A stretch of 64,000 nucleotides of DNA from Sphaerotilus natans. GTDB lineage: Bacteria > Pseudomonadota > Gammaproteobacteria > Burkholderiales > Burkholderiaceae_C. Numbering within the stretch: position 1 is the first letter of the stretch; each line of letters opens with the position of its first letter. The stretch is taken from contig NZ_FTMZ01000002.1 of assembly GCF_900156335.1 (NCBI RefSeq), forward strand, positions 186,001 through 250,000, read 5' to 3'. Below, one piece after another: positions 1 to 64,000 of this stretch. The position numbers and the translations under genes are program-made. The notes under the pieces were generated by a model, which saw only the letters and a list, made by a program, of their open reading frames with translations, was not told where the DNA came from and searched no databases.

Positions 1-303
1 GCCGGTCAGGCCGACATGAACAAGGCCGAGCGCGACGTGCGCCGCATGGAGGGCATCATCCGCTCGATGACGCCGCTGGAGCGCCGCAAGCCCGAGCTGA
101 TCAAGGCCAGCCGCAAGCGCCGCATCGCCGCCGGCGCCGGCGTGCAGGTCCAGGAGGTCAACCGCCTGCTCAACCAGTTCGAGCAGATGCAGGGCATGAT
201 GAAGAAGATGAAGGGCGGCGGCCTGATGAAGATGATGAAACGCTTCGGCGGCAAGAAGGGCCTGCCCGGCATGGGCGGAGGCATGGGCGGCATGGGGTTC
301 TGA
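1..303 (+). CDS. ffh: Signal recognition particle protein Ffh, C-terminal end (5' part outside window)
   Basis: This is the 3' end of the SRP GTPase that binds 4.5S RNA and signal peptides for co-translational targeting to the membrane. The reading frame is open from base 1 and ends at the TGA at 301-303. What is visible is the M domain: the stretch MTPLERRKPELIKASRKRRI, which in this family is the RNA-binding region, followed by a methionine- and lysine-rich tail (MQGMMKKMKGG) and a glycine/methionine-rich end. The GTPase NG domain lies outside the window. The identification rests on the characteristic M-domain and is firm. Confidence 0.93.
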   Translation, partial: AGQADMNKAERDVRRMEGIIRSMTPLERRKPELIKASRKRRIAAGAGVQVQEVNRLLNQFEQMQGMMKKMKGGGLMKMMKRFGGKKGLPGMGGGMGGMGF

Positions 304-320
304 CAGGGCCTGAGTTGGCC

Positions 321-407
321 TGAAAACCCCCGGCGGTGTTTTCAAGCGAAGATTCACAGTTGTAACGCCACATCGGTGACCTGGGCACCACCCCGACTTC
401 TGTTACA
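321..407. promoter_or_regulatory. Intergenic inverted repeats between ffh and the DUF2726 gene
   Basis: Two inverted repeats are visible in the 160-bp gap. TGAAAAC (321-327) and GTTTTCA (338-344) can form a 7-bp hairpin just after the ffh stop, but no T-tract follows, so a terminator role is uncertain. TGTAAC (361-366) and GTTACA (402-407) form a second, widely spaced pair that could be protein half-sites upstream of the next gene. Function is inferred only from position. Confidence 0.3.
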
Positions 408-463
408 TCCATCACACCCTCGGCGGGATTGACGTCAAGCAGGCGCACGGATAGCTTGACGGA

Positions 464-1240
464 ATGGATTTTTTACTTGCCAACCCACTCGATGGCGCAC
501 TGCTTCTGGCGGGCGGCCTGATCCTCGTCGCCCTGCTGGTCTGGCGTCTGCGCGCCCAGCGCGGCACCCCGGCCAGCCGCCCGGGACGGCCGCGCACGCT
601 CGATGCGGTCGACACGGTGATCGGCTGGCCGCCGGAGGCCACCCGGGTGCTGACAGTGCGCCACCAGCGCGCGATGGAGGTGCTGCGCCGCGCGATGCCC
701 GGCCATCTGATCCTGGCGCAGGTGCCGCTGTCGCACTTCATCAAGGTGCCGACGCGGCTGTCGTATGTGGAATGGCTGCGCCGTGTCGGCCATGTCTGCG
801 TCGACCTGATGGTGTGCGACGCCGCCTCGAACGTGGTGGCCATCATCGAGGTGCGCCAGGCCGACAGGACCGAATCCGAGCGAGCCCGCAAGCGCCACCA
901 GCGCGTCGAGCGGGTGCTGCGCGCCGCGGGCATTCCGCTGCATGTCTGGAACGAGTCGGTCCTGCCGGATCCGGTGGCGGTGCGTCGGGCCCTGCTGCCC
1001 GAGGACCAGGATGCCGAGCGTCATGTCGACACCGGCCCGGATACCCACCCGCTGGGACAGGCCGGCGCACGCCGCCCGGGCACACGCGACCTCGATCCGC
1101 CACGCAGCACCTGGTTCGACGAGCTGCACGCCACCCAGCCGGTCCGGCTCGACGAAGGCGTGGATGTGTCGATCGATGCGCCGGTGCCGCCGCAGGCGCT
1201 GGCGCCGGGTCGCGCTGCACCCGTCCTGCAGTCGCGCTGA
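464..1240 (+). CDS. DUF2726 domain protein with N-terminal membrane anchor
   Basis: A 258-residue protein. Residues about 10-28 form a hydrophobic segment (LLLAGGLILVALLVW) that should anchor it in the inner membrane with the rest in the cytoplasm. Residues about 60-180 match the DUF2726 pattern: HFIKVPTRLSYVEWLRRVG, then VDLMVCD and VVAIIEV, with acidic residues placed as in endonuclease-like folds, followed by LRAAGIPLHVWN. The C-terminal 80 residues are low-complexity and poorly conserved. The family's biochemical role is unknown; a nuclease-like fold is suggested only by the D...E-x-V arrangement. It is a single gene downstream of ffh. Confidence 0.75.
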   Translation: MDFLLANPLDGALLLAGGLILVALLVWRLRAQRGTPASRPGRPRTLDAVDTVIGWPPEATRVLTVRHQRAMEVLRRAMPGHLILAQVPLSHFIKVPTRLSYVEWLRRVGHVCVDLMVCDAASNVVAIIEVRQADRTESERARKRHQRVERVLRAAGIPLHVWNESVLPDPVAVRRALLPEDQDAERHVDTGPDTHPLGQAGARRPGTRDLDPPRSTWFDELHATQPVRLDEGVDVSIDAPVPPQALAPGRAAPVLQSR

Positions 1241-1272
1241 ATCGCTGATGAATCGCTGAAAAGCGGCGAGAC

Positions 1273-1302
1273 AAAAAAAGAGCCCCGGCATGTGCCGGGG
1301 CT
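1273..1302 (-). terminator. Rho-independent terminator of the candidate sRNA
   Basis: A perfect 10-bp stem, AGCCCCGGCA with TGCCGGGGCT (1281-1302) and a 2-nt spacer, is followed on the minus strand by C and then seven T (1273-1279). On the plus strand no T-tract follows, so the element is oriented to stop minus-strand transcription, although no protein gene lies upstream on that strand. Confidence 0.75.
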
Positions 1303-1386
1303 TCGAAGCCTTAGCGCTGTCAACACGGTAAGGCACCTGCTCAGGGAGGAAAAGCAGGGAATGAACGCCGAGCGGCGTGTCATTCA
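1273..1386 (-). ncRNA. Candidate small regulatory RNA (about 114 nt) with own promoter and terminator
   Basis: Reading the minus strand, a promoter-like pair (TTGTCA, 16 bp, TAAGAT) is followed within about 10 nt by a string of strong hairpins. The first has GAATGA/TCATTC and CGCCG/CGGCG stems. The second is CCTGCT/AGCAGG with the loop TTTCCTCCCTG. The third is GCCTTA/TAAGGC. The last is a GC-rich hairpin, AGCCCCGGCA/TGCCGGGGCT, followed by seven T. The second loop carries CCUCCC, an anti-Shine-Dalgarno-like sequence that sRNAs often expose to pair with ribosome binding sites. No sensible coding frame exists in this strand. The RNA is predicted from sequence only; I cannot assign it to a named family. 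Confidence 0.55.
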
Positions 1387-1392
1387 GGATGA

Positions 1393-2568
<1,176 letters not shown>

Positions 2569-2582
2569 GTCCGCATCCTCCA

Positions 2583-3671
2583 ATGCGGATCTTCCTGATC
2601 ACGGAGACCTGCACCGAGCTCGACGCCCTGCCCGACAGCCTGCCCGAGCGCGGCTTCGTCTGGATCGCCAGCGCGCGGCGCGAGTTCGAGGTCGGCGTGC
2701 CGGTGCTGCAGTCGCGGCTGCACCAGTGGGGCTGCGGGCCGCTGGTCGATCTGCATGTCTCCGACCTGCTCAGCAACCAGCTGCCCTCGCAGTTCGACTA
2801 CACCTCCTGGTACGACCTGATGGTCTTTCGCCGGCTGGCGGCGGCTCCCGGCAGCAGCAGCCTGTTCCTGGACGAGGAGCATGGCACGCTGGCTTCGGCA
2901 CGGCGCGCGCTGCAGGCGATCGACACCAGCCCGGTCGGCTTTGCGGTCTATGACCGGCTGCTGCTGACGGTGCATCCGGCCGACTGCCAGGTGCGCGACC
3001 ACTTCGCGCAGCGGCTGCTGCAGATGCCGGCCGGCGGCAACGGCAGCAGCCGCATCCCGCCCAGCCCGGCCGACCTGATGCTGCGCATCGTCAACCACAT
3101 GGTCGACAGCTACCTCGAGCTGCGCCGGCTGCTGACCCGCCAGCTCGCGACGCTGCAGCAGGAGCTGTTCGGCCCGCGCAGCCGCAGCGTCGACTGGCAG
3201 ATGCTGCTGGAGTCGCGCAACACGCTGCACATGCTCGAGGACATCTGCGAGGACCAGCGCAGCGCGGTGCAGGAATGGATCGACGCGCTCGACGAGTGGC
3301 CGGTCGAGCCGGAGGAGCTGGCGCGGCGCGAGCGCGAGCTGCTGCGGGTGCGCTCGCGCGATGTGCTCGAGCACATCGAGCGGGTGCTCGGCCATGTGCG
3401 CCGGCTGGAATCCTCGATCGAGAGCGCGGTGCAGATGCATTTCTCGGCGGTCGGCCAGCGCACCAACGACATCATGCGCACCCTCACCGTGCTGACGGCG
3501 ATCTTCCTGCCGCTGAACCTGATCACCGGCATCTTCGGCATGAACTTCGACGCGCTGCCGCTGATCCACGACGCGACCGGCTTCTGGATCGCGCTGCTGC
3601 TGATGGCCGGCATCGGCGGCGGGCTGGGCGCGCTGTTCTGGCGCAAGCGCTACCTGGGCACGCGCCACTGA
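2583..3671 (+). CDS. corA: CorA-family divalent cation (Mg/Co/Zn) channel
   Basis: A 362-residue member of the CorA metal ion transporter family. The first 290 residues form the cytoplasmic funnel, rich in long helices. Two transmembrane segments close the protein: about 310-328 (LTAIFLPLNLITGIFG) ending in the signature GMN of the pore loop, and about 337-352 (FWIALLLMAGIGGGLGAL). The C-terminus is basic (RKRYLGTRH), as expected for a cytoplasmic tail. Whether it carries Mg, Co or Zn (ZntB-like) cannot be decided from the sequence. It follows hemB by 14 bp on the same strand and converges on udg. Confidence 0.9.
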   Translation: MRIFLITETCTELDALPDSLPERGFVWIASARREFEVGVPVLQSRLHQWGCGPLVDLHVSDLLSNQLPSQFDYTSWYDLMVFRRLAAAPGSSSLFLDEEHGTLASARRALQAIDTSPVGFAVYDRLLLTVHPADCQVRDHFAQRLLQMPAGGNGSSRIPPSPADLMLRIVNHMVDSYLELRRLLTRQLATLQQELFGPRSRSVDWQMLLESRNTLHMLEDICEDQRSAVQEWIDALDEWPVEPEELARRERELLRVRSRDVLEHIERVLGHVRRLESSIESAVQMHFSAVGQRTNDIMRTLTVLTAIFLPLNLITGIFGMNFDALPLIHDATGFWIALLLMAGIGGGLGALFWRKRYLGTRH

Positions 3672-3684
3672 GCGGCGCCCGCGC

Positions 3685-4527
3685 TCAGGCGGGCGTCGCG
3701 CCCCCGCGTAGCACCTCGCGCGCCAGGCAGAGATCGTCCCAGGAGCGCGCCTTGTCGGCCGGGTTGCGCAGCAGATAGGCCGGGTGGTAGGTGACCACCA
3801 CCGGCACGCCGTGGTAGGCGTGCACCCGCCCGCGCAGCCGCCCGATCGGCTCGCCGGTCTGCAGGATCGACTGCACCGCAAAGCGCCCCATCGCCAGGAT
3901 CAGCTTCGGCGCGACCAGCTCGACCTGGCGCTTCAGGAAGGGCTCGCACTGCGCGACCTCCTGCGGCTCGGGATTGCGGTTCAGCGGCGGGCGGCACTTC
4001 AGCACGTTGGCGATGTAGACCTGCTGCTCGGGCCCGGCCTCGGCGCGGGTCAGGCCGACCGCGCGCAGCATGTTGTCGAGCAGCTGGCCGGCCTTGCCGA
4101 CGAAGGGCTCGCCCTGTCGGTCCTCCTGCTCGCCGGGCGCCTCGCCGATGATCATCCACTGCGCCTGCTGATGGCCGACGCCGAAGACGGTGTTGCGGCG
4201 GCTGCGGCACAGGCCGCAGGCCTCGCAGCCGGCGACCGCCTCGCGCAGCGCCGGCCAGTCCATCGCCGCCACGCCGGACGGACGCGCGGCCAGCGGCCGC
4301 GGGGCGGACGGCGGATTCGGCGCGGCCGACACCACCGCCGGTCGGGACATCAGGACCGGCGGCGGTGCAGGTGCGGGTGCAGGAGACGGCACCGGCGCCT
4401 CAGCGGGCACCGGCTCGGGCGTCGCCGCTTCGGGCAAGGCAGCCTCGGCGGGCGCCGGCGGCAGCCACAGCGTCACGCCCATCTCGCGCAGCATCGCCTG
4501 CTGGCGCTCGCTCCAGCGCGCGCTCAT
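3685..4527 (-). CDS. udg: Uracil-DNA glycosylase, family 4 (iron-sulfur type)
   Basis: Removes uracil from DNA as the first step of base excision repair. The 280-residue protein has a proline/alanine-rich, probably disordered N-terminal third (about residues 20-95), then the family-4 core. Cysteines in CEACGLCRSR provide part of the 4Fe-4S ligands. Motif 1 is GEAPGEQEDRQGEPFVG (about 150) and the later motif HPAYLLRN carries the catalytic-region His; further cysteines (VLKCRPP, AQCEPF) fit the cluster site. The start codon overlaps the rimI stop by ATGA, so it is the third gene of the tsaB-rimI-udg operon. Some relatives are annotated as the N-terminal part of a phage-type DNA polymerase; the FeS ligands favour the repair enzyme. 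Confidence 0.9.
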   Translation of the reverse strand: MSARWSERQQAMLREMGVTLWLPPAPAEAALPEAATPEPVPAEAPVPSPAPAPAPPPVLMSRPAVVSAAPNPPSAPRPLAARPSGVAAMDWPALREAVAGCEACGLCRSRRNTVFGVGHQQAQWMIIGEAPGEQEDRQGEPFVGKAGQLLDNMLRAVGLTRAEAGPEQQVYIANVLKCRPPLNRNPEPQEVAQCEPFLKRQVELVAPKLILAMGRFAVQSILQTGEPIGRLRGRVHAYHGVPVVVTYHPAYLLRNPADKARSWDDLCLAREVLRGGATPA

Positions 4528-5012
4528 CCGGCTGCTCCGGGCTGGAGCTCGAGGCACAGCACCAGCGCGTCCTCGCGCCGGCCGCCGGCGTCCGGGTAAT
4601 AGTCGCGCCGTACGCCGACCTGCGCATAGCCCAGCCGCGCATAGAGCGCCCGGGCGCGGTGGTTGCTGGGGCGGACCTCCAGCCACAGGCAGTCGGCGCC
4701 CTCGATCTCGGCATGCTCGCGCAGCGCCTGCATCAGCTGGCGCGCCAGTCCGCGGCCCTGGTGCTCGGGCGCGACCGCCACGTTCAGCAGATGCCACTCG
4801 CGAAAGCCCGCCATCGCCACCATGTAGCCGAGCAGTTCGCCCTCGGGCGAGACCAGGCAGCGGGTCAGGTAGCCCGCCGCGATCGAGTCGACGAAGTTGC
4901 CTCGGCTCCACGGGAAGGGATAGGCGCGCACCTCGATCGCCATCACCGCGTCGAGCAGCTGCACGCCCATCGGCAGCAGCATCGGCTCGGCCGCACCGAC
5001 CGCGGCGCTCAT
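4524..5012 (-). CDS. rimI: Ribosomal protein S18-alanine N-acetyltransferase RimI
   Basis: A 162-residue GNAT acetyltransferase. The core carries the acetyl-CoA binding motif (VAPEHQGRGLARQLM, the Q/RxxGxG/A pattern) after the beta strand HLLNVAV, and the GNAT-B end NHRARALYARLGYAQVGVRR. The family acetylates the N-terminus of ribosomal protein S18, although broader N-alpha-acetylation is possible. It overlaps both tsaB upstream and udg downstream by 4 nt (ATGA). The tsaB-rimI arrangement is common in proteobacteria and supports the assignment. Confidence 0.9.
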   Translation of the reverse strand: MSAAVGAAEPMLLPMGVQLLDAVMAIEVRAYPFPWSRGNFVDSIAAGYLTRCLVSPEGELLGYMVAMAGFREWHLLNVAVAPEHQGRGLARQLMQALREHAEIEGADCLWLEVRPSNHRARALYARLGYAQVGVRRDYYPDAGGRREDALVLCLELQPGAAG

Positions 5013-5752
5013 GCGGCCTCCCCGCGGGCGGCGCGGGCCGCGGCCTCGCGCTCGGCGGTGGTCTGCGCGACCTTGTCGCGCACATAGAGCGGCAGCGCGA
5101 GCGCCGGATCGAGCGTCGCGCCGGCCGCCCAGGCCGCACGTGCCAGCTCGGCCAGCGCCAGGCCGTCGGGCACCGCCTGCGCGTCGGTCGCCAGGCCGAG
5201 CGCGGCGGCCAGCGGCGGCAGCACCTCGGCCTGTGCCAGCAGCGCGTTGCCGACGATCGGCGCTGGCCGCGCCGTGATGGCCTCGGCCAGCGCCGCAGGG
5301 GACCACAGTGCGACCGCGCCGTCGGCCTGCCAGCCGCCATCCGGCATGGCGATCCAGCGCGCCGCGTAGATTTCGCCCATGCGTGCGTCGAGCGCGCTCC
5401 AGACCGTCGGGGTGGCGGCCGCGCCAAGCCGACGCCGCGCACACGCTGCCAGCGCCGCCAGCGTGTCGAGCGCCAGCATCGGCCGGTCGGCGCCGACCGC
5501 CAGGCCCTGCGCGATCGCGCAGGCGGTGCGCAGACCGGTGAAGGCGCCGGGGCCACGGCCATAGCCGATCGCGTCGAGATCGCGCAGCGCCAGACCGGCC
5601 TCGGCCAGCAGCGCAGCCACCTGCGGCAGCAGCGCCGCCGAGGCCTGTGCACCGCCGGGCAGCGCCCGGACAAGCGCATCCGGGCCGTCGACCAGCACAA
5701 GATGGACGGTGTCGGTGGCGGTATCGACCGCAAGAAGACGGGGCGAGGACAT
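5009..5752 (-). CDS. tsaB: tRNA threonylcarbamoyladenosine biosynthesis protein TsaB
   Basis: A partner of TsaD and TsaE in t6A formation at position 37 of ANN-decoding tRNAs; a cytoplasmic ASKHA-fold protein without its own catalytic site. The 247-residue start at 5752 is chosen because the family begins LLAVDTATD; a further in-frame start lies upstream but adds unrelated residues. The signature GYGRGPGAFTGLR (about 75-87) and the following helix are intact. It is first in an operon with rimI and udg, all joined by ATGA overlaps. Sua5, which makes the threonylcarbamoyl-adenylate substrate for the same pathway, lies at 8691-9743. Confidence 0.93.
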   Translation of the reverse strand: MSSPRLLAVDTATDTVHLVLVDGPDALVRALPGGAQASAALLPQVAALLAEAGLALRDLDAIGYGRGPGAFTGLRTACAIAQGLAVGADRPMLALDTLAALAACARRRLGAAATPTVWSALDARMGEIYAARWIAMPDGGWQADGAVALWSPAALAEAITARPAPIVGNALLAQAEVLPPLAAALGLATDAQAVPDGLALAELARAAWAAGATLDPALALPLYVRDKVAQTTAEREAAARAARGEAA

Positions 5753-5895
5753 GGGGCAGAGCGAGCGACGGCGGTCCGCCAGTGTAGCGGCGCCCTCCCG
5801 GGGCGAGCCATTCACGCCGGATCGAGGCCGGAGCCGGAAAAAGCACGGTCGGAAGAAGGCCTGAGCGTCAACCGGAGCGGGTCTTGATCCGTATC

Positions 5896-5913
5896 ATCAG
5901 GGCTTTCCCTGAT
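5896..5913. repeat. Inverted repeat in the dacB leader
   Basis: ATCAGGG (5896-5902) and CCCTGAT (5907-5913) form a perfect 7-bp stem with a 4-nt loop, 8 nt before the dacB ATG, in a leader with no obvious Shine-Dalgarno sequence. It lies in the 169-bp divergent gap between tsaB and dacB. It could be an operator or a translation-modulating hairpin; neither is shown. Confidence 0.35.
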
Positions 5914-5921
5914 TCCTCCCC

Positions 5922-7412
5922 ATGCCCGCCCTGCCTTCAACCCGGCTTCGCGCCGGACTGCGCCCGCTGCTGACCGTGCTGCCGCTGCTGCTGGCCGCCA
6001 CGTCCTGCAGCGTGCAGGCCGAGCCCGCCGCCACGAGCGTCGAGGCCCTGCCCGCAGGCGTGCGGGCCGCGCTCGAGCGCGCACGCATCGAGCCGGGGGC
6101 GCTGTCGGCCTGGGTCGCACCGGCCGAGGGCGGCGAGGCCCGGCTGGCGCTGCGCCCGGCCGAGATGGCCGCACCCGCCTCGGTGATGAAGCTGGTGACC
6201 GGCATCGCGGCGCTGGACCGGCTCGGCCCGGTCTTCCAGTGGCCAACGACGGTGCTGGCGGCCGGGCCGGACCGCATCCTGCGCGGCAGCGGCGATCCGC
6301 GTCTGACCGCCGAGCGGCTGGCACCGCTGCTGCGTCAGGCGATGGACGCCGGTGGCGCCACGATCGACGGCGACCTGATTCTCGACCGCAGCGCCTACGC
6401 CCTGCCCGCCCATGATCCGGCGGCCTTCGACGGCCAGCCGCTGCGGCCCTACAACGTCGGACCGGACGCGCTGATGGTGGCGCACCGCAGCGTGATGCTG
6501 ACGCTGCGGCCCGATCCGACGCGTGGCGTGGCGCGCATCGCGGTCGATCTGCCGCTGGCCGGCGTGCAGTGGCCCGAGACCGTGCCGCTGGCCGGCGGCG
6601 ACTGCCAGGACTGGCGTGCGCAGCTGGCGCCGGATTTTGCCGATCTGTCGCGCCCCCGGCTGACCGGCAGTTTCCCGGCGACCTGCGGCGAACGCAGCTG
6701 GCCGGTCGCCTTCCCGGATCCGCTGCCGGCCGGCTTTGCCGCCCGCGCGATCGAGGCGCAGTGGCGAGCGCTGGGCGGCCGTCTGCAGGGCCGGGTGCGC
6801 GAAGGCCTCACGCCGGCCGGCGCGACCGTGCTGACCGAATGGCGCTCGCCGGTCCTGCCCGAGGTGCTGCGCGACATGAACAAGCACAGCAACAACATGA
6901 TCGCGCAGCAGGTGCTGCTGGCGCTGGCCCCGGGTCAGCCGGCGCAGCCCGCCACCTTCGAGGCCGCCCGGGCCGAGGTGCAGGCGCTGGCGCTGGCACG
7001 CGGCTGCCGCGAGGGCGAGCTGGTGATCGACAACGGCTCGGGCCTGTCACGCCAGGAACGCATCACGCCGCGCTGCCTGGGCCGGCTGCTGCAGTGGGCC
7101 TGGCGCCAGCCGTGGATGCCGGAGCTGCTGGCCTCGCTGCCGGTGGCCGGCATCGAGACCACCGCGCGCCGAATGACCGGCGCCAGCGGCCGCGCGCACC
7201 TGAAGACCGGCACGCTCGACGGCGTGGCGGCCATCGCCGGCTATGTGCACGGCGACGACGGCCGCCGCCATGCGCTGGTCGCCATCCTGAATCATCCGAA
7301 GGCCGGCGGCGCCCAGGCGCGCGCCGTGCTCGACGAGATCGTGCGCTGGGCCGCCGACGATCTCTCCCGCCCCGGCCCGCACGCTCTCTCTGCCCCGAAG
7401 GATTCCCCGTGA
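5922..7412 (+). CDS. dacB: D-alanyl-D-alanine carboxypeptidase/endopeptidase (PBP4, DacB)
   Basis: Periplasmic low-molecular-weight class C penicillin-binding protein that trims pentapeptides and cleaves D-Ala-mDAP crosslinks. The 496-residue protein starts with an Arg-rich, strongly hydrophobic leader (LLTVLPLLLAATSC) that looks like a signal peptide; the Cys at about 29 could even be a lipobox. All three active-site motifs are present: SVMK (Ser87, Lys90), SNN in NKHSNNM (near 320) and KTG in HLKTGTLDG (near 430). The inserted domain between SxxK and SxN is typical of PBP4. It overlaps the following semiSWEET gene by 4 nt (GTGA). Confidence 0.94.
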   Translation: MPALPSTRLRAGLRPLLTVLPLLLAATSCSVQAEPAATSVEALPAGVRAALERARIEPGALSAWVAPAEGGEARLALRPAEMAAPASVMKLVTGIAALDRLGPVFQWPTTVLAAGPDRILRGSGDPRLTAERLAPLLRQAMDAGGATIDGDLILDRSAYALPAHDPAAFDGQPLRPYNVGPDALMVAHRSVMLTLRPDPTRGVARIAVDLPLAGVQWPETVPLAGGDCQDWRAQLAPDFADLSRPRLTGSFPATCGERSWPVAFPDPLPAGFAARAIEAQWRALGGRLQGRVREGLTPAGATVLTEWRSPVLPEVLRDMNKHSNNMIAQQVLLALAPGQPAQPATFEAARAEVQALALARGCREGELVIDNGSGLSRQERITPRCLGRLLQWAWRQPWMPELLASLPVAGIETTARRMTGASGRAHLKTGTLDGVAAIAGYVHGDDGRRHALVAILNHPKAGGAQARAVLDEIVRWAADDLSRPGPHALSAPKDSP

Positions 7413-7696
7413 GCCTCGACCCGACCGCCTTGCCCCTGAACGAGCTGATCGGCCTCGTCGCCGCGCTGCTGACGACGCTGTCCTTCCTGCCGCAGGCGCT
7501 GCTGACGCTGCGCACCCGCGATGTCAGCGGCATCTCGCTGTCGATGTACAGCGCCTTCACGCTCGGCGTCGGGCTGTGGCTGGTCTACGGGCTGACGCTC
7601 GGCGCCTGGCCGGTCATCATCGCCAACGCGCTGACGCTGGCGCTGGCGGCGTCGATCCTGGGCATGAAGCTCTGGTTCGGCCGCCGGCCGGCCTGA
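7409..7696 (+). CDS. SemiSWEET-type sugar transporter
   Basis: A 95-residue membrane protein with three hydrophobic helices and the PQ-loop signature FLPQALLTLRTRDVSGISLS of the MtN3/semiSWEET family, whose members dimerise to carry sugars across the inner membrane. The end (MKLWFGRR) is basic. The GTG at 7409 overlaps the dacB stop (GTGA) and fixes the start, because similarity to the family begins a few residues later. Substrate is unknown. Confidence 0.88.
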   Translation: MSLDPTALPLNELIGLVAALLTTLSFLPQALLTLRTRDVSGISLSMYSAFTLGVGLWLVYGLTLGAWPVIIANALTLALAASILGMKLWFGRRPA

Positions 7697-7708
7697 GCCG
7701 AAGATCGC

Positions 7709-8662
7709 TCAGAACGGATTGTTGCGGGCGCGGCTCAGCGCGGCGCTGCCGACGCGGGCCTGCCAGTTCGGGCCCGGCACCTTGGCGTCGGCCCACAGGT
7801 AGGTGGTGCCGCTGGACGCCGCGCCCGACACCAGCGTGGCCACGGTGCACGAGGTCAGCGGCGTGACGGTGCAGGCCGCCTCGGTGTTGTTGGTCAGCGC
7901 GTAGGCCGAGAGATTGGTGTTCGTGGCCATGCTGACCGTCAGCTGGTCGGCAGTGATGAGCGCAGCGTAGGCGCCATCATTGGTGACGGCCAGACGCATC
8001 GCCTCGACGAAGGCGGCCGTCAGCTCGCGCAGCATCGTGCGGCGGTCTTCCGAGCCGGAGCTGGCCACCTCGGACGCAGCGAACGGCGAGTAGCCGATGT
8101 TGGGCGGCGTGGCGTAGAGCACGCGGCCGCCATTGCCCGACGCGGTGATGGTGTTGACCAGCGTGCCCAGCGTCTTGCCGGCCGCCGCGACCTGTGCGGT
8201 GGCCTGGGCGCGGGTCAGCGTGCCAGCCACCCAGTCGGCATAGGCCGCCAGGATGTCGTTCTGGCCGGCCATCAGCGTGACCAGCGTGGCGCGGGTGAAG
8301 CCGGTCGTGCCCTGGTAGGCCTGCACCGCAGCGACCACGTCGGCGACCTTCGCGCCCGCCACCGCCTTCATCTCGGCCGAGGTGGTCAGCACGCCGGAGC
8401 TGTTGCACTGCGGGAAGACCAGGCCATAGCCCGAGGCCACCGCCTGCGGCCAGACCGGGTAGGTCGCGCAGTCCAGTTCGGTCGAATTGGTCTTCAGCGC
8501 GTTGACGCTGTATTTGCTGCCGTCGCTGTTGATGACGCTGAGCTCGTCGCCAAAGGCGACCAGCTTCGTCGGCACATAGTCCTCGACCCGCTCGGAGCCG
8601 CCGCAGGCGGCCAGCAGCGCGGCCAGGGCCGCCGGGACGAGGATGGACTTCAGGACTCTCAT
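7709..8662 (-). CDS. SGNH/GDSL-hydrolase-like lipoprotein with missing catalytic residues
   Basis: A 317-residue exported protein. The lipobox LLAAC puts Cys20 as the lipidated residue. The fold markers of SGNH hydrolases are recognisable: the block-I position reads FGDELS (37-42) and block III reads AGQND (about 132-136). However, the nucleophilic serine of GDSL is Glu40 here, and the C-terminal DxxH that supplies the catalytic acid and base appears as WADAKVPGPNW with no histidine. The protein therefore looks like a pseudo-hydrolase, perhaps substrate-binding. Two cysteine pairs may form disulfides. It stands alone between the semiSWEET gene (convergent) and sua5. Confidence 0.65.
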   Translation of the reverse strand: MRVLKSILVPAALAALLAACGGSERVEDYVPTKLVAFGDELSVINSDGSKYSVNALKTNSTELDCATYPVWPQAVASGYGLVFPQCNSSGVLTTSAEMKAVAGAKVADVVAAVQAYQGTTGFTRATLVTLMAGQNDILAAYADWVAGTLTRAQATAQVAAAGKTLGTLVNTITASGNGGRVLYATPPNIGYSPFAASEVASSGSEDRRTMLRELTAAFVEAMRLAVTNDGAYAALITADQLTVSMATNTNLSAYALTNNTEAACTVTPLTSCTVATLVSGAASSGTTYLWADAKVPGPNWQARVGSAALSRARNNPF

Positions 8663-8690
8663 GCAATCTCCAGCGAGGGGTTCTCAGCGC

Positions 8691-9743
8691 TCAGGCCGCG
8701 GCGGCGCGCTGCAGCCGGTCGCGCACGCCATCCCAGGCGGCATCGTCCGGCGGCGTCTCGACCCAGATCAGCGGCGCGCCGCTGGCATCGAGCGCGCGCA
8801 GGTCGGCGAACAGCGCGTGCGCGGCCGCCGCCGCATCCGCCGGCATCCGGCGCAGCACCGTGCCGGCGACCGCGGCGCGGGCGCTGCGGGAATATACCGC
8901 CAGCGTCGGTGCGGAAGATGTCGCGCCCTTGAGCGGGGCGGCCGTCGCGCCCCACACCGTCAGCGCCGCGTCGATCTGCGCGGCCGTCATCAGCCGCACC
9001 TTCGCGGTCGGTGCGTAATGCGCCTCCAGCGTGCCCGACGCACGCGGCGCCGAGCCGTCCCTGGCCACCAGCACCTGGCCGGCGGCGGCCTCGATCTCGG
9101 CCACCGTCAGCCGACCGGGACGCAGCAGCACCGGCCGGCCGTGGTCGCGGCTGCAGTCGATGATGGTCGATTCGATGCCGACCTCGCAGGCGCCACCGTC
9201 GAGCACCAGCAGGTCCTCCTGGCCGGGCTGCCCCGCGAACTCGGACACCACATGCGCGGCCTGCGTCGGGCTGACGCGGCCGAAGCGGTTGGCGCTGGGC
9301 GCGGCCACGCCGGGCACGCCCAGGCCGGCCGCCTCGCGCAGCAGCGCCAGCGCGACCGGGTGATCGGGGCAGCGCAGGCCCACGGTGTCCTGCCCGCCCG
9401 CCGCCTCGGCCGCCAGGTCGGCGCGGCGCGGCACGATCACCGTCATCGGCCCCGGCCAGAACGCGGCCATCAGCCGGCGCGCCACCTCGGGCAGCGCGCC
9501 GTCGCGGGCGAAGACCTCCGCCCCGGCAACATCGGCCACATGCACGATCAGCGGGTGATCGCTCGGGCGGCCCTTGGCGGCAAAGATCTTCGCGACCGCC
9601 CCGGCCTGGTCGGCGCGGGCGCCCAGGCCGTAGACCGTCTCGGTCGGCAGCGCGACCAGCTCGCCGGCGGCCAGCCGCCGGGCGGCCTCGGTCACGGCGA
9701 CGGTCAGCCCTTCGGGCGTCGTGGCGTCGAGCAGGCGCGGCAT
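8691..9743 (-). CDS. tsaC: L-threonylcarbamoyladenylate synthase (Sua5 type)
   Basis: Makes threonylcarbamoyl-AMP from threonine, bicarbonate and ATP for t6A tRNA modification. At 350 residues it is the long Sua5 form: an N-terminal YrdC domain (about 15-205; LVALPTETVYGLGA, KIFAAKGRPSDHPLIVHV, HPVALALL and the SANRFGR-type motif) and a C-terminal Sua5 domain (about 235-345; RASGTLEAHYAP). The short TsaC form lacks the second domain. It is followed 8 bp upstream on the same strand by purK, so may share that transcript. Confidence 0.93.
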   Translation of the reverse strand: MPRLLDATTPEGLTVAVTEAARRLAAGELVALPTETVYGLGARADQAGAVAKIFAAKGRPSDHPLIVHVADVAGAEVFARDGALPEVARRLMAAFWPGPMTVIVPRRADLAAEAAGGQDTVGLRCPDHPVALALLREAAGLGVPGVAAPSANRFGRVSPTQAAHVVSEFAGQPGQEDLLVLDGGACEVGIESTIIDCSRDHGRPVLLRPGRLTVAEIEAAAGQVLVARDGSAPRASGTLEAHYAPTAKVRLMTAAQIDAALTVWGATAAPLKGATSSAPTLAVYSRSARAAVAGTVLRRMPADAAAAAHALFADLRALDASGAPLIWVETPPDDAAWDGVRDRLQRAAAA

Positions 9744-9751
9744 GGCGTGGC

Positions 9752-10942
9752 TCAGAACGGCGCGATGCCCAGCAGCGCCGCGGCCTGCAGCGCGGTCTCG
9801 CGCGCGGCCGCCGGCGTCGCGCCGGTGATCGTCAGGTGGCCCATCTTGCGGCCGCGCCGCGCCGATTCCTTGCCATACAGATGCAGGTTCGCGCCGGGCA
9901 GCGCCAGCACCTCGGCCCAGTCGGGCGTGCGCTCCGCGCCCGCGGCGTCGAACCAGAGGTCACCCAGCAGGTTCAGCATCACGGTGGGCGAATGCAGCCG
10001 CGGCTTGGCCAGCGGCAGGCCGGCCATCGTGCGCACCTGCAGATCGAACTGCGACAGGTCGCAGGAGTCGATGGTGTGGTGGCCGGAGTTGTGCGGGCGC
10101 GGCGCCATCTCGTTGGCGACCAGCGAGCCGTCCTCCAGGATGAAGAACTCGATGCACAGCACGCCGACATAGCCCAGGTCGGCGGCGATGCGCGCGGCGC
10201 AGCCGATGGCCTCGGCCTCCAGCGCGGGCGTGCCGGCCGGCGCGGGCACCGTCGTCACCGCCAGGATGCCGTCGCGGTGCAGGTTCTGCTGCAGCGGGAA
10301 GGCGACGACGCGGCCGTCACGCCCGCGCGCCACGATCACGCTGACCTCGAAGGCCAGCGGCAGGCGCTTCTCCAGCACGCAGGTCACGCGCCCAAGCTCG
10401 GCCCAGCCGGCCTCCAGCGCGGCGCGGTCGGCCACCCGGATCTGACCCTTGCCGTCATAGCCCAGGCGGGCGGTCTTCAGGATGCCGGGCAGCAGGTCGT
10501 CGGACACCGCGGCCAGCGTCGCCTCGTCGGCGATCACCGCATGCGGGGCCACCGGCACGCCGCAGCCGACGAAGTGCGCCTTCTCGGCGGCTCGGTCCTG
10601 GCAGACCGCCACCGCGTCGCCCGAGGGCGCCACCGGGCGGCGCGCGGCCAGCCGGCGCAGCGCCTCGGCCGGCACGTTCTCGAATTCGGTGGTGATCGCG
10701 TCGGCGGTGTCAGCCAGCGCCTGCAGACCGGCCTCGTCGAGGTATTCGGCCTGCACATGCGCGTGCGCGACCAGCCCGGCCGGGCTGGTCGCGTCCGGGT
10801 CGAGCACCGCGGTGCGGAAGCCGAGCTGCTGCGCGGCGTGGACGAACATCCGGCCGAGCTGGCCGCCGCCCATGACGCCCAGCGTCAGGGCGCGTTCGGG
10901 ATCGGCCGCGGCGCGGTCGCCGGGCAGCAGTCGGGTGCTCAT
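9752..10942 (-). CDS. purK: N5-carboxyaminoimidazole ribonucleotide synthase PurK
   Basis: ATP-grasp enzyme converting AIR and bicarbonate to N5-CAIR in purine synthesis. The 396-residue chain opens with the nucleotide-binding pattern [13 protein letters not shown], contains ATP-grasp strands such as [15 protein letters not shown], and [20 protein letters not shown] with the metal ligands, then [11 protein letters not shown]. Its ATG shares one base with the purE stop (TGATG), which indicates translational coupling in a purE-purK operon. Confidence 0.96.
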
Positions 10943-11451
10943 CAGCCCTGGCCCTCCAGCGGTGTCAGCTCCATCGCGCGGGCGGCTTCGGTCTGGCGGG
11001 CACGGAAGGCGTCGAGCTCGGCGCGCAGCCGCTCGTCGTGGTTGGCCAGCAGCGCCACCGCGAACAGCGCCGCGTTGGCCGCGCCAGCCACGCCGATGGC
11101 GAAGGTCGCCACCGGCACGCCCTTGGGCATCTGCACGATGGAATGCAGCGAATCCACGCCCTGCAGGTGGCGGCTGGCCACCGGCACGCCGAGCACCGGC
11201 ACCGGCGTCTTGGCCGCGAGCATGCCCGGCAGGTGGGCCGCGCCGCCGGCGCCGGCGATGATGGCCTGCAGGCCGCGCGAGCGCGCGCGCTCGGCGTAGC
11301 GGAACATGTCGTCGGGCATGCGGTGCGCCGAGACGACCTGGGCTTCGAAGGGCACGCCGAAGTCGGCGAGAATCTGGGCGGCGTTCTTCATGGTGTCCCA
11401 GTCGCTGTTGGACCCCATGACGATGCCGACCACGGGCGAGGCGCTGTTCAA
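10942..11451 (-). CDS. purE: N5-carboxyaminoimidazole ribonucleotide mutase PurE
   Basis: Converts N5-CAIR to CAIR, the step after PurK. The 169-residue protein shows the class I PurE markers: [14 protein letters not shown], the [13 protein letters not shown] segment with the catalytic histidine, and [14 protein letters not shown]. First gene of the purE-purK pair; the 80-bp gap upstream separates it from the divergent cnoX and should hold both promoters. Confidence 0.96.
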
Positions 11452-11606
11452 GGCGGGGCTCCGGGCTTGGGCAAAGGAGGGATTTTAGGCGTGCCGGCCG
11501 CGCCGGACTTGCTTTTCCCCCGCGCCGCCCTCAGATGAACCGGCCAGACCCGTCCGACCAGACCCCTGCGCATGCGCCGCGCGCATGCCGCCCACCAGGT
11601 GCCGCG

Positions 11607-12584
11607 ATGATCGACATCACCCTCCAGAACTTCGAATCCGAACTGATCCAGGCCTCGATGCAGCAGCCGGTGCTGCTCGACATCTGGGCGCCGTGGTGCG
11701 GCCCGTGCAAGCAGCTCGGCCCGGTGCTCGAGAAGCTCGAGACCGAATACGCCGGTGGCTTCGTGCTGGCCAAGCTCAACGCCGACGAGGTGCCGGAGAT
11801 CGCCGGCCAGCTCAGCCAGATGTTCGGCGTGCGCTCGATCCCCTTCTGCGTGATGTTCGCGCAGGGCCAGCCGGTCGACGGCTTCGTCGGCGCGATTCCC
11901 GAGGCACAGATCCGCGAGTTCCTCGCCAAGCATGTGGCCACGCCCGAGCAGGTCGAGGCCGAGGAGGAGGTCGAGGAGGCCGAGCAGATGCTCGCCAGCG
12001 ACAAGCCGGACATTCACGCGGTGCTGGAGCGCCTGCGCGCCGCGGTCGAGACCGATCCGGCCAACGACGTCGCCTGGATCGACTACCTGAAGGTGCTGCT
12101 GGGCCTGGCCCGCCACGACGACGCGGCGCTGGCCGAGGCCCGCCAGGCCTACGCGCAGGTGGCGCCGCGCGCGCTGGCCGATGCGCGCTTCGCCGCGCTC
12201 GAGCACGGGCTGCTGGCCGCCGAGGCGGTGCGCGACGCCCGCGCCGCCGGCCGCAGCCCCGAGGCGCTGCGCGCGGCCATCGCCGCCACGCCGCGCGACT
12301 TCGCCGCCCGGCTGGAGCTGGCCCGCCACTTCTTCGCCGCCGGCGCGATGACCGAGGCGATGGACGAGCTGCTCGAGATCCTGATGCGCGACAAGGGCTG
12401 GAGCGACGGCCTGGCGCGCAAGACCTATGTCGCCATCCTGGAGCTGATGAGCAAGCCGGCCCCGAAGGCCGCGACGCCGGAAGCCAAGAAGGGCGCCGTC
12501 GAGATCGCCGGCAAGGCGGTGGTCGTGCCGGGCGACCCGGTGATCGACAGCTACCGCCGCAAGCTCAGCATGGTGCTGTTCTGA
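11607..12584 (+). CDS. cnoX: Thioredoxin-fold chaperedoxin CnoX (YbbN-like)
   Basis: A 325-residue protein with an N-terminal thioredoxin domain (about 1-105) and a C-terminal TPR-like helical region. The redox motif APWCGPCKQLG is intact, unlike the E. coli homologue in which the first Cys is absent, so this protein could be an active oxidoreductase as well as a holdase. The C-terminal repeats are alanine-rich helices of the YbbN type. I place the start at 11607 because similarity begins with IDITLQNFE; an in-frame ATG at 11535 would add 24 unconserved residues. Neither start has a clear ribosome binding site. The last 20 bp overlap the convergent neighbour. Confidence 0.88.
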   Translation: MIDITLQNFESELIQASMQQPVLLDIWAPWCGPCKQLGPVLEKLETEYAGGFVLAKLNADEVPEIAGQLSQMFGVRSIPFCVMFAQGQPVDGFVGAIPEAQIREFLAKHVATPEQVEAEEEVEEAEQMLASDKPDIHAVLERLRAAVETDPANDVAWIDYLKVLLGLARHDDAALAEARQAYAQVAPRALADARFAALEHGLLAAEAVRDARAAGRSPEALRAAIAATPRDFAARLELARHFFAAGAMTEAMDELLEILMRDKGWSDGLARKTYVAILELMSKPAPKAATPEAKKGAVEIAGKAVVVPGDPVIDSYRRKLSMVLF

Positions 12585-13677
12585 GCCCCAGCCGGTCCAG
12601 CCCGGCCAGCAGCGCCGCGATGCGATCGCTGTAGACGCGGTAGTGCGCCGCGCCGCGGTCCGCATGGATCGCGGCCACCTCGTCGAGACCGAGCCGGCGG
12701 AAGACCCGCTCGAGCATGCCGTGGGCGATGACCAGATCCTCGGGCTCGACGGCACCATGGAGCGCGGCCTCGGCATCGCGGGCGGTGCGCAGCGCCGCGT
12801 CGCTGCGGCCAAGCATCGCCAGGCACCAGGCCTGATCGGCACGGAACACGCTTTCCGAGACGCCGAGCCCCTCCTCGAGCGCCTTGCGGGTGTGCTCTTC
12901 GTAGAGCGCCAGCGCGGCCTCGAACTCGCCGGTCAGCAGCAGGATCTGCGCCCGGCGCATCGGCGGATGGTTGCTGAGCGCACGGGTCTGCACGCTGCGG
13001 TCCAGATGCACCGAGGACTCGGTGCCCAGCACCGCGCGGCGCAGCACGCCTTCCGGGCAGCCACCGGGATCGCGCAGATCGGCCACCCGGGCGTCGAGCA
13101 CCCGCAGGAAGGCCATGTTATACATGATGGAGCTGAGCGCGGCGCCGTCGCCCTCGGTGGTGGCGTGGCGGCGCGCCAGGGCGTACCAGGCCTGGGATTC
13201 CTCGTCCCGGCGCGCGTAGTGCAGCATGCCCGCCACCACCAGGCTGGCGCGCGAGCGCGCGCCGTGATGATCGGCACGCGCCAGCTTGAGCGCCAGCGCG
13301 ACATGCTCGAGCGCCGACGCGTCGTCGCGCACATAGAAATCCAGATGCGCCAGCCAGGCCGCCGCCAGCGACTGCACCCGCGCGTTGCGCGCGGTCTTGC
13401 CCAGCGCCAGCGAGCGGCGCACGCGCTCGTGCGAGCGCAGCGACAGGTCCGCGTAGAAGTCGCCCAGCCCCTCGGCCAGCAGCAGCCAGGCGTTGAGCAC
13501 CGGCATCGTCAGCATCTCGGGCGAGGCCCTGAGCGTGGCCACCTCCTGGCGCATGCGGTCCAGCTCGCCGAGCCGCGCCAGCACCACCGCACGCTCGGCG
13601 CGCAGCAGCGGCACCTCGCGCGGCAGGCGCGAGGCGGCGATCGCATCATCGAGCCGGGACAGCAGCCGGTTCATCAT
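12565..13677 (-). CDS. TPR-like helical repeat protein of unknown function
   Basis: A 370-residue soluble protein made of alanine/leucine-rich helix pairs resembling TPR repeats (for example LLTGEFEAALALYEEHTRKA and AWCLAMLGRSDAALRTARDAE). No signal peptide, DNA-binding or catalytic motif is apparent. TPR-only proteins commonly scaffold partners or form the sensor half of larger regulators, but this one has no effector domain. It lies 47 bp upstream, in the same direction, of nothing else obvious, with purC starting behind it, and its 3' end overlaps cnoX by 20 bp tail to tail. Function unknown. Confidence 0.6.
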   Translation of the reverse strand: MMNRLLSRLDDAIAASRLPREVPLLRAERAVVLARLGELDRMRQEVATLRASPEMLTMPVLNAWLLLAEGLGDFYADLSLRSHERVRRSLALGKTARNARVQSLAAAWLAHLDFYVRDDASALEHVALALKLARADHHGARSRASLVVAGMLHYARRDEESQAWYALARRHATTEGDGAALSSIMYNMAFLRVLDARVADLRDPGGCPEGVLRRAVLGTESSVHLDRSVQTRALSNHPPMRRAQILLLTGEFEAALALYEEHTRKALEEGLGVSESVFRADQAWCLAMLGRSDAALRTARDAEAALHGAVEPEDLVIAHGMLERVFRRLGLDEVAAIHADRGAAHYRVYSDRIAALLAGLDRLGLRTAPC

Positions 13678-13724
13678 CGCTTCACCTGCCGGCGGGCGAT
13701 CGGGATCCGTCCGGGTGCGCCGGC

Positions 13725-14633
13725 TCAGCCCATCAGGCGCTCGAGGGCCTCGCGGTACTTGGCCGCGGTGTGCTCGATCACCTCGGCGGGCAGCGCCGGC
13801 GCCGGCTTGACCTTGCCCCAGGGCTGGCCGTCGATGCGCACCGCCTCGAGCCAGTCGCGCAGGTACTGCTTGTCGAAGCTGGGCGGGTTCTCGCCGGCGG
13901 CCAGCGCCGCGGCGTAGTGCTCGACCGGCCAGTAGCGCGAGGAGTCGGGCGTCAGCACCTCGTCCATCAGCACCAGCGTGTCGTTCTCGTCGAGGCCGAA
14001 CTCGAACTTGGTGTCGGCGATGATGATGCCGCGGGTCAGCGCATGCTCGGCCGCGGTGGTGTACAGGCGGATCGAGATGTCGCGCACCTGCTCGGCCAGC
14101 TCGCGACCGATGATCTCGACCATGCGGTCGAAGCTGATGTTCTCGTCGTGGTCGCCGACGTCGGCCTTGGTGGCCGGCGTGAAGATCGGCGCGGGCAGCT
14201 TGGCCGCGTTGGTCAGGCCCTCGGGCAGCGCCACGCCGCAGACCGAGCGGCTGCCCTGGTATTCCTTCCAGCCCGAGCCGGCCAGGTAGCCGCGCACCAC
14301 CGCCTCGACCGGCAGCGGCTTCAGGCGCTTGACCAGCATCGAGCGGTCGCTGACCTGGTCCTTCTCGTCGTCGGCGACGACCGACAGCGGATCCTCGCCG
14401 GTCAGGTGGTTCGGGACGATGTGGCCCAGGCGATCGAACCAGAACAGCGCCACCTGCGTCAGCAGCGCGCCCTTGCCGGGAATCGGCTCTTCCATGATGA
14501 CGTCGAAGGCCGACAGCCGGTCGGTGGCGACCATCAGGATGCGGTCCTCGCCGACGGCGTAGTTGTCGCGCACCTTGCCGCGCGCGAGCAGCGGCAGGGA
14601 GTGGAGGCTGGAGTTGTGCAGGGCGATGGTCAC
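13725..14633 (-). CDS. purC: Phosphoribosylaminoimidazole-succinocarboxamide synthase
   Basis: SAICAR synthetase, ligating aspartate to CAIR in purine synthesis. The 302-residue protein has the family markers [20 protein letters not shown] near the N-terminus, [33 protein letters not shown] and [13 protein letters not shown]. It is of the longer form usual in betaproteobacteria and yeasts rather than the 240-residue E. coli form. It lies downstream of fba on the same strand, but a terminator hairpin separates them. Confidence 0.96.
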
Positions 14634-14703
14634 GGCGTGGACTCGGCTGAGGCTGTCTTGGAACCGACCGATTGTAGGCGCGCGCCCCCGGGTACCAAGA
14701 AGA

Positions 14704-14726
14704 ACGGCCCGCCAGAGGCGGGCCGT
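14704..14726 (-). terminator. Terminator hairpin downstream of fba
   Basis: A perfect 10-bp stem, ACGGCCCGCC and GGCGGGCCGT, with a 3-nt loop lies 55 bp after the fba stop. On the minus strand it is followed by TCTTCTTGG, a moderately T-rich tail. It separates fba from purC. Confidence 0.7.
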
Positions 14727-14780
14727 CGGATCAGGAAAAACGCGCAGGCACCCGGCAGCGGGCCGCGCGAACTCCGGGGA

Positions 14781-15845
14781 TCAGAGCACCTTCTGCGCCA
14801 GCTCGCCGGCAGCGTACTTCTGGGCCATCACGGCCAGCGAGACGCCCTGGATGCGCGAGCCCTGGCCTTCGCAGCCGAACTCCATGTAGCGCTGCTTGCA
14901 GATCGCCTTGGCGGCTTCGCGGGCGGGCTTGAGCCACTCGCGGGCGTCGAACTTTTCCGGGTTCTCGGCCAGGAACTTGCGCACCGCGCCGGTCATCGCC
15001 ATGCGGATGTCGGTGTCGATGTTGATCTTGCGCACGCCGTACTTGATGGCTTCCTGGATCTCGGAGACCGGCACGCCGTAGGTCTCCTTCATCGCGCCGC
15101 CGTACTGGTTGATGATCGCGCGCAGGTCCTGCGGCACCGACGAGGAGCCGTGCATCACCAGGTGGGTGTTGGGGATGCGGGCATTGATTTCCTTGACGCG
15201 GGAGATCGCCAGGATGTCGCCGGTGGGCGGGCGGCTGAACTTGTAGGCGCCGTGGCTGGTGCCGATGGCGATGGCCAGCGCGTCCAGCTGGGTTTCCTGG
15301 ACGAAGCGAGCGGCCTCTTCCGGGTCGGTCAGCATCTGGCTGTGGTCCAGCTTGCCCTCGGCGCCGATGCCGTCTTCCTCGCCGGCGTCACCGGTCTCGA
15401 GGTTGCCCAGGCAGCCCAGCTCGCCCTCGACGGTGGCGCCGATCTTGTGCGCCATCGCGACGACCTGGCGGGTCACGTCGACGTTGTAGCCGAAGTCGGC
15501 CGGGGTCTTGCCGTCCTCACGCAGCGAGCCGTCCATCATCACCGAGCCGAAGCCCAGCTCCAGCGCGCCGGCGCAGATTTTCGGGCTGGTGCCGTGATCC
15601 TGGTGCATCACCATCGGGATGTGCGGATACATCTCGGCCGCGGCCTGGATCAGGTGCTTGATGAAGGGCTCGCCCGCGTACTTGCGCGCGCCGGCCGAGG
15701 CCTGCAGGATCACCGGGGCACCGACCTCGTCGGCGGCGGCCATCACGGCCTGGACCTGCTCGAGGTTGTTGACGTTGAACGCCGGGATGCCATAGCCGTT
15801 TTCGGCGGCATGGTCCAGCAGCTGGCGCATGGAAACGAGGGGCAT
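14781..15845 (-). CDS. fba: Fructose-bisphosphate aldolase, class II
   Basis: Zinc-dependent aldolase interconverting fructose 1,6-bisphosphate and triose phosphates. The 354-residue start at 15845 gives [19 protein letters not shown], the normal family N-terminus; the frame is open further upstream but without similarity. Metal ligands are in VMHQDHGTS and the later [18 protein letters not shown] and the [15 protein letters not shown] loop match the Calvin-cycle-type (CbbA-like) subgroup. Transcribed alone with its own terminator; a probable -10 TAGAAT lies about 100 bp upstream and two 16-17 bp direct repeats are further upstream. Confidence 0.95.
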
Positions 15846-16039
15846 GGGAAGAACCTCAGAAGGGACTGGAAACCGGCGCGGGCGGCTGACCGGGCACCCG
15901 ATGGGTCGAACACCCCTGAAACCACCCTGAAACTTCCGAGATTCTACGGGCACGCCATCGTGCAGATGCGCGTTTTCCGCTGAAGCGGCCCCTTGCACGA
16001 GGCCCGATGCGTGCCAATTTTGCACAACGAGGGTGGTGC

Positions 16040-16077
16040 GTTACACGCCACCCCCACCGGGTTACATCGCCACCCCC
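16040..16077. promoter_or_regulatory. Direct repeats with 21-bp period upstream of fba
   Basis: GTTACACGCCACCCCC (16040-16055) and GTTACATCGCCACCCCC (16061-16077) differ by one inserted base and one substitution and start exactly 21 bp, two helical turns, apart. They sit between the pyk stop and the fba promoter region, about 95-130 bp upstream of a TAGAAT (plus 15941-15946) that could be the fba -10. The spacing suits cooperative binding of a regulator, which I cannot name. Confidence 0.4.
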
Positions 16078-16102
16078 GCGGACCGCGGGCGAGTCCGTGT
16101 CC

Positions 16103-17533
16103 TCAGCCGACGCGGCAGACCTTCAGCATGTTGGTTCCGCCCGGGTACCCCATCGGTTCACCGCAGGTGATCGCGTAGGTGTCGCCAGGACGCAGCACGC
16201 CACGCTCGACCAGCAGCTGCTCGGCCGCAGCCAGCGCGGTGTCGCGGTCCTCGAACTTGGGCATCAGGATCGGGCGGACGTTGCGGTAGAGCGCCATCTT
16301 GCGCTCGGACAACGGCTGCGTCGTCAGCGCGTAGATCGGCACGTCGATGCGGTGGCGGCTCATCCACAGCGCGGTCGAGCCCGATTCGGTCAGCGCCAGA
16401 ATGGCCTTGCAGCCCAGGTGATGCGCGGTGAACAGCGCGCCCATCGCGATCGACTGGTCGATGCGGCCGACGGTGCGGCTGCCCATGTCGGCCTCGAAGC
16501 GGACTTCCTCGGCGGCCTCCGCCGCCTCGGCGATCGCCACCATCTGCTCGACTGTCTCGACCGGGTACTTGCCGGCGGCCGTCTCGGCCGAGAGCATCAC
16601 CGCATCGGTGCCGTCGAGCACCGCGTTGGCGACGTCAGACACCTCGGCGCGGGTCGGCACCGGGTTCTGGATCATCGACTCCATCATCTGCGTGGCGGTG
16701 ATGACGACCTTGTCCATCTCGCGCGCCATGCGGATCATCTTCTTCTGCAGCGCCGGCACCGCGGCGTTGCCGACCTCGACGGCCAGGTCGCCGCGCGCGA
16801 CCATGATGCCGTCGGAGGCCTTCAGGATGGCCTCGAGCTGCGGGATGGCCTCGGTGCGCTCGATCTTGGCGATCATGCCCGGCTTGTGGCGCCACGGCTC
16901 GCCGGCGACGTTGGCCAGCTGGCGCGCCATCTCCATGTCGATGGCGCTCTTGGGGAAGCTCACCGCCAGGTATTCGCACTGGAAGGACATCGCGGTCTTG
17001 ATGTCCTCCATGTCCTTAGAGGTCAGGGCCGGGGCGGTCAGGCCCCCGCCCTGCTTGTTGATGCCCTTGTTGTTGGACAGCTCGCCGCCGATCTTGACGA
17101 CGGTGTGGACCTTGTCGCCTCGCACCAGCTCGACGACCAGAACGATCAGGCCGTCGTTGAGCAGCAGCGTGTCGCCGGGACGGACGTCGCGCGGCAGTTC
17201 CTTGTAGTCGAGGCCCACGCCGCCCAGATCGCCCGGCTCGGTCCGGCAGGCATCAAGCACGAAGGGCGCGCCGGCTTCCAGCATCACCTTGCCTTCGGCG
17301 AACTTGCCGACGCGGATCTTCGGCCCCTGCAGGTCGGCCATGATCGCCACCGGCTTGCCGACGCGGGCGGCGACCTCGCGCACCAGCGTGGCGCGGTCGA
17401 TGTGGTCCTGCGCCTTGCCATGGCTGAAGTTCAGCCGCACAACGTCGACCCCGGCGCGGATGATCCGCTCCAGCACCGCCGGGTCGGACGAGGCGGGGCC
17501 GAGGGTGGCGACGATCTTGGTGTGGCGAGGCAT
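16103..17533 (-). CDS. pyk: Pyruvate kinase
   Basis: Transfers phosphate from phosphoenolpyruvate to ADP at the end of glycolysis. 476 residues, the normal length. Visible are TKIVATLGPASSDP at the N-terminus, RLNFSHGKAQDH with the nucleotide/K-site residues, PGMIAKIERTEAI carrying the catalytic lysine, GIMVARGDLAVEVG (metal site) and ATQMMESMIQNPVPTRAEVS. The C-terminal domain ends with a CGEPMGYPGGTNMLKV phosphate-loop-like stretch. Minus strand, between maeB and fba. Confidence 0.97.
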   Translation of the reverse strand: MPRHTKIVATLGPASSDPAVLERIIRAGVDVVRLNFSHGKAQDHIDRATLVREVAARVGKPVAIMADLQGPKIRVGKFAEGKVMLEAGAPFVLDACRTEPGDLGGVGLDYKELPRDVRPGDTLLLNDGLIVLVVELVRGDKVHTVVKIGGELSNNKGINKQGGGLTAPALTSKDMEDIKTAMSFQCEYLAVSFPKSAIDMEMARQLANVAGEPWRHKPGMIAKIERTEAIPQLEAILKASDGIMVARGDLAVEVGNAAVPALQKKMIRMAREMDKVVITATQMMESMIQNPVPTRAEVSDVANAVLDGTDAVMLSAETAAGKYPVETVEQMVAIAEAAEAAEEVRFEADMGSRTVGRIDQSIAMGALFTAHHLGCKAILALTESGSTALWMSRHRIDVPIYALTTQPLSERKMALYRNVRPILMPKFEDRDTALAAAEQLLVERGVLRPGDTYAITCGEPMGYPGGTNMLKVCRVG

Positions 17534-17602
17534 CGGGCGGTCTCCTGGGTGTCGAAAAATCTCGAGTCCGGGGATTATCGACCGCCGTTCAGTACAAGGT
17601 GG

Positions 17603-19906
17603 TTACGAAGAACGCCGGGCTTCGGCCGCATCCGCCACCGCCAGCGCGGTCATGTTGACCACCCGGCGCATCGAGGCCGACGGCGTCAGGATATGCACCG
17701 GCGCGGCCGAGCCCAGCAGGATCGGCCCCACCGTCACGCCCTTGCCGGCGGTCACCTTCAGCACGTTGAACAGGATGTTGGCGGCGTCGATGTTGGGCAG
17801 CACCAGCAGGTTGGCAGCCCCGCTCAGGCTGGAATCCGGCAGGATGTTGCGGCGGATCGCCTCCGACAGGGCCGCGTCGCCGTGCATCTCGCCGTCGCAC
17901 TCGATCTCGGGGGCACGCTCGACGAAGAGATCGCGCGCGGCACGCACCCGCTTGGCCGACGGCCGGTGCGAAGTGCCGAACATCGAGTGCGACAGGAAGG
18001 CCACCTTCGGCGGCAGGCCGAAGCGGCGCACCTCGTCGGCGGCCATCAGCGCGATCTCGGCCAGTTCCTCGGCGCTGGGCTGCTCGTTGATGAAGGTGTC
18101 GGTGATGAAGAGGTTGTGCTCCTCCAGCATCAGCGCGTTCATCGTCGCGAAGACCTTGGCGCCGGGCTTCTGGCCGATGACGCTCTTCACGTACTCGAAG
18201 TGGGTGTCGTAGCGGCCATGCAGGCCGCAGAGCATCGCGTCGGCATGGCCGAGCTTGAGCAGCATGGTCGCGATCAGCGTCGTCGAGCGGCGCACCGCCG
18301 CCTTGGCGGCCTCGACCGAGACGCCGTCGCGCTTCATGATGCGGTGGTACTCCTCCCAGCAGGCACGGAAGCGGCTGTCTTCCTCGGGGTTGACCACCTC
18401 GAAGTCGACGCCCGGCTTCAAGCGCAGGCCGGCGCGCTCGATGCGCGAGGCGATCACGCCCGGGCGACCCACCAGGATGGGCCGGGCCATGCCTTCGGCC
18501 AGCACCGCCTGCACCGCGCGCAGCACGCGCTCGTCCTCGCCCTCGGCGTAGACGACACGCGCCGGATTGGCCTTGGCGGTGGCGAAGACCGGGCGCATGA
18601 ACATGCCGGTCTGGTAGACGTAGCGCGTCAGCGAGTCGCGGTAGGCGTCCAGGTCGGCGATCGGGCGCTCGGCGACCCCCGACTCGACCGCGGCCGCGGC
18701 CACCGCCGGCGCGATGCGCAGGATCAGCCGCGCATCGAACGGCTTCGGGATCAGGTACTCGGGGCCGAACTTCAGGTCCTGGCCAGCGTAGGCGGCCGCG
18801 ACCTCGTCGCTGGTCTCCTCCTTGGCCAGCGCGGCGATCTCGCGCACGCAGGCCAGCTTCATCGCCTCGGTGATCTTCGTGGCGCCGCAGTCCAGCGCGC
18901 CGCGGAAGATGTAGGGGAAGCACAGGACGTTGTTGACCTGGTTCGGATAGTCCGAACGGCCGGTGGCGATGATGCAGTCGGGACGCGCGGCCTTGGCGAC
19001 CTCGGGGCGGATCTCCGGCTCGGGGTTGGCCAGCGCCAGGATGATCGGCTTGTCGGCCATCGTGGCCACCATCTCGGCGGTCAGCACGCCGGCGGCCGAG
19101 CAGCCCAGGAAGACGTCGGCGTCGCGCACCACGTCAGCCAGCGTCCTGGCCTCGGTCTTCTGGCAGTAGCGCTGCTTGGACTCGTCGAGGCGGTCGCCGC
19201 GACCTTCGCGGATCACGCCCTTGGAGTCGCAGACGAAGATGTTCTCGACCTTCACGCCCAGGCCCACCATCAGGTCCAGGCAGGCGATCGCCGCCGCGCC
19301 GGCGCCCGACACCGCCATCTTGACCTCGCCGATCTTCTTGCCGACCAGCTCCAGGCCGTTGAGCAGCGCCGCGCCCGAGATGATCGCGGTGCCGTGCTGG
19401 TCGTCGTGGAAGACGGGAATCTTCATGCGCTCGCGCAGCTTCTTCTCGATGTAGAAGCACTCGGGCGCCTTGATGTCCTCGAGGTTGATGCCGCCCAGCG
19501 TCGGCTCCAGCGAGGCGATGATCTCGACCAGCTTGTCAGGATCGCGCTCGGCCAGCTCGATGTCGAACACGTCGATGCCGGCGAACTTCTTGAACAGGCA
19601 GCCCTTGCCCTCCATCACCGGCTTGGACGCCAGCGGGCCGATGTCGCCCAGGCCCAGCACCGCGGTGCCGTTGGTGACCACGGCCACCAGGTTGCCGCGC
19701 GAGGTGTACTCGGCCGCCTTGGACGGATCCTGCTCGATGGCCAGGCAGGGATAGGCCACGCCCGGCGAATAGGCCAGCGACAAGTCACGCTGGTTCATCA
19801 GCGGCTTGAGCGGGGTGACGGCGATCTTGCCCCGGACCGGCGCACGGTGGTATTCCAGCGCGGCATCATGCAGAGCCTGTTCGGCGGGCGACAAGGGTTG
19901 GGTCAT
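17603..19906 (-). CDS. maeB: NADP-dependent malic enzyme with phosphotransacetylase-like C-terminal domain
   Basis: Decarboxylates malate to pyruvate with NADP. From the ATG at 19906 the protein has 767 residues; an upstream extension of the frame lacks similarity. The N-terminal 420 residues are the malic enzyme core ([66 protein letters not shown]). The remaining 330 residues resemble phosphate acetyltransferase and in this family act as an allosteric acetyl-CoA-sensing domain rather than an enzyme. With pyk 70 bp downstream it frames the pyruvate node. Confidence 0.95.
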
Positions 19907-20193
19907 CGAGGGCGCTCCTGAAGCACACAAATCAACAAGGGGAGCGCAGATTACTGCCGACAAAAGTTGCTCGCATGCGTACTTCCCGCGTGAAAGGGCC
20001 TGAAAGCGGGGTTCATGCCGCCAGCCGCAGTGCTCATGCAGAAAATGCATGAAGATGCGCCAAACACGCCCCTGTACCAGAACGACACAGGCCCGGCGTG
20101 AGCGCGCGGAACCAGCCTGCGGCGCGGCTGCCTCTACGCGCACTGCACATCGACAGCGGCGCCACCGATAGCGCGGATGCCTAGAATCCGCCC

Positions 20194-20460
20194 ATGCCCA
20201 CCATCGCCATCTTCTTCGGCATCATTGTCCGGATGTGGCACGACGACCACCCGCCCGCACACATCCACGCGGAGTACCAAGGCTTCGAGGCACTGATCGC
20301 CATCGACACCGGAGAGGTGGTCCAAGGCAACCTGCCACGCAAGGTGGCCGCCATCCTCAAGGAATGGTGTGCCACCCACCGCGACGAACTGCGCGCCAAC
20401 TGGGATCGGGCACAACGCTTCGAGCCGCTGGAACGCATCCAAGGAGCTGACCGTGATTAA
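20194..20460 (+). CDS. DUF4160 domain protein (toxin-antitoxin-like pair, first gene)
   Basis: An 88-residue protein with the DUF4160 signature: MPTIAIFFGIIVRMW, then HDDHPPAHIHAEYQ, a histidine-rich core. It overlaps the next gene (DUF2442) and shares a transcript with it. DUF4160-DUF2442 pairs are widespread in bacterial genomes and have been proposed as a type II toxin-antitoxin-like module, but the activity is not established. It sits in a 1-kb plus-strand insertion between minus-strand metabolic genes, and the 287 bp before it hold no other gene that I can support. Confidence 0.8.
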   Translation: MPTIAIFFGIIVRMWHDDHPPAHIHAEYQGFEALIAIDTGEVVQGNLPRKVAAILKEWCATHRDELRANWDRAQRFEPLERIQGADRD

Positions 20461-20707
20461 AGTGCTGACCCTCGACCCTGCAGGGGACTTCGAACTGGTC
20501 CTGACCTTCTCGAACGGCGCACGAGGACGTTTCGACGGGGCGGCCTATCTGCTCACGCGTCAAGGACCGTTGCTGGAGCCACTGCGTCAGGCCGATTACT
20601 TCCGGCGCTGCTTTGTCGAAGCGGGCGCTGTCTGCTGGCCGAACGGGCTGGAACTGAGTGGGGCGCGGGTGTTCGAGTTGAGCCATCCGCTGAGCTTGGC
20701 AGCCTGA
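20453..20707 (+). CDS. DUF2442 domain protein (toxin-antitoxin-like pair, second gene)
   Basis: An 84-residue protein with the DUF2442 layout: VLTLDPAGDFELVLTFSNGARGRFD-type beta strands, then LLTRQGPLLEPLRQ and AVCWPNGLELS. The GTG at 20453 is chosen because AAGGAG lies 6 nt upstream and the family begins at VIKVLTLDP; an upstream in-frame ATG would put 28 unrelated residues in front. The start overlaps the end of the DUF4160 gene by 8 bp, implying coupled translation. A plus-strand terminator follows at 20844. Confidence 0.8.
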   Translation: MIKVLTLDPAGDFELVLTFSNGARGRFDGAAYLLTRQGPLLEPLRQADYFRRCFVEAGAVCWPNGLELSGARVFELSHPLSLAA

Positions 20708-20843
20708 TCCTTCTGGCATGGGCGGCCGGTCAGACGACGAACCTCGGCCGCCGTTTGGGCAACGGCTTTGGCGGCTCGCCCTTCGATGTGTCCAGCTTGT
20801 TGTCCACCGCCACCCGCGCTGAACCCTTCCTGCCTCCCAGAAA

Positions 20844-20867
20844 ACGCGCTTGCTTGCGCGTATTTTT
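20844..20867 (+). terminator. Rho-independent terminator of the DUF4160-DUF2442 operon
   Basis: ACGCGC and GCGCGT form a 6-bp stem with loop TTGCTT, followed by ATTTTT. AAAA precedes the stem, so it could also work on the other strand. It lies 137 bp after the DUF2442 stop; the bases between hold nothing I can support. Confidence 0.65.
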
Positions 20868-20913
20868 CGAAAAGAGGCGAATTTCCGGCAAGCTCACGCA
20901 GCTGCAGTGTCAA

Positions 20914-20938
20914 TAAAAAGGCCGCCCGAAGGCGGCCT
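20914..20938 (-). terminator. Rho-independent terminator of pgk
   Basis: AGGCCGCC and GGCGGCCT enclose the stable tetraloop (TTCG on the transcript strand), followed on the minus strand by TTTTTATTG. It is 25 bp after the pgk stop and textbook in form. Confidence 0.9.
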
Positions 20939-20962
20939 GGACAGGTCGAGTCTGGGACGTGA

Positions 20963-22156
20963 TCAGCCAGCCGCCCGCTTCGCCAGGATCTCAAACGCCG
21001 GCAGGGTCTTGCCCTCCAGCACCTCCAGGAAGGCGCCGCCGCCGGTGGAGATGTAGCCCACGTCCTTCTCGATGCCGTACTTGGCGATTGCCGCCAGGGT
21101 GTCGCCCCCGCCGGCAATCGAGAAGGCCTCGGACTCGGCGATCGCGCGCGCCAGCGTCTCGGTGCCACGGGCGAAGGCGTCGAACTCGAACACGCCGACC
21201 GGACCGTTCCAGACGATGGTGCCGGCGGCCTTGAGCTGGGCGGCCAGGATCTCGGCGGTCTTCGGGCCGATGTCCAGGATCAGGTCGTCGTCGGCGACCT
21301 CAGAAGCGGCCTTGACGGTCGCTTCGGCGTCGGCCGAGAAGGTCTTGGCGCAGACCACGTCGACGGGAATCGGCACGGCAGCGCCGCGTGCGGCCATCGC
21401 CTCGATCACGGCCTTGGCTTCGCCGACCAGATCCGGTTCGGCCAGCGACTTGCCGATCTTCAGGCCGGCAGCCAGCATGAAGGTGTTGGCGATGCCGCCG
21501 CCGACGATCAGGCCGTCGACGTTGGCCGACAGCGCCTTCAGGATGGTCAGCTTGGTCGAGACCTTCGAGCCGGCGACGATCGCCACCAGCGGGCGCTTCG
21601 GGTTGGCCAGTGCCTTGGAGATGGCGTCGATCTCGGCGGCCAGCAGCGGGCCGGCGCAGGCGACCGGGGCGAACTGGGCGATGCCGTAGGTCGAGGCCTC
21701 GGCGCGGTGCGCGGTGCCGAAGGCGTCGTGCACGAAGACGTCGCACAGCGCGGCCATCTTCTTCGCCAGGTCTTCCTTGTTCTTCTTCTCGCCCTTGTTC
21801 AGGCGGCAGTTTTCCAACATGACGACCTGGCCCGGGGCCACGTCCACGCCATCGACCCAGTTCGACACCAGCTTGACCTCGCGGCCGAGCAGCTCGCTCA
21901 TGCGCGCGGCCACCGGCGCCAGCGTGTCCTCGGGCTTGAATTCGCCCTCGGTCGGGCGGCCCAGGTGGCTGGTGACCATCACGGCGGCGCCGGCATCGAG
22001 CGCCATCTTCACGCAGGGCACGGACGCGCGGATGCGGGTGTCTTCGGTGATGTTGCCCGCGTCATCCTGCGGCACGTTCAGGTCGGCACGGATGAAGACG
22101 CGCTTGCCGGCGATCTGGCCGTCGGCGATCAGGTCCTGGAGGCGGAGAACTTTCAT
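20963..22156 (-). CDS. pgk: Phosphoglycerate kinase
   Basis: Interconverts 1,3-bisphosphoglycerate and 3-phosphoglycerate with ADP/ATP. 397 residues with [30 protein letters not shown], the [12 protein letters not shown] segment, and nucleotide-binding regions [12 protein letters not shown] and [13 protein letters not shown] near the C-terminus. Minus strand; azlD ends 45 bp upstream, so it may be read with azlCD as well as from its own promoter. The strong terminator follows. Confidence 0.97.
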
Positions 22157-22201
22157 GGTGGGTCGCAGTTGCGGAGTTGAGGAAATGAAAGAGGCGCGCG
22201 G

Positions 22202-22531
22202 CTACCAGCCCAGACCGATGCGCAGCGGCAGGAAGACCGCCATGCCGACGACGATGGTGCCGAGAATGCCGCGACGGAAGAAGAACCAGGCCACTGCCGC
22301 CGCCGCACCGATCAGGCGGGCGTCGAGCGGCGTGGCGATCAGTGCGCCGTTCTTCATCAGCACCTCGGGCGCGATGATCGCCACCAGCGCGGCCAGCGGC
22401 GCGTATTTCAGCGCGCGCCGCGCCCATGGCGGCATCGGCAGCTCGCGCGCGGGCAGCATCAGGAAGCCGCGGGTCAGCACGGTGACCAGCGCCAGGCCGA
22501 GGATGGTGAAGAAGGCTTCGAGGCTGGACAT
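22202..22531 (-). CDS. azlD: AzlD-family branched-chain amino acid exporter small subunit
   Basis: A 109-residue membrane protein with four hydrophobic segments and the AzlD-type sequence TRGFLMLPARELPMPPWARRALKYAPLAAL split across the second and third helices. Small partner of AzlC in export of branched-chain amino acids or related compounds. It follows azlC after 26 bp on the same strand. Confidence 0.85.
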   Translation of the reverse strand: MSSLEAFFTILGLALVTVLTRGFLMLPARELPMPPWARRALKYAPLAALVAIIAPEVLMKNGALIATPLDARLIGAAAAVAWFFFRRGILGTIVVGMAVFLPLRIGLGW

Positions 22532-22557
22532 CGTGCGTGCGCGCTCCGGGCAAGGGG

Positions 22558-23337
22558 TCAGGACGGGCGCCGGGCCGGCTGCGGGCCGATCGGCCGGCCG
22601 CCCCCGCCGCCGGGCATTTCCATCATCAGGCCGGCGGCCACCGCCGCCGCCACCGCGACGACGATGTGCAGCTTGTAGGGCAGCGCGAAGGCCGCCACCG
22701 CGGCAGCGGCCGCCACGCCCGCGCAGACCCAGGTCGCGCGGTCGACCAGCAGCGAGCAGGTCAGGCCGATCAGCGCCAGCGTGCCGGCGAATCCCAGGCC
22801 CCACTGCGCCGGCACCCCGTCGGCCAGCACGATGCCGAGGATCGACGGAATCTGCCAGCCCAGCCACAGCGGCAGCGCCCCGCCGGCGAAATAGGCGATC
22901 TGGCCCGGCTGCGGCTCGGGCTCGGTCCAGCGGCGCATGAACATCGCGTAGCTGATGTCCGCACCGAAATAGCCCAGCGACATGCGCTGCCAGCGCGGCA
23001 GGTGGCCGAAGTAGAAGCGCCACTGCGCGCTGTAGATGACGAAGCGCAGGTTGACGACGAAGCCGGTCAGCAGCACCACCCAGATGGGCGCGCCGGCGGC
23101 GATCAGCGGCAGCGAGGCCAGCTGCGACGAGCCGGCATAGACCGTCAGCGACATCAGCAGCGCCAGCCAGGGGTCGAGCCCGCTGCGCACCATCGCCACG
23201 CCGGTGACCAGGCCCCAGGCGGCCAGACCCGGCACCATCGGCGCCATGTCCCGCAGGCCACGCCGGAATTCCGGATGGCGACAGAGGGACTGCACATGCC
23301 GCTTCAGTGCGGCCGCAGTAGAGCCGGGGAAAGACAT
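22558..23337 (-). CDS. azlC: AzlC-family branched-chain amino acid permease large subunit
   Basis: A 259-residue inner-membrane protein with multiple hydrophobic segments. Family markers include the N-terminal GLRDMAPMVPGLAAWG, VYAGSSQLASLPLI and NLRFVIYSAQWRFYF. It pairs with AzlD immediately downstream. Substrate within the family (leucine, valine analogues, other small amino acids) cannot be read from the sequence. The C-terminus ends in a glycine/proline-rich tail (GGGGGRPIGPQP), unusual for the family. Confidence 0.88.
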   Translation of the reverse strand: MSFPGSTAAALKRHVQSLCRHPEFRRGLRDMAPMVPGLAAWGLVTGVAMVRSGLDPWLALLMSLTVYAGSSQLASLPLIAAGAPIWVVLLTGFVVNLRFVIYSAQWRFYFGHLPRWQRMSLGYFGADISYAMFMRRWTEPEPQPGQIAYFAGGALPLWLGWQIPSILGIVLADGVPAQWGLGFAGTLALIGLTCSLLVDRATWVCAGVAAAAAVAAFALPYKLHIVVAVAAAVAAGLMMEMPGGGGGRPIGPQPARRPS

Positions 23338-23405
23338 CCCGCGATTGTCACATCGGGAGAGGTCCTACGGATCAGGTCCGGCACGCGGACCTCAGGGATT
23401 GCGCC

Positions 23406-23798
23406 TCAGTGCGTCGACTTGCCGTGGGCCTTGTCGTCCGCCTTGGCCTTGGGCTCGTCGATGATGTCCTCATCCTCGGCCGGCTTGGGCTTCTTCTTCT
23501 TCGACGGCTCGACCGGGCGCGGCACGACCGGCGCGATGCCCTCGAGCTTGTTCTCGCGCATGTACTCGTCCATCTCGCGCCAGCCGGTGTAGACGGAGGC
23601 CTTCACCGCCTTCGGATTGAGGGTGTAGCAGTCCTCGATCGCACGCATCGCGTGGCGGCAGGCGCTGCCGATGGCCTTGCCCTCGGCCTCGTTGCGGGCG
23701 GCGACGGCTTCGCCGGACTCGATGCCGAGCAGGTCGCAGCTGGCCAGCAGGGGCAGCGCGGCGAGCAGGGCGATGACGGAAAGTCTCGGCAGTCTCAT
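23406..23798 (-). CDS. Small lipoprotein of unknown function
   Basis: A 130-residue exported protein with a signal sequence and lipobox LLASC (Cys about 21). The body contains a short conserved-looking helical region with two further cysteines (SACRHAMRAIEDCYTL), which could form a disulfide, and the motif VYTGWREMDEYMRENKLEGI. The tail is lysine/aspartate-rich and probably disordered. Similar small lipoproteins occur in Burkholderiales, but I do not recognise a function. It lies between azlC and fmt on the same strand. Confidence 0.6.
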   Translation of the reverse strand: MRLPRLSVIALLAALPLLASCDLLGIESGEAVAARNEAEGKAIGSACRHAMRAIEDCYTLNPKAVKASVYTGWREMDEYMRENKLEGIAPVVPRPVEPSKKKKPKPAEDEDIIDEPKAKADDKAHGKSTH

Positions 23799-23846
23799 GG
23801 CGGGAGGAGGGCAAGCGAAGGGCGGGGGCTGCCTCGCTTATCGTCT

Positions 23847-23879
23847 GTCGCCCGGAGCGACTTGAGCATTCCGGGCGAC
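23847..23879 (-). terminator. Hairpin after fmt, possible terminator
   Basis: GTCGCCCGGA (23847-23856) and TCCGGGCGAC (23870-23879) make a perfect 10-bp stem with a 13-nt loop, 11 bp after the fmt stop. No T-tract follows on the minus strand, so it may act with Rho or as a 3' stabiliser. Confidence 0.45.
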
Positions 23880-23889
23880 GCGTCCCGTT

Positions 23890-24876
23890 TCAGCCCAGCC
23901 GCTCGCCAGGGCGGATGTCACAGCCCGCCAGCCATTCGCGCACCGGCTGGCGCCGCCCGCCCGGGCGCTGCACCCGCTCGATCTCCAGCGCGCCCTCGCC
24001 GCAGGCCACCCGCAGCACGCCCGCCTCCGCCACCAGCACCTCGCCGGGGGCGCCCTGCCCGTCGGCCAGGCGCGCCTGCCAGACCTTGATCGTCTCGGCG
24101 CCGCGCACGAAGCTCGCACCAGGGAAGGGATCGAAGGCGCGCACCCGGCGCGCGATCACGGCCGCCGGCAGCGTCCAGTCGATCGCTGCCTCCTTCTTGT
24201 CGATCTTGTGCGCGTAGGTCACGCCCTCCAGCGGCTGCGGCACCGGCTGCAGACGCCCGGCGGCCGCGTCGGCCAGCGCCGCGACGATCATGCGCCCGCC
24301 CAGCCGCGCCAGCCGGTCGTGCAGCAGCGCGGTGGTGTCGTCCGGGCCGATCGGCTCGCGCTCGACCGCGAGCATGTCACCGGTGTCCAGGCCCTCGTCC
24401 ATCTGCATGAGGGTGATGCCGGTCTCGGCGTCGCCCGCCTCGATCGCGCGGTGGATCGGCGCGGCGCCGCGCCAGCGCGGCAGGATCGAGCCGTGAATGT
24501 TCAGGCAGCCCAGGCGCGGCAGCGCCAGCACCCAGCGCGGCAGGATCAGGCCGTAGGCGGCGACCACCAGCACGTCCAGTTGCGCGGCCTGCAGCGCCTC
24601 GCGCGCGGCCGCCGCCTCGTCGGGGAAGCGGCCGTCGAGCTTCAGACTGGTCGGCTGCGCCACCGCGATGCCGTGCTCCAGCGCCAGCTGCTTGACCGGC
24701 GAGGGCTGCAGCTTCATGCCGCGCCCGGCCGGGCGGTCGGGCTGGGTCAGCACCAGCGGCACCGAGAGGCCGGCCCCCAGCATCGCCGCCAGCGCCTCGC
24801 GGGCGAACTCCGGCGTGCCGGCAAAGCCGACGCGCAGTCCCTGTGCAGGTTCAGCGATCATGACTGCGGCGCTCAT
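23890..24876 (-). CDS. fmt: Methionyl-tRNA formyltransferase
   Basis: Formylates initiator Met-tRNA. 328 residues with [15 protein letters not shown] at the start, [39 protein letters not shown] containing the Asn and His of the active site, and DTGDML. The C-terminal tRNA-binding domain follows ([11 protein letters not shown]-type start). Its ATG overlaps the def stop as ATGA; an alternative ATG five codons later is also possible. The def-fmt operon is the standard arrangement. Confidence 0.96.
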
Positions 24877-25388
24877 GCGACGTCGTCCTCGTCGCGACCA
24901 CGCTTGAGCAGCTTGGTACGGATGCGGTTGCGCTTGAGCGGCGAGAGGTACTCGACGAAGACCCGCCCCATCAGGTGGTCCATCTCGTGCTGGATGCAGA
25001 TGGCCAGCAGGCCGTCGGCCTCGAGGTCGAAGGAGCGGCCCTCGCGGTCGAGCGCGCGCACCGTGACGCGCTCATGGCGCTCGACCTTGTCGTAGATCGT
25101 CGGCACCGACAGGCAGCCCTCGTCGCCGACGACCCGCTCCGGGCTGCGCCCGATCAGCTCCGGGTTGATCAGCACCAGCTGCTCCGAGCGGTCCTCGGAC
25201 ACATCGATGACGATCAGCCGCTCGTGCACGTCGACCTGGGTCGCGGCCAGGCCGATGCCGCGTGACTTGTACATCGTCTCGAACATGTCGTCGATCAGCG
25301 TGCGGATGCGCGCATCGACGGCCGCCACCGGCTTGGCGACCTTGTTCAGGCGGGGATCGGGATAGCGAAGAATGGTCAGCAGGCTCAT
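24873..25388 (-). CDS. def: Peptide deformylase
   Basis: Removes the formyl group from nascent proteins; a metal-dependent hydrolase. 171 residues with all three motifs: [16 protein letters not shown] (Cys ligand) and QHEMDHLMG (two His ligands and catalytic Glu). First gene of the def-fmt operon. Divergent from the LysM gene across a 173-bp gap that should contain both promoters. Confidence 0.97.
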
Positions 25389-25561
25389 GGCGATGACGAG
25401 GGCGATCGGTCGCGACGCGACAGTGAAGGGCAGGCCCGAAGCGGCAGAAGTGGCAAAACAGCCGATTTCATTGCAGCCTCAGGGCTTCGGGGGCAGAATC
25501 GACGAGTCTGAATGAAGTGTTTCGCGCGGGCCTGCCGGGTCGGCGCACGGAGAAGAACTCC

Positions 25562-26743
25562 ATGATCCTGTGCCACGGCGAGCACGCTCGAACCCGGCGC
25601 GCCCTCGCCAGTCCCTTGAGGCTGTTGGCGGCGACGCTGCTGGGCCTGTCGCTCCAGGCGACTCACGCAGCCCCCGATTATCCGGTCACTGCCGCGCAGC
25701 GCAGCACGGCCCGTCAGGTCGCCGAGGCCGGCGTGCCGCTTTCCGAGCTCGCGCCCAACGCGCCCGAAAGCCATGTCGTGCGCCGCGGCGACACGCTCTG
25801 GGACATCTCGAAGCTCTTCCTGCGCAGCCCCTGGCGCTGGCCGGAGCTCTGGGGCATGAACCTCGAGCAGATCCGCAATCCGCACCTGATCTATCCGGGC
25901 CAGGAGCTGGTACTGGTGCGCGAGGGCGGCCGCGCGCGGCTGCAGTTCGGCCGCGCCGGCTCAGGCACCGTGAAGCTCTCGCCGCGGGTGCGCGCGGGCG
26001 ATGTCGACAACGGGCCGGTCGCCTCGATCTCGCTGCACCTGATCGAGCCCTTCCTGAACGACGCGATCGTGCTCGAGGCCGACGAGCTGGACAACGCGCC
26101 GCGCATCGTCGCCGGCCGCGAGGGCCGGGTGCTGCTCGGCCGCGGCGACACCGCCTATGTGCGCGGCGAGATGCCGCCGCTGCGCAACTGGCGCGTCTTC
26201 CGCCAGGCCCGGCCGCTGCTCGATCCGGACACGAAGGCGCTGCTCGGCTACGAGGCGGCCTTCGTCGGCTCGGCGGAATATGTCCGCCCGGGCAGCGTGA
26301 CCCCGAGCGCCGACGGCAAGACCCAGGAGATCGTGCCCGGCACGGTGGTGCTGACGACGCTGCGCCAGGAGGCCGGCGCCGGCGACCGTCTGGCCCAGGC
26401 CCCGACCCGCGACACCACCAACTTCGTCCCGCATGCGCCCTCGGCGCCGATCGCAGGGCGCATCGTCTCGATCTACGGCGACGGCATGTCGGCCGGCCAG
26501 AACCAGATCGTCGCGCTGAACCGCGGCCGGGTCGACGGCATCGAGCGCGGCCATGTGCTGGCGATCCAGCGCGCCGGCGAGCGCATCGCCGACCGCACCG
26601 ACCCGCAGCGCGCCGCACTGCAGCTGCCCGACGAGACCCACGGACACCTGTTCGTCTTCCGCGTCTTCGAGCGGGTGGCCTACGCGCTGATCCTCGACGC
26701 GCAGACCGCGGTGCGCCCCGGCGACCGCTTCACCCAGCCCTGA
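25562..26743 (+). CDS. Secreted LysM-domain peptidoglycan-binding protein
   Basis: A 393-residue protein with a twin-basic start and hydrophobic signal peptide (RLLAATLLGLSLQATHA, cleavage near 38). A single LysM domain occupies about residues 70-120: SHVVRRGDTLWDISKLFL to LIYPGQELVLV. The remaining 270 residues form a beta-rich region without a recognised catalytic motif. Such proteins are periplasmic; in betaproteobacteria they commonly lie beside dprA, as here (dprA begins 20 bp downstream). The ATG at 25562 is chosen because the signal peptide begins there; an earlier start would extend it by 15 residues. Confidence 0.85.
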   Translation: MILCHGEHARTRRALASPLRLLAATLLGLSLQATHAAPDYPVTAAQRSTARQVAEAGVPLSELAPNAPESHVVRRGDTLWDISKLFLRSPWRWPELWGMNLEQIRNPHLIYPGQELVLVREGGRARLQFGRAGSGTVKLSPRVRAGDVDNGPVASISLHLIEPFLNDAIVLEADELDNAPRIVAGREGRVLLGRGDTAYVRGEMPPLRNWRVFRQARPLLDPDTKALLGYEAAFVGSAEYVRPGSVTPSADGKTQEIVPGTVVLTTLRQEAGAGDRLAQAPTRDTTNFVPHAPSAPIAGRIVSIYGDGMSAGQNQIVALNRGRVDGIERGHVLAIQRAGERIADRTDPQRAALQLPDETHGHLFVFRVFERVAYALILDAQTAVRPGDRFTQP

Positions 26744-26763
26744 GTCCGGCCGGGAGCGCGACG

Positions 26764-27915
26764 ATGCCGCTGGCCGGACACGCGCCCGACGAGATCGCCG
26801 CCTGGCTGCGGCTGCTGCAGACGCCGGGCTGCGGCCGCCAGCGCGCGCGCCAGCTGCTCGCGGCCTTCGGCTCGCCCGAGGGCGTGTTCGCGGCCTCGAC
26901 GATCGCGCAGCGCCAGATCGTCGGCGAAGCGCTGGTGCAGGCGCTGCGCTCGCCGCCCGACGGACTGGATGCGCTGGTGGCCGCCACGCTGGACTGGCTC
27001 GCGCATCCCGACCACCATCTGCTGACCCTCGGCGACGAGGGCTACCCGCCGGGCTGGATGCACATGCCCGACTCGCCGCTGCTGCTGCACCTGCACGGCG
27101 CACCGCAGCGCCTGAACGACCGGGATCTGATCGCGCTGGTCGGCAGCCGTCATCCGACCACCAGCGGCGCCGCGCTGGCACGCGAGTTCGCCGCCGGGCT
27201 GGGCCGTGACGGCCTGGGCATCGTCTCCGGACTGGCGCAGGGCATCGACGCGGCCGCCCATCTGGGCGCGCTGGACGCGGGCGCCCCCACGGTGGCGGTC
27301 ATCGGCACCGGCATCGACCGCTGCTATCCGCGCCAGCACGAGGCGCTGGCCGCGCGCATCGTCGCTGCAGGTGGCCTGATCGTCAGCGAGCATGTGCTCG
27401 GCACCGGGCCGCTGGCGCCGCATTTCCCGCAGCGCAACCGGCTGATCGCCGGGCTGTCGCTGGGCACGCTGGTGGTGGAGGCGGCGCTGCAGTCGGGCTC
27501 GCTGATCACCGCACGGCTGGCGCTGGAGAGCAACCGCGAGGTGTTCGCGATCCCGGGCCCGATCCGCAGCCCGCAGTCGCGCGGCTGCCACCGGCTGATC
27601 CGCGATGGCGCGCGGCTGGTCGAATCGGTCGAGGACATCCTGGAAGACCTGCGGCCGCTGCGCCGCGCGCCCGCCACGAACGCGCAGCAGGAAGCGAAAG
27701 CGGCAGCGGTCGCGGTCGCGGAGTCCGAGGGGGAAGAGGAAGCCTCCGACCCGATCCTGCAGGCCCTGGGCTGGAGCCCGGCCACGCTGGACGCGCTGCA
27801 GGCACGCACCGGCTGGCCGACGCCCGAGCTGCAGGCGCGGCTGCTCGAGCTGGAAATGCTGGAACAGATCGTTCGGCTGCCCGGACAGATCTTTCAACGC
27901 CAGAATCGTGCGTGA
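26764..27915 (+). CDS. dprA: DNA-processing protein DprA
   Basis: Loads RecA onto incoming single-stranded DNA during natural transformation. 383 residues. An N-terminal SAM-like helical part is followed by the Rossmann core: LIALVGSRHPTTSG, LGIVSGLAQGIDAAAH, TVAVIGTGIDRCYP, HFPQRNRLIAGLS and VVEAALQSGSLITA, all diagnostic. A variable Ala/Glu-rich linker near 300-325 leads to a C-terminal winged-helix-like domain that ends in LEMLEQIVRLPGQIFQR. It lies between the LysM gene and smg. Confidence 0.96.
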   Translation: MPLAGHAPDEIAAWLRLLQTPGCGRQRARQLLAAFGSPEGVFAASTIAQRQIVGEALVQALRSPPDGLDALVAATLDWLAHPDHHLLTLGDEGYPPGWMHMPDSPLLLHLHGAPQRLNDRDLIALVGSRHPTTSGAALAREFAAGLGRDGLGIVSGLAQGIDAAAHLGALDAGAPTVAVIGTGIDRCYPRQHEALAARIVAAGGLIVSEHVLGTGPLAPHFPQRNRLIAGLSLGTLVVEAALQSGSLITARLALESNREVFAIPGPIRSPQSRGCHRLIRDGARLVESVEDILEDLRPLRRAPATNAQQEAKAAAVAVAESEGEEEASDPILQALGWSPATLDALQARTGWPTPELQARLLELEMLEQIVRLPGQIFQRQNRA

Positions 27916-27981
27916 CCCCGCTCACGGGGGCCGACCGGCACGGGTTCTCCGGGTCACCATGCCCTCGGGTATAGTGAATCC

Positions 27982-28434
27982 ATGTTCGACGTGCTCGTCT
28001 ACCTCTACGAAAACTACTGGCGGCCGGACTCCTGTCCGGAGCATGACCAGCTGTCGCGCAAGCTGACCTCGGTCGGCTTCGAGAACGACGAGATCGAGGA
28101 GGCGCTGAGCTGGCTCGACGGCCTGACCAGCGTGGCCGAGACCCAGGCGCAGATGCAGAGCGCGCTGTCGATGCGCATCTACACCGCCTCGGAGCAGGAC
28201 CGGCTCGGCACCACCTCGATCGCCTTCCTGAGCTTCCTGGAGTCGGCCGGCGTGCTGCCGGCGCACATGCGCGAGATCGCCGTCGACCGGGCGATGGCCG
28301 CCCCGGGTGGATCGCTGGCGCTCGAGGACCTGAAGATCATCGTGCTGATGGTCTTCTGGAGCATGGGCGAGGAGCCCGACGCGCTGATCCTCGACGAGCT
28401 CTTTGTCGACGACGCCGACCGGCTCATTCACTGA
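27982..28434 (+). CDS. smg: Smg-family protein (DUF494)
   Basis: A 150-residue cytoplasmic protein starting MFDVLVYLYENYW, the hallmark of Smg/DUF494, followed by SVGFENDEIEEALSWLDGL. The function is unknown, though the gene is conserved next to dprA and topA in proteobacteria; topA is not in the window here, since the next gene is the convergent DUF1631 protein. The gap of 66 bp after dprA suggests co-transcription. Confidence 0.9.
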   Translation: MFDVLVYLYENYWRPDSCPEHDQLSRKLTSVGFENDEIEEALSWLDGLTSVAETQAQMQSALSMRIYTASEQDRLGTTSIAFLSFLESAGVLPAHMREIAVDRAMAAPGGSLALEDLKIIVLMVFWSMGEEPDALILDELFVDDADRLIH

Positions 28435-28481
28435 CGCGCCAAGGCCGGACGTGCAGGGCGCGGTGGCGTGACTGCAGCGCC

Positions 28482-31163
28482 TCAGTGCAGCAGCCGCGCC
28501 GGATCGGCGTCGAGCTTGGCCAGCGCGTTGCGAGTGGCGCGCACCGTCAGCGACTCTTCCTCGAAGGGCACCAGCAGGCCGGCCTGCAGGAAGGACGCCA
28601 GGCGGTGCTTCTGGAACATGATGCCGCGCCCCTGCACCGACACGAACAGGCTGAACTGCTTGCGACTGCCCTGCCAGGCCAGCTGCACCGGCTCGATGCG
28701 GTCGCGGTAGTCGAGCCGGAACCAGTTGCCGACCGTCAGGTCGGCCACCCAGGCCACCATCGCCGGCGTCGGCATCGAGCCGCCCTCGGCGACCACCTCC
28801 AGATCCTGGGTCTCGTGGCCCGAGAGATCGCGCACCATCGACTCGTCGATCTCGATGTCGCCGGCCTCGGGCAGCAGATCCTCCAGCGCCTCGAGCTGCA
28901 TCATCAGCTCGTCGAGACGCTCGGTCGGAATGGTCGCGGTGCGGGCCGAGAAGGCCGCCTGCAGCGCATTGTTGAGCGACTGCAGATACTCGTCCTGCCG
29001 CGGCATCGGCACGCCGGCCGAGCCCATGCCCTCGCGCAGGCGCTTGAGCAGCGGCGGCAGCCGGCGGATCGCCTCGGCCCGCTCCTCGCGCGAGACCTTG
29101 GCGCTGGCCAGCCAGATCAGGTCGGAGGCGACCTTGCTCATCGCCCGGGTCTGCTCGCTGCTGGCGCTGGTCTTGACCGCGGTGGTCGCCAGCACGTCGG
29201 CCCAGACATGGAAGAGGAACTGGCGCACGCTGTCATGCACCGGCACCTTGTCGAGCATCTTGCGCATCTCGATGGTGTACTGGATCGCCATCGTCTCGCG
29301 CTGCTCGATCTGCTGCGCCAGCGACACGCCCTTGCTCGCGGCGACATGCTCGGTCTTGAAATACTCCTCGATGAAGCGCTCGAACTCGGTCAGCACCGTC
29401 TGGAAGACCCGCCGACCGGTGTCCGGATAGGCCTCGACGACCTGCACGACCCGCTTGATCTCTCGCTCCATCGGCTCGCTGACGCCGGCTGCGCCCACCT
29501 CGAAGCCCATCACGCAGCCGCCCATGCGGTCGATCAGCTTGCGCGCCGGATGGTCGATGGTGGCGAAGAAGTCGGGCTCGGCGATCGCCACCCGCAGCAC
29601 CGGCATCTGCAGCCGCGCGAACCACACCCGCACGGTGGCCGGGATGCGCTCCTCGGTCAGCAGGCTCTGGAACATCAGCGCGACGATCTCGATGGTGGCG
29701 CGCTCGACCGGCGTGGTCGCGGCCTGCTTGAGCGCGACCTTGCGGCTCTGCAGCTCCTGCAGCAGCCCCGGCGTCGACACCGCGACTGCCTGCGACAGCA
29801 CCGGCACGCCCGAAGCCACACCGGCCGCGGAGGCCCCGCCCTCGAAGCGACGGCGCACCGCCTGCTCGGCATCGCTGATCGCCGCGCTCAGCCCGGGCGA
29901 GGGCTGCACCTGCGGATGCGCGATGGTCGAGCTGTAGAAGTCGGGCACCTGCCGCGCGACCAGCCGGTTGAGCCGGCCCAGCACCGCCTCGGCCTGCTCG
30001 ATGCTGCGCAGCAGGCCCGGCGAGTGCGTCATCATGCGCGTCTCGTCGTGCACGTCGCGCAGCGGCACCGGCACGGTGGCCGCACCGGCGGAAGACGGCG
30101 GCGACACATCCGCCATCATCGTCGGCGCATAGAGATGGGCATCGCGGCTGTCCGGTGCCGTCGTGTCGCCAGGCTGGTCGGCACGGGCTGCGCCGCCTGA
30201 GCCGCCACCGCCGCCCCAGGCCGGGCCACTGCCTGCACTCGCCCCCGCAGCGCCCGATCCGGCCGCCGCGCCGCCGACGCCCGAGCCCGCACCGGGGCCG
30301 CCACCCGAAGCCCAGCGGGACGGCGTCGACGAATCGGAGCCGGGGCGGTTGTCGTTGCGGTTGTCGTTGCGGTTCAGATGGGCTGGCGAGGGAAAGCGCT
30401 CCTGCGGCGGCTGGGCGGCCCCCCCGGGTCGGGCTGCAGGGACCGCAGCGCCAACCGCTGCCTCCGGCGAGAGGCCGCCCGCACGCGACACGCGGCTGCC
30501 GTCCTTGCTGCGGCGAATGAAATGGCGCAGATTGACCTCGGGACAAACGCCCTGCCCGATCAGCCAGCGGTTGACCTCGTGGTAGGCCTCATGGATGAGT
30601 ACCGCGAATTCCTCGTGCAGCATCGGCTGCAGCGCCCGCCAGGCCTCGGCGCTGAAGCCGGCCGTGAACCAGCTCTCCGACACCGCCCGGGCCAGCGCGT
30701 GCGGACGCAGCACATCCAGCTCGTCGAGCTCGTCGCGGTGATCCAGCGCCGCCATCCGGTAGCGCAGGTCGGAGAACTCCCAGCTGGCCTTGTCCAGCAG
30801 CGCCATCGCCATGTGCGAGACGACGATCTCCTGGTCGACCGAGGCGTCGTCGACGATCGCGAGCTCGTCGGCACGGGTGGCGTTGCGCCCCGCACCCTGC
30901 GGCGCGACCTGGCGACCGGCCGCCGCCTGCTGAAGCTGCTGCCCGAAGGCGATGGCCCAGCGGCCGGACTGCAGCGGCAGATCCACCAGCAGATCGCGGT
31001 AGACCGCATGATGCGCCGACGGCGTGCGTGCCTGCTCGGCGATGCGGTCACGCACCCGCTCGGTCAGCGAGCCGGCCACCCGGGGCATCAGCCGCTGCAG
31101 CTGCTCGCAATAGAGTCGCCGCGCCTGTGCGGCCAGCAGCGAGGAGGGGGTTGCGGCAGCCAT
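28482..31163 (-). CDS. DUF1631 family protein
   Basis: A large (893 residues) predicted cytoplasmic protein. The C-terminal half matches DUF1631: LPVLRVAIAEPDFFATI-type segments, HPARKLIDRMGG, and a closing beta-rich part (WFRLDYRDRIEPVQLAWQ, LFVSVQGRGIMFQKHRL) that resembles a PilZ-like barrel. The middle (about residues 225-345) is a low-complexity Gly/Ser/Ala/Pro region. DUF1631 proteins are sometimes misnamed thymidine phosphorylase; no such motif is here. A role in cyclic-di-GMP binding is possible from the PilZ-like end but unproven. Monocistronic, converging on smg. Confidence 0.85.
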   Translation of the reverse strand: MAAATPSSLLAAQARRLYCEQLQRLMPRVAGSLTERVRDRIAEQARTPSAHHAVYRDLLVDLPLQSGRWAIAFGQQLQQAAAGRQVAPQGAGRNATRADELAIVDDASVDQEIVVSHMAMALLDKASWEFSDLRYRMAALDHRDELDELDVLRPHALARAVSESWFTAGFSAEAWRALQPMLHEEFAVLIHEAYHEVNRWLIGQGVCPEVNLRHFIRRSKDGSRVSRAGGLSPEAAVGAAVPAARPGGAAQPPQERFPSPAHLNRNDNRNDNRPGSDSSTPSRWASGGGPGAGSGVGGAAAGSGAAGASAGSGPAWGGGGGSGGAARADQPGDTTAPDSRDAHLYAPTMMADVSPPSSAGAATVPVPLRDVHDETRMMTHSPGLLRSIEQAEAVLGRLNRLVARQVPDFYSSTIAHPQVQPSPGLSAAISDAEQAVRRRFEGGASAAGVASGVPVLSQAVAVSTPGLLQELQSRKVALKQAATTPVERATIEIVALMFQSLLTEERIPATVRVWFARLQMPVLRVAIAEPDFFATIDHPARKLIDRMGGCVMGFEVGAAGVSEPMEREIKRVVQVVEAYPDTGRRVFQTVLTEFERFIEEYFKTEHVAASKGVSLAQQIEQRETMAIQYTIEMRKMLDKVPVHDSVRQFLFHVWADVLATTAVKTSASSEQTRAMSKVASDLIWLASAKVSREERAEAIRRLPPLLKRLREGMGSAGVPMPRQDEYLQSLNNALQAAFSARTATIPTERLDELMMQLEALEDLLPEAGDIEIDESMVRDLSGHETQDLEVVAEGGSMPTPAMVAWVADLTVGNWFRLDYRDRIEPVQLAWQGSRKQFSLFVSVQGRGIMFQKHRLASFLQAGLLVPFEEESLTVRATRNALAKLDADPARLLH

Positions 31164-31244
31164 GGGAAAGGTGGGGGAAGGAGGAATCGACCGTCGGAAT
31201 CTGGAAAAATAGTGTGTACTACTTTACACCAGCCGGTCGATGCC

Positions 31245-32291
31245 TCACACGACCGCGCCGGCGTTCGGATCGTTCGGATCCTGGTCCTTTTTGGCGCCCG
31301 CACTGACCAGATCCTCGCGCTTGACGCCCAGCCACATCGCGATGGCTGCAGCGACGAACACCGACGAGTAGATGCCGAAGAGAATGCCGATCGTCAGTGC
31401 CACCGCGAAGTAGTGCAGCGTCGGGCCACCGAACAGCAGCATCGACAGCACCATCATCTGCGTCGAGCCGTGCGTGATGATGGTGCGGCTCATCGTGCTG
31501 GTGATCGCGTGGTCGATGACCTCGGGCGTGGTCATCTTGCGGAACTTGCGGAAGGCCTCGCGGATGCGGTCGAAGATCACCACCGACTCGTTGACCGAGT
31601 AGCCCAGCACCGCCAGCACCGCCGCCAGCACCGCCAGCGAGAACTCCCACTGGAAGAAGGCGAAGAAGCCCAGGATGATGATCACGTCGTGCAGGTTGGC
31701 GATGATCGCGGCCACCGCGAACTTCCACTCGAAGCGGATCGCCAGATAGATCATGATGCCGACGACCACGAAGGCCAGCGCCTTCAGACCGTCCTCGGCG
31801 AGCTCCTTGCCGACCTGCGGGCCGACGAACTCGCTGCGGGTGAGCTTGAGCGGCTCGGTGGCGCTGCCATTGCTGCCGGCCTCGCAGACCTGGCGGCTGA
31901 TGCTCTCGCCCTTGTCGGTGGTGATCTGCACCGGCTTGACCAGGCCGCCCTCGGCCGAGCACAGCTGGGCGAAGACGCGGCCGACCACCTCGTTCTGCTT
32001 GACGCCCTCGCGCAGCGGCAGGCGGATCAGCACATCGCGCGAGGTGCCGAACTTCTGCACCTGCACTTCGCCGAAGTTCATCGCCTCGACGGTGGTGCGC
32101 ACCTTGGCGATGTCGGCGCTCTGGGCGTACTCGGTCTCGATGACCGTGCCGCCGGTGAACTCGATCGACAGGTGCAGCCCGCGGGTCAGCAGGAAGAACA
32201 CCGCCAGCGCGAACGTGGCGAAGGAGATGATGTTGAACACCAGCGCATGCCGCATGAACGGGATGTCGCGGCGCAGGCGGAAGAATTCCAT
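31245..32291 (-). CDS. secF: Protein translocase subunit SecF
   Basis: Inner-membrane accessory of SecYEG that uses the proton gradient to pull preproteins. The start at 32291 gives 348 residues beginning MEFFRLRRDIPFMRH. Six membrane segments are visible: one near residue 20, a periplasmic domain with LSIEFTGGTVIE, then five from about 150 onwards, including VLGYSVNESVVIFDRIRE and TLHYFAVALTIGILFGIYSS, the family signatures. Third in yajC-secD-secF, 13 bp after secD. Confidence 0.96.
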   Translation of the reverse strand: MEFFRLRRDIPFMRHALVFNIISFATFALAVFFLLTRGLHLSIEFTGGTVIETEYAQSADIAKVRTTVEAMNFGEVQVQKFGTSRDVLIRLPLREGVKQNEVVGRVFAQLCSAEGGLVKPVQITTDKGESISRQVCEAGSNGSATEPLKLTRSEFVGPQVGKELAEDGLKALAFVVVGIMIYLAIRFEWKFAVAAIIANLHDVIIILGFFAFFQWEFSLAVLAAVLAVLGYSVNESVVIFDRIREAFRKFRKMTTPEVIDHAITSTMSRTIITHGSTQMMVLSMLLFGGPTLHYFAVALTIGILFGIYSSVFVAAAIAMWLGVKREDLVSAGAKKDQDPNDPNAGAVV

Positions 32292-32304
32292 GAGGTGACT
32301 CCCT

Positions 32305-34209
32305 TCAGGCCTTGGGCGAGGTGACGGCCGAGGCGGCGTCGGCCGGTCCCGGCTGCGCGGCCGGCTTCCAGACCTGGCCGATCGAGACGCCCTGCAGCTT
32401 CTTCTTGCGGCCGTACCAGAGGTTGACCAGCCCCCGCGAGAAGAGCACCGCCGAGAACATCGAGGTGAGAATGCCCAGGCAATGCACGACGGCAAAGCCG
32501 CGCACCGGGCCGGAGCCGAAAGCCAGCAGCGCCACGCCGGCGATCAGCGTGGTCACGTTGGAGTCCAGGATGGTGCCCCAGGCGGCCTCGTAGCCCATGT
32601 GGATCGCCTTCTGCGGCGAGGCACCGGCGCGCAGTTCCTCGCGCACCCGCTCGTTGATCAGCACGTTGGCGTCGATCGCCATGCCCAGCACCAGCGCGAT
32701 CGCGGCGATGCCCGGCAGCGTCAGCGTGGCCTGCATCATCGACAGGATCGCCACCAGCAGCAGCAGGTTCACGCCGAGCGCCAGCGTCGAGAACACGCCG
32801 AACAGCATGTAGTAGGCGCACATGAAGACGGCGATGGCCAGGAAGCCGTACAGCACGCTGTCGAAGCCCTTGGCGATGTTCTCGGCGCCCAGGCTGGGGC
32901 CGATCAGGCGCTCCTCGATGATCTCCATCGGCGCGGCCAGCGAGCCCGCGCGCAGCAGCAGCGCGGTGTCGGCCGCCTCGACGGGCGTCATCGAGCCGGA
33001 GATCTGCACCCGGCCGCCACCGATCTCCGAGCGGATCACGGGGGCCGTCACGACCTCGCCCTTGCCCTTCTCGAACAGCAGGATGGCCATGCGCTTGTTG
33101 ATGTTCTCGCGGGTGACGTCGCGGAAGATGCGCGCGCCGCGTGCGTCGAGCGTCAGGTGCACCGCCGGCTGCTGGTTGTCGTCGAAGCCGGCCTGCGCGT
33201 CGGTCAGGTTCTCGCCGGTCAGCACCACCTGGCGCTTGACGATGATGGGCACGCCGCCGCGCTCCAGGAAGCGCTCGGTGCCAAAGGGCACCGGCGCACC
33301 GCCGCCCAGCGCGGCCTGGGCCTCGGGGCCGTCGTCGACCATGCGCACTTCCAGCGTGGCGGTGCGACCGATGATGTCCTTGGCCTTGGCCACGTCCTGA
33401 ACGCCCGGCAGCTGCACCACCACCCGGTCGGCGCCCTGCTGCTGGATCACCGGCTCGGCCACGCCGAGCTCGTTGATGCGGTTGTGCAGCGTGTTGATGT
33501 TCTGCGTCAGCGCCTGCTGCTGGACGTTGCGGACCGCCTCGGGCTTGATGCGGCCGATCAGCCGGGGCTCGGCGGCGTCGCCGGCCTCGGTCCAGAGCAT
33601 GTCGGCCTGGGCCAGCGTCAGCGCCTCGCGCGCCTTGGTCAGGGTCTCGCGGTCGCGCAGGCGCACCTCGATGGCATCGCCACTGCGCTGGATGCCGGCG
33701 TGACGGATCGACTTGTCGCGCAGCAGCGTGCGCACGTCGCCCGCGAGCGACTCGGTCTTCTTGGTCAGCGCCGCGGCCATGTCGACCTGCATCAGGAAAT
33801 GCACGCCGCCGCGCAGGTCCAGACCCAGGTACATCGGCTGCGCGCCCAGCCCGGTCAGCCACTGCGGCGAGCGCGAGACCAGGTTCAGCGCGACGATGTA
33901 GGACGGATCGGCCGGATCGGGATTGAGCGCGCGGATGATCGCATCACGCGCCTTGAGCTGGGTGTCGGTGTCGCCGAAGCGGGCGCGCACCGAATTGCCC
34001 TCGAGCTGGACAAAATCAGGCTTCAGGCCGGCAGCCTGCAGGGCCTGCTCGACCCGGGGCACCAGACCGGCATCGACCTTCAGCGTGGCCTTGCCGCTGG
34101 AGACCTGGACGGCCGGCGCCTCGCCGAAGAAGTTGGGCAGCGTGTAGAGCAGGCCCACCACCATCGCGATGGCCAGGATCAGGTACTTCCACCAGGGGTA
34201 GCGGTTCAT
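32305..34209 (-). CDS. secD: Protein translocase subunit SecD
   Basis: Larger partner of SecF. 634 residues: one N-terminal transmembrane segment (LILAIAMVVGLLYTLPNFFG), a long periplasmic region (about 30-440) including YLGLDLRGGVHFLMQVD and the P1 head, then five membrane segments with ALVLGMAIDANVLINERVRE and TTLIAGVALLAFGSGPVRGF. All are standard for the family. Middle gene of the operon. Confidence 0.96.
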   Translation of the reverse strand: MNRYPWWKYLILAIAMVVGLLYTLPNFFGEAPAVQVSSGKATLKVDAGLVPRVEQALQAAGLKPDFVQLEGNSVRARFGDTDTQLKARDAIIRALNPDPADPSYIVALNLVSRSPQWLTGLGAQPMYLGLDLRGGVHFLMQVDMAAALTKKTESLAGDVRTLLRDKSIRHAGIQRSGDAIEVRLRDRETLTKAREALTLAQADMLWTEAGDAAEPRLIGRIKPEAVRNVQQQALTQNINTLHNRINELGVAEPVIQQQGADRVVVQLPGVQDVAKAKDIIGRTATLEVRMVDDGPEAQAALGGGAPVPFGTERFLERGGVPIIVKRQVVLTGENLTDAQAGFDDNQQPAVHLTLDARGARIFRDVTRENINKRMAILLFEKGKGEVVTAPVIRSEIGGGRVQISGSMTPVEAADTALLLRAGSLAAPMEIIEERLIGPSLGAENIAKGFDSVLYGFLAIAVFMCAYYMLFGVFSTLALGVNLLLLVAILSMMQATLTLPGIAAIALVLGMAIDANVLINERVREELRAGASPQKAIHMGYEAAWGTILDSNVTTLIAGVALLAFGSGPVRGFAVVHCLGILTSMFSAVLFSRGLVNLWYGRKKKLQGVSIGQVWKPAAQPGPADAASAVTSPKA

Positions 34210-34270
34210 CGTTCAGCCTGAGAGCAAGAAATCGGCAGGGAAGCAGCAAGGCAGCGGGCGACGGCCCGGC

Positions 34271-34594
34271 TTACTTGATCGAGCCCTTGGGCAGGACCTG
34301 CACCACCGCGCTGCGCTGGCACTGGACCTCGACGCCCGAGGACACTTCCAGCGACACGAAGGATTCGGCCACCTTGGTGACCCGACCCAGCAGGCCGCCG
34401 GCGGTGACGACCTCGTCGCCCTTGGCCAGCGCGTCGATCATCGCCTTGTGCTCCTTCTGCTTCTTCATCTGGGGCCGGATCATGATGAAGTACAGCACCA
34501 CGAACATCAGCACCAGCGGCAGCAGCTGCATCAGGGACGAGCCGCCTGCGGGTGCGGCGCCAGCCGCCTGGGCGTAGGCATTGGAAATGAACAC
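34271..34594 (-). CDS. yajC: YajC, SecDF-associated membrane subunit
   Basis: A single-span membrane protein of 107 residues with a helix MQLLPLVLMFVVLYFIMIRP followed by QMKKQKEHKAMIDAL and KGDEVVTAGGLLGRVTKV, the YajC signature. I choose the GTG at 34594 because GGAG lies 6 nt upstream and MFISNAYAQ is the usual family start; a TTG at 34609 would overlap that ribosome binding site. First gene of the operon, 61 bp before secD. Confidence 0.92.
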   Translation of the reverse strand: MFISNAYAQAAGAAPAGGSSLMQLLPLVLMFVVLYFIMIRPQMKKQKEHKAMIDALAKGDEVVTAGGLLGRVTKVAESFVSLEVSSGVEVQCQRSAVVQVLPKGSIK

Positions 34595-34731
34595 GTTCGG
34601 CTCCTGCAAAGGGGAAACAAGGGAAAAAGCGCACGATTGTAGGGGTGTCCGGAAACCGACCGGACCCCGGGCGACCCCACCCGCCCGGGCCGGGGGTCAA
34701 GGCGGCAAAAGCGCCAACCGATATCGATGCC

Positions 34732-36144
34732 ATGGACCGCCCTCTTGCGCCCCCTGTCACCGATTCCCGCCTGTCACGCGCGCTGAGCGCCAGCGCCCGC
34801 GGCACGCTGCTGCTGATCGTGCCGGCGCGGCTCGACGAGATGGCCGCCCTGCTGGGCGCGGCCCTGCGCGAGACGGTGCTGCAGGCGGCCGCCTTGCCGC
34901 TCGAGACGGCGCTGCGCGCCCTGCAAGCCGCCAGCGAGGCCGAAGTCCTGCACCGCCGCGGCGACGGCTTCCTGGTGGTGCTGGGCGATGCGTCGCCCGA
35001 GCATGCCGACACCGTGACGCACCGGCTGCTGGATGCGCTGGAGCATCCGGTCGAGGTCGCCGGCCAGCGCTTCTGCCTGGGCGGCTGCGCCGGCCGGGTC
35101 GACTTCGATGCGCAGAGCGGGCACGAGGTCGCCACGCTGCTGCGCCAGGCCGATCTGGCCAGCCTGGAGGCCCGCCGGCTCGGTCGCGGCCAGTGTGTCC
35201 GGCATGAGGCGGCCACCACGATGACCGCGATGCGTCGGCTGCGCGCCGAGGACACTCTGCACCGCGGCGTCGACCAGATCCGGCTCGACCTGCTGTTCGA
35301 GATCCAGGCCGACATGTGCACCGGCGCGCTGACCGGTGCGGTCGCCCTGCCGCGCTGGACCCCGGCGCTGGGCGCGGGCGTGGCCGACAGCGGTCGCGGC
35401 TGGGCCGCGGTGGCCGCCGACGCCGGGCTGATGCACCGGCTGACCCTGATGCTGCTGCACGGCATCTGCCGCCAGGTGCGCCAGTGGCGTGACCAGGGGC
35501 TGGAGGTGCCCAGCCTGTCGGTCGATCTGCCGGTCGGGCTCTGGCAGGACCGCACGCTGGTGTCGATGGTGCTCGACGCGCTGGTCGACCAGGGCCTGCC
35601 CGGCGGCACGCTGACGCTGCTGATGCCCGGCGCGGCGCTGTCGGGCGACGCGGACCTGCTGCGCGGCATGCTGCGCTCGCTGCGCGCCACCGGCGTGCGG
35701 GTCGGGCTGGCGCGCCTGGGCGATGCCGGACCGGTCTCGCTGGACACGCTCGGTCGCCTGCCGCTCGACGAGCTGACGCTCGACGCCCGGGTGCTGGAGC
35801 GCCTCGGCCAGCGTGACGGCACCCGCATGGCCGCCGCGCTGATCGGCCTGGGCCAGGCGCTGGGACTGCGGGTGGTCGCCGAGGGCGTGCGCAGCGACGA
35901 GCAGCTCGACTTTCTGCGCGCTCGCCACTGCGACGAGTTCCAGGGCCCGGTGCTGTCGCTGCCGGTCGGCGCCACGACGATGACCCAGGTGCTGATGCAT
36001 GCCCGGGTCCAGCACCGGGTGGTGCTGGACTGCACGACCGGAACCGGCCCCGGCACGGGCGCGGGCACCAGCGCGGCACCGGAGCCGACCCGCGGCCTGG
36101 CTCACCGGACCGGCCGGATCTCCATCACTGCTGCAGCAGGTTGA
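34732..36144 (+). CDS. Degenerate GGDEF-EAL domain protein
   Basis: A 470-residue cytoplasmic protein with the two-domain order of bifunctional cyclic-di-GMP enzymes but with key residues lost. The GGDEF position reads RRGDGF (75-80). The EAL position reads GAVALPRW, with Val for the catalytic Glu, and the usual DDFGTG loop reads LARLGDAG. The late EAL marks AEGVRSDEQLDFLRARHCDEFQG are kept. It should therefore be neither cyclase nor phosphodiesterase, and may be a ligand-sensing or scaffold protein. I start at 34732; an in-frame start at 34645 lacks support. The final 20 bp overlap the convergent protease gene. Confidence 0.75.
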   Translation: MDRPLAPPVTDSRLSRALSASARGTLLLIVPARLDEMAALLGAALRETVLQAAALPLETALRALQAASEAEVLHRRGDGFLVVLGDASPEHADTVTHRLLDALEHPVEVAGQRFCLGGCAGRVDFDAQSGHEVATLLRQADLASLEARRLGRGQCVRHEAATTMTAMRRLRAEDTLHRGVDQIRLDLLFEIQADMCTGALTGAVALPRWTPALGAGVADSGRGWAAVAADAGLMHRLTLMLLHGICRQVRQWRDQGLEVPSLSVDLPVGLWQDRTLVSMVLDALVDQGLPGGTLTLLMPGAALSGDADLLRGMLRSLRATGVRVGLARLGDAGPVSLDTLGRLPLDELTLDARVLERLGQRDGTRMAAALIGLGQALGLRVVAEGVRSDEQLDFLRARHCDEFQGPVLSLPVGATTMTQVLMHARVQHRVVLDCTTGTGPGTGAGTSAAPEPTRGLAHRTGRISITAAAG

Positions 36145-37876
36145 GCACGTACTGGCCGCTAGCGCTGCCGGTGCCACCGCTGGCATAGACCACCCGCACC
36201 AGATAGTTGACCGCTGCGGTCGTGCTGTTGCGCACCGTGACCGTCTCCGGCAGGCCGGCTGCTCGCGTGCTCGAGGCCAGCGCGGAGGTGCCCGCAGCGT
36301 TGTACAGATAGAGCTGGTAGTTCTGCGTGCTGACCGTGTGGTTCAGCGTCGCCGACAGCGTGCGGCCGGCCGCGACGCTCACCCGGAAATAGTCGGTGTC
36401 GGTGGTCGAGGCCACCGTGCCGGCGATGCGCGCATGGGTCGCGGCGATCACGCTGGGCGTGGTGGCGGTGTTGTTCGACTCGACCTCGGTGATCGCGGTC
36501 GGCTGCGAGCCCATCGCGGTGTCGACCGCCTTCTTCGCGTCGACGATGCCGGTGCCGATCGTCGTCGTCGTGCCCGGGCTGACCGGGAAGGCCCGCGCGG
36601 AGCTCTTGAGCATGCTCTCGACCTGATCGGGCGTCAGCGCGGCATTCTTGGCCAGCATCAGCGCGGCCACGCCGGCCACATGCGGCGTGGCCATCGAGGT
36701 GCCGTTGTAGGACGCATAGCTGTCCGCGCCGGGCACGGTGCTGCCGGCATTGAGCGTCGACAGGATGCCGGCACCCGGTGCGGCCACGTCGACGACCGAG
36801 CCATAGTTCGAGAACGAGGCCCGCGCACCGGTGCGCGTGGTCGCGCCGACGGTGATCACGCCGGCGCAGTTGGCCGGGCTGGCGTTGGACGCATTGAGGT
36901 TCGAGTTGCCGGCCGCGATCACCAGCATCGCGCTGCGCGAGCGGGCGGAATTGATCGCGTTCTGCATCGTCGTGCCGCAGGCGCCCGAGCCGCCCAGTGA
37001 CAGGTTGAGCACCCGCGCCGGATAGGCATTGGCGGGAATCCCAGACACGGTGCCCCCCGAGGCCCAGACCACGCCGGCCGCGATGTCGGAGGTGTAGCCG
37101 CCGCAGGTGCCCAGCACCCGCACCGGCACGATCTTGGCCGAAGGGGCCACGCCCGCGACCCCCAGGCCGTTGTTGGTGACGGCGGCGATGGTGCCGGCCA
37201 CATGGGTGCCGTGCCAGCTGCTCGAGCCGGAGCACCAGTCGCCCGGGTCGCGGGCATCGGCATCCCGGCCGTTGCCGTCGTTGGCGGTGGCGGTGTCGGC
37301 GATGAAGTCATAGCCACCGACGATGTTGGCCGCCAGATCGGCATGCGGCCGGTAGCCGGTGTCGATCACCGCGACCCGCACGCCCGCGCCCAACGAGCGG
37401 TCCCAGGTGGCCGGCAGGTTGATGCCGCCCACCGCCTCGTAGTAGTGCCACTGGCTGGCGAACTGGCTGTCCGACGGCACCCACTGCGGCAGCATCACCA
37501 GATCCGGCTCGACCGACAGCACCTCGGCATCCGCCGCGGCCATCTCGCTCGACAGGGTGCGGATCTGCTCGGGCGTCAGCGCGCGGCTGGCGCGAAAGAC
37601 GCTGCTGCCGTCATGGCCGTCGCGGCGGAAGGCCACCTTCGCGCCGAAGCGGCTGACCACCCGCTCGGCGTGCTGGCGATCGCGCTCGCGGCGCTCGGGC
37701 GTGCGCGCCGCCGTGGCGGTCGAGAACGAGGTGGCGCGGTAATGCACGATGAACTGGTCGGTCATCTTCGGCGCGCTCGGAGCAGCTTCGCTGGCCTGGG
37801 CAGACACGCCGGCAGCAGCCAGCAGCACGGCGGCCATCAGGCGCGCGGGCGGAAAAGGCAGGACACGATACGACAT
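36125..37876 (-). CDS. Secreted S8 (subtilisin-like) serine protease with PPC domain
   Basis: A 583-residue exported protease. Signal peptide: LMAAVLLAAAGVSAQASEA, cleavage near 30. An inhibitor-I9-like propeptide follows to about 135 (QFIVHYRATSF...LTPEQIRTLSSEM). The catalytic domain shows Asp in RVAVIDTGYRPHADL, His in WHGTHVAGTIAAV, the oxyanion Asn in VIAAGNSNLNAS and Ser in NGTSMATPHVAG. The last 100 residues form a bacterial pre-peptidase C-terminal (PPC) domain (TDTDYFRVSVAAGRTLSATL, YQLYLYNAAG), often removed after export. Start fixed by the signal peptide at 37876. Probably a type II-secreted extracellular protease. Confidence 0.93.
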   Translation of the reverse strand: MSYRVLPFPPARLMAAVLLAAAGVSAQASEAAPSAPKMTDQFIVHYRATSFSTATAARTPERRERDRQHAERVVSRFGAKVAFRRDGHDGSSVFRASRALTPEQIRTLSSEMAAADAEVLSVEPDLVMLPQWVPSDSQFASQWHYYEAVGGINLPATWDRSLGAGVRVAVIDTGYRPHADLAANIVGGYDFIADTATANDGNGRDADARDPGDWCSGSSSWHGTHVAGTIAAVTNNGLGVAGVAPSAKIVPVRVLGTCGGYTSDIAAGVVWASGGTVSGIPANAYPARVLNLSLGGSGACGTTMQNAINSARSRSAMLVIAAGNSNLNASNASPANCAGVITVGATTRTGARASFSNYGSVVDVAAPGAGILSTLNAGSTVPGADSYASYNGTSMATPHVAGVAALMLAKNAALTPDQVESMLKSSARAFPVSPGTTTTIGTGIVDAKKAVDTAMGSQPTAITEVESNNTATTPSVIAATHARIAGTVASTTDTDYFRVSVAAGRTLSATLNHTVSTQNYQLYLYNAAGTSALASSTRAAGLPETVTVRNSTTAAVNYLVRVVYASGGTGSASGQYVLNLLQQ

Positions 37877-38023
37877 GGGGTTTCTCCTCCTGGGAGCTCG
37901 TATCGTGTGCAACCGGCCTCCAGGGTTTGTTTCTGCGCTGGCGGGGCGCATGCACAAATTCACACTTCTCTACAAATATGAAAAAACGGGGTTTCTCGCT
38001 GTTGTTTCCAGAACAGTCAGACG

Positions 38024-40093
38024 TCAGACCGGCGTACCGCCCTGCGCCGCCGCCCGCGCCGCAAAGGCCGCCCGCTGCGCCGCGATCCGGTCGCGCGGGT
38101 TGACCTTGGCCACCTGCTCGTCCAGGCGCATCTCCTGGATGAAGCGGCTCGGAAAGGCCCGGCGGATCTCCCGCCCGCGCTTCTGGCGCAGCAGCGTCGT
38201 CACCAGCAGCGTGCGCCGCGCGCGGGTGATGCCCACGTACATCAGGCGGCGCTCCTCCTCCAGGCGCTCGGTGGTCATCTCCTCCTCCTCGCGCTTGAAG
38301 GGCAGCGTGCCCTCGTTGATGCCGACCAGCACCACATGCGGCCACTCCAGTCCCTTGCTGGCGTGCAGCGTCGAGAGCGTCACCACGTTCTGGTCGGCCT
38401 CGCCGCGCTCGGCCAGGCTCAGGATCACGCTGATGGTCTGGGCCACGTCGAGCACGCTCTTGGTCTCGGACTGCACCTGGCCGCTGCCGTCCTCGGCGAT
38501 CTCGCCGCCGCAGCGCCGCGCGATCCAGTCGATGAAGTCGAGCACGTTGGACCAGCGCGCCGCCGCGACCTTGGGGTTCTCCTCGCTGTCGAGCAGGTAC
38601 TGCTCGAAGCCGATCTCGCCCAGCCATTCCATCAGCATCGGCTGCGCCGCCTCGGCGCCCACGGTGTGGCGGGCGCGGTATTCGAGGTCGTTCACGTAGC
38701 GGCCGAACTCGTGCAGCGAGCCCACCGCCTTGGCCGAGAGCACCGTGCCGATCGACTCCTGGAACAGCGCCTCGAACAGGCTCACCCGCCACTTGCCGGC
38801 GAAGTCGCTCAGCGCCGCCAGCGTCGTGTGGCCGATGCCGCGCTTCGGCGTGGTGATGGCGCGCAGGAAGGCCGGATCGTCGTCCTGGTTGACCAGCAGC
38901 CGCAGCCAGGCGCAGAGGTCCTTGATCTCGGCGCGGTCGAAGAAGCTCTGGCCGCCGGAGACCTTGTACGGGATCTGCGCCTTGCGCAGCGCCTCCTCGA
39001 GCTTGCGGCTCTGGTGGTTGGCGCGGTAGAGGATGGCGAAGTCCTTCCACTCGGTCGAGCCGGTGTGCTCGCCGGCGGTGTTGGCGCGGATCGCCAGGAT
39101 GCGCGCGGCCGCCCGCTCGGCCTCGTGCTCCTCCTGGTCGCACTCGACGACCTTGACCGGCTCGCCCTGGCCGAACTCGCTCCACAGCTTCTTCTGGAAG
39201 ATCTTCGGGTTCAGCGCGATGACGTTGTTCGCGGCCGTCAGGATGGCGCCGGTGGAGCGGTAGTTCTGCTCCAGCGGGATCACCTTCAGGTTCGGGTAGT
39301 CCTGCGGCAGGCGCTTGAGGTTCTCGATGGTGGCACCGCGCCAGCCGTAGATGCTCTGGTCGTCGTCGCCCACCGCGGTAAAGAGGCCCTGCTCGCCCAC
39401 CAGGGCCTTGAGCAGCTCGTACTGGGTCGCGTTGGTATCCTGGTATTCGTCGACCAGCACATGGCGCAGCGTGCGGCGCCACTTCTCGCGTGCCTCCTCG
39501 TGCTGCTGCAGCAGCTTGAGCGGCAGGCCGATCAGGTCGTCGAAGTCCACCGCCGAGTAGGCCGCCAGCCGCTCCTCGTAGAGCTTCATCACCCGCGCGG
39601 CCACGCGCTCGTCGTCGTCCTGCGCGGCGGCCTCGGCCTGCTCGCAGCTCAGGCCGTTGTTCTTCCACAGGCTGATGGTCCACTGCCAGCGCCGCGCCAC
39701 CGCCGCGTCGGTGGTGCCGCCGGCGTCCTTCAGCACGCCCAGCACGTCGTCGGCGTCCAGGATCGAGAACTTAGGCTTCAGGCCGAGCCGCTCGCCGTCC
39801 TCGCGCAGCATGCGCACGCCCAGGGAGTGGAAGGTGGCGATCACCAGGTCCTTCGACGCCCGCGCGCCCACCAGCGAGCGCGCCCGCTCGCGCATTTCCT
39901 GCGCCGCCTTGTTGGTGAAGGTGATCGCGCCGATCTGCTTCGGGGCCAGGCCCGCCTGCAGCAGCCGGGCGATCTTGTGCGTGATCACCCGCGTCTTGCC
40001 CGAGCCCGCGCCGGCCAGCACCAGGCAGGGGCTGTGCAGGTGGTGGACGGCTTCGAGCTGGGCGGGATTGAGGGTCGAGGGGGCGTCGGCCAT
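38024..40093 (-). CDS. rep: ATP-dependent DNA helicase Rep
   Basis: Superfamily 1A 3'-5' helicase that helps replication forks past obstacles. 689 residues from the ATG at 40093, beginning TLNPAQLEAVHHLHSPCLVL, Walker A AGAGSGKTRVI, motif Ia ITFTNKAAQEM, motif II HVLVDEYQDTN, motif III AVGDDDQSIYGWRGA, motif IV LEQNYRSTGAIL, motif V TLHASKGLEWPHVVLVG and motif VI RRLMYVGITRAR. The length and IYGWRGA context favour Rep over UvrD. The frame is open upstream without similarity. Confidence 0.93.
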   Translation of the reverse strand: MADAPSTLNPAQLEAVHHLHSPCLVLAGAGSGKTRVITHKIARLLQAGLAPKQIGAITFTNKAAQEMRERARSLVGARASKDLVIATFHSLGVRMLREDGERLGLKPKFSILDADDVLGVLKDAGGTTDAAVARRWQWTISLWKNNGLSCEQAEAAAQDDDERVAARVMKLYEERLAAYSAVDFDDLIGLPLKLLQQHEEAREKWRRTLRHVLVDEYQDTNATQYELLKALVGEQGLFTAVGDDDQSIYGWRGATIENLKRLPQDYPNLKVIPLEQNYRSTGAILTAANNVIALNPKIFQKKLWSEFGQGEPVKVVECDQEEHEAERAAARILAIRANTAGEHTGSTEWKDFAILYRANHQSRKLEEALRKAQIPYKVSGGQSFFDRAEIKDLCAWLRLLVNQDDDPAFLRAITTPKRGIGHTTLAALSDFAGKWRVSLFEALFQESIGTVLSAKAVGSLHEFGRYVNDLEYRARHTVGAEAAQPMLMEWLGEIGFEQYLLDSEENPKVAAARWSNVLDFIDWIARRCGGEIAEDGSGQVQSETKSVLDVAQTISVILSLAERGEADQNVVTLSTLHASKGLEWPHVVLVGINEGTLPFKREEEEMTTERLEEERRLMYVGITRARRTLLVTTLLRQKRGREIRRAFPSRFIQEMRLDEQVAKVNPRDRIAAQRAAFAARAAAQGGTPV

Positions 40094-40184
40094 GGCGGGG
40101 CTCCGAGGACGCAGCGGCAGGGACTGCGGGCGGCGATCATAGCCAGCCGGCCCCGGTCCGTCGCAGGCGGTCCACAATCGGCCC

Positions 40185-40478
40185 ATGCAAACGCCCCCAC
40201 CCCCGCCCCCGCCCGCGTCGGCCCAGCCGAGCAACCCGCTGCACGGCCTGACCCTGGAGCGCATCCTGACCGCGCTGGTCGCCCACTACGGCTGGCCCGG
40301 CCTGGCCGAGCGCATCGCGCTGCGCTGCTTCAGCGACCAGCCCAGCATTGCCTCCAGCCTGAAGATGCTGCGCCGCACGCCCTGGGCGCGCGAGAAAGTC
40401 GAGGGGCTCCACCTGTTCATGCTGCGCGAGCAGCGCCGCGACGCCCGGCCCGCGCCGGCGCCCCGCTTCGGTCAGTAG
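40185..40478 (+). CDS. VF530 family DNA-binding protein
   Basis: A 97-residue protein matching the VF530 (DUF2132) family throughout: NPLHGLTLERILTALVAHYG, RCFSDQPSIASSLKMLRR and TPWAREKVEGLHLFML. Preceded by a proline-rich tail (seven consecutive prolines near residue 4). The family was solved structurally and is described as DNA binding; role unknown. Its last bases overlap the convergent cynS by 7 bp. Confidence 0.9.
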   Translation: MQTPPPPPPPASAQPSNPLHGLTLERILTALVAHYGWPGLAERIALRCFSDQPSIASSLKMLRRTPWAREKVEGLHLFMLREQRRDARPAPAPRFGQ

Positions 40479-40915
40479 GTCTTGTACGGCAGGAACTTGC
40501 CGCTCATCGTGATGCTGACGCGGTCGCCCTTCGGGTCGGGCTCGCGCTGCAGGTCCATACGGAAGTCGATGGCGCTCATGATGCCGTCGCCGAATTCCTC
40601 GTGGATCAGCTCCTTGAAGGTCGTTCCGTAGACATTGACCAGTTCGTAGAAGCGGTAGATCAGCGGATCGGTCGGCACCGAGGTCGGCAGCGAGCCCTTG
40701 TACGGCACCACCTGCAGCCAGCGCGCCTCGGCCTCGCTGAGGTCGAACAGGCGGGCGATGACCGCGGCCTGCTCGGCATCGAGCGTCATCTGGCCCAGGC
40801 AGGCGGCGGTGACCCATTCCTTGCTCAGGCCCACCTCGCGGGCCACGTCGGACCACTTCAGGCCCCGGGCCACCTTGGTGGCGATGATCTTTTCGGTCAC
40901 GTCGAGTCGGTTCAT
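40472..40915 (-). CDS. cynS: Cyanate hydratase (cyanase)
   Basis: Decomposes cyanate with bicarbonate to ammonia and carbon dioxide. From the ATG at 40915 it is 147 residues, close to the E. coli enzyme. The helical N-terminal domain precedes the active-site half with the catalytic Arg and Glu in IYRFYELVNVYG and Ser in GIMSAIDFRMDL. No cynT or cynR homologue adjoins it; the gene lies alone before the accessory region. An 8-bp inverted repeat (GGCACCAC, GTGGTGCC; 40975-40991) lies 60 bp upstream and could be its operator. Confidence 0.96.
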   Translation of the reverse strand: MNRLDVTEKIIATKVARGLKWSDVAREVGLSKEWVTAACLGQMTLDAEQAAVIARLFDLSEAEARWLQVVPYKGSLPTSVPTDPLIYRFYELVNVYGTTFKELIHEEFGDGIMSAIDFRMDLQREPDPKGDRVSITMSGKFLPYKTY

Positions 40916-41071
40916 GGCGCAGGCCTCCATCAGGGTCGCGGTTCACATCGGAACCTGTCCGAAGGGCGGCAGAGGGCACCACGGTGGTGCCTCATCCCGC
41001 GCTTCATGACAGGCCGACGGGAACTGCAAGCGATGTGCCTGCGCCCGGCGCCGCTCAAGACGGACAGTGGC

Positions 41072-41557
41072 TCAGCCCTGCACTTCCGGCCAGACGGTGT
41101 GGAAGAACTGGCCGGCCGGGCGGTCGGTGCGCTCGTAGGTGTGCGCGCCGAAGAAGTCGCGCTGGGCCTGCAGCAGGTTGGCCGGCAAGCGCGCGCTGCG
41201 GAAGGCGTCATAGAAGGCCAGCGAGGCCGACATCGCCGGCACCGGCACGCCAGCGAGCATCGCCTGCGCCACCACCCGGCGCCAGGCCGACTGCGCGCCG
41301 TTGAGCGCCGACTCGAAGTACGGCGCCAGCATCAGGCTGGCCGGCGCGGGGCCGTCGGCATGGGCCTCGGCGATGCGGTTGAGGAACTGCGCGCGGATGA
41401 TGCAGCCGCCGCGCCACAGCCGCGCGATCGCGCCCAGGTCGAGGTTCCAGCCGCGCTGCGCGCTCATGGTGCGCATCAGGTCCAGGCCCTGCGCGTAGCT
41501 GACGATCTTGCTGGCATAGAGCGCCTGGCGCAGCAGCCCGACCCACTCGGCCACCGG
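41072..41557 (-). pseudogene. Truncated copy of the gnd 3' end
   Basis: A 486-bp duplicate of the last third of gnd (48645-49130), including the stop codon. By eye only four bases differ, about 99% identity, and one change swaps Glu for Gly. It has no start of its own and joins abruptly at 41557/41558 to IS66-type transposase sequence on the other strand. The resulting chimeric open frame on the minus strand is an artefact of the junction. Confidence 0.9.
41072..41557. repeat. Left 486-bp direct repeat flanking the PYP island
   Basis: Matches 48645-49130 in the same orientation; offset 7573 bp. Recombination between the two copies would remove the transposase fragment and the island and leave a single intact gnd. 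Confidence 0.9.
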
Positions 41558-42257
41558 GCGCTGGCGGGCGAGCGCCCGGCCGGCGTGCTGGTGACGGACC
41601 GCTACGCGGTGTACGACTGGGTGGCGCCCGAGCGGCGCCAGGTGTGCTGGGCGCACCTGCTGCGCGACTTCGAGCGCATCGCCGGTCGGGCCGGGGCGGC
41701 GGGCAGTGCCGGCCGGCGCCTGCTCGGGCTGGGGCGGGTGATGTTCCGCTGGCGCGCGCGCGGCGCCGGCCCGGCCGAATTCGAAAGGTTGCAGGCCCGG
41801 GTGCACCAGGCGCTCGAGCGCGGCACGCGCGCAGGCTGCCGGCGCACCGCGCAGACCTGCGCCAACCTGCTCGCGCAGGAGGTCTCGCTGTGGACCTTCA
41901 CCCGGCACGCCGGCGTCGAGCCCACCAACAACGCCGCCGAGCAGGCGCTGCGCACGGTGGTGCTCAAGCGCAAGATCAGCGGCCCGACGCGCTCGACGCG
42001 CGGCCAGCAGTTTGTCGCCCGGGGCTTCTCCGCGATGGAGAGCTGCCGTCGCCAGGGCCGCGACCTGCGCGGCTGGATGGAACAGGCGCTGCGCGCCTGG
42101 CTGGGCGCCGGCCCGATGCCCTCGCTGCTGCCTGGCGGCTGAGCGCGCCGGCCGGGCTCGCTTCACTTCACCGCGTTGCTGTTCGTGCTTCCTGGTGGGC
42201 TGGGCTTGCCGGGAGGTGTGAGGCTGGGCGTGTCAAGGAGGGGGCGTGAATACGTAC
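41558..42257 (+). mobile_element. IS66-family remnant: 3' part of transposase TnpC and right end
   Basis: An open frame to the TGA at 42140-42142 encodes about 195 residues of the IS66 transposase C-terminus: GVLVTDRYAVYDWV, CWAHLLRDFERI, then the late motif VEPTNNAAEQALRTVVLKRK and ISGPTRSTRGQQF. The first two thirds of the transposase, the accessory tnpA/tnpB and the left end are missing, so it cannot move by itself. About 115 bp of non-coding sequence follow, ending GTGAATACGTAC, which resembles an IS66 right terminus; no matching left end exists in the window. Confidence 0.85.
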
Positions 42258-42263
42258 CTGGCC

Positions 42264-42950
42264 TCATGCCGTCGGCCAGGCCGCGCACTCCCATACCTCG
42301 GTGAAGTGCAGCAGCGGCACCAGGGCATCGTTGAGCAGATCATGCGGCGTGGCCAGGGCCGCCAGATCGAAGTCCGGCAAGACGACGGCGCCAGCCTCAG
42401 AAGTCGGCAGCACCGCGCCAGGCGGCACGCTGAGGGTCAGCCACAGCGCCCCATGATCTGCACGTCGACCACGCACGACGATGTCGCCCCGCATGGGCGC
42501 AGCGGCCAGCATGTCCAAGACAGACAAACTCGCCGATCCCATCAGGTCAGGCCAGCCGCCATCACCCAGCAGGCACACGGTCTGGTCATCGTGCATCACC
42601 TGTCGGCCATCAAGGCTCCACGCACCGGATGAGGACACGTCAACATTCGGCTCGATCTCCAAGGTGCGACCATCCCACAGGACGGCCACCAGCAACTGCA
42701 GCAGGGCCAGCCGCTCGGCCCGGCACACCCGCACGCGCAGGACATCAGGGCGCGTGCGCAGCAGTTGGACCCACACCTGCGCACCACTCCAGAGCGACGC
42801 TGCGCTGCGCAGACCGCCGACCTCAACCAACAGCGGCTCAGCACGACCATGTAGACGCGATCGCAATAAAGGTCGCCAAATGCCCTGGACAGGATGGGCA
42901 ACCGCGTCACTGAAGTTCAAGGAGGTCAGCATGATGGAATTGGAGCGCAT
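42264..42950 (-). CDS. Hypothetical protein divergent from the PYP cluster
   Basis: A 228-residue soluble protein (or 222 if the ATG at 42932 is used; neither start has a clear ribosome binding site). I do not recognise the family. It has alternating beta-like hydrophobic stretches (LLVEVGGLRSAASLW, ALLQLLVAVLW, LWLTLSVPPGAVLP), no signal peptide and no membrane helix. Base composition matches the lower-GC cargo, and it diverges from the coiled-coil gene across 186 bp, so it probably belongs to the island. It could be a regulator or partner of the light-sensing genes; nothing in the sequence proves that. Confidence 0.55.
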   Translation of the reverse strand: MRSNSIMLTSLNFSDAVAHPVQGIWRPLLRSRLHGRAEPLLVEVGGLRSAASLWSGAQVWVQLLRTRPDVLRVRVCRAERLALLQLLVAVLWDGRTLEIEPNVDVSSSGAWSLDGRQVMHDDQTVCLLGDGGWPDLMGSASLSVLDMLAAAPMRGDIVVRGRRADHGALWLTLSVPPGAVLPTSEAGAVVLPDFDLAALATPHDLLNDALVPLLHFTEVWECAAWPTA

Positions 42951-43136
42951 GTCAGCGAAAAACGCTCGACGAAAGTGGCAACTCCAACCTTAAGGTCTGT
43001 ACAGGCACCGCCGACAATCTTGTCGAGATCTGCACGCGCAGCTTGGACCCAACAATCCTCGTGAGTGATGCCCGAGGGGCAGTACAGCCCAAGCACGTGC
43101 GACACGGATCACTCAACCAGCAAGGCCTGATGCCCC

Positions 43137-43769
43137 ATGAATCTGTCACATCGCAACGCCTCCGCCGATTCGATCGACTCCCTGCGGGAAACACTGGCCA
43201 GCCTGGAGCAACAGCTAGCGTCGCTGTACGCCGACAAGGAACGCGAGAACAGCGCCTCCTTCTACGGAGACGAATCCCTGGCTGCTCTCTACGAGGACAA
43301 GCAGCGCTTGAGCGCCCGCACCATCGCCGAGCTGAACGAGACCGTGGACAACCTGACCGCGCAGCTGGCAGACGTCTATGCATTGCGCGAATCCGGTAGC
43401 GACATCGCCGACAGCAGCCTGCGCATCACCATCGAGGGTCTCAACCAGCAGCTCCACGCCCTGTACGAGGAGCGCGAACTGAACGAGCGCTTCGCAGCGT
43501 TGCCGGAGAGTGGCGTCGCGGCGCTGCAGGCCACAGTGCAATCGCTCGAAGCCCAGTTGGCAGCCTTCTACGAGGAGTGCGAAGGCCAGAGCCTGGGGCG
43601 CCGCGATCTGGCGTGTATGGCGGAAAGCCTCACGGAGCAGGTGGCCGTACTCCTGGAAGAACGCAACGACCTTGCACAGGAATGCGAAAACCTCAAAGCA
43701 GACCTGCGCACCGCCAAGCGACGCGCACGCGCCATGATCGACGCACTCGTGGCGCAATCGCTCAACTGA
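43137..43769 (+). CDS. Coiled-coil protein with internal repeats, PYP island
   Basis: A 210-residue protein rich in Glu, Leu, Gln and Ala, predicted to be almost all coiled coil and cytoplasmic. It contains about five copies of a motif near LxxQLAxLYxxxE, for example LEQQLASLYADKE, LTAQLADVYALRE, LNQQLHALYEERE, LEAQLAAFYEECE and LTEQVAVLLEERN, spaced 35-50 residues apart. I find no known domain. Being first in the apparent operon, 96 bp before the PYP gene, it may be a structural or signal-transmitting partner. The end is basic (AKRRARAMIDALV). Confidence 0.65.
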   Translation: MNLSHRNASADSIDSLRETLASLEQQLASLYADKERENSASFYGDESLAALYEDKQRLSARTIAELNETVDNLTAQLADVYALRESGSDIADSSLRITIEGLNQQLHALYEERELNERFAALPESGVAALQATVQSLEAQLAAFYEECEGQSLGRRDLACMAESLTEQVAVLLEERNDLAQECENLKADLRTAKRRARAMIDALVAQSLN

Positions 43770-43865
43770 AGTTCATCAGTTGCCTTCCCGGACAGGTGGA
43801 CGGAATGCCCAAAGTTTTCCCGAATCCTGTCCTGTCTCAAGCTTCCATGGCAGTTTGGAGTGACC

Positions 43866-44240
43866 ATGACTTTTGTTTCCGCTCAGTTCCTCTCACAAAT
43901 TCCGTCGGTTGACCGTGGCGCGGCTGATGCGCAGCCGTATGGGGTGGTCCAAGTGGATGACCAAGGCGTCATCAAGCTCTACAACAAGTGGGAATCCGAG
44001 ATGGCCGGCGTACCCATCTCCACAGCCGAGGGCAGCAACTTCTTCACCCAGGTCGCCGCCTGCACCAACAACCGCCTGGTTTTCGGCAAGTTCAAGGATG
44101 GTGTGGCCCGGAACGACTTGGACACAGAATTCAATTACACATTCACCTACAAGATGAAACCGACGAATGTGCGTATCCGACTGCTGCGCCACTCGCCTTC
44201 CGGGTCGAACTGGGTCTTCGTGAACATGCGCACCGCCTGA
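43866..44240 (+). CDS. pyp: Photoactive yellow protein (PYP) homologue
   Basis: A 124-126 residue PAS-fold blue-light receptor. The match to the PYP family runs along the whole chain: PYGVVQVDDQGVIKLYN, GSNFFTQVAACTN, VFGKFKDGV, FNYTFTYKMKPTNVRIRL and NWVFV. With an offset of three from the Halorhodospira numbering, the chromophore-binding Cys69 is Cys66, Tyr42 is Tyr39, Glu46 is Glu43, Tyr98 is Tyr95 and Met100 is Met97, so the thioester-linked p-coumaric acid site is intact. Thr50 and Arg52 are replaced by Ala47 and Val49. TTTGGAG lies just before the ATG. A p-coumarate ligase of the PYP-activating type lies in the same cluster (47369), which strongly supports the assignment. Confidence 0.93.
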   Translation: MTFVSAQFLSQIPSVDRGAADAQPYGVVQVDDQGVIKLYNKWESEMAGVPISTAEGSNFFTQVAACTNNRLVFGKFKDGVARNDLDTEFNYTFTYKMKPTNVRIRLLRHSPSGSNWVFVNMRTA

Positions 44241-44295
44241 CGGGCAGGAACGCCTCCCACCCATCATTCACGACAAACCCCACCGGAATCGATCC

Positions 44296-44748
44296 ATGAC
44301 CTACGACCTTCCGCAACGGTTGTCCCGCATCGCGGACACCGACATCGTGTCCGCAGACACGGAGGCTTTCCTGGCTGCGGTGAGCATCACCGAGCAGGCC
44401 CGCACTTTGGTGTGGCATGAAGCCCAATCTACCGCCTTCCAGATCCGTACCCTGGCCGACGCCATGTGCGACCCCGAGGACGCTGAGGAGCTATACGGAG
44501 CTCTGGCCTCGCTGTGGCTGGAACTGCGCCTGCAGTGGCAGCGCCACAACGACGTGGCCAACTACGATTTAATGCGCCATGGCGAGGCCAAGCCCATCGA
44601 TCTGGTGCGCGGCAGCGTCAGCTCCTACTACTTCGAGCGCATCGAGTCCCTGCTTCAGCCCGATCAGATCATGTGCCTGAATCAAAAGGCACTGGCACTC
44701 ATCGACAGCCTGCGCCAAGATGTGGCGAGCGCCGCTGAGAAAGCATGA
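44296..44748 (+). CDS. Helical protein sharing a domain with the CheA-like protein downstream
   Basis: A 150-residue, all-helical, soluble protein of no named family that I recognise. Residues about 65-140 align with the N-terminal region of the protein at 45805: LASLWLELRLQWQRHN against LANAWLELRLIWNRCN, then a Tyr, a Met, Gly and a GS pair at matching positions, and a Leu-rich end with Asp-Gln/Ser and Lys. The two are therefore paralogous modules. Its TGA overlaps the next gene's ATG (ATGA). It sits between pyp and the HDOD gene and is a natural candidate for a PYP-binding or dimerising partner, by inference only. Confidence 0.7.
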   Translation: MTYDLPQRLSRIADTDIVSADTEAFLAAVSITEQARTLVWHEAQSTAFQIRTLADAMCDPEDAEELYGALASLWLELRLQWQRHNDVANYDLMRHGEAKPIDLVRGSVSSYYFERIESLLQPDQIMCLNQKALALIDSLRQDVASAAEKA

Positions 44749-45788
44749 TGAAAATGCTGCGCTTCTTTCTAGGATCGTTGGGATGGCTTCGACGCCCTGA
44801 AGAATCGACACCTGAAACGAAGCGCGCGTTGCAGGGACCGGCGTCCCCTCCCCTCGAGCCCCAGGCGCCCGCTCCTGCACCAACGCAGCAAGCTACGCCG
44901 GTGCCAGATCCGTTGACCTACTGGCATACGCAACGCGACCTGCGCCATCAGCTCGTGAACAAGCACGCTCCCAACGTTCCCGATGCCCGCGCGCTGGTTG
45001 ATCTGCTCGACAGTGGCCCTGACGATTTGATCCGGCAATTGCCGGCTTCAGCCCGGGAGGCTCTGGCGCTGTGTGATGACACTAACCTGCCCAGATCACG
45101 CTTAGTCAGCCAGCTCTCGCGCGACCCCAGCCTGATGGAGGCCATCCTGCGCACCGCCAACAGCAGCGCCTTCAGCAGTGGGCGCGAGCCGGTGCTGGGC
45201 ATGGAGGCTGCGCTCGACCGTATCGGCGTGGGTAATGCACGCGGGGTGATCACATCTAGCTGCGCCAGCAACCTGCTGTCGCTGCCAGGCGGGCATTACA
45301 ACGCGATGGCAGCACAAGTGTGGGCGCACATGATCCGCAGTGGCCCCATCGCCCAATGCCTGGCCCCGGCCTTGTCCGTCAACCCGGATGAAGCCATGAC
45401 GCTGGCGCTGCTGCATGATGTTGGCAAGCTCGTCGTCTTCGATCGCCTGTCGGTGCTGCGCGCCACACGCCGGCGCAGCATCGACCTACCGCCAGACTTC
45501 GTGCAGGCCCTTCTGTCGACGACCCACGAAGCGCTGGGCGCTCTAGCCGCACAGCGCTGGCAGCTCGGACCGCGTGCAGCAGCGGCCATCGGCAACCACC
45601 ATCGTCAGTTGGAGGCCCTGCACCACGAACCACTCTCAGAAGCCCTGTACTTGGCGAATGTAGTGAGCCACGTCCTGTCGCGCAACGAGACAGTTGATCT
45701 CGACGAGGTATGGACCCAGGGCGCGCTGTCAGTCCCTCGTCCACGCATCGAGGCGATTCTGAAACGCTGGGCGGCTGAGCCCGTCTGA
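44745..45788 (+). CDS. HDOD-domain signalling protein
   Basis: A 347-residue cytoplasmic protein. Residues 1-60 are basic then Pro/Gln/Ala-rich and probably disordered; the HDOD domain spans about 95-310. Typical marks are LVSQLSRDPSLMEAILRTANSS-like helices, EAALDRIGVGNARGVI, and ALLHDVGKLVVFD with an HD pair at His224-Asp225. HDOD proteins lack proven phosphodiesterase activity and act as signal-output or scaffold proteins, often beside chemotaxis and cyclic-di-GMP systems. ATGA overlap with the previous gene and a 16-bp gap to the CheA-like gene argue for one operon. Confidence 0.85.
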   Translation: MMKMLRFFLGSLGWLRRPEESTPETKRALQGPASPPLEPQAPAPAPTQQATPVPDPLTYWHTQRDLRHQLVNKHAPNVPDARALVDLLDSGPDDLIRQLPASAREALALCDDTNLPRSRLVSQLSRDPSLMEAILRTANSSAFSSGREPVLGMEAALDRIGVGNARGVITSSCASNLLSLPGGHYNAMAAQVWAHMIRSGPIAQCLAPALSVNPDEAMTLALLHDVGKLVVFDRLSVLRATRRRSIDLPPDFVQALLSTTHEALGALAAQRWQLGPRAAAAIGNHHRQLEALHHEPLSEALYLANVVSHVLSRNETVDLDEVWTQGALSVPRPRIEAILKRWAAEPV

Positions 45789-45804
45789 AGCACAACACCA
45801 CGCC

Positions 45805-47244
45805 ATGTACGAAAGACTGCAAAGCGTCCTCTCTGTGCTGAACGCCGGAGCCTTGCGGCAGCAGGCGGACTCGATGTTGGCCGACATGGGAGTAGACGAA
45901 CATGCATACCTGCAGCTGACTGACCATTACCTAAGCCACATCGAAGGAATAGCTCAGGCCCTGCGCGACGTATGTCCCGACGGTGATACCTACGAGCTGC
46001 CCCAGAGCTTGGCCAACGCTTGGCTGGAGCTGCGGCTGATCTGGAATCGCTGCAACCAGCAAATGCAGTACCAGAACATGCAGGACGGCGCCTCGCCGGG
46101 CCTGATGGTCGCGGGCTCCCTGATCGGGCAGCTGTTGGACAACCTTCGTCCGTTCCTAGATGTAGACAGTCTGCTGCTGGTGGACAAGATCGGCACCGAT
46201 CTTTATGAAACCGCGCGCCGCGCCAGCGAGCAGAACAGGCGCCTGCTCGAACGCATGAGCCGCGCTAGCGATGGGGCCAACCGCGCCGTCGAGTCCCTGC
46301 TGATGGCACTGGAACAGGTCCAGCAACAGCTACAGGCCCCCGAGGTTCGGCGCGAACTCGACAAGGCCGTGGAGGTGGTGGTGGAGGAGATCGAGCGCGC
46401 CTTGGTCCTGACCGGAGAAGACATAGGCGCGGCACTTGAGGCACGTCTGCTGAAGGCGCTGGACGGCTCCGCCCTGCGTGTTCTGCCGCAGCTACAGGGT
46501 TTTGACAACAAGACCTGCATGCAGCCTGACGTGGCAAGGTTGCTGGTGGACCTGAGCGAAGAATGGGCGCTGGCCCTGAAAGAGCAAGCACTGAACCACA
46601 GCGTCGAAGAGCGCATTACAGACCACCAGACAGCCTTCGTGACACTGAAAGTCCAGATCAGCGTAGACGCCAATGACCTGATCCTGACTTTCGACGACGA
46701 CGGTGACGGCACGGTGGTGTACGCGCGCAACCGGCCCTCGGATGCGGTGCACAACGTCCGCCTGAACCTGGTGCAAGAAGAAGGGCGCGGACGACGGCTG
46801 GAGGCGCGCTGCAACCTGCGCAAGGTGATCGACTATCTGGTCATCCGATCGCTCGACGACGCCGCGGACGGCTGGCTGGCCGTACCCTTGAGCAACGTGG
46901 AATCGATCGAGCAGCGCAGCACCGAGCAGCTACGCATGCGTGGCAACGTGCTCACAGCTCGGGACAGCGGTGAAGTCATCCCCGTGGTAGATGCTGGACT
47001 CCTGCTATTCAACGAACACAATGTCCATCAGCAACAAGATGCCTATGTGATCGTACAGCACGACAGAGGTCGCCGCATGGCCCTACGCGTATCCGGCATC
47101 GAAGGAACACGTCGGGCTGCGCTGCACGCGGTACCAGAAGGGCTGCACGCCACCCGGCTCCGCGGCTTCATCCAGTCCGAAAGACGGGTGATTGGTGTAC
47201 TGAATCTGGCAGAAATCGGCCGCATGCAGAGCCGTGCAGCTTGA
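45805..47244 (+). CDS. CheA-like protein: degenerate HATPase-like region plus CheW-like domain, no H-box
   Basis: A 479-residue cytoplasmic protein. Residues 1-145 are the module shared with the small protein at 44296. Residues about 145-215 are coiled-coil helices. Residues about 235-345 resemble a worn CheA kinase domain: QALNHSVEER sits where RNAxDHG is expected, and DDDGDG (297-302) where DDGRG is expected, but no G2-type glycine loop is visible. Residues about 352-475 are a CheW-like regulatory domain (WLAVPLSNVESIEQR, GEVIPVVDAGLLL, MALRVSGIEGTRRAAL, RVIGVLNLAEIG). There is no recognisable Hpt/P1 histidine domain, so it should not act as an ordinary autophosphorylating kinase. Confidence 0.75.
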   Translation: MYERLQSVLSVLNAGALRQQADSMLADMGVDEHAYLQLTDHYLSHIEGIAQALRDVCPDGDTYELPQSLANAWLELRLIWNRCNQQMQYQNMQDGASPGLMVAGSLIGQLLDNLRPFLDVDSLLLVDKIGTDLYETARRASEQNRRLLERMSRASDGANRAVESLLMALEQVQQQLQAPEVRRELDKAVEVVVEEIERALVLTGEDIGAALEARLLKALDGSALRVLPQLQGFDNKTCMQPDVARLLVDLSEEWALALKEQALNHSVEERITDHQTAFVTLKVQISVDANDLILTFDDDGDGTVVYARNRPSDAVHNVRLNLVQEEGRGRRLEARCNLRKVIDYLVIRSLDDAADGWLAVPLSNVESIEQRSTEQLRMRGNVLTARDSGEVIPVVDAGLLLFNEHNVHQQQDAYVIVQHDRGRRMALRVSGIEGTRRAALHAVPEGLHATRLRGFIQSERRVIGVLNLAEIGRMQSRAA

Positions 47245-47261
47245 ATCCGGTATGTACACAC

Positions 47262-47269
47262 GCCGATAA
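47262..47269 (+). promoter_or_regulatory. FliA (sigma-28)-like -10 element
   Basis: GCCGATAA matches the flagellar sigma-28 -10 consensus exactly and lies 18 bp after the stop of the CheA-like gene and 100 bp before the ligase start. The -35 region at the expected distance is poor (GAAT in place of TAAA). A second, weaker GACGATAA lies about 65 bp further on. Weak evidence that the ligase is read in step with motility genes. Confidence 0.3.
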
Positions 47270-47368
47270 AACAACCCATTGTGGTTTTGCTCACCAGACT
47301 GCCCACGGCAGCAAGACGATAAAAAATCCACTCCTCCATCTGACGCAGCCCATTCTGCACGGCACAAC

Positions 47369-48628
47369 ATGGACCTCCTGGAACAGCCCGCCTCCTTCGC
47401 TGACCACCAGGTTCAGCCCTGGCACCAGCAAGCCAGCGCGCTAGCGCGCTTCATAGCTGATCTGGTCGTGGATGAAACATCCTACCTGCGACCAGGTGCT
47501 GCAGCCCTGTCAGCCGGACCTTGGCCGCTGGAGACTCCGCTGAACGAGGACGGCCTGGGGCTGGACTCGCTGGAGCGCATGTCCGTGGCAGCCGCACTCA
47601 GTCAGACGCTGCATCTGCACGAGAGCAGCGCCGATGAACTGCTGACCGCCCACGCCACCTTCGGCGACTGGCTGCGAATCACCGGGCAGGCGCTGGCGCA
47701 GGTGGACGCCCGGCTGACTTTCCGCACATCGGGCAGCAGCGGTCAGCCCAAGCCCTGCACGCACACCCTGGCCGACCTGCAGCAGGAAACCCGCTTCCTC
47801 GCACGCCTGTTCACCGGCGCGCATCGCAAACCCCTGCGCCGCGTGCTAACGGCCGTGCCGGCACACCACATCTACGGCTTCCTGTTCACCGTGCTGCTGC
47901 CGGTCGAGCTGGGGCACCTGCCGGTGCAAGACGTGCGCAGGGTCACCGTCAACGACCTGCCCCGGCGCATGGCCGCCGGCGACCTGCTGGTGAGCCACCC
48001 CGCGCACTGGGCGCTGCTGGCACGTCATGCCAGCGCCTTGCCCGCCGGGGTGATCGGCACCACATCCACGGCCCCCTGCCCGGACGAGACCGCGCAGGCG
48101 CTGACGCGTTGCGGCCTGCAGCGGCTGGTGCAGGTGTACGGCAGTTCCGAAACCGCAGGCATCGCATGGCGTGATGCGCCGGCAGCCCACTATGAACTGA
48201 TGGCTCACTGGACGCGCCCGGACAATCAGGCCCACGATCTGCTGCGCCACTCGGACGCTGGGGACACGCGCGCATTCGCGCTACAAGATGCGTTGAAGTG
48301 GCACGGTCCGCGCCACTTCAACGTGATGGGCCGCCTGGATCAGGCGGTGCAGGTGGGTGGCATCAATGTGTTCCCCTCACGGGTGCGCGACGTGCTGCTG
48401 CAGCATCCAGAGGTGGCGGACGCCGCCGTGCGACTGATGGCCCTGCAGGATAGCGCCCGGCTCAAGGCCTTTGTCGTGCCCAGGCCCGAGGCCGACATCA
48501 CCGACCTGACGCAGCGGCTCGACACCTGGCTGGCCCCTCGGCTGAGCGCGGCCGAGCGCCCGCGCGCCTTTGCGCTGGGAAGTGAGCTGCCGCGCAACGC
48601 CCAAGGCAAGCTGGCCGACTGGGTGTAA
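47369..48628 (+). CDS. pcl: 4-coumarate ligase, PYP-chromophore-activating type, with carrier-like N-terminus
   Basis: A 419-residue member of the acyl-adenylate-forming family that activates p-coumaric acid for attachment to PYP. Adenylation motifs: TFRTSGSSGQPKPCTHT (118-133, P-loop), VYGSSETAG (256-264), GRLDQAVQVGG (321-331) and the catalytic lysine in LPRNAQGKLADW (Lys414). It is shorter than plant or degradative 4-coumarate ligases, as in PYP clusters. Residues about 25-110 resemble an acyl carrier protein, with LGLDSLER placing Ser67 where a phosphopantetheine would attach. It starts at 47369 after 124 non-coding bases and ends 16 bp before the convergent gnd stop. Confidence 0.9.
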   Translation: MDLLEQPASFADHQVQPWHQQASALARFIADLVVDETSYLRPGAAALSAGPWPLETPLNEDGLGLDSLERMSVAAALSQTLHLHESSADELLTAHATFGDWLRITGQALAQVDARLTFRTSGSSGQPKPCTHTLADLQQETRFLARLFTGAHRKPLRRVLTAVPAHHIYGFLFTVLLPVELGHLPVQDVRRVTVNDLPRRMAAGDLLVSHPAHWALLARHASALPAGVIGTTSTAPCPDETAQALTRCGLQRLVQVYGSSETAGIAWRDAPAAHYELMAHWTRPDNQAHDLLRHSDAGDTRAFALQDALKWHGPRHFNVMGRLDQAVQVGGINVFPSRVRDVLLQHPEVADAAVRLMALQDSARLKAFVVPRPEADITDLTQRLDTWLAPRLSAAERPRAFALGSELPRNAQGKLADWV

Positions 48629-48644
48629 CACCCGCCGGCCGATA

Positions 48645-49130
48645 TCAGCCCTGCACTTCCGGCCAGACGGTGTGGAAGAACTGGCCGGCCGGGCGGTCGG
48701 TGCGCTCGTAGGTGTGCGCGCCGAAGAAGTCGCGCTGGGCCTGCAGCAGGTTGGCCGGCAGGCGCGCGCTGCGGAAGGCGTCATAGAAGGCCAGCGAGGC
48801 CGACATCGCCGGCACCGGCACGCCGGCGAGCATCGCCTGCGCCACCACCCGGCGCCAGGCCGACTGCGCGCCGTTGAGCGCCGACTCGAAGTACGGCGCC
48901 AGCATCAGGCTGGCCGGCGCGGGGCCGTCGGCATGGGCCTCGGCGATGCGGTTGAGGAACTGCGCGCGGATGATGCAGCCGCCGCGCCACAGCCGCGCGA
49001 TCGCGCCCAGGTCGAGGTTCCAGCCGCGCTGCGCGCTCATGGTGCGCATCAGGTCCAGGCCCTGCGCGTAGCTGACGATCTTGCTGGCGTAGAGCGCCTG
49101 GCGCAGCAGCTCGACCCACTCGGCCACCGG
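48645..49130. repeat. Right 486-bp direct repeat (3' end of the intact gnd)
   Basis: The partner of 41072-41557, beginning at the gnd stop codon. Beyond 49130 the two diverge completely, marking the repeat end precisely. Confidence 0.9.
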
Positions 49131-50066
49131 CAGGTCGATGCGCGCCTCGGGCCCCTGCAGCCGGGTGCTGGCCGCCAGCCGCGTGGCCTTCATCGACGAC
49201 AGCACGCGCGCGTCCACCGCCGCGCCCATCGTGCTGACCACCACCGCGTTCTGCGCCGCGTTCATCAGCGTCCACTGGCCGGTGCCCTTCTGGCCGGCCT
49301 TGTCGAGGATGACATCGACGATCGGCGCGCCGGTGTCGGGATCGCGCTGCGCCAGGATGCGCGCGGTGATCTCGATCAGGTAGCTGCGCAGCTCGCCACG
49401 GTTCCATTCCTCGAAGACGGCCGCCATCGTGTCGGTGTCCAGACCGGCGGCCTGCATCAGCGCGTAGGCCTCGCAGATCAGCTGCATGTCGCCGTACTCG
49501 ATGCCGTTGTGCACCATCTTGACGTAGTGGCCCGCGCCGCCCGGGCCGATGTGCGAGACGCAGGGCTCGCCGTCGACCTTGGCGCTGATGGCCTCGAACA
49601 TCGGGCGCAGCGCGTCCCAGGCCTCGTCCGGGCCGCCAGGCATGATGGCCGGGCCCTTGCGCGCGCCCTCCTCGCCGCCGGAGACGCCCGCGCCCACGAA
49701 GCACAGGCCGGCGGCGGCCAGCTCGGCCGAGCGGCGCTCGGTGTCGGCGAACAGGCTGTTGCCGCCATCGACCAGGATGTCGCCCGGCGCGAGCAGCGGC
49801 GCGATCCTGGCGATCACGTCGTCCACCGGCGCGCCGGCGTTGACCATCATCAGCACCTTGCGCGGCGCGGCCAGGCTGGCGACGAAGTCGGCCAGCGACG
49901 CGAAGCCGTGCAGCCGCCCGGTGGTGTCATCGGCCACGCTGCGCGTCACCGCCTCGGGCGAGCGGTCATGCAGGCTGACGTCGAAGCCGTGGTCGGCGAG
50001 GTTCAGGGCCAGGCTGCGGCCCATCACCCCCAGGCCGATCAGGCCGATGGGATGCTTGGTGGTCAT
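48645..50066 (-). CDS. gnd: 6-phosphogluconate dehydrogenase, decarboxylating
   Basis: Oxidises 6-phosphogluconate to ribulose 5-phosphate and CO2 with NADP in the pentose phosphate pathway. From the ATG at 50066 the protein has 473 residues. N-terminal Rossmann motif IGLIGLGVMGRSLALN, then VDGGNSLFADT, GAGVSGGEEGARKGPAIMPGG with the catalytic region, YVKMVHNGIEYGDMQLI with the active-site Lys, and the C-terminal helical part ending FHTVWPEVQG. Its last 486 bp are duplicated at the far side of the PYP island, but this copy is intact. Confidence 0.96.
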   Translation of the reverse strand: MTTKHPIGLIGLGVMGRSLALNLADHGFDVSLHDRSPEAVTRSVADDTTGRLHGFASLADFVASLAAPRKVLMMVNAGAPVDDVIARIAPLLAPGDILVDGGNSLFADTERRSAELAAAGLCFVGAGVSGGEEGARKGPAIMPGGPDEAWDALRPMFEAISAKVDGEPCVSHIGPGGAGHYVKMVHNGIEYGDMQLICEAYALMQAAGLDTDTMAAVFEEWNRGELRSYLIEITARILAQRDPDTGAPIVDVILDKAGQKGTGQWTLMNAAQNAVVVSTMGAAVDARVLSSMKATRLAASTRLQGPEARIDLPVAEWVELLRQALYASKIVSYAQGLDLMRTMSAQRGWNLDLGAIARLWRGGCIIRAQFLNRIAEAHADGPAPASLMLAPYFESALNGAQSAWRRVVAQAMLAGVPVPAMSASLAFYDAFRSARLPANLLQAQRDFFGAHTYERTDRPAGQFFHTVWPEVQG

Positions 50067-50247
50067 GCGGGAGTCCGGTTCTTTTCGGGAAAACCCTCGA
50101 TTTTCCATGCAGCCCGCTGTCGACCGGCTGTCAGGGGCTCCCGGGGGGCGGGACGGGTGCGTCAGGGCTATCGACGGGGCGGGCGGGGGACTTGATTTCC
50201 GGAAAGGGCAGATGCCGCAGAAGCCCCGCACCGGACACCCCAACGAC

Positions 50248-50272
50248 AAGGGACCGCCGAGGCGGTCCCTTT
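50248..50272 (-). terminator. Terminator hairpin after glmS
   Basis: AAGGGACCGCC and GGCGGTCCCTT flank a 2-nt spacer in a strong stem 38 bp after the glmS stop. The tail on the minus strand is not T-rich (GTCGTTGG), while on the plus strand TTT continues, so efficiency is uncertain. Confidence 0.6.
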
Positions 50273-50309
50273 GATCACCGGTTCTGCGTCAGAACCCCAT
50301 CAGCCGGCC

Positions 50310-52172
<1,863 letters not shown>

Positions 52173-52235
52173 GGGTGGTTTCCCTTGGAAAGTGGAAGCA
52201 GGCCCGCATGGTAGGCAGAGATCCGTGAAATGAAT

Positions 52236-52260
52236 GAGCAAAAAATTATCTTTTTTGCTC
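52236..52260. promoter_or_regulatory. AT-rich palindrome in the glmS/lrp intergenic region
   Basis: GAGCAAAAAA (52236-52245) and TTTTTTGCTC (52251-52260) are perfect 10-bp inverted arms around TTATC. This 156-bp gap is strikingly AT-rich compared with the rest of the window. An operator for the adjacent Lrp/AsnC protein is the natural reading; a bidirectional terminator is less likely because it lies between divergent genes. Confidence 0.55.
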
Positions 52261-52265
52261 GAAAA

Positions 52266-52296
52266 CATCTCATTGCAAATGCAACGCAATAAGATG
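52266..52296. promoter_or_regulatory. Second palindrome in the glmS/lrp intergenic region
   Basis: CATCTCATTGC (52266-52276) and GCAATAAGATG (52286-52296) are 11-bp inverted arms with one mismatch and a 9-bp centre. It lies 32 bp before the regulator's start and about 30 bp, centre to centre, from the first palindrome, consistent with multi-site binding by an Lrp/AsnC octamer. Confidence 0.5.
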
Positions 52297-52328
52297 CCAT
52301 ACAAAAGCATTTCTTGAGGATTTTTTGC

Positions 52329-52817
52329 ATGCCAACCCCCATCCCGGTGGACACCATCGACCTGAAGCTGCTCGACGAGCTGCAGCGCGACGCGTCACGC
52401 TCGAACCAGGCGATCGCCGAGGCGGTGCATGTCTCGGCCGCGACCAGCCTGCGCCGCGTCAAGCGGCTGACCGATGCGGGGGTCATCGAGCGCACGGTGG
52501 CCATCCTGTCGCCCGAAGCGCTCGGCCACGGCCTGACCGCGATCGTCGAGATCACGCTCGACCGCCAGGCCATCGACCGCATCGAGGCCTTCGAGGCGCG
52601 CGCGGTGGCCGAGCCCGGCGTGCAGCAGTGCTACCGCACCCAGGGCGGCCCGGACTTCGTGCTGATCGCGCAGGTCGCAGACATGCCCGCCTACCAGGCC
52701 CTGGCGCAGCGCCTGTTCACCAGCGACGTGAACGTGCGCAACGTGCGCTGCTTCTTCAGCGTGCACCGCGCCAAGAGCGGCCTGCAGATCACGCTGCCGT
52801 CGAAGCCGCGCGACTGA
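52329..52817 (+). CDS. Lrp/AsnC family transcriptional regulator
   Basis: A 162-residue regulator: winged helix-turn-helix ([20 protein letters not shown], then [15 protein letters not shown]) and a RAM ligand-binding domain ([50 protein letters not shown]). Effector amino acid unknown. Divergent from glmS; two palindromes in the shared, AT-rich gap suggest autoregulation and possible control of glmS, which is not usual for this family. Confidence 0.92.
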
Positions 52818-52818
52818 C

Positions 52819-53262
52819 TCAGCGCCCGCGCAGCCGCGCCAGCCAGCCCTGCGGCGGCCGCGCCGCCCGCTCGCGCGCCAGCCAGGCATCGTAGACCGCA
52901 CGCCGGGCCGGATCGCTCAGCACCGCATGCGCCAGCCGGCGGTCGTCGGCGCGGCGCTGCGCGGAGCGGGCCTCGTCGGCCGCACCCGCGCTGGCGGCCT
53001 GCGGCTTGAGACGCTCGGCAGGAGGAAGCGGCGGCAGCAGATCGGCCGAGACCCGGTGCCAGGCGATCTCGATTTCCGCCTCGGTGCAGTCCTCGGCCAG
53101 ACCGAGGCGCTGATAGTGGGTAGGCTCGAACGGCAGGCCGGCACCGGTGGCGATCGCCGCAGCCGGCGCGCTGGAAGGCGCGGCAGCCGGCGCGGTCGCC
53201 GTGCCGGTCAGGCTGTGCCACAGCCCGCCCAGTCCGCGCCCACCGCCCGCCGACGGGTTCAT
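52819..53262 (-). CDS. J-domain-like protein lacking the HPD motif
   Basis: A 147-residue protein. Residues 1-45 are Gly/Ala/Pro-rich. Residues about 48-135 resemble a J domain: HYQRLGLAEDCTEAEIEIAW in helix I-II, and RRLAHAVLSDPARRAVYDAW in helix III-IV. The HPD that stimulates Hsp70 should lie in the turn but reads VSADLLPPL. It is thus probably unable to activate DnaK. Its ATG overlaps the glmU stop as ATGA, so it is translated after glmU. Function unknown. Confidence 0.65.
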   Translation of the reverse strand: MNPSAGGGRGLGGLWHSLTGTATAPAAAPSSAPAAAIATGAGLPFEPTHYQRLGLAEDCTEAEIEIAWHRVSADLLPPLPPAERLKPQAASAGAADEARSAQRRADDRRLAHAVLSDPARRAVYDAWLARERAARPPQGWLARLRGR

Positions 53263-54647
53263 TTCTTCGCCTTGACCGGGCGGGCCCAGCCGCCGATGCC
53301 GATCTGCTTGCCGCGCGCGACCGCCAGCTCGCCGGCGCCGACGTTCTTCGTGATCGTCGAGCCGCCGCCGACGGTGGCGCCGGCGCCGACGGTGATCGGC
53401 GCTACCAGCACGCAGTTCGAGCCGATGTGCACGTCGCTCTCGATCACCGTGCGGTGCTTGTTGGCGCCGTCGTAGTTGGCGGTGATGCTGCCGGCGCCGT
53501 AGTTGACGCGCTCGCCCACGGTGGCGTCGCCCAGGTAGGCCAGGTGATTGGCCTTGGCGCCGTCGGCCAGCGTCGAGTTCTTGACCTCGACGAAGTTGCC
53601 GATGTGGACCTCGCGGCCCAGCTTGGCACCGGGACGCAGCCGCGCGAACGGCCCGACCAGCGCGCCTTCGCCGACCACGGCGCCGGCGGCCTCGCCATCG
53701 ATGCAGGTGAAGGGATGAATGACCGCGCCGGCGGCGATGCGGGCATTGCGGATCACGCAGTTGGCGCCGATCTGCACATCGTCGCCCAGCTCGACCATGC
53801 CCTCGAAGACGCAGTTGACGTCGATGGCGACATCGCGGCCGGTGCGCAGCGTGCCGCGCAGGTCGAAGCGCGCCGGGTCCATCAGCCGCACGCCGGCCTC
53901 CATCAGCGCCTCAGCCTGCTCGCGCTGGAAGCGGCGCTCGAGGTCGGCGAGCTGCACCGGGCTGTTCACGCCCAGCACCTCGGTCTCGCCGGTGGCCTGG
54001 GTCGCCACGACCGGCACGCCGTCGGCCACCGCCATCGCGACGATGTCGGTCAGGTAGTACTCCTTCTGGGCGTTGTCGTTCTTCAGGTTGGCGAGCCAGC
54101 GCTTCAGGTGCGCGGTCGGCGCGGCCATCATGCCGGTGTAGCCCTCGCGGATCTGGCGCTGCTCGGGGCTGGCGTCCTTGTGCTCGACGATGGCGCGCAC
54201 TGCCTCGCCTTCGCGCACGATGCGGCCGTAGCCGGTCGGGTCAGCCAGCACGACCGTCAGCAGCACCAGGCGCTCGCCGGCGCAGGCCTGGATCAGCGCC
54301 CGGGCGGTTTCCGCCTTGACCAGCGGCACGTCGCCGTTCAGGATCAGCGTAGTACCCGACTCCGGCAGCTCCGGCACCGCCTGCTGCACCGCGTGGCCGG
54401 TGCCGAGCTGCGGCTCCTGGCGCACGAAGGCCAGCGGCGCGTCGGGCAGCGCGCGGCGCATGGCCTGCTCGACCTGCTCGGCCCCGTGGCCGGTCACGGT
54501 GATCAGCCGCTCCGCCCCCAGGCCGATGCCGGTCTCGAGGACATGCTGCAATAGGGGCCGACCGGCCAGCGGGTGCAGCACCTTCGGGCGGGCAGACTTC
54601 ATCCGCGTGCCCTTGCCAGCGGCCATGATCACAACATCGAGCGACAT
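53259..54647 (-). CDS. glmU: Bifunctional UDP-GlcNAc pyrophosphorylase/glucosamine-1-phosphate acetyltransferase
   Basis: Acetylates GlcN-1-P and couples it to UTP to give UDP-GlcNAc for peptidoglycan and LPS. The 462-residue start at 54647 yields MSLDVVIMAAGKGTRMKSA, the pyrophosphorylase signature. LGTGHAVQQ and ILNGDVPLV follow. The C-terminal half (about 255-455) is a left-handed beta helix of hexapeptide repeats (FEGMVELGDDVQIGANCVI, HIGNFVEVKNS, NHLAYLGDATVG) with the acetyl-CoA site. Operon with the J-like gene. Confidence 0.97.
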   Translation of the reverse strand: MSLDVVIMAAGKGTRMKSARPKVLHPLAGRPLLQHVLETGIGLGAERLITVTGHGAEQVEQAMRRALPDAPLAFVRQEPQLGTGHAVQQAVPELPESGTTLILNGDVPLVKAETARALIQACAGERLVLLTVVLADPTGYGRIVREGEAVRAIVEHKDASPEQRQIREGYTGMMAAPTAHLKRWLANLKNDNAQKEYYLTDIVAMAVADGVPVVATQATGETEVLGVNSPVQLADLERRFQREQAEALMEAGVRLMDPARFDLRGTLRTGRDVAIDVNCVFEGMVELGDDVQIGANCVIRNARIAAGAVIHPFTCIDGEAAGAVVGEGALVGPFARLRPGAKLGREVHIGNFVEVKNSTLADGAKANHLAYLGDATVGERVNYGAGSITANYDGANKHRTVIESDVHIGSNCVLVAPITVGAGATVGGGSTITKNVGAGELAVARGKQIGIGGWARPVKAKK

Positions 54648-54717
54648 GCGCAGATCCTCTCTCAAGCGTGTTCCGTGTGTTCCGGACGGTGTGGAATCGC
54701 GGATTATCCGGATTGGC

Positions 54718-55641
54718 ATGGCACTGGCGCGACTTCCGCGCCTTAAGGGCGTCAAGTGGCCGCGACTCCTGCCGGTTTTGGCGCTGACGCTGCTGCTGGG
54801 CGCCTGCAGCAGCGTCGGTCTGGCCTACCGGCAGGCCGACACGCTGGCCTGGTGGTGGCTGGACCGTCGCCTCGACTTCGACGACACGCAGGCGCCGCGG
54901 GTGCGCCAGGCGCTGACGCAGTGGCTGGACTGGCATCGCCGCCATCCGCTGGCCCTGGCCGAGGATGTCGCGCTGATCGAGGAGATCGCGCGCGAGGCCG
55001 GCGCCGACACCCGGCCCGAGCGGCTGTGCCGCTGGGCGCAGCAGCTGCGCGAGCGTCAGCATCTGCACCTGCAGACACTGGCCGGCGGCGCGATGGCCGA
55101 TGTGCTGGCCGGGCTGAGCGAGGCGCAGCTGCGCCACCTGCAGCAGGCGCTCGACGAGGACAACCGCGACTGGCGCGAGCGCTTCCTGCGCGGCGACGCC
55201 GACCAGCGCCAGCGCGCCTCGCGCGAGCGCTTCATCGACCGCGCCGAGACCGTCTACGGCCGGCTGGATGCGGCGCAGCGCCGGCTGGTGGCCGACAGGC
55301 TGCGCGCATCGCCCTGGGATGCGGCGCGCTGGCAGCTCGAGCGCGAGCGCCAGCAGCGCGACCTGATCGAGACACTGCAGGCGCTGCGCACGCTGCAGGC
55401 GCCGGAGCGCGAGCGCCGCGCCGCGCTGCTGCAGGCCTGGGCCCGGCGCACGCTCGAGCCGGACGATCCGCAGGCGCGCCAGTACCGCGAGCAGCTGCAG
55501 CGTTTCCAGTGCGAGCTGATCGCCGAGCTGCACAACCGCACCGACGCCGGTCAGCGCCGCGAGGCCGCCACACGGCTGCAGGGCTGGGCCCGCGACCTGC
55601 GCGCGGCCGGTGCCGCCACCGCTACGGCAGCTGGATCGTGA
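54718..55641 (+). CDS. DUF6279 family lipoprotein
   Basis: A 307-residue exported lipoprotein: basic start, hydrophobic core LLPVLALTLLLGAC (lipobox GAC, Cys about 24), then an almost wholly helical, Arg/Gln/Glu-rich body. The region YRQADTLAWWWLDRRLDFDD near residue 30 is the DUF6279 signature; function unknown. The ATG at 54718 matches the signal peptide, whereas the longer open frame upstream is antisense to glmU. The last 20 bp overlap the convergent DUF4136 gene. Confidence 0.78.
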   Translation: MALARLPRLKGVKWPRLLPVLALTLLLGACSSVGLAYRQADTLAWWWLDRRLDFDDTQAPRVRQALTQWLDWHRRHPLALAEDVALIEEIAREAGADTRPERLCRWAQQLRERQHLHLQTLAGGAMADVLAGLSEAQLRHLQQALDEDNRDWRERFLRGDADQRQRASRERFIDRAETVYGRLDAAQRRLVADRLRASPWDAARWQLERERQQRDLIETLQALRTLQAPERERRAALLQAWARRTLEPDDPQARQYREQLQRFQCELIAELHNRTDAGQRREAATRLQGWARDLRAAGAATATAAGS

Positions 55642-56284
55642 CGCGCCGCGTGCCCGCCGGCAGGTCCGGGAAGCCCTGCAGGCCGGCCTCGAACATCAGC
55701 GGCAGCAGATCGAGGCTGGTGTGGCGCGCCTCATGCTCGATGCGGATCTCGACCAGGCGCTCGCGGCTGGCGCGGTCGACCAGCAGCATCAGCAGCTGCT
55801 GGCGCTCGTGCACATCCTGCCAGCCGAAGCCGGCGCCGAAGCCTACGCCGGTGCCGATCACGACCGAGCCATGAATGCGACGGTCTGGCGGCGGCGGCGC
55901 GCGTCGCACCGGCGCGAAGGGCCCCGGCCAGGGATCGGCAAAGGGTGACAGCACCCGGCTGAAGCGGCTGTCGAGCTGCACCAGCACATCGGCCTGGGCC
56001 GGCGTGGCCACGGCCACGAAGCCGACCCGCTCCAGCGCCTGCGCCGCCGCCTGCTCCAGCTGCTGCTGCGCGGCCGCATCGGCCTGCTGCGAGGGCAGCC
56101 GGTCGAAGGCGTACGTCCCGGCCCGACGGCCGGCCGGCCACGCGCCGAAGCTCGCCACATCGACGACGCTCTGCTTCAGCAGCGTGCAGCCGGGCAGCAG
56201 CGCGGCCAGCGGCACCAGCGCGGCCAGCGCCAGCAGGCGTCGGCGTCCGGGCCGGGCGCCCGCGTCGTTCGAAGGGGCAGGCAT
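55622..56284 (-). CDS. DUF4136 family lipoprotein
   Basis: A 220-residue exported lipoprotein (RRRLLALAALVPLAALLPGC, Cys about 33). The mature part begins YAFDRLPSQQADAAAQQQLEQ and continues VGFVAVATPAQADVLVQL, then VIGTGVGFGAGFGW, which fits DUF4136: small outer-membrane-associated proteins of unknown role. Overlaps the convergent gene by 20 bp; followed on the minus strand by no partner. ttcA lies 16 bp upstream on the same strand and may be co-transcribed. Confidence 0.78.
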   Translation of the reverse strand: MPAPSNDAGARPGRRRLLALAALVPLAALLPGCTLLKQSVVDVASFGAWPAGRRAGTYAFDRLPSQQADAAAQQQLEQAAAQALERVGFVAVATPAQADVLVQLDSRFSRVLSPFADPWPGPFAPVRRAPPPPDRRIHGSVVIGTGVGFGAGFGWQDVHERQQLLMLLVDRASRERLVEIRIEHEARHTSLDLLPLMFEAGLQGFPDLPAGTRRVTIQLP

Positions 56285-56300
56285 CGGCAGTCTCCTCGGA

Positions 56301-57317
56301 TCAGTCCTGAGCGGGCAGGAAGGGCGACGACGGGCTCAGCGTGCGGCGCAGCGCCTCCAGCGAGATGGCGGCCTCAGCCGGCAGCCCGGCCTCGGCGGCG
56401 GCCGGCGTCGCGCAGACGTCGTCGTCCTCCTCGTCGTCGTGGTCGAAGGCCTTGTCGCCCAGCGGGTTGGCCTCGCCGGTCGGGCGGATGGTCTCGAAGG
56501 GGAAGAGCTTGCGGTCCATCAGGTGCGAGGGCACGACGTGGCTGAAGGCGCGGTGCATGTTGTCGATGCGGCCCGGAAACTTCTGGTCCCACTCGCGCAG
56601 CATCTTCTTCACCTGCACGCGCTGCAGGTTCTCCTGGCTGCCGCACAGCGTGCACGGGATGATCGGGAACTGGCGGTGCGCAGCCCAGCGCTCGATGTCG
56701 GTCTCGGCGACATAGGCCAGCGGGCGGATCACGGTGTGCTTGCCATCGTCGCTCACCAGCTTCGGCGGCATGCCCTTCAGGCGCCCCTGGAAGAACAGGT
56801 TCAGGAAGACGGTGCCGAGGAAGTCGTCGCGGTGGTGGCCCAGCGCGATCTTGTTGGCGCCGAGCTCGCCGGCGACGCGGTACAGGATGCCCCGGCGCAG
56901 CCGCGAGCACAGGCTGCACATCGTGTCGCCCTCGGGGATGACGCGCTTGACCACCGAGTAGGTGTCCTGGTTCTCGATGTGGAAGTCGACGCCGCGGCTC
57001 TTCAGGTAGGCCGGCAGCACGTCGGCCGGGAAGCCCGGCTGCTTCTGGTCGAGGTTGACCGCGACGATCGAGAAGTTGATCGGCGCGCGCTGCTGCAGGT
57101 TCAGCAGGATGTCGAGCAGCGAGTAGCTGTCCTTGCCGCCCGAGAGGCAGACCATGACCCGGTCTCCCTCCTCGATCATGTTGTAGTCGGTGATCGCCTG
57201 GCCGACCTGGCGGTGCAGGCGCTTGGACAGCTTGTTGATCTCGTGCGCGGCGCGGCGCTCGGCCTCGGTGGGCGGCGCGGCAGAGGTCGGGACGGAGGTG
57301 GGTTCGGAGGTCTGCAT
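56301..57317 (-). CDS. ttcA: tRNA 2-thiocytidine biosynthesis protein TtcA
   Basis: Iron-sulfur PP-loop enzyme that thiolates C32 of certain tRNAs. 338 residues from the ATG at 57317. [18 protein letters not shown] is the PP-loop. The two CxxC pairs that hold the 4Fe-4S cluster are [11 protein letters not shown] and [27 protein letters not shown] is typical. The last 60 residues are acidic and Ala-rich, beyond the E. coli end. Divergent from ppk2. Confidence 0.95.
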
Positions 57318-57441
57318 GATGGGCGGAATTGTCGGTCCAAGCGCATCACCCCGGACAGGCCGATGGCGAGCGGCTGTCACAGGCCCGCCACGGCGGCGCG
57401 CTAGCGTGCGGCGAATCCTCCCTGCCCGACGAGCCCGACCG

Positions 57442-58365
57442 ATGAGCCTGACCCCGACCGATGACGAGCTGATGCGCCGCCTGCACCGCGACCTGCGCGA
57501 CGACCTCGACGAGGAGATCGAGCTGGAGTTCGAGGATCGCCATCTCGACGCGCTGGCCGCCGCCGAAGGCCGGCCGAGCACCGATGGCGACGCGCAGTCG
57601 CGCCAGCTCTACTTCCGCGAGCTGCTGCGCCTGCAGGCCGAGCTGGTGCGGCTGCAGGACTGGGTGGTGGCGACGAGGCACAAGGTCGTCATCCTGTTCG
57701 AGGGCCGCGACGCCGCCGGCAAGGGCGGCGTGATCAAGCGCATCACCCAGCGCCTGAATCCACGGGTCTGCCGGGTCGCCGCGCTGCCGGCGCCCAACGA
57801 CCGCGAGCGCACGCAGTGGTATTTCCAGCGCTATGTCTCGCACCTGCCCGCCGGCGGCGAGATCGTGCTGTTCGACCGTTCCTGGTACAACCGCGCCGGC
57901 GTCGAGCGCGTCATGGGCTTCTGCACCGACGACCAGTACGAGGAGTTCTTCCGCTCCGCGCCGGAGTTCGAGCGCATGCTGGTGCGCTCGGGCATCCAGG
58001 TCATCAAGTACTGGTTCTCGATCTCGGACGACGAGCAGCGTGTGCGCTTCCTGGCGCGCATCCACGATCCGCTCAAGCAGTGGAAGCTCAGCCCGATGGA
58101 CCTGGAGTCGCGCCGGCGCTGGGAAGACTACACCCGCGCCAAGGAGGTGATGCTCGAGCGCACCCACATCCCGGAGGCACCGTGGTGGATCGTCGCCGCC
58201 GACGACAAGAAGCGCGCGCGGCTGAACTGCATCCATCACCTGCTCGGCCAGATGCCCTACCAGGAGGTCGAGCAGCCGCTGATCGCGCTGCCCGAGCGCG
58301 AGCGCCACGAGGACTACACCCGCAATCCGGTCGCGCCGGAGCTGTTCGTGCCCGAGGTCTACTGA
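57442..58365 (+). CDS. ppk2: Polyphosphate kinase 2 family protein
   Basis: A 307-residue PPK2 enzyme that transfers phosphate between polyphosphate and nucleoside di- or monophosphates. Walker [18 protein letters not shown]; then [33 protein letters not shown] split across the Walker B and lid; and the lid-like [14 protein letters not shown]. The class (NDP- or NMP-preferring) cannot be settled from motifs alone, though the single-domain length suggests class I. Monocistronic; convergent with folB. Confidence 0.93.
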
Positions 58366-58390
58366 GCGGGGGCGGACACGCCGGTCCGCC

Positions 58391-58762
58391 TCACCACTGC
58401 CCGGTCTCGATGCGGATGGCCACCTCGCAGTCGTCGAAGATCTCCAGCTTGGCGATCTTCACTCGCACGCCCAGCACGCCGGGCAGGTCCATCAGCCGCG
58501 CGGCGACCTTGCCGATCAGGCTTTCGAGCAGGTTGACGTGCCGGGCGGTGCATTCCTCGATGACGATGGCGCGCACGCGGCGGTAGTCGAGCACATGGGT
58601 GAGGTCGTCGTCGCGCGGATGCAGCGGCTGGCTGCCGAGGTTGAGCTCGACATCGACCGCGATCGGCTGGGGCGCCTCCTTCTCGTGCTCGAGCACGCCC
58701 AGGTTGGCGTCGAAGCGCAGGCCGGTGAGCGTCAGGATCTGGGTGCCGCGGGTGGTGGACAT
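58391..58762 (-). CDS. folB: Dihydroneopterin aldolase
   Basis: Cleaves dihydroneopterin in folate synthesis. 123 residues starting at 58762. TLTGLRFDANLGVLEHEK carries the conserved N-terminal region with the active-site Glu, YRRVRAIVIEEC and LLESLIGKVAARLM follow, and the end is typical (VRVKIAKLE). It diverges from the methyltransferase gene, with only 30 bp between the start codons. Confidence 0.92.
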   Translation of the reverse strand: MSTTRGTQILTLTGLRFDANLGVLEHEKEAPQPIAVDVELNLGSQPLHPRDDDLTHVLDYRRVRAIVIEECTARHVNLLESLIGKVAARLMDLPGVLGVRVKIAKLEIFDDCEVAIRIETGQW

Positions 58763-58792
58763 GGAAAAGGCTCGAGTTCCTACAATCGGCGG

Positions 58793-59911
58793 GTGAATGC
58801 CGCCTCCTCCCCCAGTGTAGCCAGCGACGCGCTGGCCCTCCTCATCGCCGACGAGATCCGCCGCAGCGGCGGCTGGATCGGCTTCGAGCGCTTCATGGCG
58901 CTGGCGCTGTACCAGCCGGGACTGGGCTACTACAGCGGCGGCGACCGCCAGTTCGGCGCCCTGCCCGCCTCGGGCAGCGACTTCGTGACCGCGCCGGAGC
59001 TCTCCGGGCTGTTCGGCCGCGCGGTGGCGCGCCAGCTCGCGCAGGCGCTCGAGGCCACCGGCACCGCCGAGCTGTGGGAATTCGGCGCCGGCTCCGGCGC
59101 GCTGGCCGCGCAGCTGCTGGAGGCCCTGGGCGAGCGCATCCAGCGCTACACCATCGTCGACCTGTCGGGCACGCTGCGCGAGCGCCAGCGCCAGACCTGC
59201 GCCGCGCGGGTGCCGCAGCATCTGGACAAGCTGCACTGGGCCGACGCGCTGCCCGCGCGCTTCGAGGGCGTGGTGATCGGCAACGAGGTGCTCGACGCGA
59301 TGCCGGTCATGCTGCTGCACTGGGACGGCGCGCAGTGGCTGGAGCGCGGCGTGGCGCTGGACGCGCAGGGCGGCTTCGCCTGGTCCGACCGGCCGACGAC
59401 CGAGCACCCGCCGGTCGAGGGCCCCTTCCTGCCCGGCACCGTCACCGAGCTGCCGCGCCAGGCCAGCGGCTTCATCCGCACGCTGGCGGCGCAGCTCGCG
59501 CGCGGCGCGGCCTTCTTCCTCGACTACGGCTTCCCCGAGCACGAGTTCTATCACCCGCAGCGCACCAGCGGCACGCTGATGTGCCACCGCGGCCACCAGG
59601 CCGACGCCGATCCGCTGGTCGATGTCGGCCGCAAGGACCTGACGGCGCATGTGGACTTCACCGCGGTGGCGCTGGCCGGGCAGGACGCCGGGCTGGAGGT
59701 GCTGGGCTACACCTCGCAGGCGCGCTTCCTGTTCAACTGCGGCCTGCTCGCCGACCTGGAGGGCGCCGACCTGCGCGAGCGCGCGATGGCGCAGAAGCTC
59801 GTCACCGAGCACGAGATGGGCGAGCTGTTCAAGGTGGTCGGCTTCGTCACGCCGGCCGAACTGTTCGATCCGATCGGCTTCGCCGCGGGCGACCGCAGCC
59901 ACACGCTCTGA
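58793..59911 (+). CDS. MidA/NDUFAF7-family SAM-dependent methyltransferase
   Basis: A 372-residue class I methyltransferase of the MidA (PF02636) family, whose mitochondrial member methylates an arginine of complex I. Family marks: FMALALYQPGLGYYSGG, SGSDFVTAPELSGLFGRAVA, LWEFGAGSGALAAQLL (SAM site), VVIGNEVLDAMPVML and FFLDYGFPEHEFYHPQR. The only in-frame start near the family N-terminus is the GTG at 58793; it lacks an obvious ribosome binding site. The DUF2905 gene follows 13 bp later. Target in bacteria unknown. Confidence 0.88.
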   Translation: MNAASSPSVASDALALLIADEIRRSGGWIGFERFMALALYQPGLGYYSGGDRQFGALPASGSDFVTAPELSGLFGRAVARQLAQALEATGTAELWEFGAGSGALAAQLLEALGERIQRYTIVDLSGTLRERQRQTCAARVPQHLDKLHWADALPARFEGVVIGNEVLDAMPVMLLHWDGAQWLERGVALDAQGGFAWSDRPTTEHPPVEGPFLPGTVTELPRQASGFIRTLAAQLARGAAFFLDYGFPEHEFYHPQRTSGTLMCHRGHQADADPLVDVGRKDLTAHVDFTAVALAGQDAGLEVLGYTSQARFLFNCGLLADLEGADLRERAMAQKLVTEHEMGELFKVVGFVTPAELFDPIGFAAGDRSHTL

Positions 59912-59924
59912 GCGGACCGCCCCG

Positions 59925-60116
59925 ATGCGCTGGCTGATCGTCTTCGTGCTGACCTGCCTGGTCTGGAACGGCCTGCAGCCCTGGCTGGAACGCATCGGCC
60001 TGGGCCGGGTGCCGGGCGACTTCAGCGTGCGCATCGGCCGCCGGCGCTGGCACTTTCCGCTCGGCTCGAGCCTGCTGATCACGCTGGTCGGGCTGGCGCT
60101 GGCTCGCTGGCTGTAG
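59925..60116 (+). CDS. DUF2905 small membrane protein
   Basis: A 63-residue protein with two hydrophobic helices (LIVFVLTCLVWNGL and SSLLITLVGLALARWL) joined by a conserved basic loop, RVPGDFSVRIGRRRWHFPLG, which is the DUF2905 signature. An inner-membrane hairpin protein of unknown function, read with the methyltransferase. Confidence 0.85.
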   Translation: MRWLIVFVLTCLVWNGLQPWLERIGLGRVPGDFSVRIGRRRWHFPLGSSLLITLVGLALARWL

Positions 60117-60141
60117 CCGACGCCGGACCCGGCCGCCGGGC

Positions 60142-60984
60142 TCAGTGCCCGAACACGTCGGCGTCGAGCATGCCCTGATCCGGGCGGTCCAGGCCGTCGA
60201 GCAGGGCCATCTCGGCCGCGTCGAGCTCGAAGCCCGACAGGTCGAGGTTCTGGCGCTGACGGCGCGGGTCGGCCGACTTCGGCGCTGCCGCGAAGCCGTG
60301 CTGGAGCTGCCAGCGCAGCACCACCTGGCCGGTCGTGCGGCCGTGACGCTCGGCGATCGCGGCGATGGCCGGGTCCTCGAGCATCGCGCCGGCGCGGCCC
60401 AGCGGGCTCCAGGCCTCGGTGACGATGCCGCGCTCGCGGTGCAGCGCCTCCAGGTCCGGGCGGCGGTGGTAGGGGTCGAGCTGGATCTGGTTGACCTGCG
60501 GCACCAGACCTCGCGCGAACAGGTCCGCCAGATGGTGCGCCTTGAAGTTGGACACGCCCACCGCGCGCACCTTGCCCGTCTCGCGCAGCGCCAGCAGGCC
60601 TTCGAAGGCCTCGACATATCGGCCCTGCTGCGGGTTGGGCCAGTGGATCAGCAGCAGGTCGATGTACTCGAGGCCAAGCCGGCGCAGATTGCCCTCGCAG
60701 GCGGTGCGCACGCCCTCCCGGCTGTGCCACTGGCGCTGGAACTTGGTGGTGACGAAGACCCGCTCGCGCGGCACGCCGCTGGCGCGCAGGCCCTGGCCGA
60801 CGGCCTCCTCGTTCTCGTAGGCCTCGGCGGTGTCGATGTGCCGGTAGCCGATCTCCAGGGCCGAGGCCACCGCGCGGGCCGCCTCGTCGCCCCGCATCGG
60901 CCAGGTGCCCAGCGCGATCAGGGGCATCTCGACGCCGTCGGACAAGGAAACGGTCGGCGACGGGGAAACAGCGGAAAGGCTCAT
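60142..60984 (-). CDS. Aldo/keto reductase
   Basis: A 280-residue TIM-barrel NADPH-dependent reductase similar to DkgA/DkgB (2,5-diketo-gluconate reductases). Catalytic tetrad: Asp and Tyr in YRHIDTAEAYENE, Lys in VFVTTKFQRQ and His in LLLIHWPNPQ. Cofactor site near APKSADPRRQRQN. Start at 60984 gives MSLSAVSPSPTVSLSDG. Monocistronic, between DUF2905 (convergent) and the LacI regulator gene. Substrate not predictable. Confidence 0.92.
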   Translation of the reverse strand: MSLSAVSPSPTVSLSDGVEMPLIALGTWPMRGDEAARAVASALEIGYRHIDTAEAYENEEAVGQGLRASGVPRERVFVTTKFQRQWHSREGVRTACEGNLRRLGLEYIDLLLIHWPNPQQGRYVEAFEGLLALRETGKVRAVGVSNFKAHHLADLFARGLVPQVNQIQLDPYHRRPDLEALHRERGIVTEAWSPLGRAGAMLEDPAIAAIAERHGRTTGQVVLRWQLQHGFAAAPKSADPRRQRQNLDLSGFELDAAEMALLDGLDRPDQGMLDADVFGH

Positions 60985-61097
60985 GGTCCGGGCATCCTCA
61001 AGACAAAGGCGGCCAGCGTAGCGCGCGGCGCCGGGCGACGGCCTCGGCCGTCGGGATGGCCCGCCCGGCGGCGGTGACTTTGCGATTTCCAGCAACC

Positions 61098-62129
61098 TCA
61101 GCGACGCAGGTCCGGCGGCAGGTTGAACGGCGTGATCACCTCGACCCCGGAGCGCAGCGCGGCGCGGTCGCGCGGCATCACGCCATGGGCCTGCATCAGC
61201 AGCCGGCAGGCGGTGTCCAAGTCGTGATCGAGGTCGTGGTGCAGCACCGCCGAGAGCCGCTGCTGACGCAACAACGCGCGGTTGTCCTCGTCCAGGTCAT
61301 GGCCCACGAACGCGCCGCAGACGCGCCCGGCCCAGTCGAAGGCCTCCAGGATCGCCGCGTTGGCGCCACCCACCGAGTAGACCGCGCTCACCCGGTCATG
61401 CGCGACCAGCAGACGACGCACGCCGGCCACGGTGGGCGCGTGCAGGCCCTGGCCGTCGTCGAGCAGATGCACACGGCTGCGCGGGGCCTGCAGGCCGAGC
61501 GCCTCGACGAAGGCCTCGATGCGCTCGATCTCGCCGCGAAAGCGCGGCCCGCTGCTCGACAGCAGCACCTCCCCGCCCGCCACGCGCAGCCAGGGCGCCA
61601 TCAGCCAGGCGGCCGTCCGGCCCGCGGCGCGGTTGTCCAGGCCGACGTAGGCGCTGCAGGCCGATCCGGGCAGATCGGTCACCAGCGCCAGCACCGGAAT
61701 GCCTCTGGCCTGCAGCCCTGCCACCGCCTCGCGCACCGCGGCGGTGTCCGGCCCCTTGAGCAGCACGCCCTGGCTGCCGCAGCGTCCCAAGGCATCGAGC
61801 CGCTCGGCCAGCGCCCCATGCGGCCAAGTCTCGGCCAGATGCTCACGGGCCCGGAAGACCGCCGGCTGGGCCCGCTGCATCGCGCCGTCCAGCGCAGTCC
61901 GCACCAGGCGCGAAAAGCGCAGCGGCGCCTCCATCACCAGATCGATCAGGAAGCGCCGACCGCGGCGCGCGAGCTGTTGACGCTGACGCTCAAGCTCGGC
62001 TCGGGCCTGCAGGACGCGGTCGCGCGTCACCGTGCGCGTGCCCGGCCGCCCATGCAGCACGCGGTCGACGGTGGCCAGGCTCACGCCGGCCTGCAGCGCG
62101 ATCTCCTTCAGCGAAACGACATGGGTCAT
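61098..62129 (-). CDS. LacI-family transcriptional regulator
   Basis: A 343-residue repressor-type regulator: N-terminal HTH (SLKEIALQAGVSLATVDRVL) with hinge and a periplasmic-binding-protein-like sensor (about 65-335; YVGLDNRAAGRTAAWLM, GGANAAILEAFDWAGR, GHDLDEDNRALLR). It is nearest in style to members that sense sugars or inositols. The ATG at 62129 places the HTH at the very N-terminus as usual. It diverges from the PhyH-type dioxygenase gene and probably regulates it; the ligand is unknown. Confidence 0.9.
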   Translation of the reverse strand: MTHVVSLKEIALQAGVSLATVDRVLHGRPGTRTVTRDRVLQARAELERQRQQLARRGRRFLIDLVMEAPLRFSRLVRTALDGAMQRAQPAVFRAREHLAETWPHGALAERLDALGRCGSQGVLLKGPDTAAVREAVAGLQARGIPVLALVTDLPGSACSAYVGLDNRAAGRTAAWLMAPWLRVAGGEVLLSSSGPRFRGEIERIEAFVEALGLQAPRSRVHLLDDGQGLHAPTVAGVRRLLVAHDRVSAVYSVGGANAAILEAFDWAGRVCGAFVGHDLDEDNRALLRQQRLSAVLHHDLDHDLDTACRLLMQAHGVMPRDRAALRSGVEVITPFNLPPDLRR

Positions 62130-62201
62130 CCGGTCTCCTGGGGCCATGCCCGTGCGCAGCATCGCACCACCTTGGCGCCTGGGGCAAGTCACCGGCCCGG
62201 C

Positions 62202-62223
62202 CGCTGAGGTGTCGCTGAGGTGT
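62202..62223. repeat. Tandem 11-bp repeat in the LacI/PhyH gap
   Basis: CGCTGAGGTGT occurs twice in succession in the 178-bp divergent gap. The same gap contains GCAAACG near 62265, resembling half of a LacI-family operator. Either could serve the adjacent regulator. Confidence 0.35.
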
Positions 62224-62307
62224 CTGGGCGGCCAGCACCGCGCACGACCTTCCTAGACTGGCTGCAAACGGGCGCCCCTCGCCGCCCGATCCACAGGAGA
62301 CACGACC

Positions 62308-63480
62308 ATGACCCCGTCCTCGTCCGCCCGCTGGCTGCGCAGCACCGAGGCCCGCCTCGAGGATCTGCAGGCGGTGCTGGCCTCGCGCACCGATCCGGCC
62401 GGCTGCCCACGGGCCGCCGACCTCGTGCGCGAGGTGCCGATCTATGACAGCGCCGCACTGCGCCGCCACCTGGCCGAGGCCCCCACGCAGCGCGAGGCGC
62501 TGATGGCCGAATGGGCCTGGGTCTGGGAAGACGGCCCCGGCATCCTGGTGATCCGGGGCGCGTTCGGGCCCGCCGAGGTGCTCGATCCGGTGACCGCCTG
62601 CTTCGAGTCGCTGATCCGTCAGGAGCGGGCCGCCGGCCCAGGCAGCGACCACTTCGCCGCCGCCGGCGCCAACGACCGGGTCTGGAATGCGCTCGAGAAG
62701 CTCTGCCTGATGGACCCGGAGGCCTTCGCGCGCTACTACGCCAGCGACATGCTGGACCTGGCCGCCGAGGCCTGGCTGGGGCCGGGCTGGCAGCTGACCT
62801 CCCAGATCAACAACGTGCGCCCCGGCGGTGCGGCCCAGATGCCCCACCGCGACTACCACCTCGGCTTCATGACGACCGCGCAGGCCGAGCGCTACCCCGC
62901 ACATGTCCATCGCCTCTCGCCGATGCTGACGCTGCAGGGGGCGGTGGCACACGTCGACATGCCGATCGAGAGCGGCCCGACGCTCTACCTGCCGCATTCC
63001 CAGAAGTTCGCACACGGCTATCTGGTGGCAGGGCGGACCGATGTCCAGGCCTGCTTCGAGGCCCACCAGGTCCAGTTGCCGCTGGCGCGAGGCGATGCGG
63101 TGTTCTTCAATCCGGCGCTGCTGCACGCGGCCGGCGCCAATCGATCGACCGACATTCAGCGCCTGGCCAACCTGCTGCAGATCTCCTCGCCCTTCGGACG
63201 GGCGATGGAGACGGTCGACCGCCAGCGCATGACGCAGGCGCTCCATCCGGTCCTGCGTCGGCTGCGTGAGCAGGGCTGGAGCGAGGCCGCGCTGGCGCGG
63301 GTCATCGCCGCGAGTGCCGAGGGCTACGCCTTTCCGACCAATCTGGACCGCGACCCGCCCCGCGCAGGCCTGGCGCCAGACAGCGTGCAGCAGGTGGTGC
63401 GCCGGGCGCTGGCGGAAGACTGGGCCGAAGATCGGCTGGCCCAGCAGCTCGACACGATGGCAGCCCGGCGCCTGAGCTGA
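62308..63480 (+). CDS. Phytanoyl-CoA dioxygenase (PhyH) family protein
   Basis: A 390-residue Fe(II)/2-oxoglutarate-dependent dioxygenase. The metal triad appears as HRD in AQMPHRDYHLGFMT and the distal His in ALLHAAGANRS, with a downstream Arg for 2-oxoglutarate. The DSBH region spans about 150-310. AGGAGA lies 9 nt before the ATG. Divergent from a LacI-type repressor, which suggests induction by a small molecule, perhaps the substrate. Substrate unknown; phytanoyl-CoA itself is unlikely in this setting. Confidence 0.85.
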   Translation: MTPSSSARWLRSTEARLEDLQAVLASRTDPAGCPRAADLVREVPIYDSAALRRHLAEAPTQREALMAEWAWVWEDGPGILVIRGAFGPAEVLDPVTACFESLIRQERAAGPGSDHFAAAGANDRVWNALEKLCLMDPEAFARYYASDMLDLAAEAWLGPGWQLTSQINNVRPGGAAQMPHRDYHLGFMTTAQAERYPAHVHRLSPMLTLQGAVAHVDMPIESGPTLYLPHSQKFAHGYLVAGRTDVQACFEAHQVQLPLARGDAVFFNPALLHAAGANRSTDIQRLANLLQISSPFGRAMETVDRQRMTQALHPVLRRLREQGWSEAALARVIAASAEGYAFPTNLDRDPPRAGLAPDSVQQVVRRALAEDWAEDRLAQQLDTMAARRLS

Positions 63481-63495
63481 GCCCGGCAGCGGCCC

Positions 63496-64000
63496 TCAGC
63501 CGCCCTCGGGCAGCGCCGCAGCCACCGCTGCGATGCGCGCCTGCTGCAGCGCCTGGCCGATCGCCGGGCCCTTCAGGCCACGCGCCAGCGCCTCGGCGCT
63601 GACGGCGCCCGAGTCGACCGCCCGCGCCGCCGCCAGCGCCGTGCGCAGCCGGTCGGCCTGCGGATAGGGTCGATTCTCGAAGCCGAGCCGGCCGCGTGCG
63701 TCGCACTCGCAGGCCTGCAGCGCCTGCTCGAAGCGCTCGGGCCGGCGCCAGGCGTCGCAGCGGTCGAAGAGCCGCACCAGCGCCTCCGCGCCGAAGCCGG
63801 CGCTGGCGTGCAGGTTGCCGTGCTCGCGCGCGACCAGCTCGGCCAGCTCGCGGCACTCGACCGGCACGCGCAGCCGCGCCGCCAGCGGCCCGAGCAGCTT
63901 CACGCTGCGCCCCTCGTGGCCGAGGTGGCGCGGCAGGATGTCGGCCGGCGTCGTGGCCTTGCCCAGGTCGTGCGCCAGGCAGGCGAAGCGCACCGGCAGC
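63496..64000 (-). CDS. cca: Multifunctional CCA tRNA nucleotidyltransferase, C-terminal part (5' part outside window)
   Basis: The frame is open to the right edge. The visible 168 residues are the HD phosphohydrolase domain with RFACLAHDLGKATTP, the GHEGRSVKLLGPLAARLR segment and a helical C-terminus. This domain removes 2',3'-cyclic phosphates in the E. coli-type enzyme. The nucleotidyltransferase head lies outside the window. Convergent with the PhyH gene, 15 bp apart. Confidence 0.88.
   Translation of the reverse strand, partial: LPVRFACLAHDLGKATTPADILPRHLGHEGRSVKLLGPLAARLRVPVECRELAELVAREHGNLHASAGFGAEALVRLFDRCDAWRRPERFEQALQACECDARGRLGFENRPYPQADRLRTALAAARAVDSGAVSAEALARGLKGPAIGQALQQARIAAVAAALPEGG

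Follow-up and report, generated by a model that had tools for sequence, protein, structure and literature searches.

Described PYP systems and the present locus

Photoactive yellow protein (PYP) has been described in several gene contexts, which are compared here with a seven-gene cassette of Sphaerotilus natans on the basis of text passages of the cited papers. The pyp operons of clade C with GGDEF/EAL genes and a ligase, such as those of Caballeronia sp. M1242 (L111) and Rhizobium tumorigenes (L112), likewise contain PYP, its own ligase, and adjoining signaling genes (PMC9664959, PMC12826048), and their ligase has the same carrier-plus-ligase build. However, these operons use c-di-GMP enzymes, whereas the cassette contains an HDOD protein, a CheA-like protein, and helical proteins, without GGDEF/EAL genes. 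The pyp-pCL-TAL operon of H. halophila (PMC12826048) has PYP and ligase in common with the cassette, but TAL was found neither in the cassette nor, with PF00221, in its host genome.

Two further systems connect PYP with chemotaxis. Ppr of Rhodocista centenaria, a PYP-phytochrome-histidine kinase, is also tied to the chemotaxis linker CheW: its kinase domain, rather than its PYP domain, binds CheW with a Kd of 0.13 uM, and its expression affects chemotaxis in E. coli (PMC2993699). While Ppr is a single fusion protein, the cassette consists of separate genes, and its CheA-like protein has a CheW-like domain of its own and a degenerate ATP site. The chemoreceptor array is also the proposed output of the PYP-MCP fusions of clade B and of PYPs encoded beside sensor-less MCPs (PMC12826048, PMC9664959); by contrast, the cassette has no MCP, so its entry point would be an adaptor instead of a receptor. 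The composition of the cassette is absent from the text passages of both surveys of PYP operons (PMC9664959, PMC12826048), which name signal transmission by single-domain PYPs as unknown. The explanation that we favor, with roughly even chances of being right as a whole, is that a horizontally acquired seven-gene cassette serves as a blue-light input for a host that already possesses chemoreceptor arrays.

Composition and borders of the cassette

The window, the whole stretch of DNA that was analyzed, comprises 64,000 nucleotides. The preliminary description had outlined a mobile module of six adjacent genes on one strand. All six open reading frames were found at their positions and on that strand, but they are not the whole unit, since the divergent gene hp228 on the minus strand belongs to it as a seventh member. 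The features of the region are as follows:

41072..41557, minus strand: left direct repeat, a second copy of the 486 bp that end gnd (three relatives have a single gnd 3′ end beside cynS)
41580..42142 (left limit approximate), plus strand: C-terminal fragment of an IS66 transposase at the left end of the insert (PF03050, E 4.6e-13)
42264..42950, minus strand: hp228, a divergent orphan protein (60% identical orthologue beside the L034 cassette)
43137..43769, plus strand: cc210, a coiled-coil protein in which LY segments recur (no family matches other than weak ones to coiled coils)
43860..44240, plus strand: PYP (TIGR02373, 102.4 bits; PDB PYPs, E 1.4e-23)
44296..44748, plus strand: hp150, a stand-alone copy of the helical module (matches the N-terminus of the CheA-like protein)
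44745..45788, plus strand: HDOD-domain protein (PF08668, 98.0 bits)
45805..47244, plus strand: CheA-like protein of 479 residues, with helical module, coiled coil, degenerate ATPase region, and CheW-like domain (PF01584, 33.8 bits; aligned to CheA structures and to two host CheAs)
47369..48628, plus strand: PYP chromophore ligase, with a shortened AMP-binding ligase behind an acyl-carrier-like region (TIGR02372, 323.2 bits)
48645..49130, minus strand: right direct repeat, the 3′ end of the intact gnd (48645-50249)

The insert spans 41558-48644 and is thus larger than the stretch first described. On either side of it lies one copy of a 486-bp direct repeat derived from the gnd 3′ end, and the two copies are identical at 482 of 486 bases. 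The lower GC content reported earlier was confirmed, with 0.606-0.638 in the five kilobases 43001-48000 versus 0.634-0.762 in the other 59. GC3 values of 0.72-0.82 were found for the seven cassette genes versus 0.93-0.96 for rep, cynS, gnd, and glmS (the labels rep, glmS, decarboxylase, yigZ-like, GNAT, and BLUF were assigned by eye). No complete integrase or transposase was recognized in either cassette copy, as judged by eye for the open reading frames of the L034 insert; the window copy has only the IS66 fragment (NF033517, 107.8 bits, under the cut-off of 180), which was not seen among the open reading frames of the L034 insert. The term "mobile" therefore holds in the sense of acquisition at these sites, indicated by reciprocal empty sites, but not in the sense of a complete mobility gene.

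The CheA-like protein and candidate outputs

The CheW-like domain of the 479-residue protein was borne out by PF01584, with 33.8 bits against a cut-off of 23.5; the L034 copy reached 22.4, just under this value. The earlier label "CheA/CheW-like" is apt for a CheA relative with a CheW-like domain, but the ATP-binding motifs are degenerate or missing. In two alignments with weak scores but the same register, the N-box of CheA (NAIDHG or NSLDHG) aligns with QALNHS of the CheA-like protein, a G1-like DDGDG is present, and the lid and G2 fall into an alignment gap. None of 60 shuffles matched CheA as well as the ATPase region did. The hhalign comparison of the whole protein with two host CheAs yielded 2.7%, and the CheW part by itself was no better than shuffled sequences, 20 of 60 reaching its score. 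These host CheAs were taken from the 2 of 25 CheW loci that passed a motif filter, the number being low because the loci have short flanks, and one of the two, L061, has a TGA within its match. The AF2 model was confident only for about residues 1-117. Taken by its sequence, the protein resembles a CheA whose ATP site has degenerated and which has a CheW-like docking domain.

MCP signaling domains number 29 in the window genome and 26 in the MAG to which contig L034 belongs, and CheW domains number 14 and 11, respectively, with the cassette's own counted. No MCP or CheY is encoded by the cassette. A 487-aa CheW protein near a PYP in L111 was set aside; it has the appearance of a triple-CheW protein, and no match to the module proteins was listed by phmmer.

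Of the two outputs originally proposed, chemosensory or c-di-GMP, the latter was not upheld, as no GGDEF, EAL, or HD-GYP Pfam match was found among the seven genes and HDOD is not HD-GYP. The predicted HDOD domain itself was verified by PF08668, with a score far above the gathering score of 22.9, and the protein is 73% identical in L034. Because its start overlaps the hp150 stop by four bases, the two genes are probably translationally coupled. Such coupling would suit an alternative in which the cassette is a light-responsive regulator with an HDOD output, acting on surface behavior or gene regulation, while the CheW-like domain serves only to hold an internal complex together and makes no contact with the host array. 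HDOD genes also lie about 4 kb from PYPs that we label clade C type in L030 and L033, and HDOD mutants showed altered motility in several bacteria (PMC11004494). Nevertheless, no other part of the cassette is as large as the CheA-like protein, which is 77% identical between the window and L034 copies, and arrays for docking are present in both hosts. We regard this alternative as unlikely.

PYP, its ligase, and chromophore supply

The matches to PDB PYPs establish that the window protein is homologous to PYPs by sequence. Its TIGR02373 score does not reach the curated cut-off of 143.05, which is strict, since only 1 of 399 genomes of the order exceeds it although 12 have matches at E<=1e-10. 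As first described, the core of the chromophore pocket is intact, with Tyr42, Glu46, and Cys69 kept. Fourteen of the 18 tabulated positions are as in H. halophila, while Ile31, Thr50, Arg52, and Pro68 are replaced by V, A, V, and A. The protein also keeps Phe92, Phe96, and Trp119, which the clade C PYPs lost (PMC9664959). In a quick tree of 32 rows, with the window PYP included twice, the PYPs of the window, L034, H. halophila, and others are set apart from the rows of clade C type, a label of our own based on residues, with a support of 0.999. Judged by these residues and the tree, the window PYP is outside clade C, the usual Burkholderiales type. That blue light is the cue of the cassette is an assumption based on the PYP family. 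Among PYPs with Ala50, four have been measured to date, with peaks at 435-465 nm (PMC12826048).

The TIGR02372-like ligase beside PYP was recovered as described, although its 323.2 bits are 11 short of the cut-off of 334.7. Its start is most likely the ATG at 47369 instead of the TTG at 47279, as in the L034 relative, and its PF00501 match begins at profile position 168 of 384. In the fetched loci and plasmids, the relatives of this ligase sit in PYP loci. Unexpectedly, all 19 PYP-type ligases examined begin with a region that resembles an acyl carrier and has the same serine throughout, and the attachment of the PYP chromophore therefore needs to be re-checked. In the 419-aa cassette ligase this serine is Ser67, a candidate for the phosphopantetheine serine, which lies in DS(L/I) in acyl carrier proteins. 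This region matched PDB acyl carrier proteins at E 1.5e-4 and Pfam PP-binding only below the cut-off, in 4 of 7 members, while its comparison with three NRPS carriers of the window genome gave 0.4% in hhalign, with a score that the best of 100 shuffles exceeded.

No aromatic ammonia-lyase was detected with PF00221 at E<=1e-10 in the window genome or the 68% complete MAG, versus 6 of the 13 genomes with PYP matches that have one, so p-coumarate would come from outside the cell or by another route. TAL is found in 7 of 113 pyp operons, and uptake has been suggested for some bacteria (PMC12826048). Together with the finding that the cassette ligase is the sole TIGR02372 match of the window genome at E<=1e-30, these data are in line with a second alternative, in which PYP is a coincidence detector of light and external phenylpropanoids and depends for its loading on the presence of p-coumarate-type compounds. 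We consider it rather improbable. A lyase or route outside PF00221 is possible, and the MAG is incomplete. Coincidence detection would impose a further condition on the input and does not conflict with our favored explanation.

Proposed signaling chain

For the cassette as a light input to the host arrays, we infer a signaling chain in which the helical proteins connect PYP to an output. Based on the known families, the ligase would activate p-coumarate, which would be loaded on Cys69 of PYP, perhaps via the serine of the ligase's own carrier region. The shared novel module noted earlier was confirmed between hp150 and the N-terminus of the 479-residue protein (29% identity, E 2.3e-7), and the anatomy of these proteins suggests that photoactivated PYP may alter the state of the modules, which could pair or compete, with cc210 as a scaffold. 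Since the ATP site appears to be lost and the CheW-like domain kept, the CheA-like protein may act as an array adaptor that changes the output of the host kinase and hence motility, with the HDOD protein as a possible second output.

A bolder version, which we hold more tentatively, is that the cassette is a self-contained, horizontally transferable "light plug-in" for chemotaxis, consisting of PYP, a carrier-ligase, and a kinase-dead CheA derivative feeding the array of each new host; as a by-product, PYP ligases in general would deliver the chromophore bound to an internal phosphopantetheine arm, in place of free CoA or in addition to it. If docking via a kinase-less CheA is true, it would represent a new way of adding a sense to chemotaxis. 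The compact cassette offers candidate PYP partners in one gene run, which can be transferred whole to a laboratory strain and dissected gene by gene.

A second copy at a different chromosomal site

One congener has all seven genes, with order and orientation unchanged, at a different chromosomal site on MAG contig L034. This co-occurrence, the check proposed in the preliminary description, indicates one coherent unit. The cassette proteins of the two genomes share 60-89% aa identity, with PYP at 89% (dN 0.058, dS 0.99). The gnd-cynS site has no cassette in three relatives including the MAG (L103, L104, L105), and the cassette site of the MAG, between the decarboxylase and yigZ-like genes, is empty in the window genome and in G1059, so that each genome is empty where the other holds the cassette. 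Since rep, cynS, gnd, and the decarboxylase and yigZ-like genes are 94-96% identical at the nucleotide level between the window genome and the MAG, but the cassette only 72-82%, the cassette was likely acquired separately in the two genomes, as far as sequence comparison can tell. Divergence alone is no proof of this, because part of the MAG flank (L034 1-2646) is itself merely 72-75% identical to the three relatives compared; the argument from different sites is independent of divergence.

The dN/dS values between the window and L034 were 0.06-0.40 for each of the seven genes, and every cassette gene is under purifying selection. That unrelated genes were merely carried in together, PYP and its ligase being a pair and the rest passenger DNA, would agree with the foreign origin suggested by the IS66 fragment and a GC content below most of the window, but this is very improbable and largely refuted by L034, where the same seven genes recur with the same order and gene borders at another site, each under purifying selection.

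The known carriers are the window genome, with completeness given as 100, and the L034 MAG. In the sampled genome sets, the cassette was found in the window genome alone among 299 genomes of the family, no full-length relative other than its own was found among 369 genomes of the class, and the helical module of the hp150 type was found in 1 of 398 genomes of the phylum, again the window genome. A scan of genome contigs, which finds close relatives only, gave one match. The CheA-like protein was found in none of the congeners searched with it (G058, G170, and G248); for other congeners, the evidence consists of empty sites and PYP type.

The orphan proteins hp228 and cc210

The hp228 protein had no match in Pfam, NCBIfam, or PHROGs, and a PDB sequence search returned only an unrelated chain at E 1.8. 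Its AF2 model was poor, with a mean pLDDT of 37.9, and gave no Foldseek match at E<=0.001. By tblastn at 0.01, it was detected in none of the fetched loci except its own and L034. A similar pattern by eye had suggested that hp228 might supply the N-terminal part that the shortened ligase lacks; this reading was rejected on the negative results above and on an hhalign value of 0.5% in comparison with 18 AMP-binding proteins from that genome. Its dN and dS values were 0.30 and 0.75. The coiled-coil repeat protein of the preliminary description corresponds to cc210, which is conserved in L034 at 70% identity, with dN and dS values of 0.20 and 0.72.

Gene content and second copy of the cassette

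The six adjacent plus-strand genes that the preliminary description had placed at 43137-48628 were found in position as open reading frames, and a divergent seventh gene, hp228, precedes them.

Features of the window insert and of the related contig L034
41072-41557 and 48645-49130: 486-bp direct repeats of the gnd 3' end, a recent-looking duplication
41558-48644: insert between the repeats
left end of the insert, at the junction: truncated IS66 transposase fragment
42264-42950, minus strand: hp228, whose homologue adjoins the six genes in L034
43137-48628, plus strand: cc210 (coiled coil), PYP, hp150, HDOD protein, 479-residue protein with CheW-like domain, ligase
L034, 4825-11390: second cassette, with a decarboxylase on one side and a yigZ-like gene on the other (both named by eye)

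The proposed HDOD and CheW-like domains were borne out by Pfam (98.0 bits against a cut-off of 22.9 and 33.8 bits against 23.5, respectively). The module shared by hp150 and the N-terminus of the 479-residue protein was recovered by aligning the two proteins. The ligase contained an AMP-binding domain (45.6 bits; Pfam cut-off 29.9). The PYP and ligase scored under the cut-offs of their dedicated profiles (TIGR02373, 102.4 bits, cut-off 143.05; TIGR02372, 323.2 bits, cut-off 334.7), and the PYP matched PDB PYPs at E 1.4e-23. The hp150 and hdod genes overlap by four bases.

A scan of genome contigs identified one relative of the 479-residue protein (77% identity), on contig JAUPTP010000021.1 of a river MAG (L034). 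The expected co-occurrence was observed there: all six genes and the hp228 homologue were present with order and orientation unchanged, and the L034 ligase starts at the methionine corresponding to window position 47369. All seven genes are under purifying selection, which is strongest on PYP.

Divergence between the window and L034 copies (amino acid identity by tblastn; dN and dS by NG86)
hp228: 60%; dN 0.30; dS 0.75
cc210: 70%; dN 0.20; dS 0.72
PYP: 89%; dN 0.058; dS 0.99
hp150: 81%; dN 0.14; dS 0.72
HDOD gene: 70%; dN 0.18; dS 0.81
CheA-like gene: 77%; dN 0.14; dS 0.88
Ligase: 79%; dN 0.13; dS 0.54

Probable separate insertions in two related genomes

The MAG contig was assigned to the window's genus because its decarboxylase is 94-95% identical at the amino acid level in the window genome and the congeners G1059 and G1060. 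Its exact reverse complement is contig C546 of G1058, a genome placed in the same genus; G686, the handle first given to the genome of L034, yields the same places as G1058.

The two genomes have reciprocal empty sites, each lacking the cassette where the other carries it. At the gnd 3' end, the cassette was absent from three relatives with closely similar gnd (G1059, G1060, and G1058), in which cynS follows instead, directly in G1059 and G1058 and after about 0.9 kb in G1060; the G1058 contig stops inside gnd, 55 bases past the repeat. At the other site, the decarboxylase and yigZ-like gene are separated by only about 20 bases in the window genome and about 12 in G1059, with no cassette, while the yigZ side was unmatched in the third genome compared (L150).

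Between the window genome and the MAG, nucleotide identity was 94-96% for rep, cynS, gnd, the decarboxylase, and the yigZ-like gene versus 72-82% for the cassette. A simple reading of these identities is weakened by two observations: the part of L034 past the decarboxylase (1-2646) shares no more than 72-75% identity with three congeners, even though its neighbouring gene reaches 94-96%, and about 2 kb following the yigZ-like gene in both the window genome and G1059 is missing from L034. We nevertheless take the cassettes to be diverged copies that inserted separately at the two sites; the differing positions are independent of the identities. GC3 was 0.72-0.82 in the window cassette genes versus 0.93-0.96 in four flanking host genes, and 0.79-0.89 in the MAG copy versus 0.89-0.96 in three flanking genes.

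The window gnd copies are 99% alike and 95-96% identical to those of other species; since they are closer to each other than to other species, the insertion seems to be recent. The 486-bp repeat arrangement would result if incoming DNA bearing a gnd end had recombined with gnd through a single crossover.

The CheA-like protein and the host arrays

The 479-residue protein was aligned with a CheA structure (HMMER, E 0.074) and two host CheAs (hhalign, probability 2.7%); the scores were weak, and the registers agreed, placing the N-box on QALNHS and G1 on DDGDG, with the ATP lid and G2 falling in a gap. In shuffle controls against CheA, the ATPase region 226-345 and region 226-479 were each equalled by 0/60 shuffles, region 1-117 by two of 60, and region 118-225 by none of 60, the last over 11 columns, however. 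The CheW part alone was equalled by 20/60, and the CheW identity is instead based on the Pfam match; the L034 copy scored 22.4 bits, just below that cut-off. We read the protein as a CheA relative that has probably lost catalysis and kept docking. The two hosts encode 29 and 26 MCP signalling domains, and 14 and 11 CheW domains, the cassette's own included.

Photoreceptor, ligase and chromophore supply

The cassette PYP agrees with H. halophila PYP at 14 of 18 tabulated positions, differing by I31V, T50A, R52V, and P68A; Ala50 is the family consensus in the accessible text of PMC12826048. Residues lost in clade C, as taken from the available part of PMC9664959, are kept. A quick tree separated the window and L034 PYPs, on a long branch, from the clade C type, and of the six PYP loci from congeners that were compared, only that of G1058 held a near match to the cassette PYP (89%). 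The window genome has a second PYP, of clade C type (G000:C21:47405-47764; L024 9400-9789), adjoining a PAS-GGDEF gene, with orthologues 88-91% identical in G1059 and G1060. Because the cassette ligase is the sole TIGR02372 match of this genome at E<=1e-30, it may serve both PYPs. A PF00221 lyase was absent from the window genome (completeness 100) and the MAG (completeness 68), and present in 6/13 genomes searched.

PF00501 matched the cassette ligase only from profile position 168 of 384, so the N-terminal portion that AMP-binding ligases usually have is missing. For the region in its stead, acyl carrier proteins ranked first when the PDB was searched with a profile built from seven ligases (E 1.5e-4); among the best 60 matches listed, 59 bore the name of an acyl carrier protein or of a complex I carrier subunit, and the other was PigH. 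Pfam PP-binding was reached weakly by four of the seven, and hhalign gave no match to three NRPS carriers. An N-terminal acyl-carrier-like region with a DS(L/I) serine was present in all 19 PYP-type ligases examined, comprising those of the window and L034, six from the order's other PYP loci (L008, L021, L023, L029-L031), 10 from plasmid records (best place per record; L107-L109, L111-L117), and one from a congener (L121); one pair was identical and another 97% identical. The word "carrier" does not occur in the accessible main text of PMC12826048 and PMC9664959. In the accessible passages of papers that mention photoactive yellow protein together with phosphopantetheine, or together with ligase and acyl carrier, nothing on this region was found; the match for phosphopantetheine concerns chalcones.

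Distribution and relation to known systems

The CheA-like protein was found in one of 299 family genomes, the window genome, and matched in 3/369 class genomes (E<=1e-3), two of them weakly and in the CheW part only. The helical module was likewise confined to the window genome among 398 phylum genomes, and searches of plasmids and viral contigs gave no match. PYP matches occurred in 12/399 order genomes.

Among 113 pyp operons, the accessible text of PMC12826048 gives GGDEF 29, EAL 22, HISKA 8, HATPase_c 9, pCL 42, TAL 7, and BLUF 2. HDOD and CheW are absent from its accessible main text and from the available part of PMC9664959, and no literature combining photoactive yellow protein with HDOD was found. 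In function, the nearest known system is Ppr, in which the kinase domain binds CheW (PMC2993699, accessible text). The composition is therefore new within the searchable literature, but PYP feeding a chemosensory path is of an already known kind.

The HDOD genes at L030 4252-5226 and L033 4018-5010 each have a PYP gene of clade C type roughly 4 kb away, so HDOD may be a recurrent PYP neighbour.

Other PYP loci

A congener carries an adjoining classic PYP and ligase, both over curated cut-offs (G1055:C8:32974-34559). At L021 8636-12951 (G421), one ligase lies amid four PYP genes with a BLUF protein, read by eye, alongside (12457-12951), so that blue-light receptors of two kinds are clustered there. 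On an Indioceanicola profundi plasmid (L107 5932-11077), a single run of genes comprises pyp, ligase, ammonia-lyase, another PYP-like gene with the annotation hypothetical, and GGDEF. Elsewhere in the window genome, G000:C33 61421-77179 (L075, L077, L081, L086) has long frames that encode several AMP-binding domains, three of them accompanied by carrier motifs, and is probably a nonribosomal peptide synthetase cluster.
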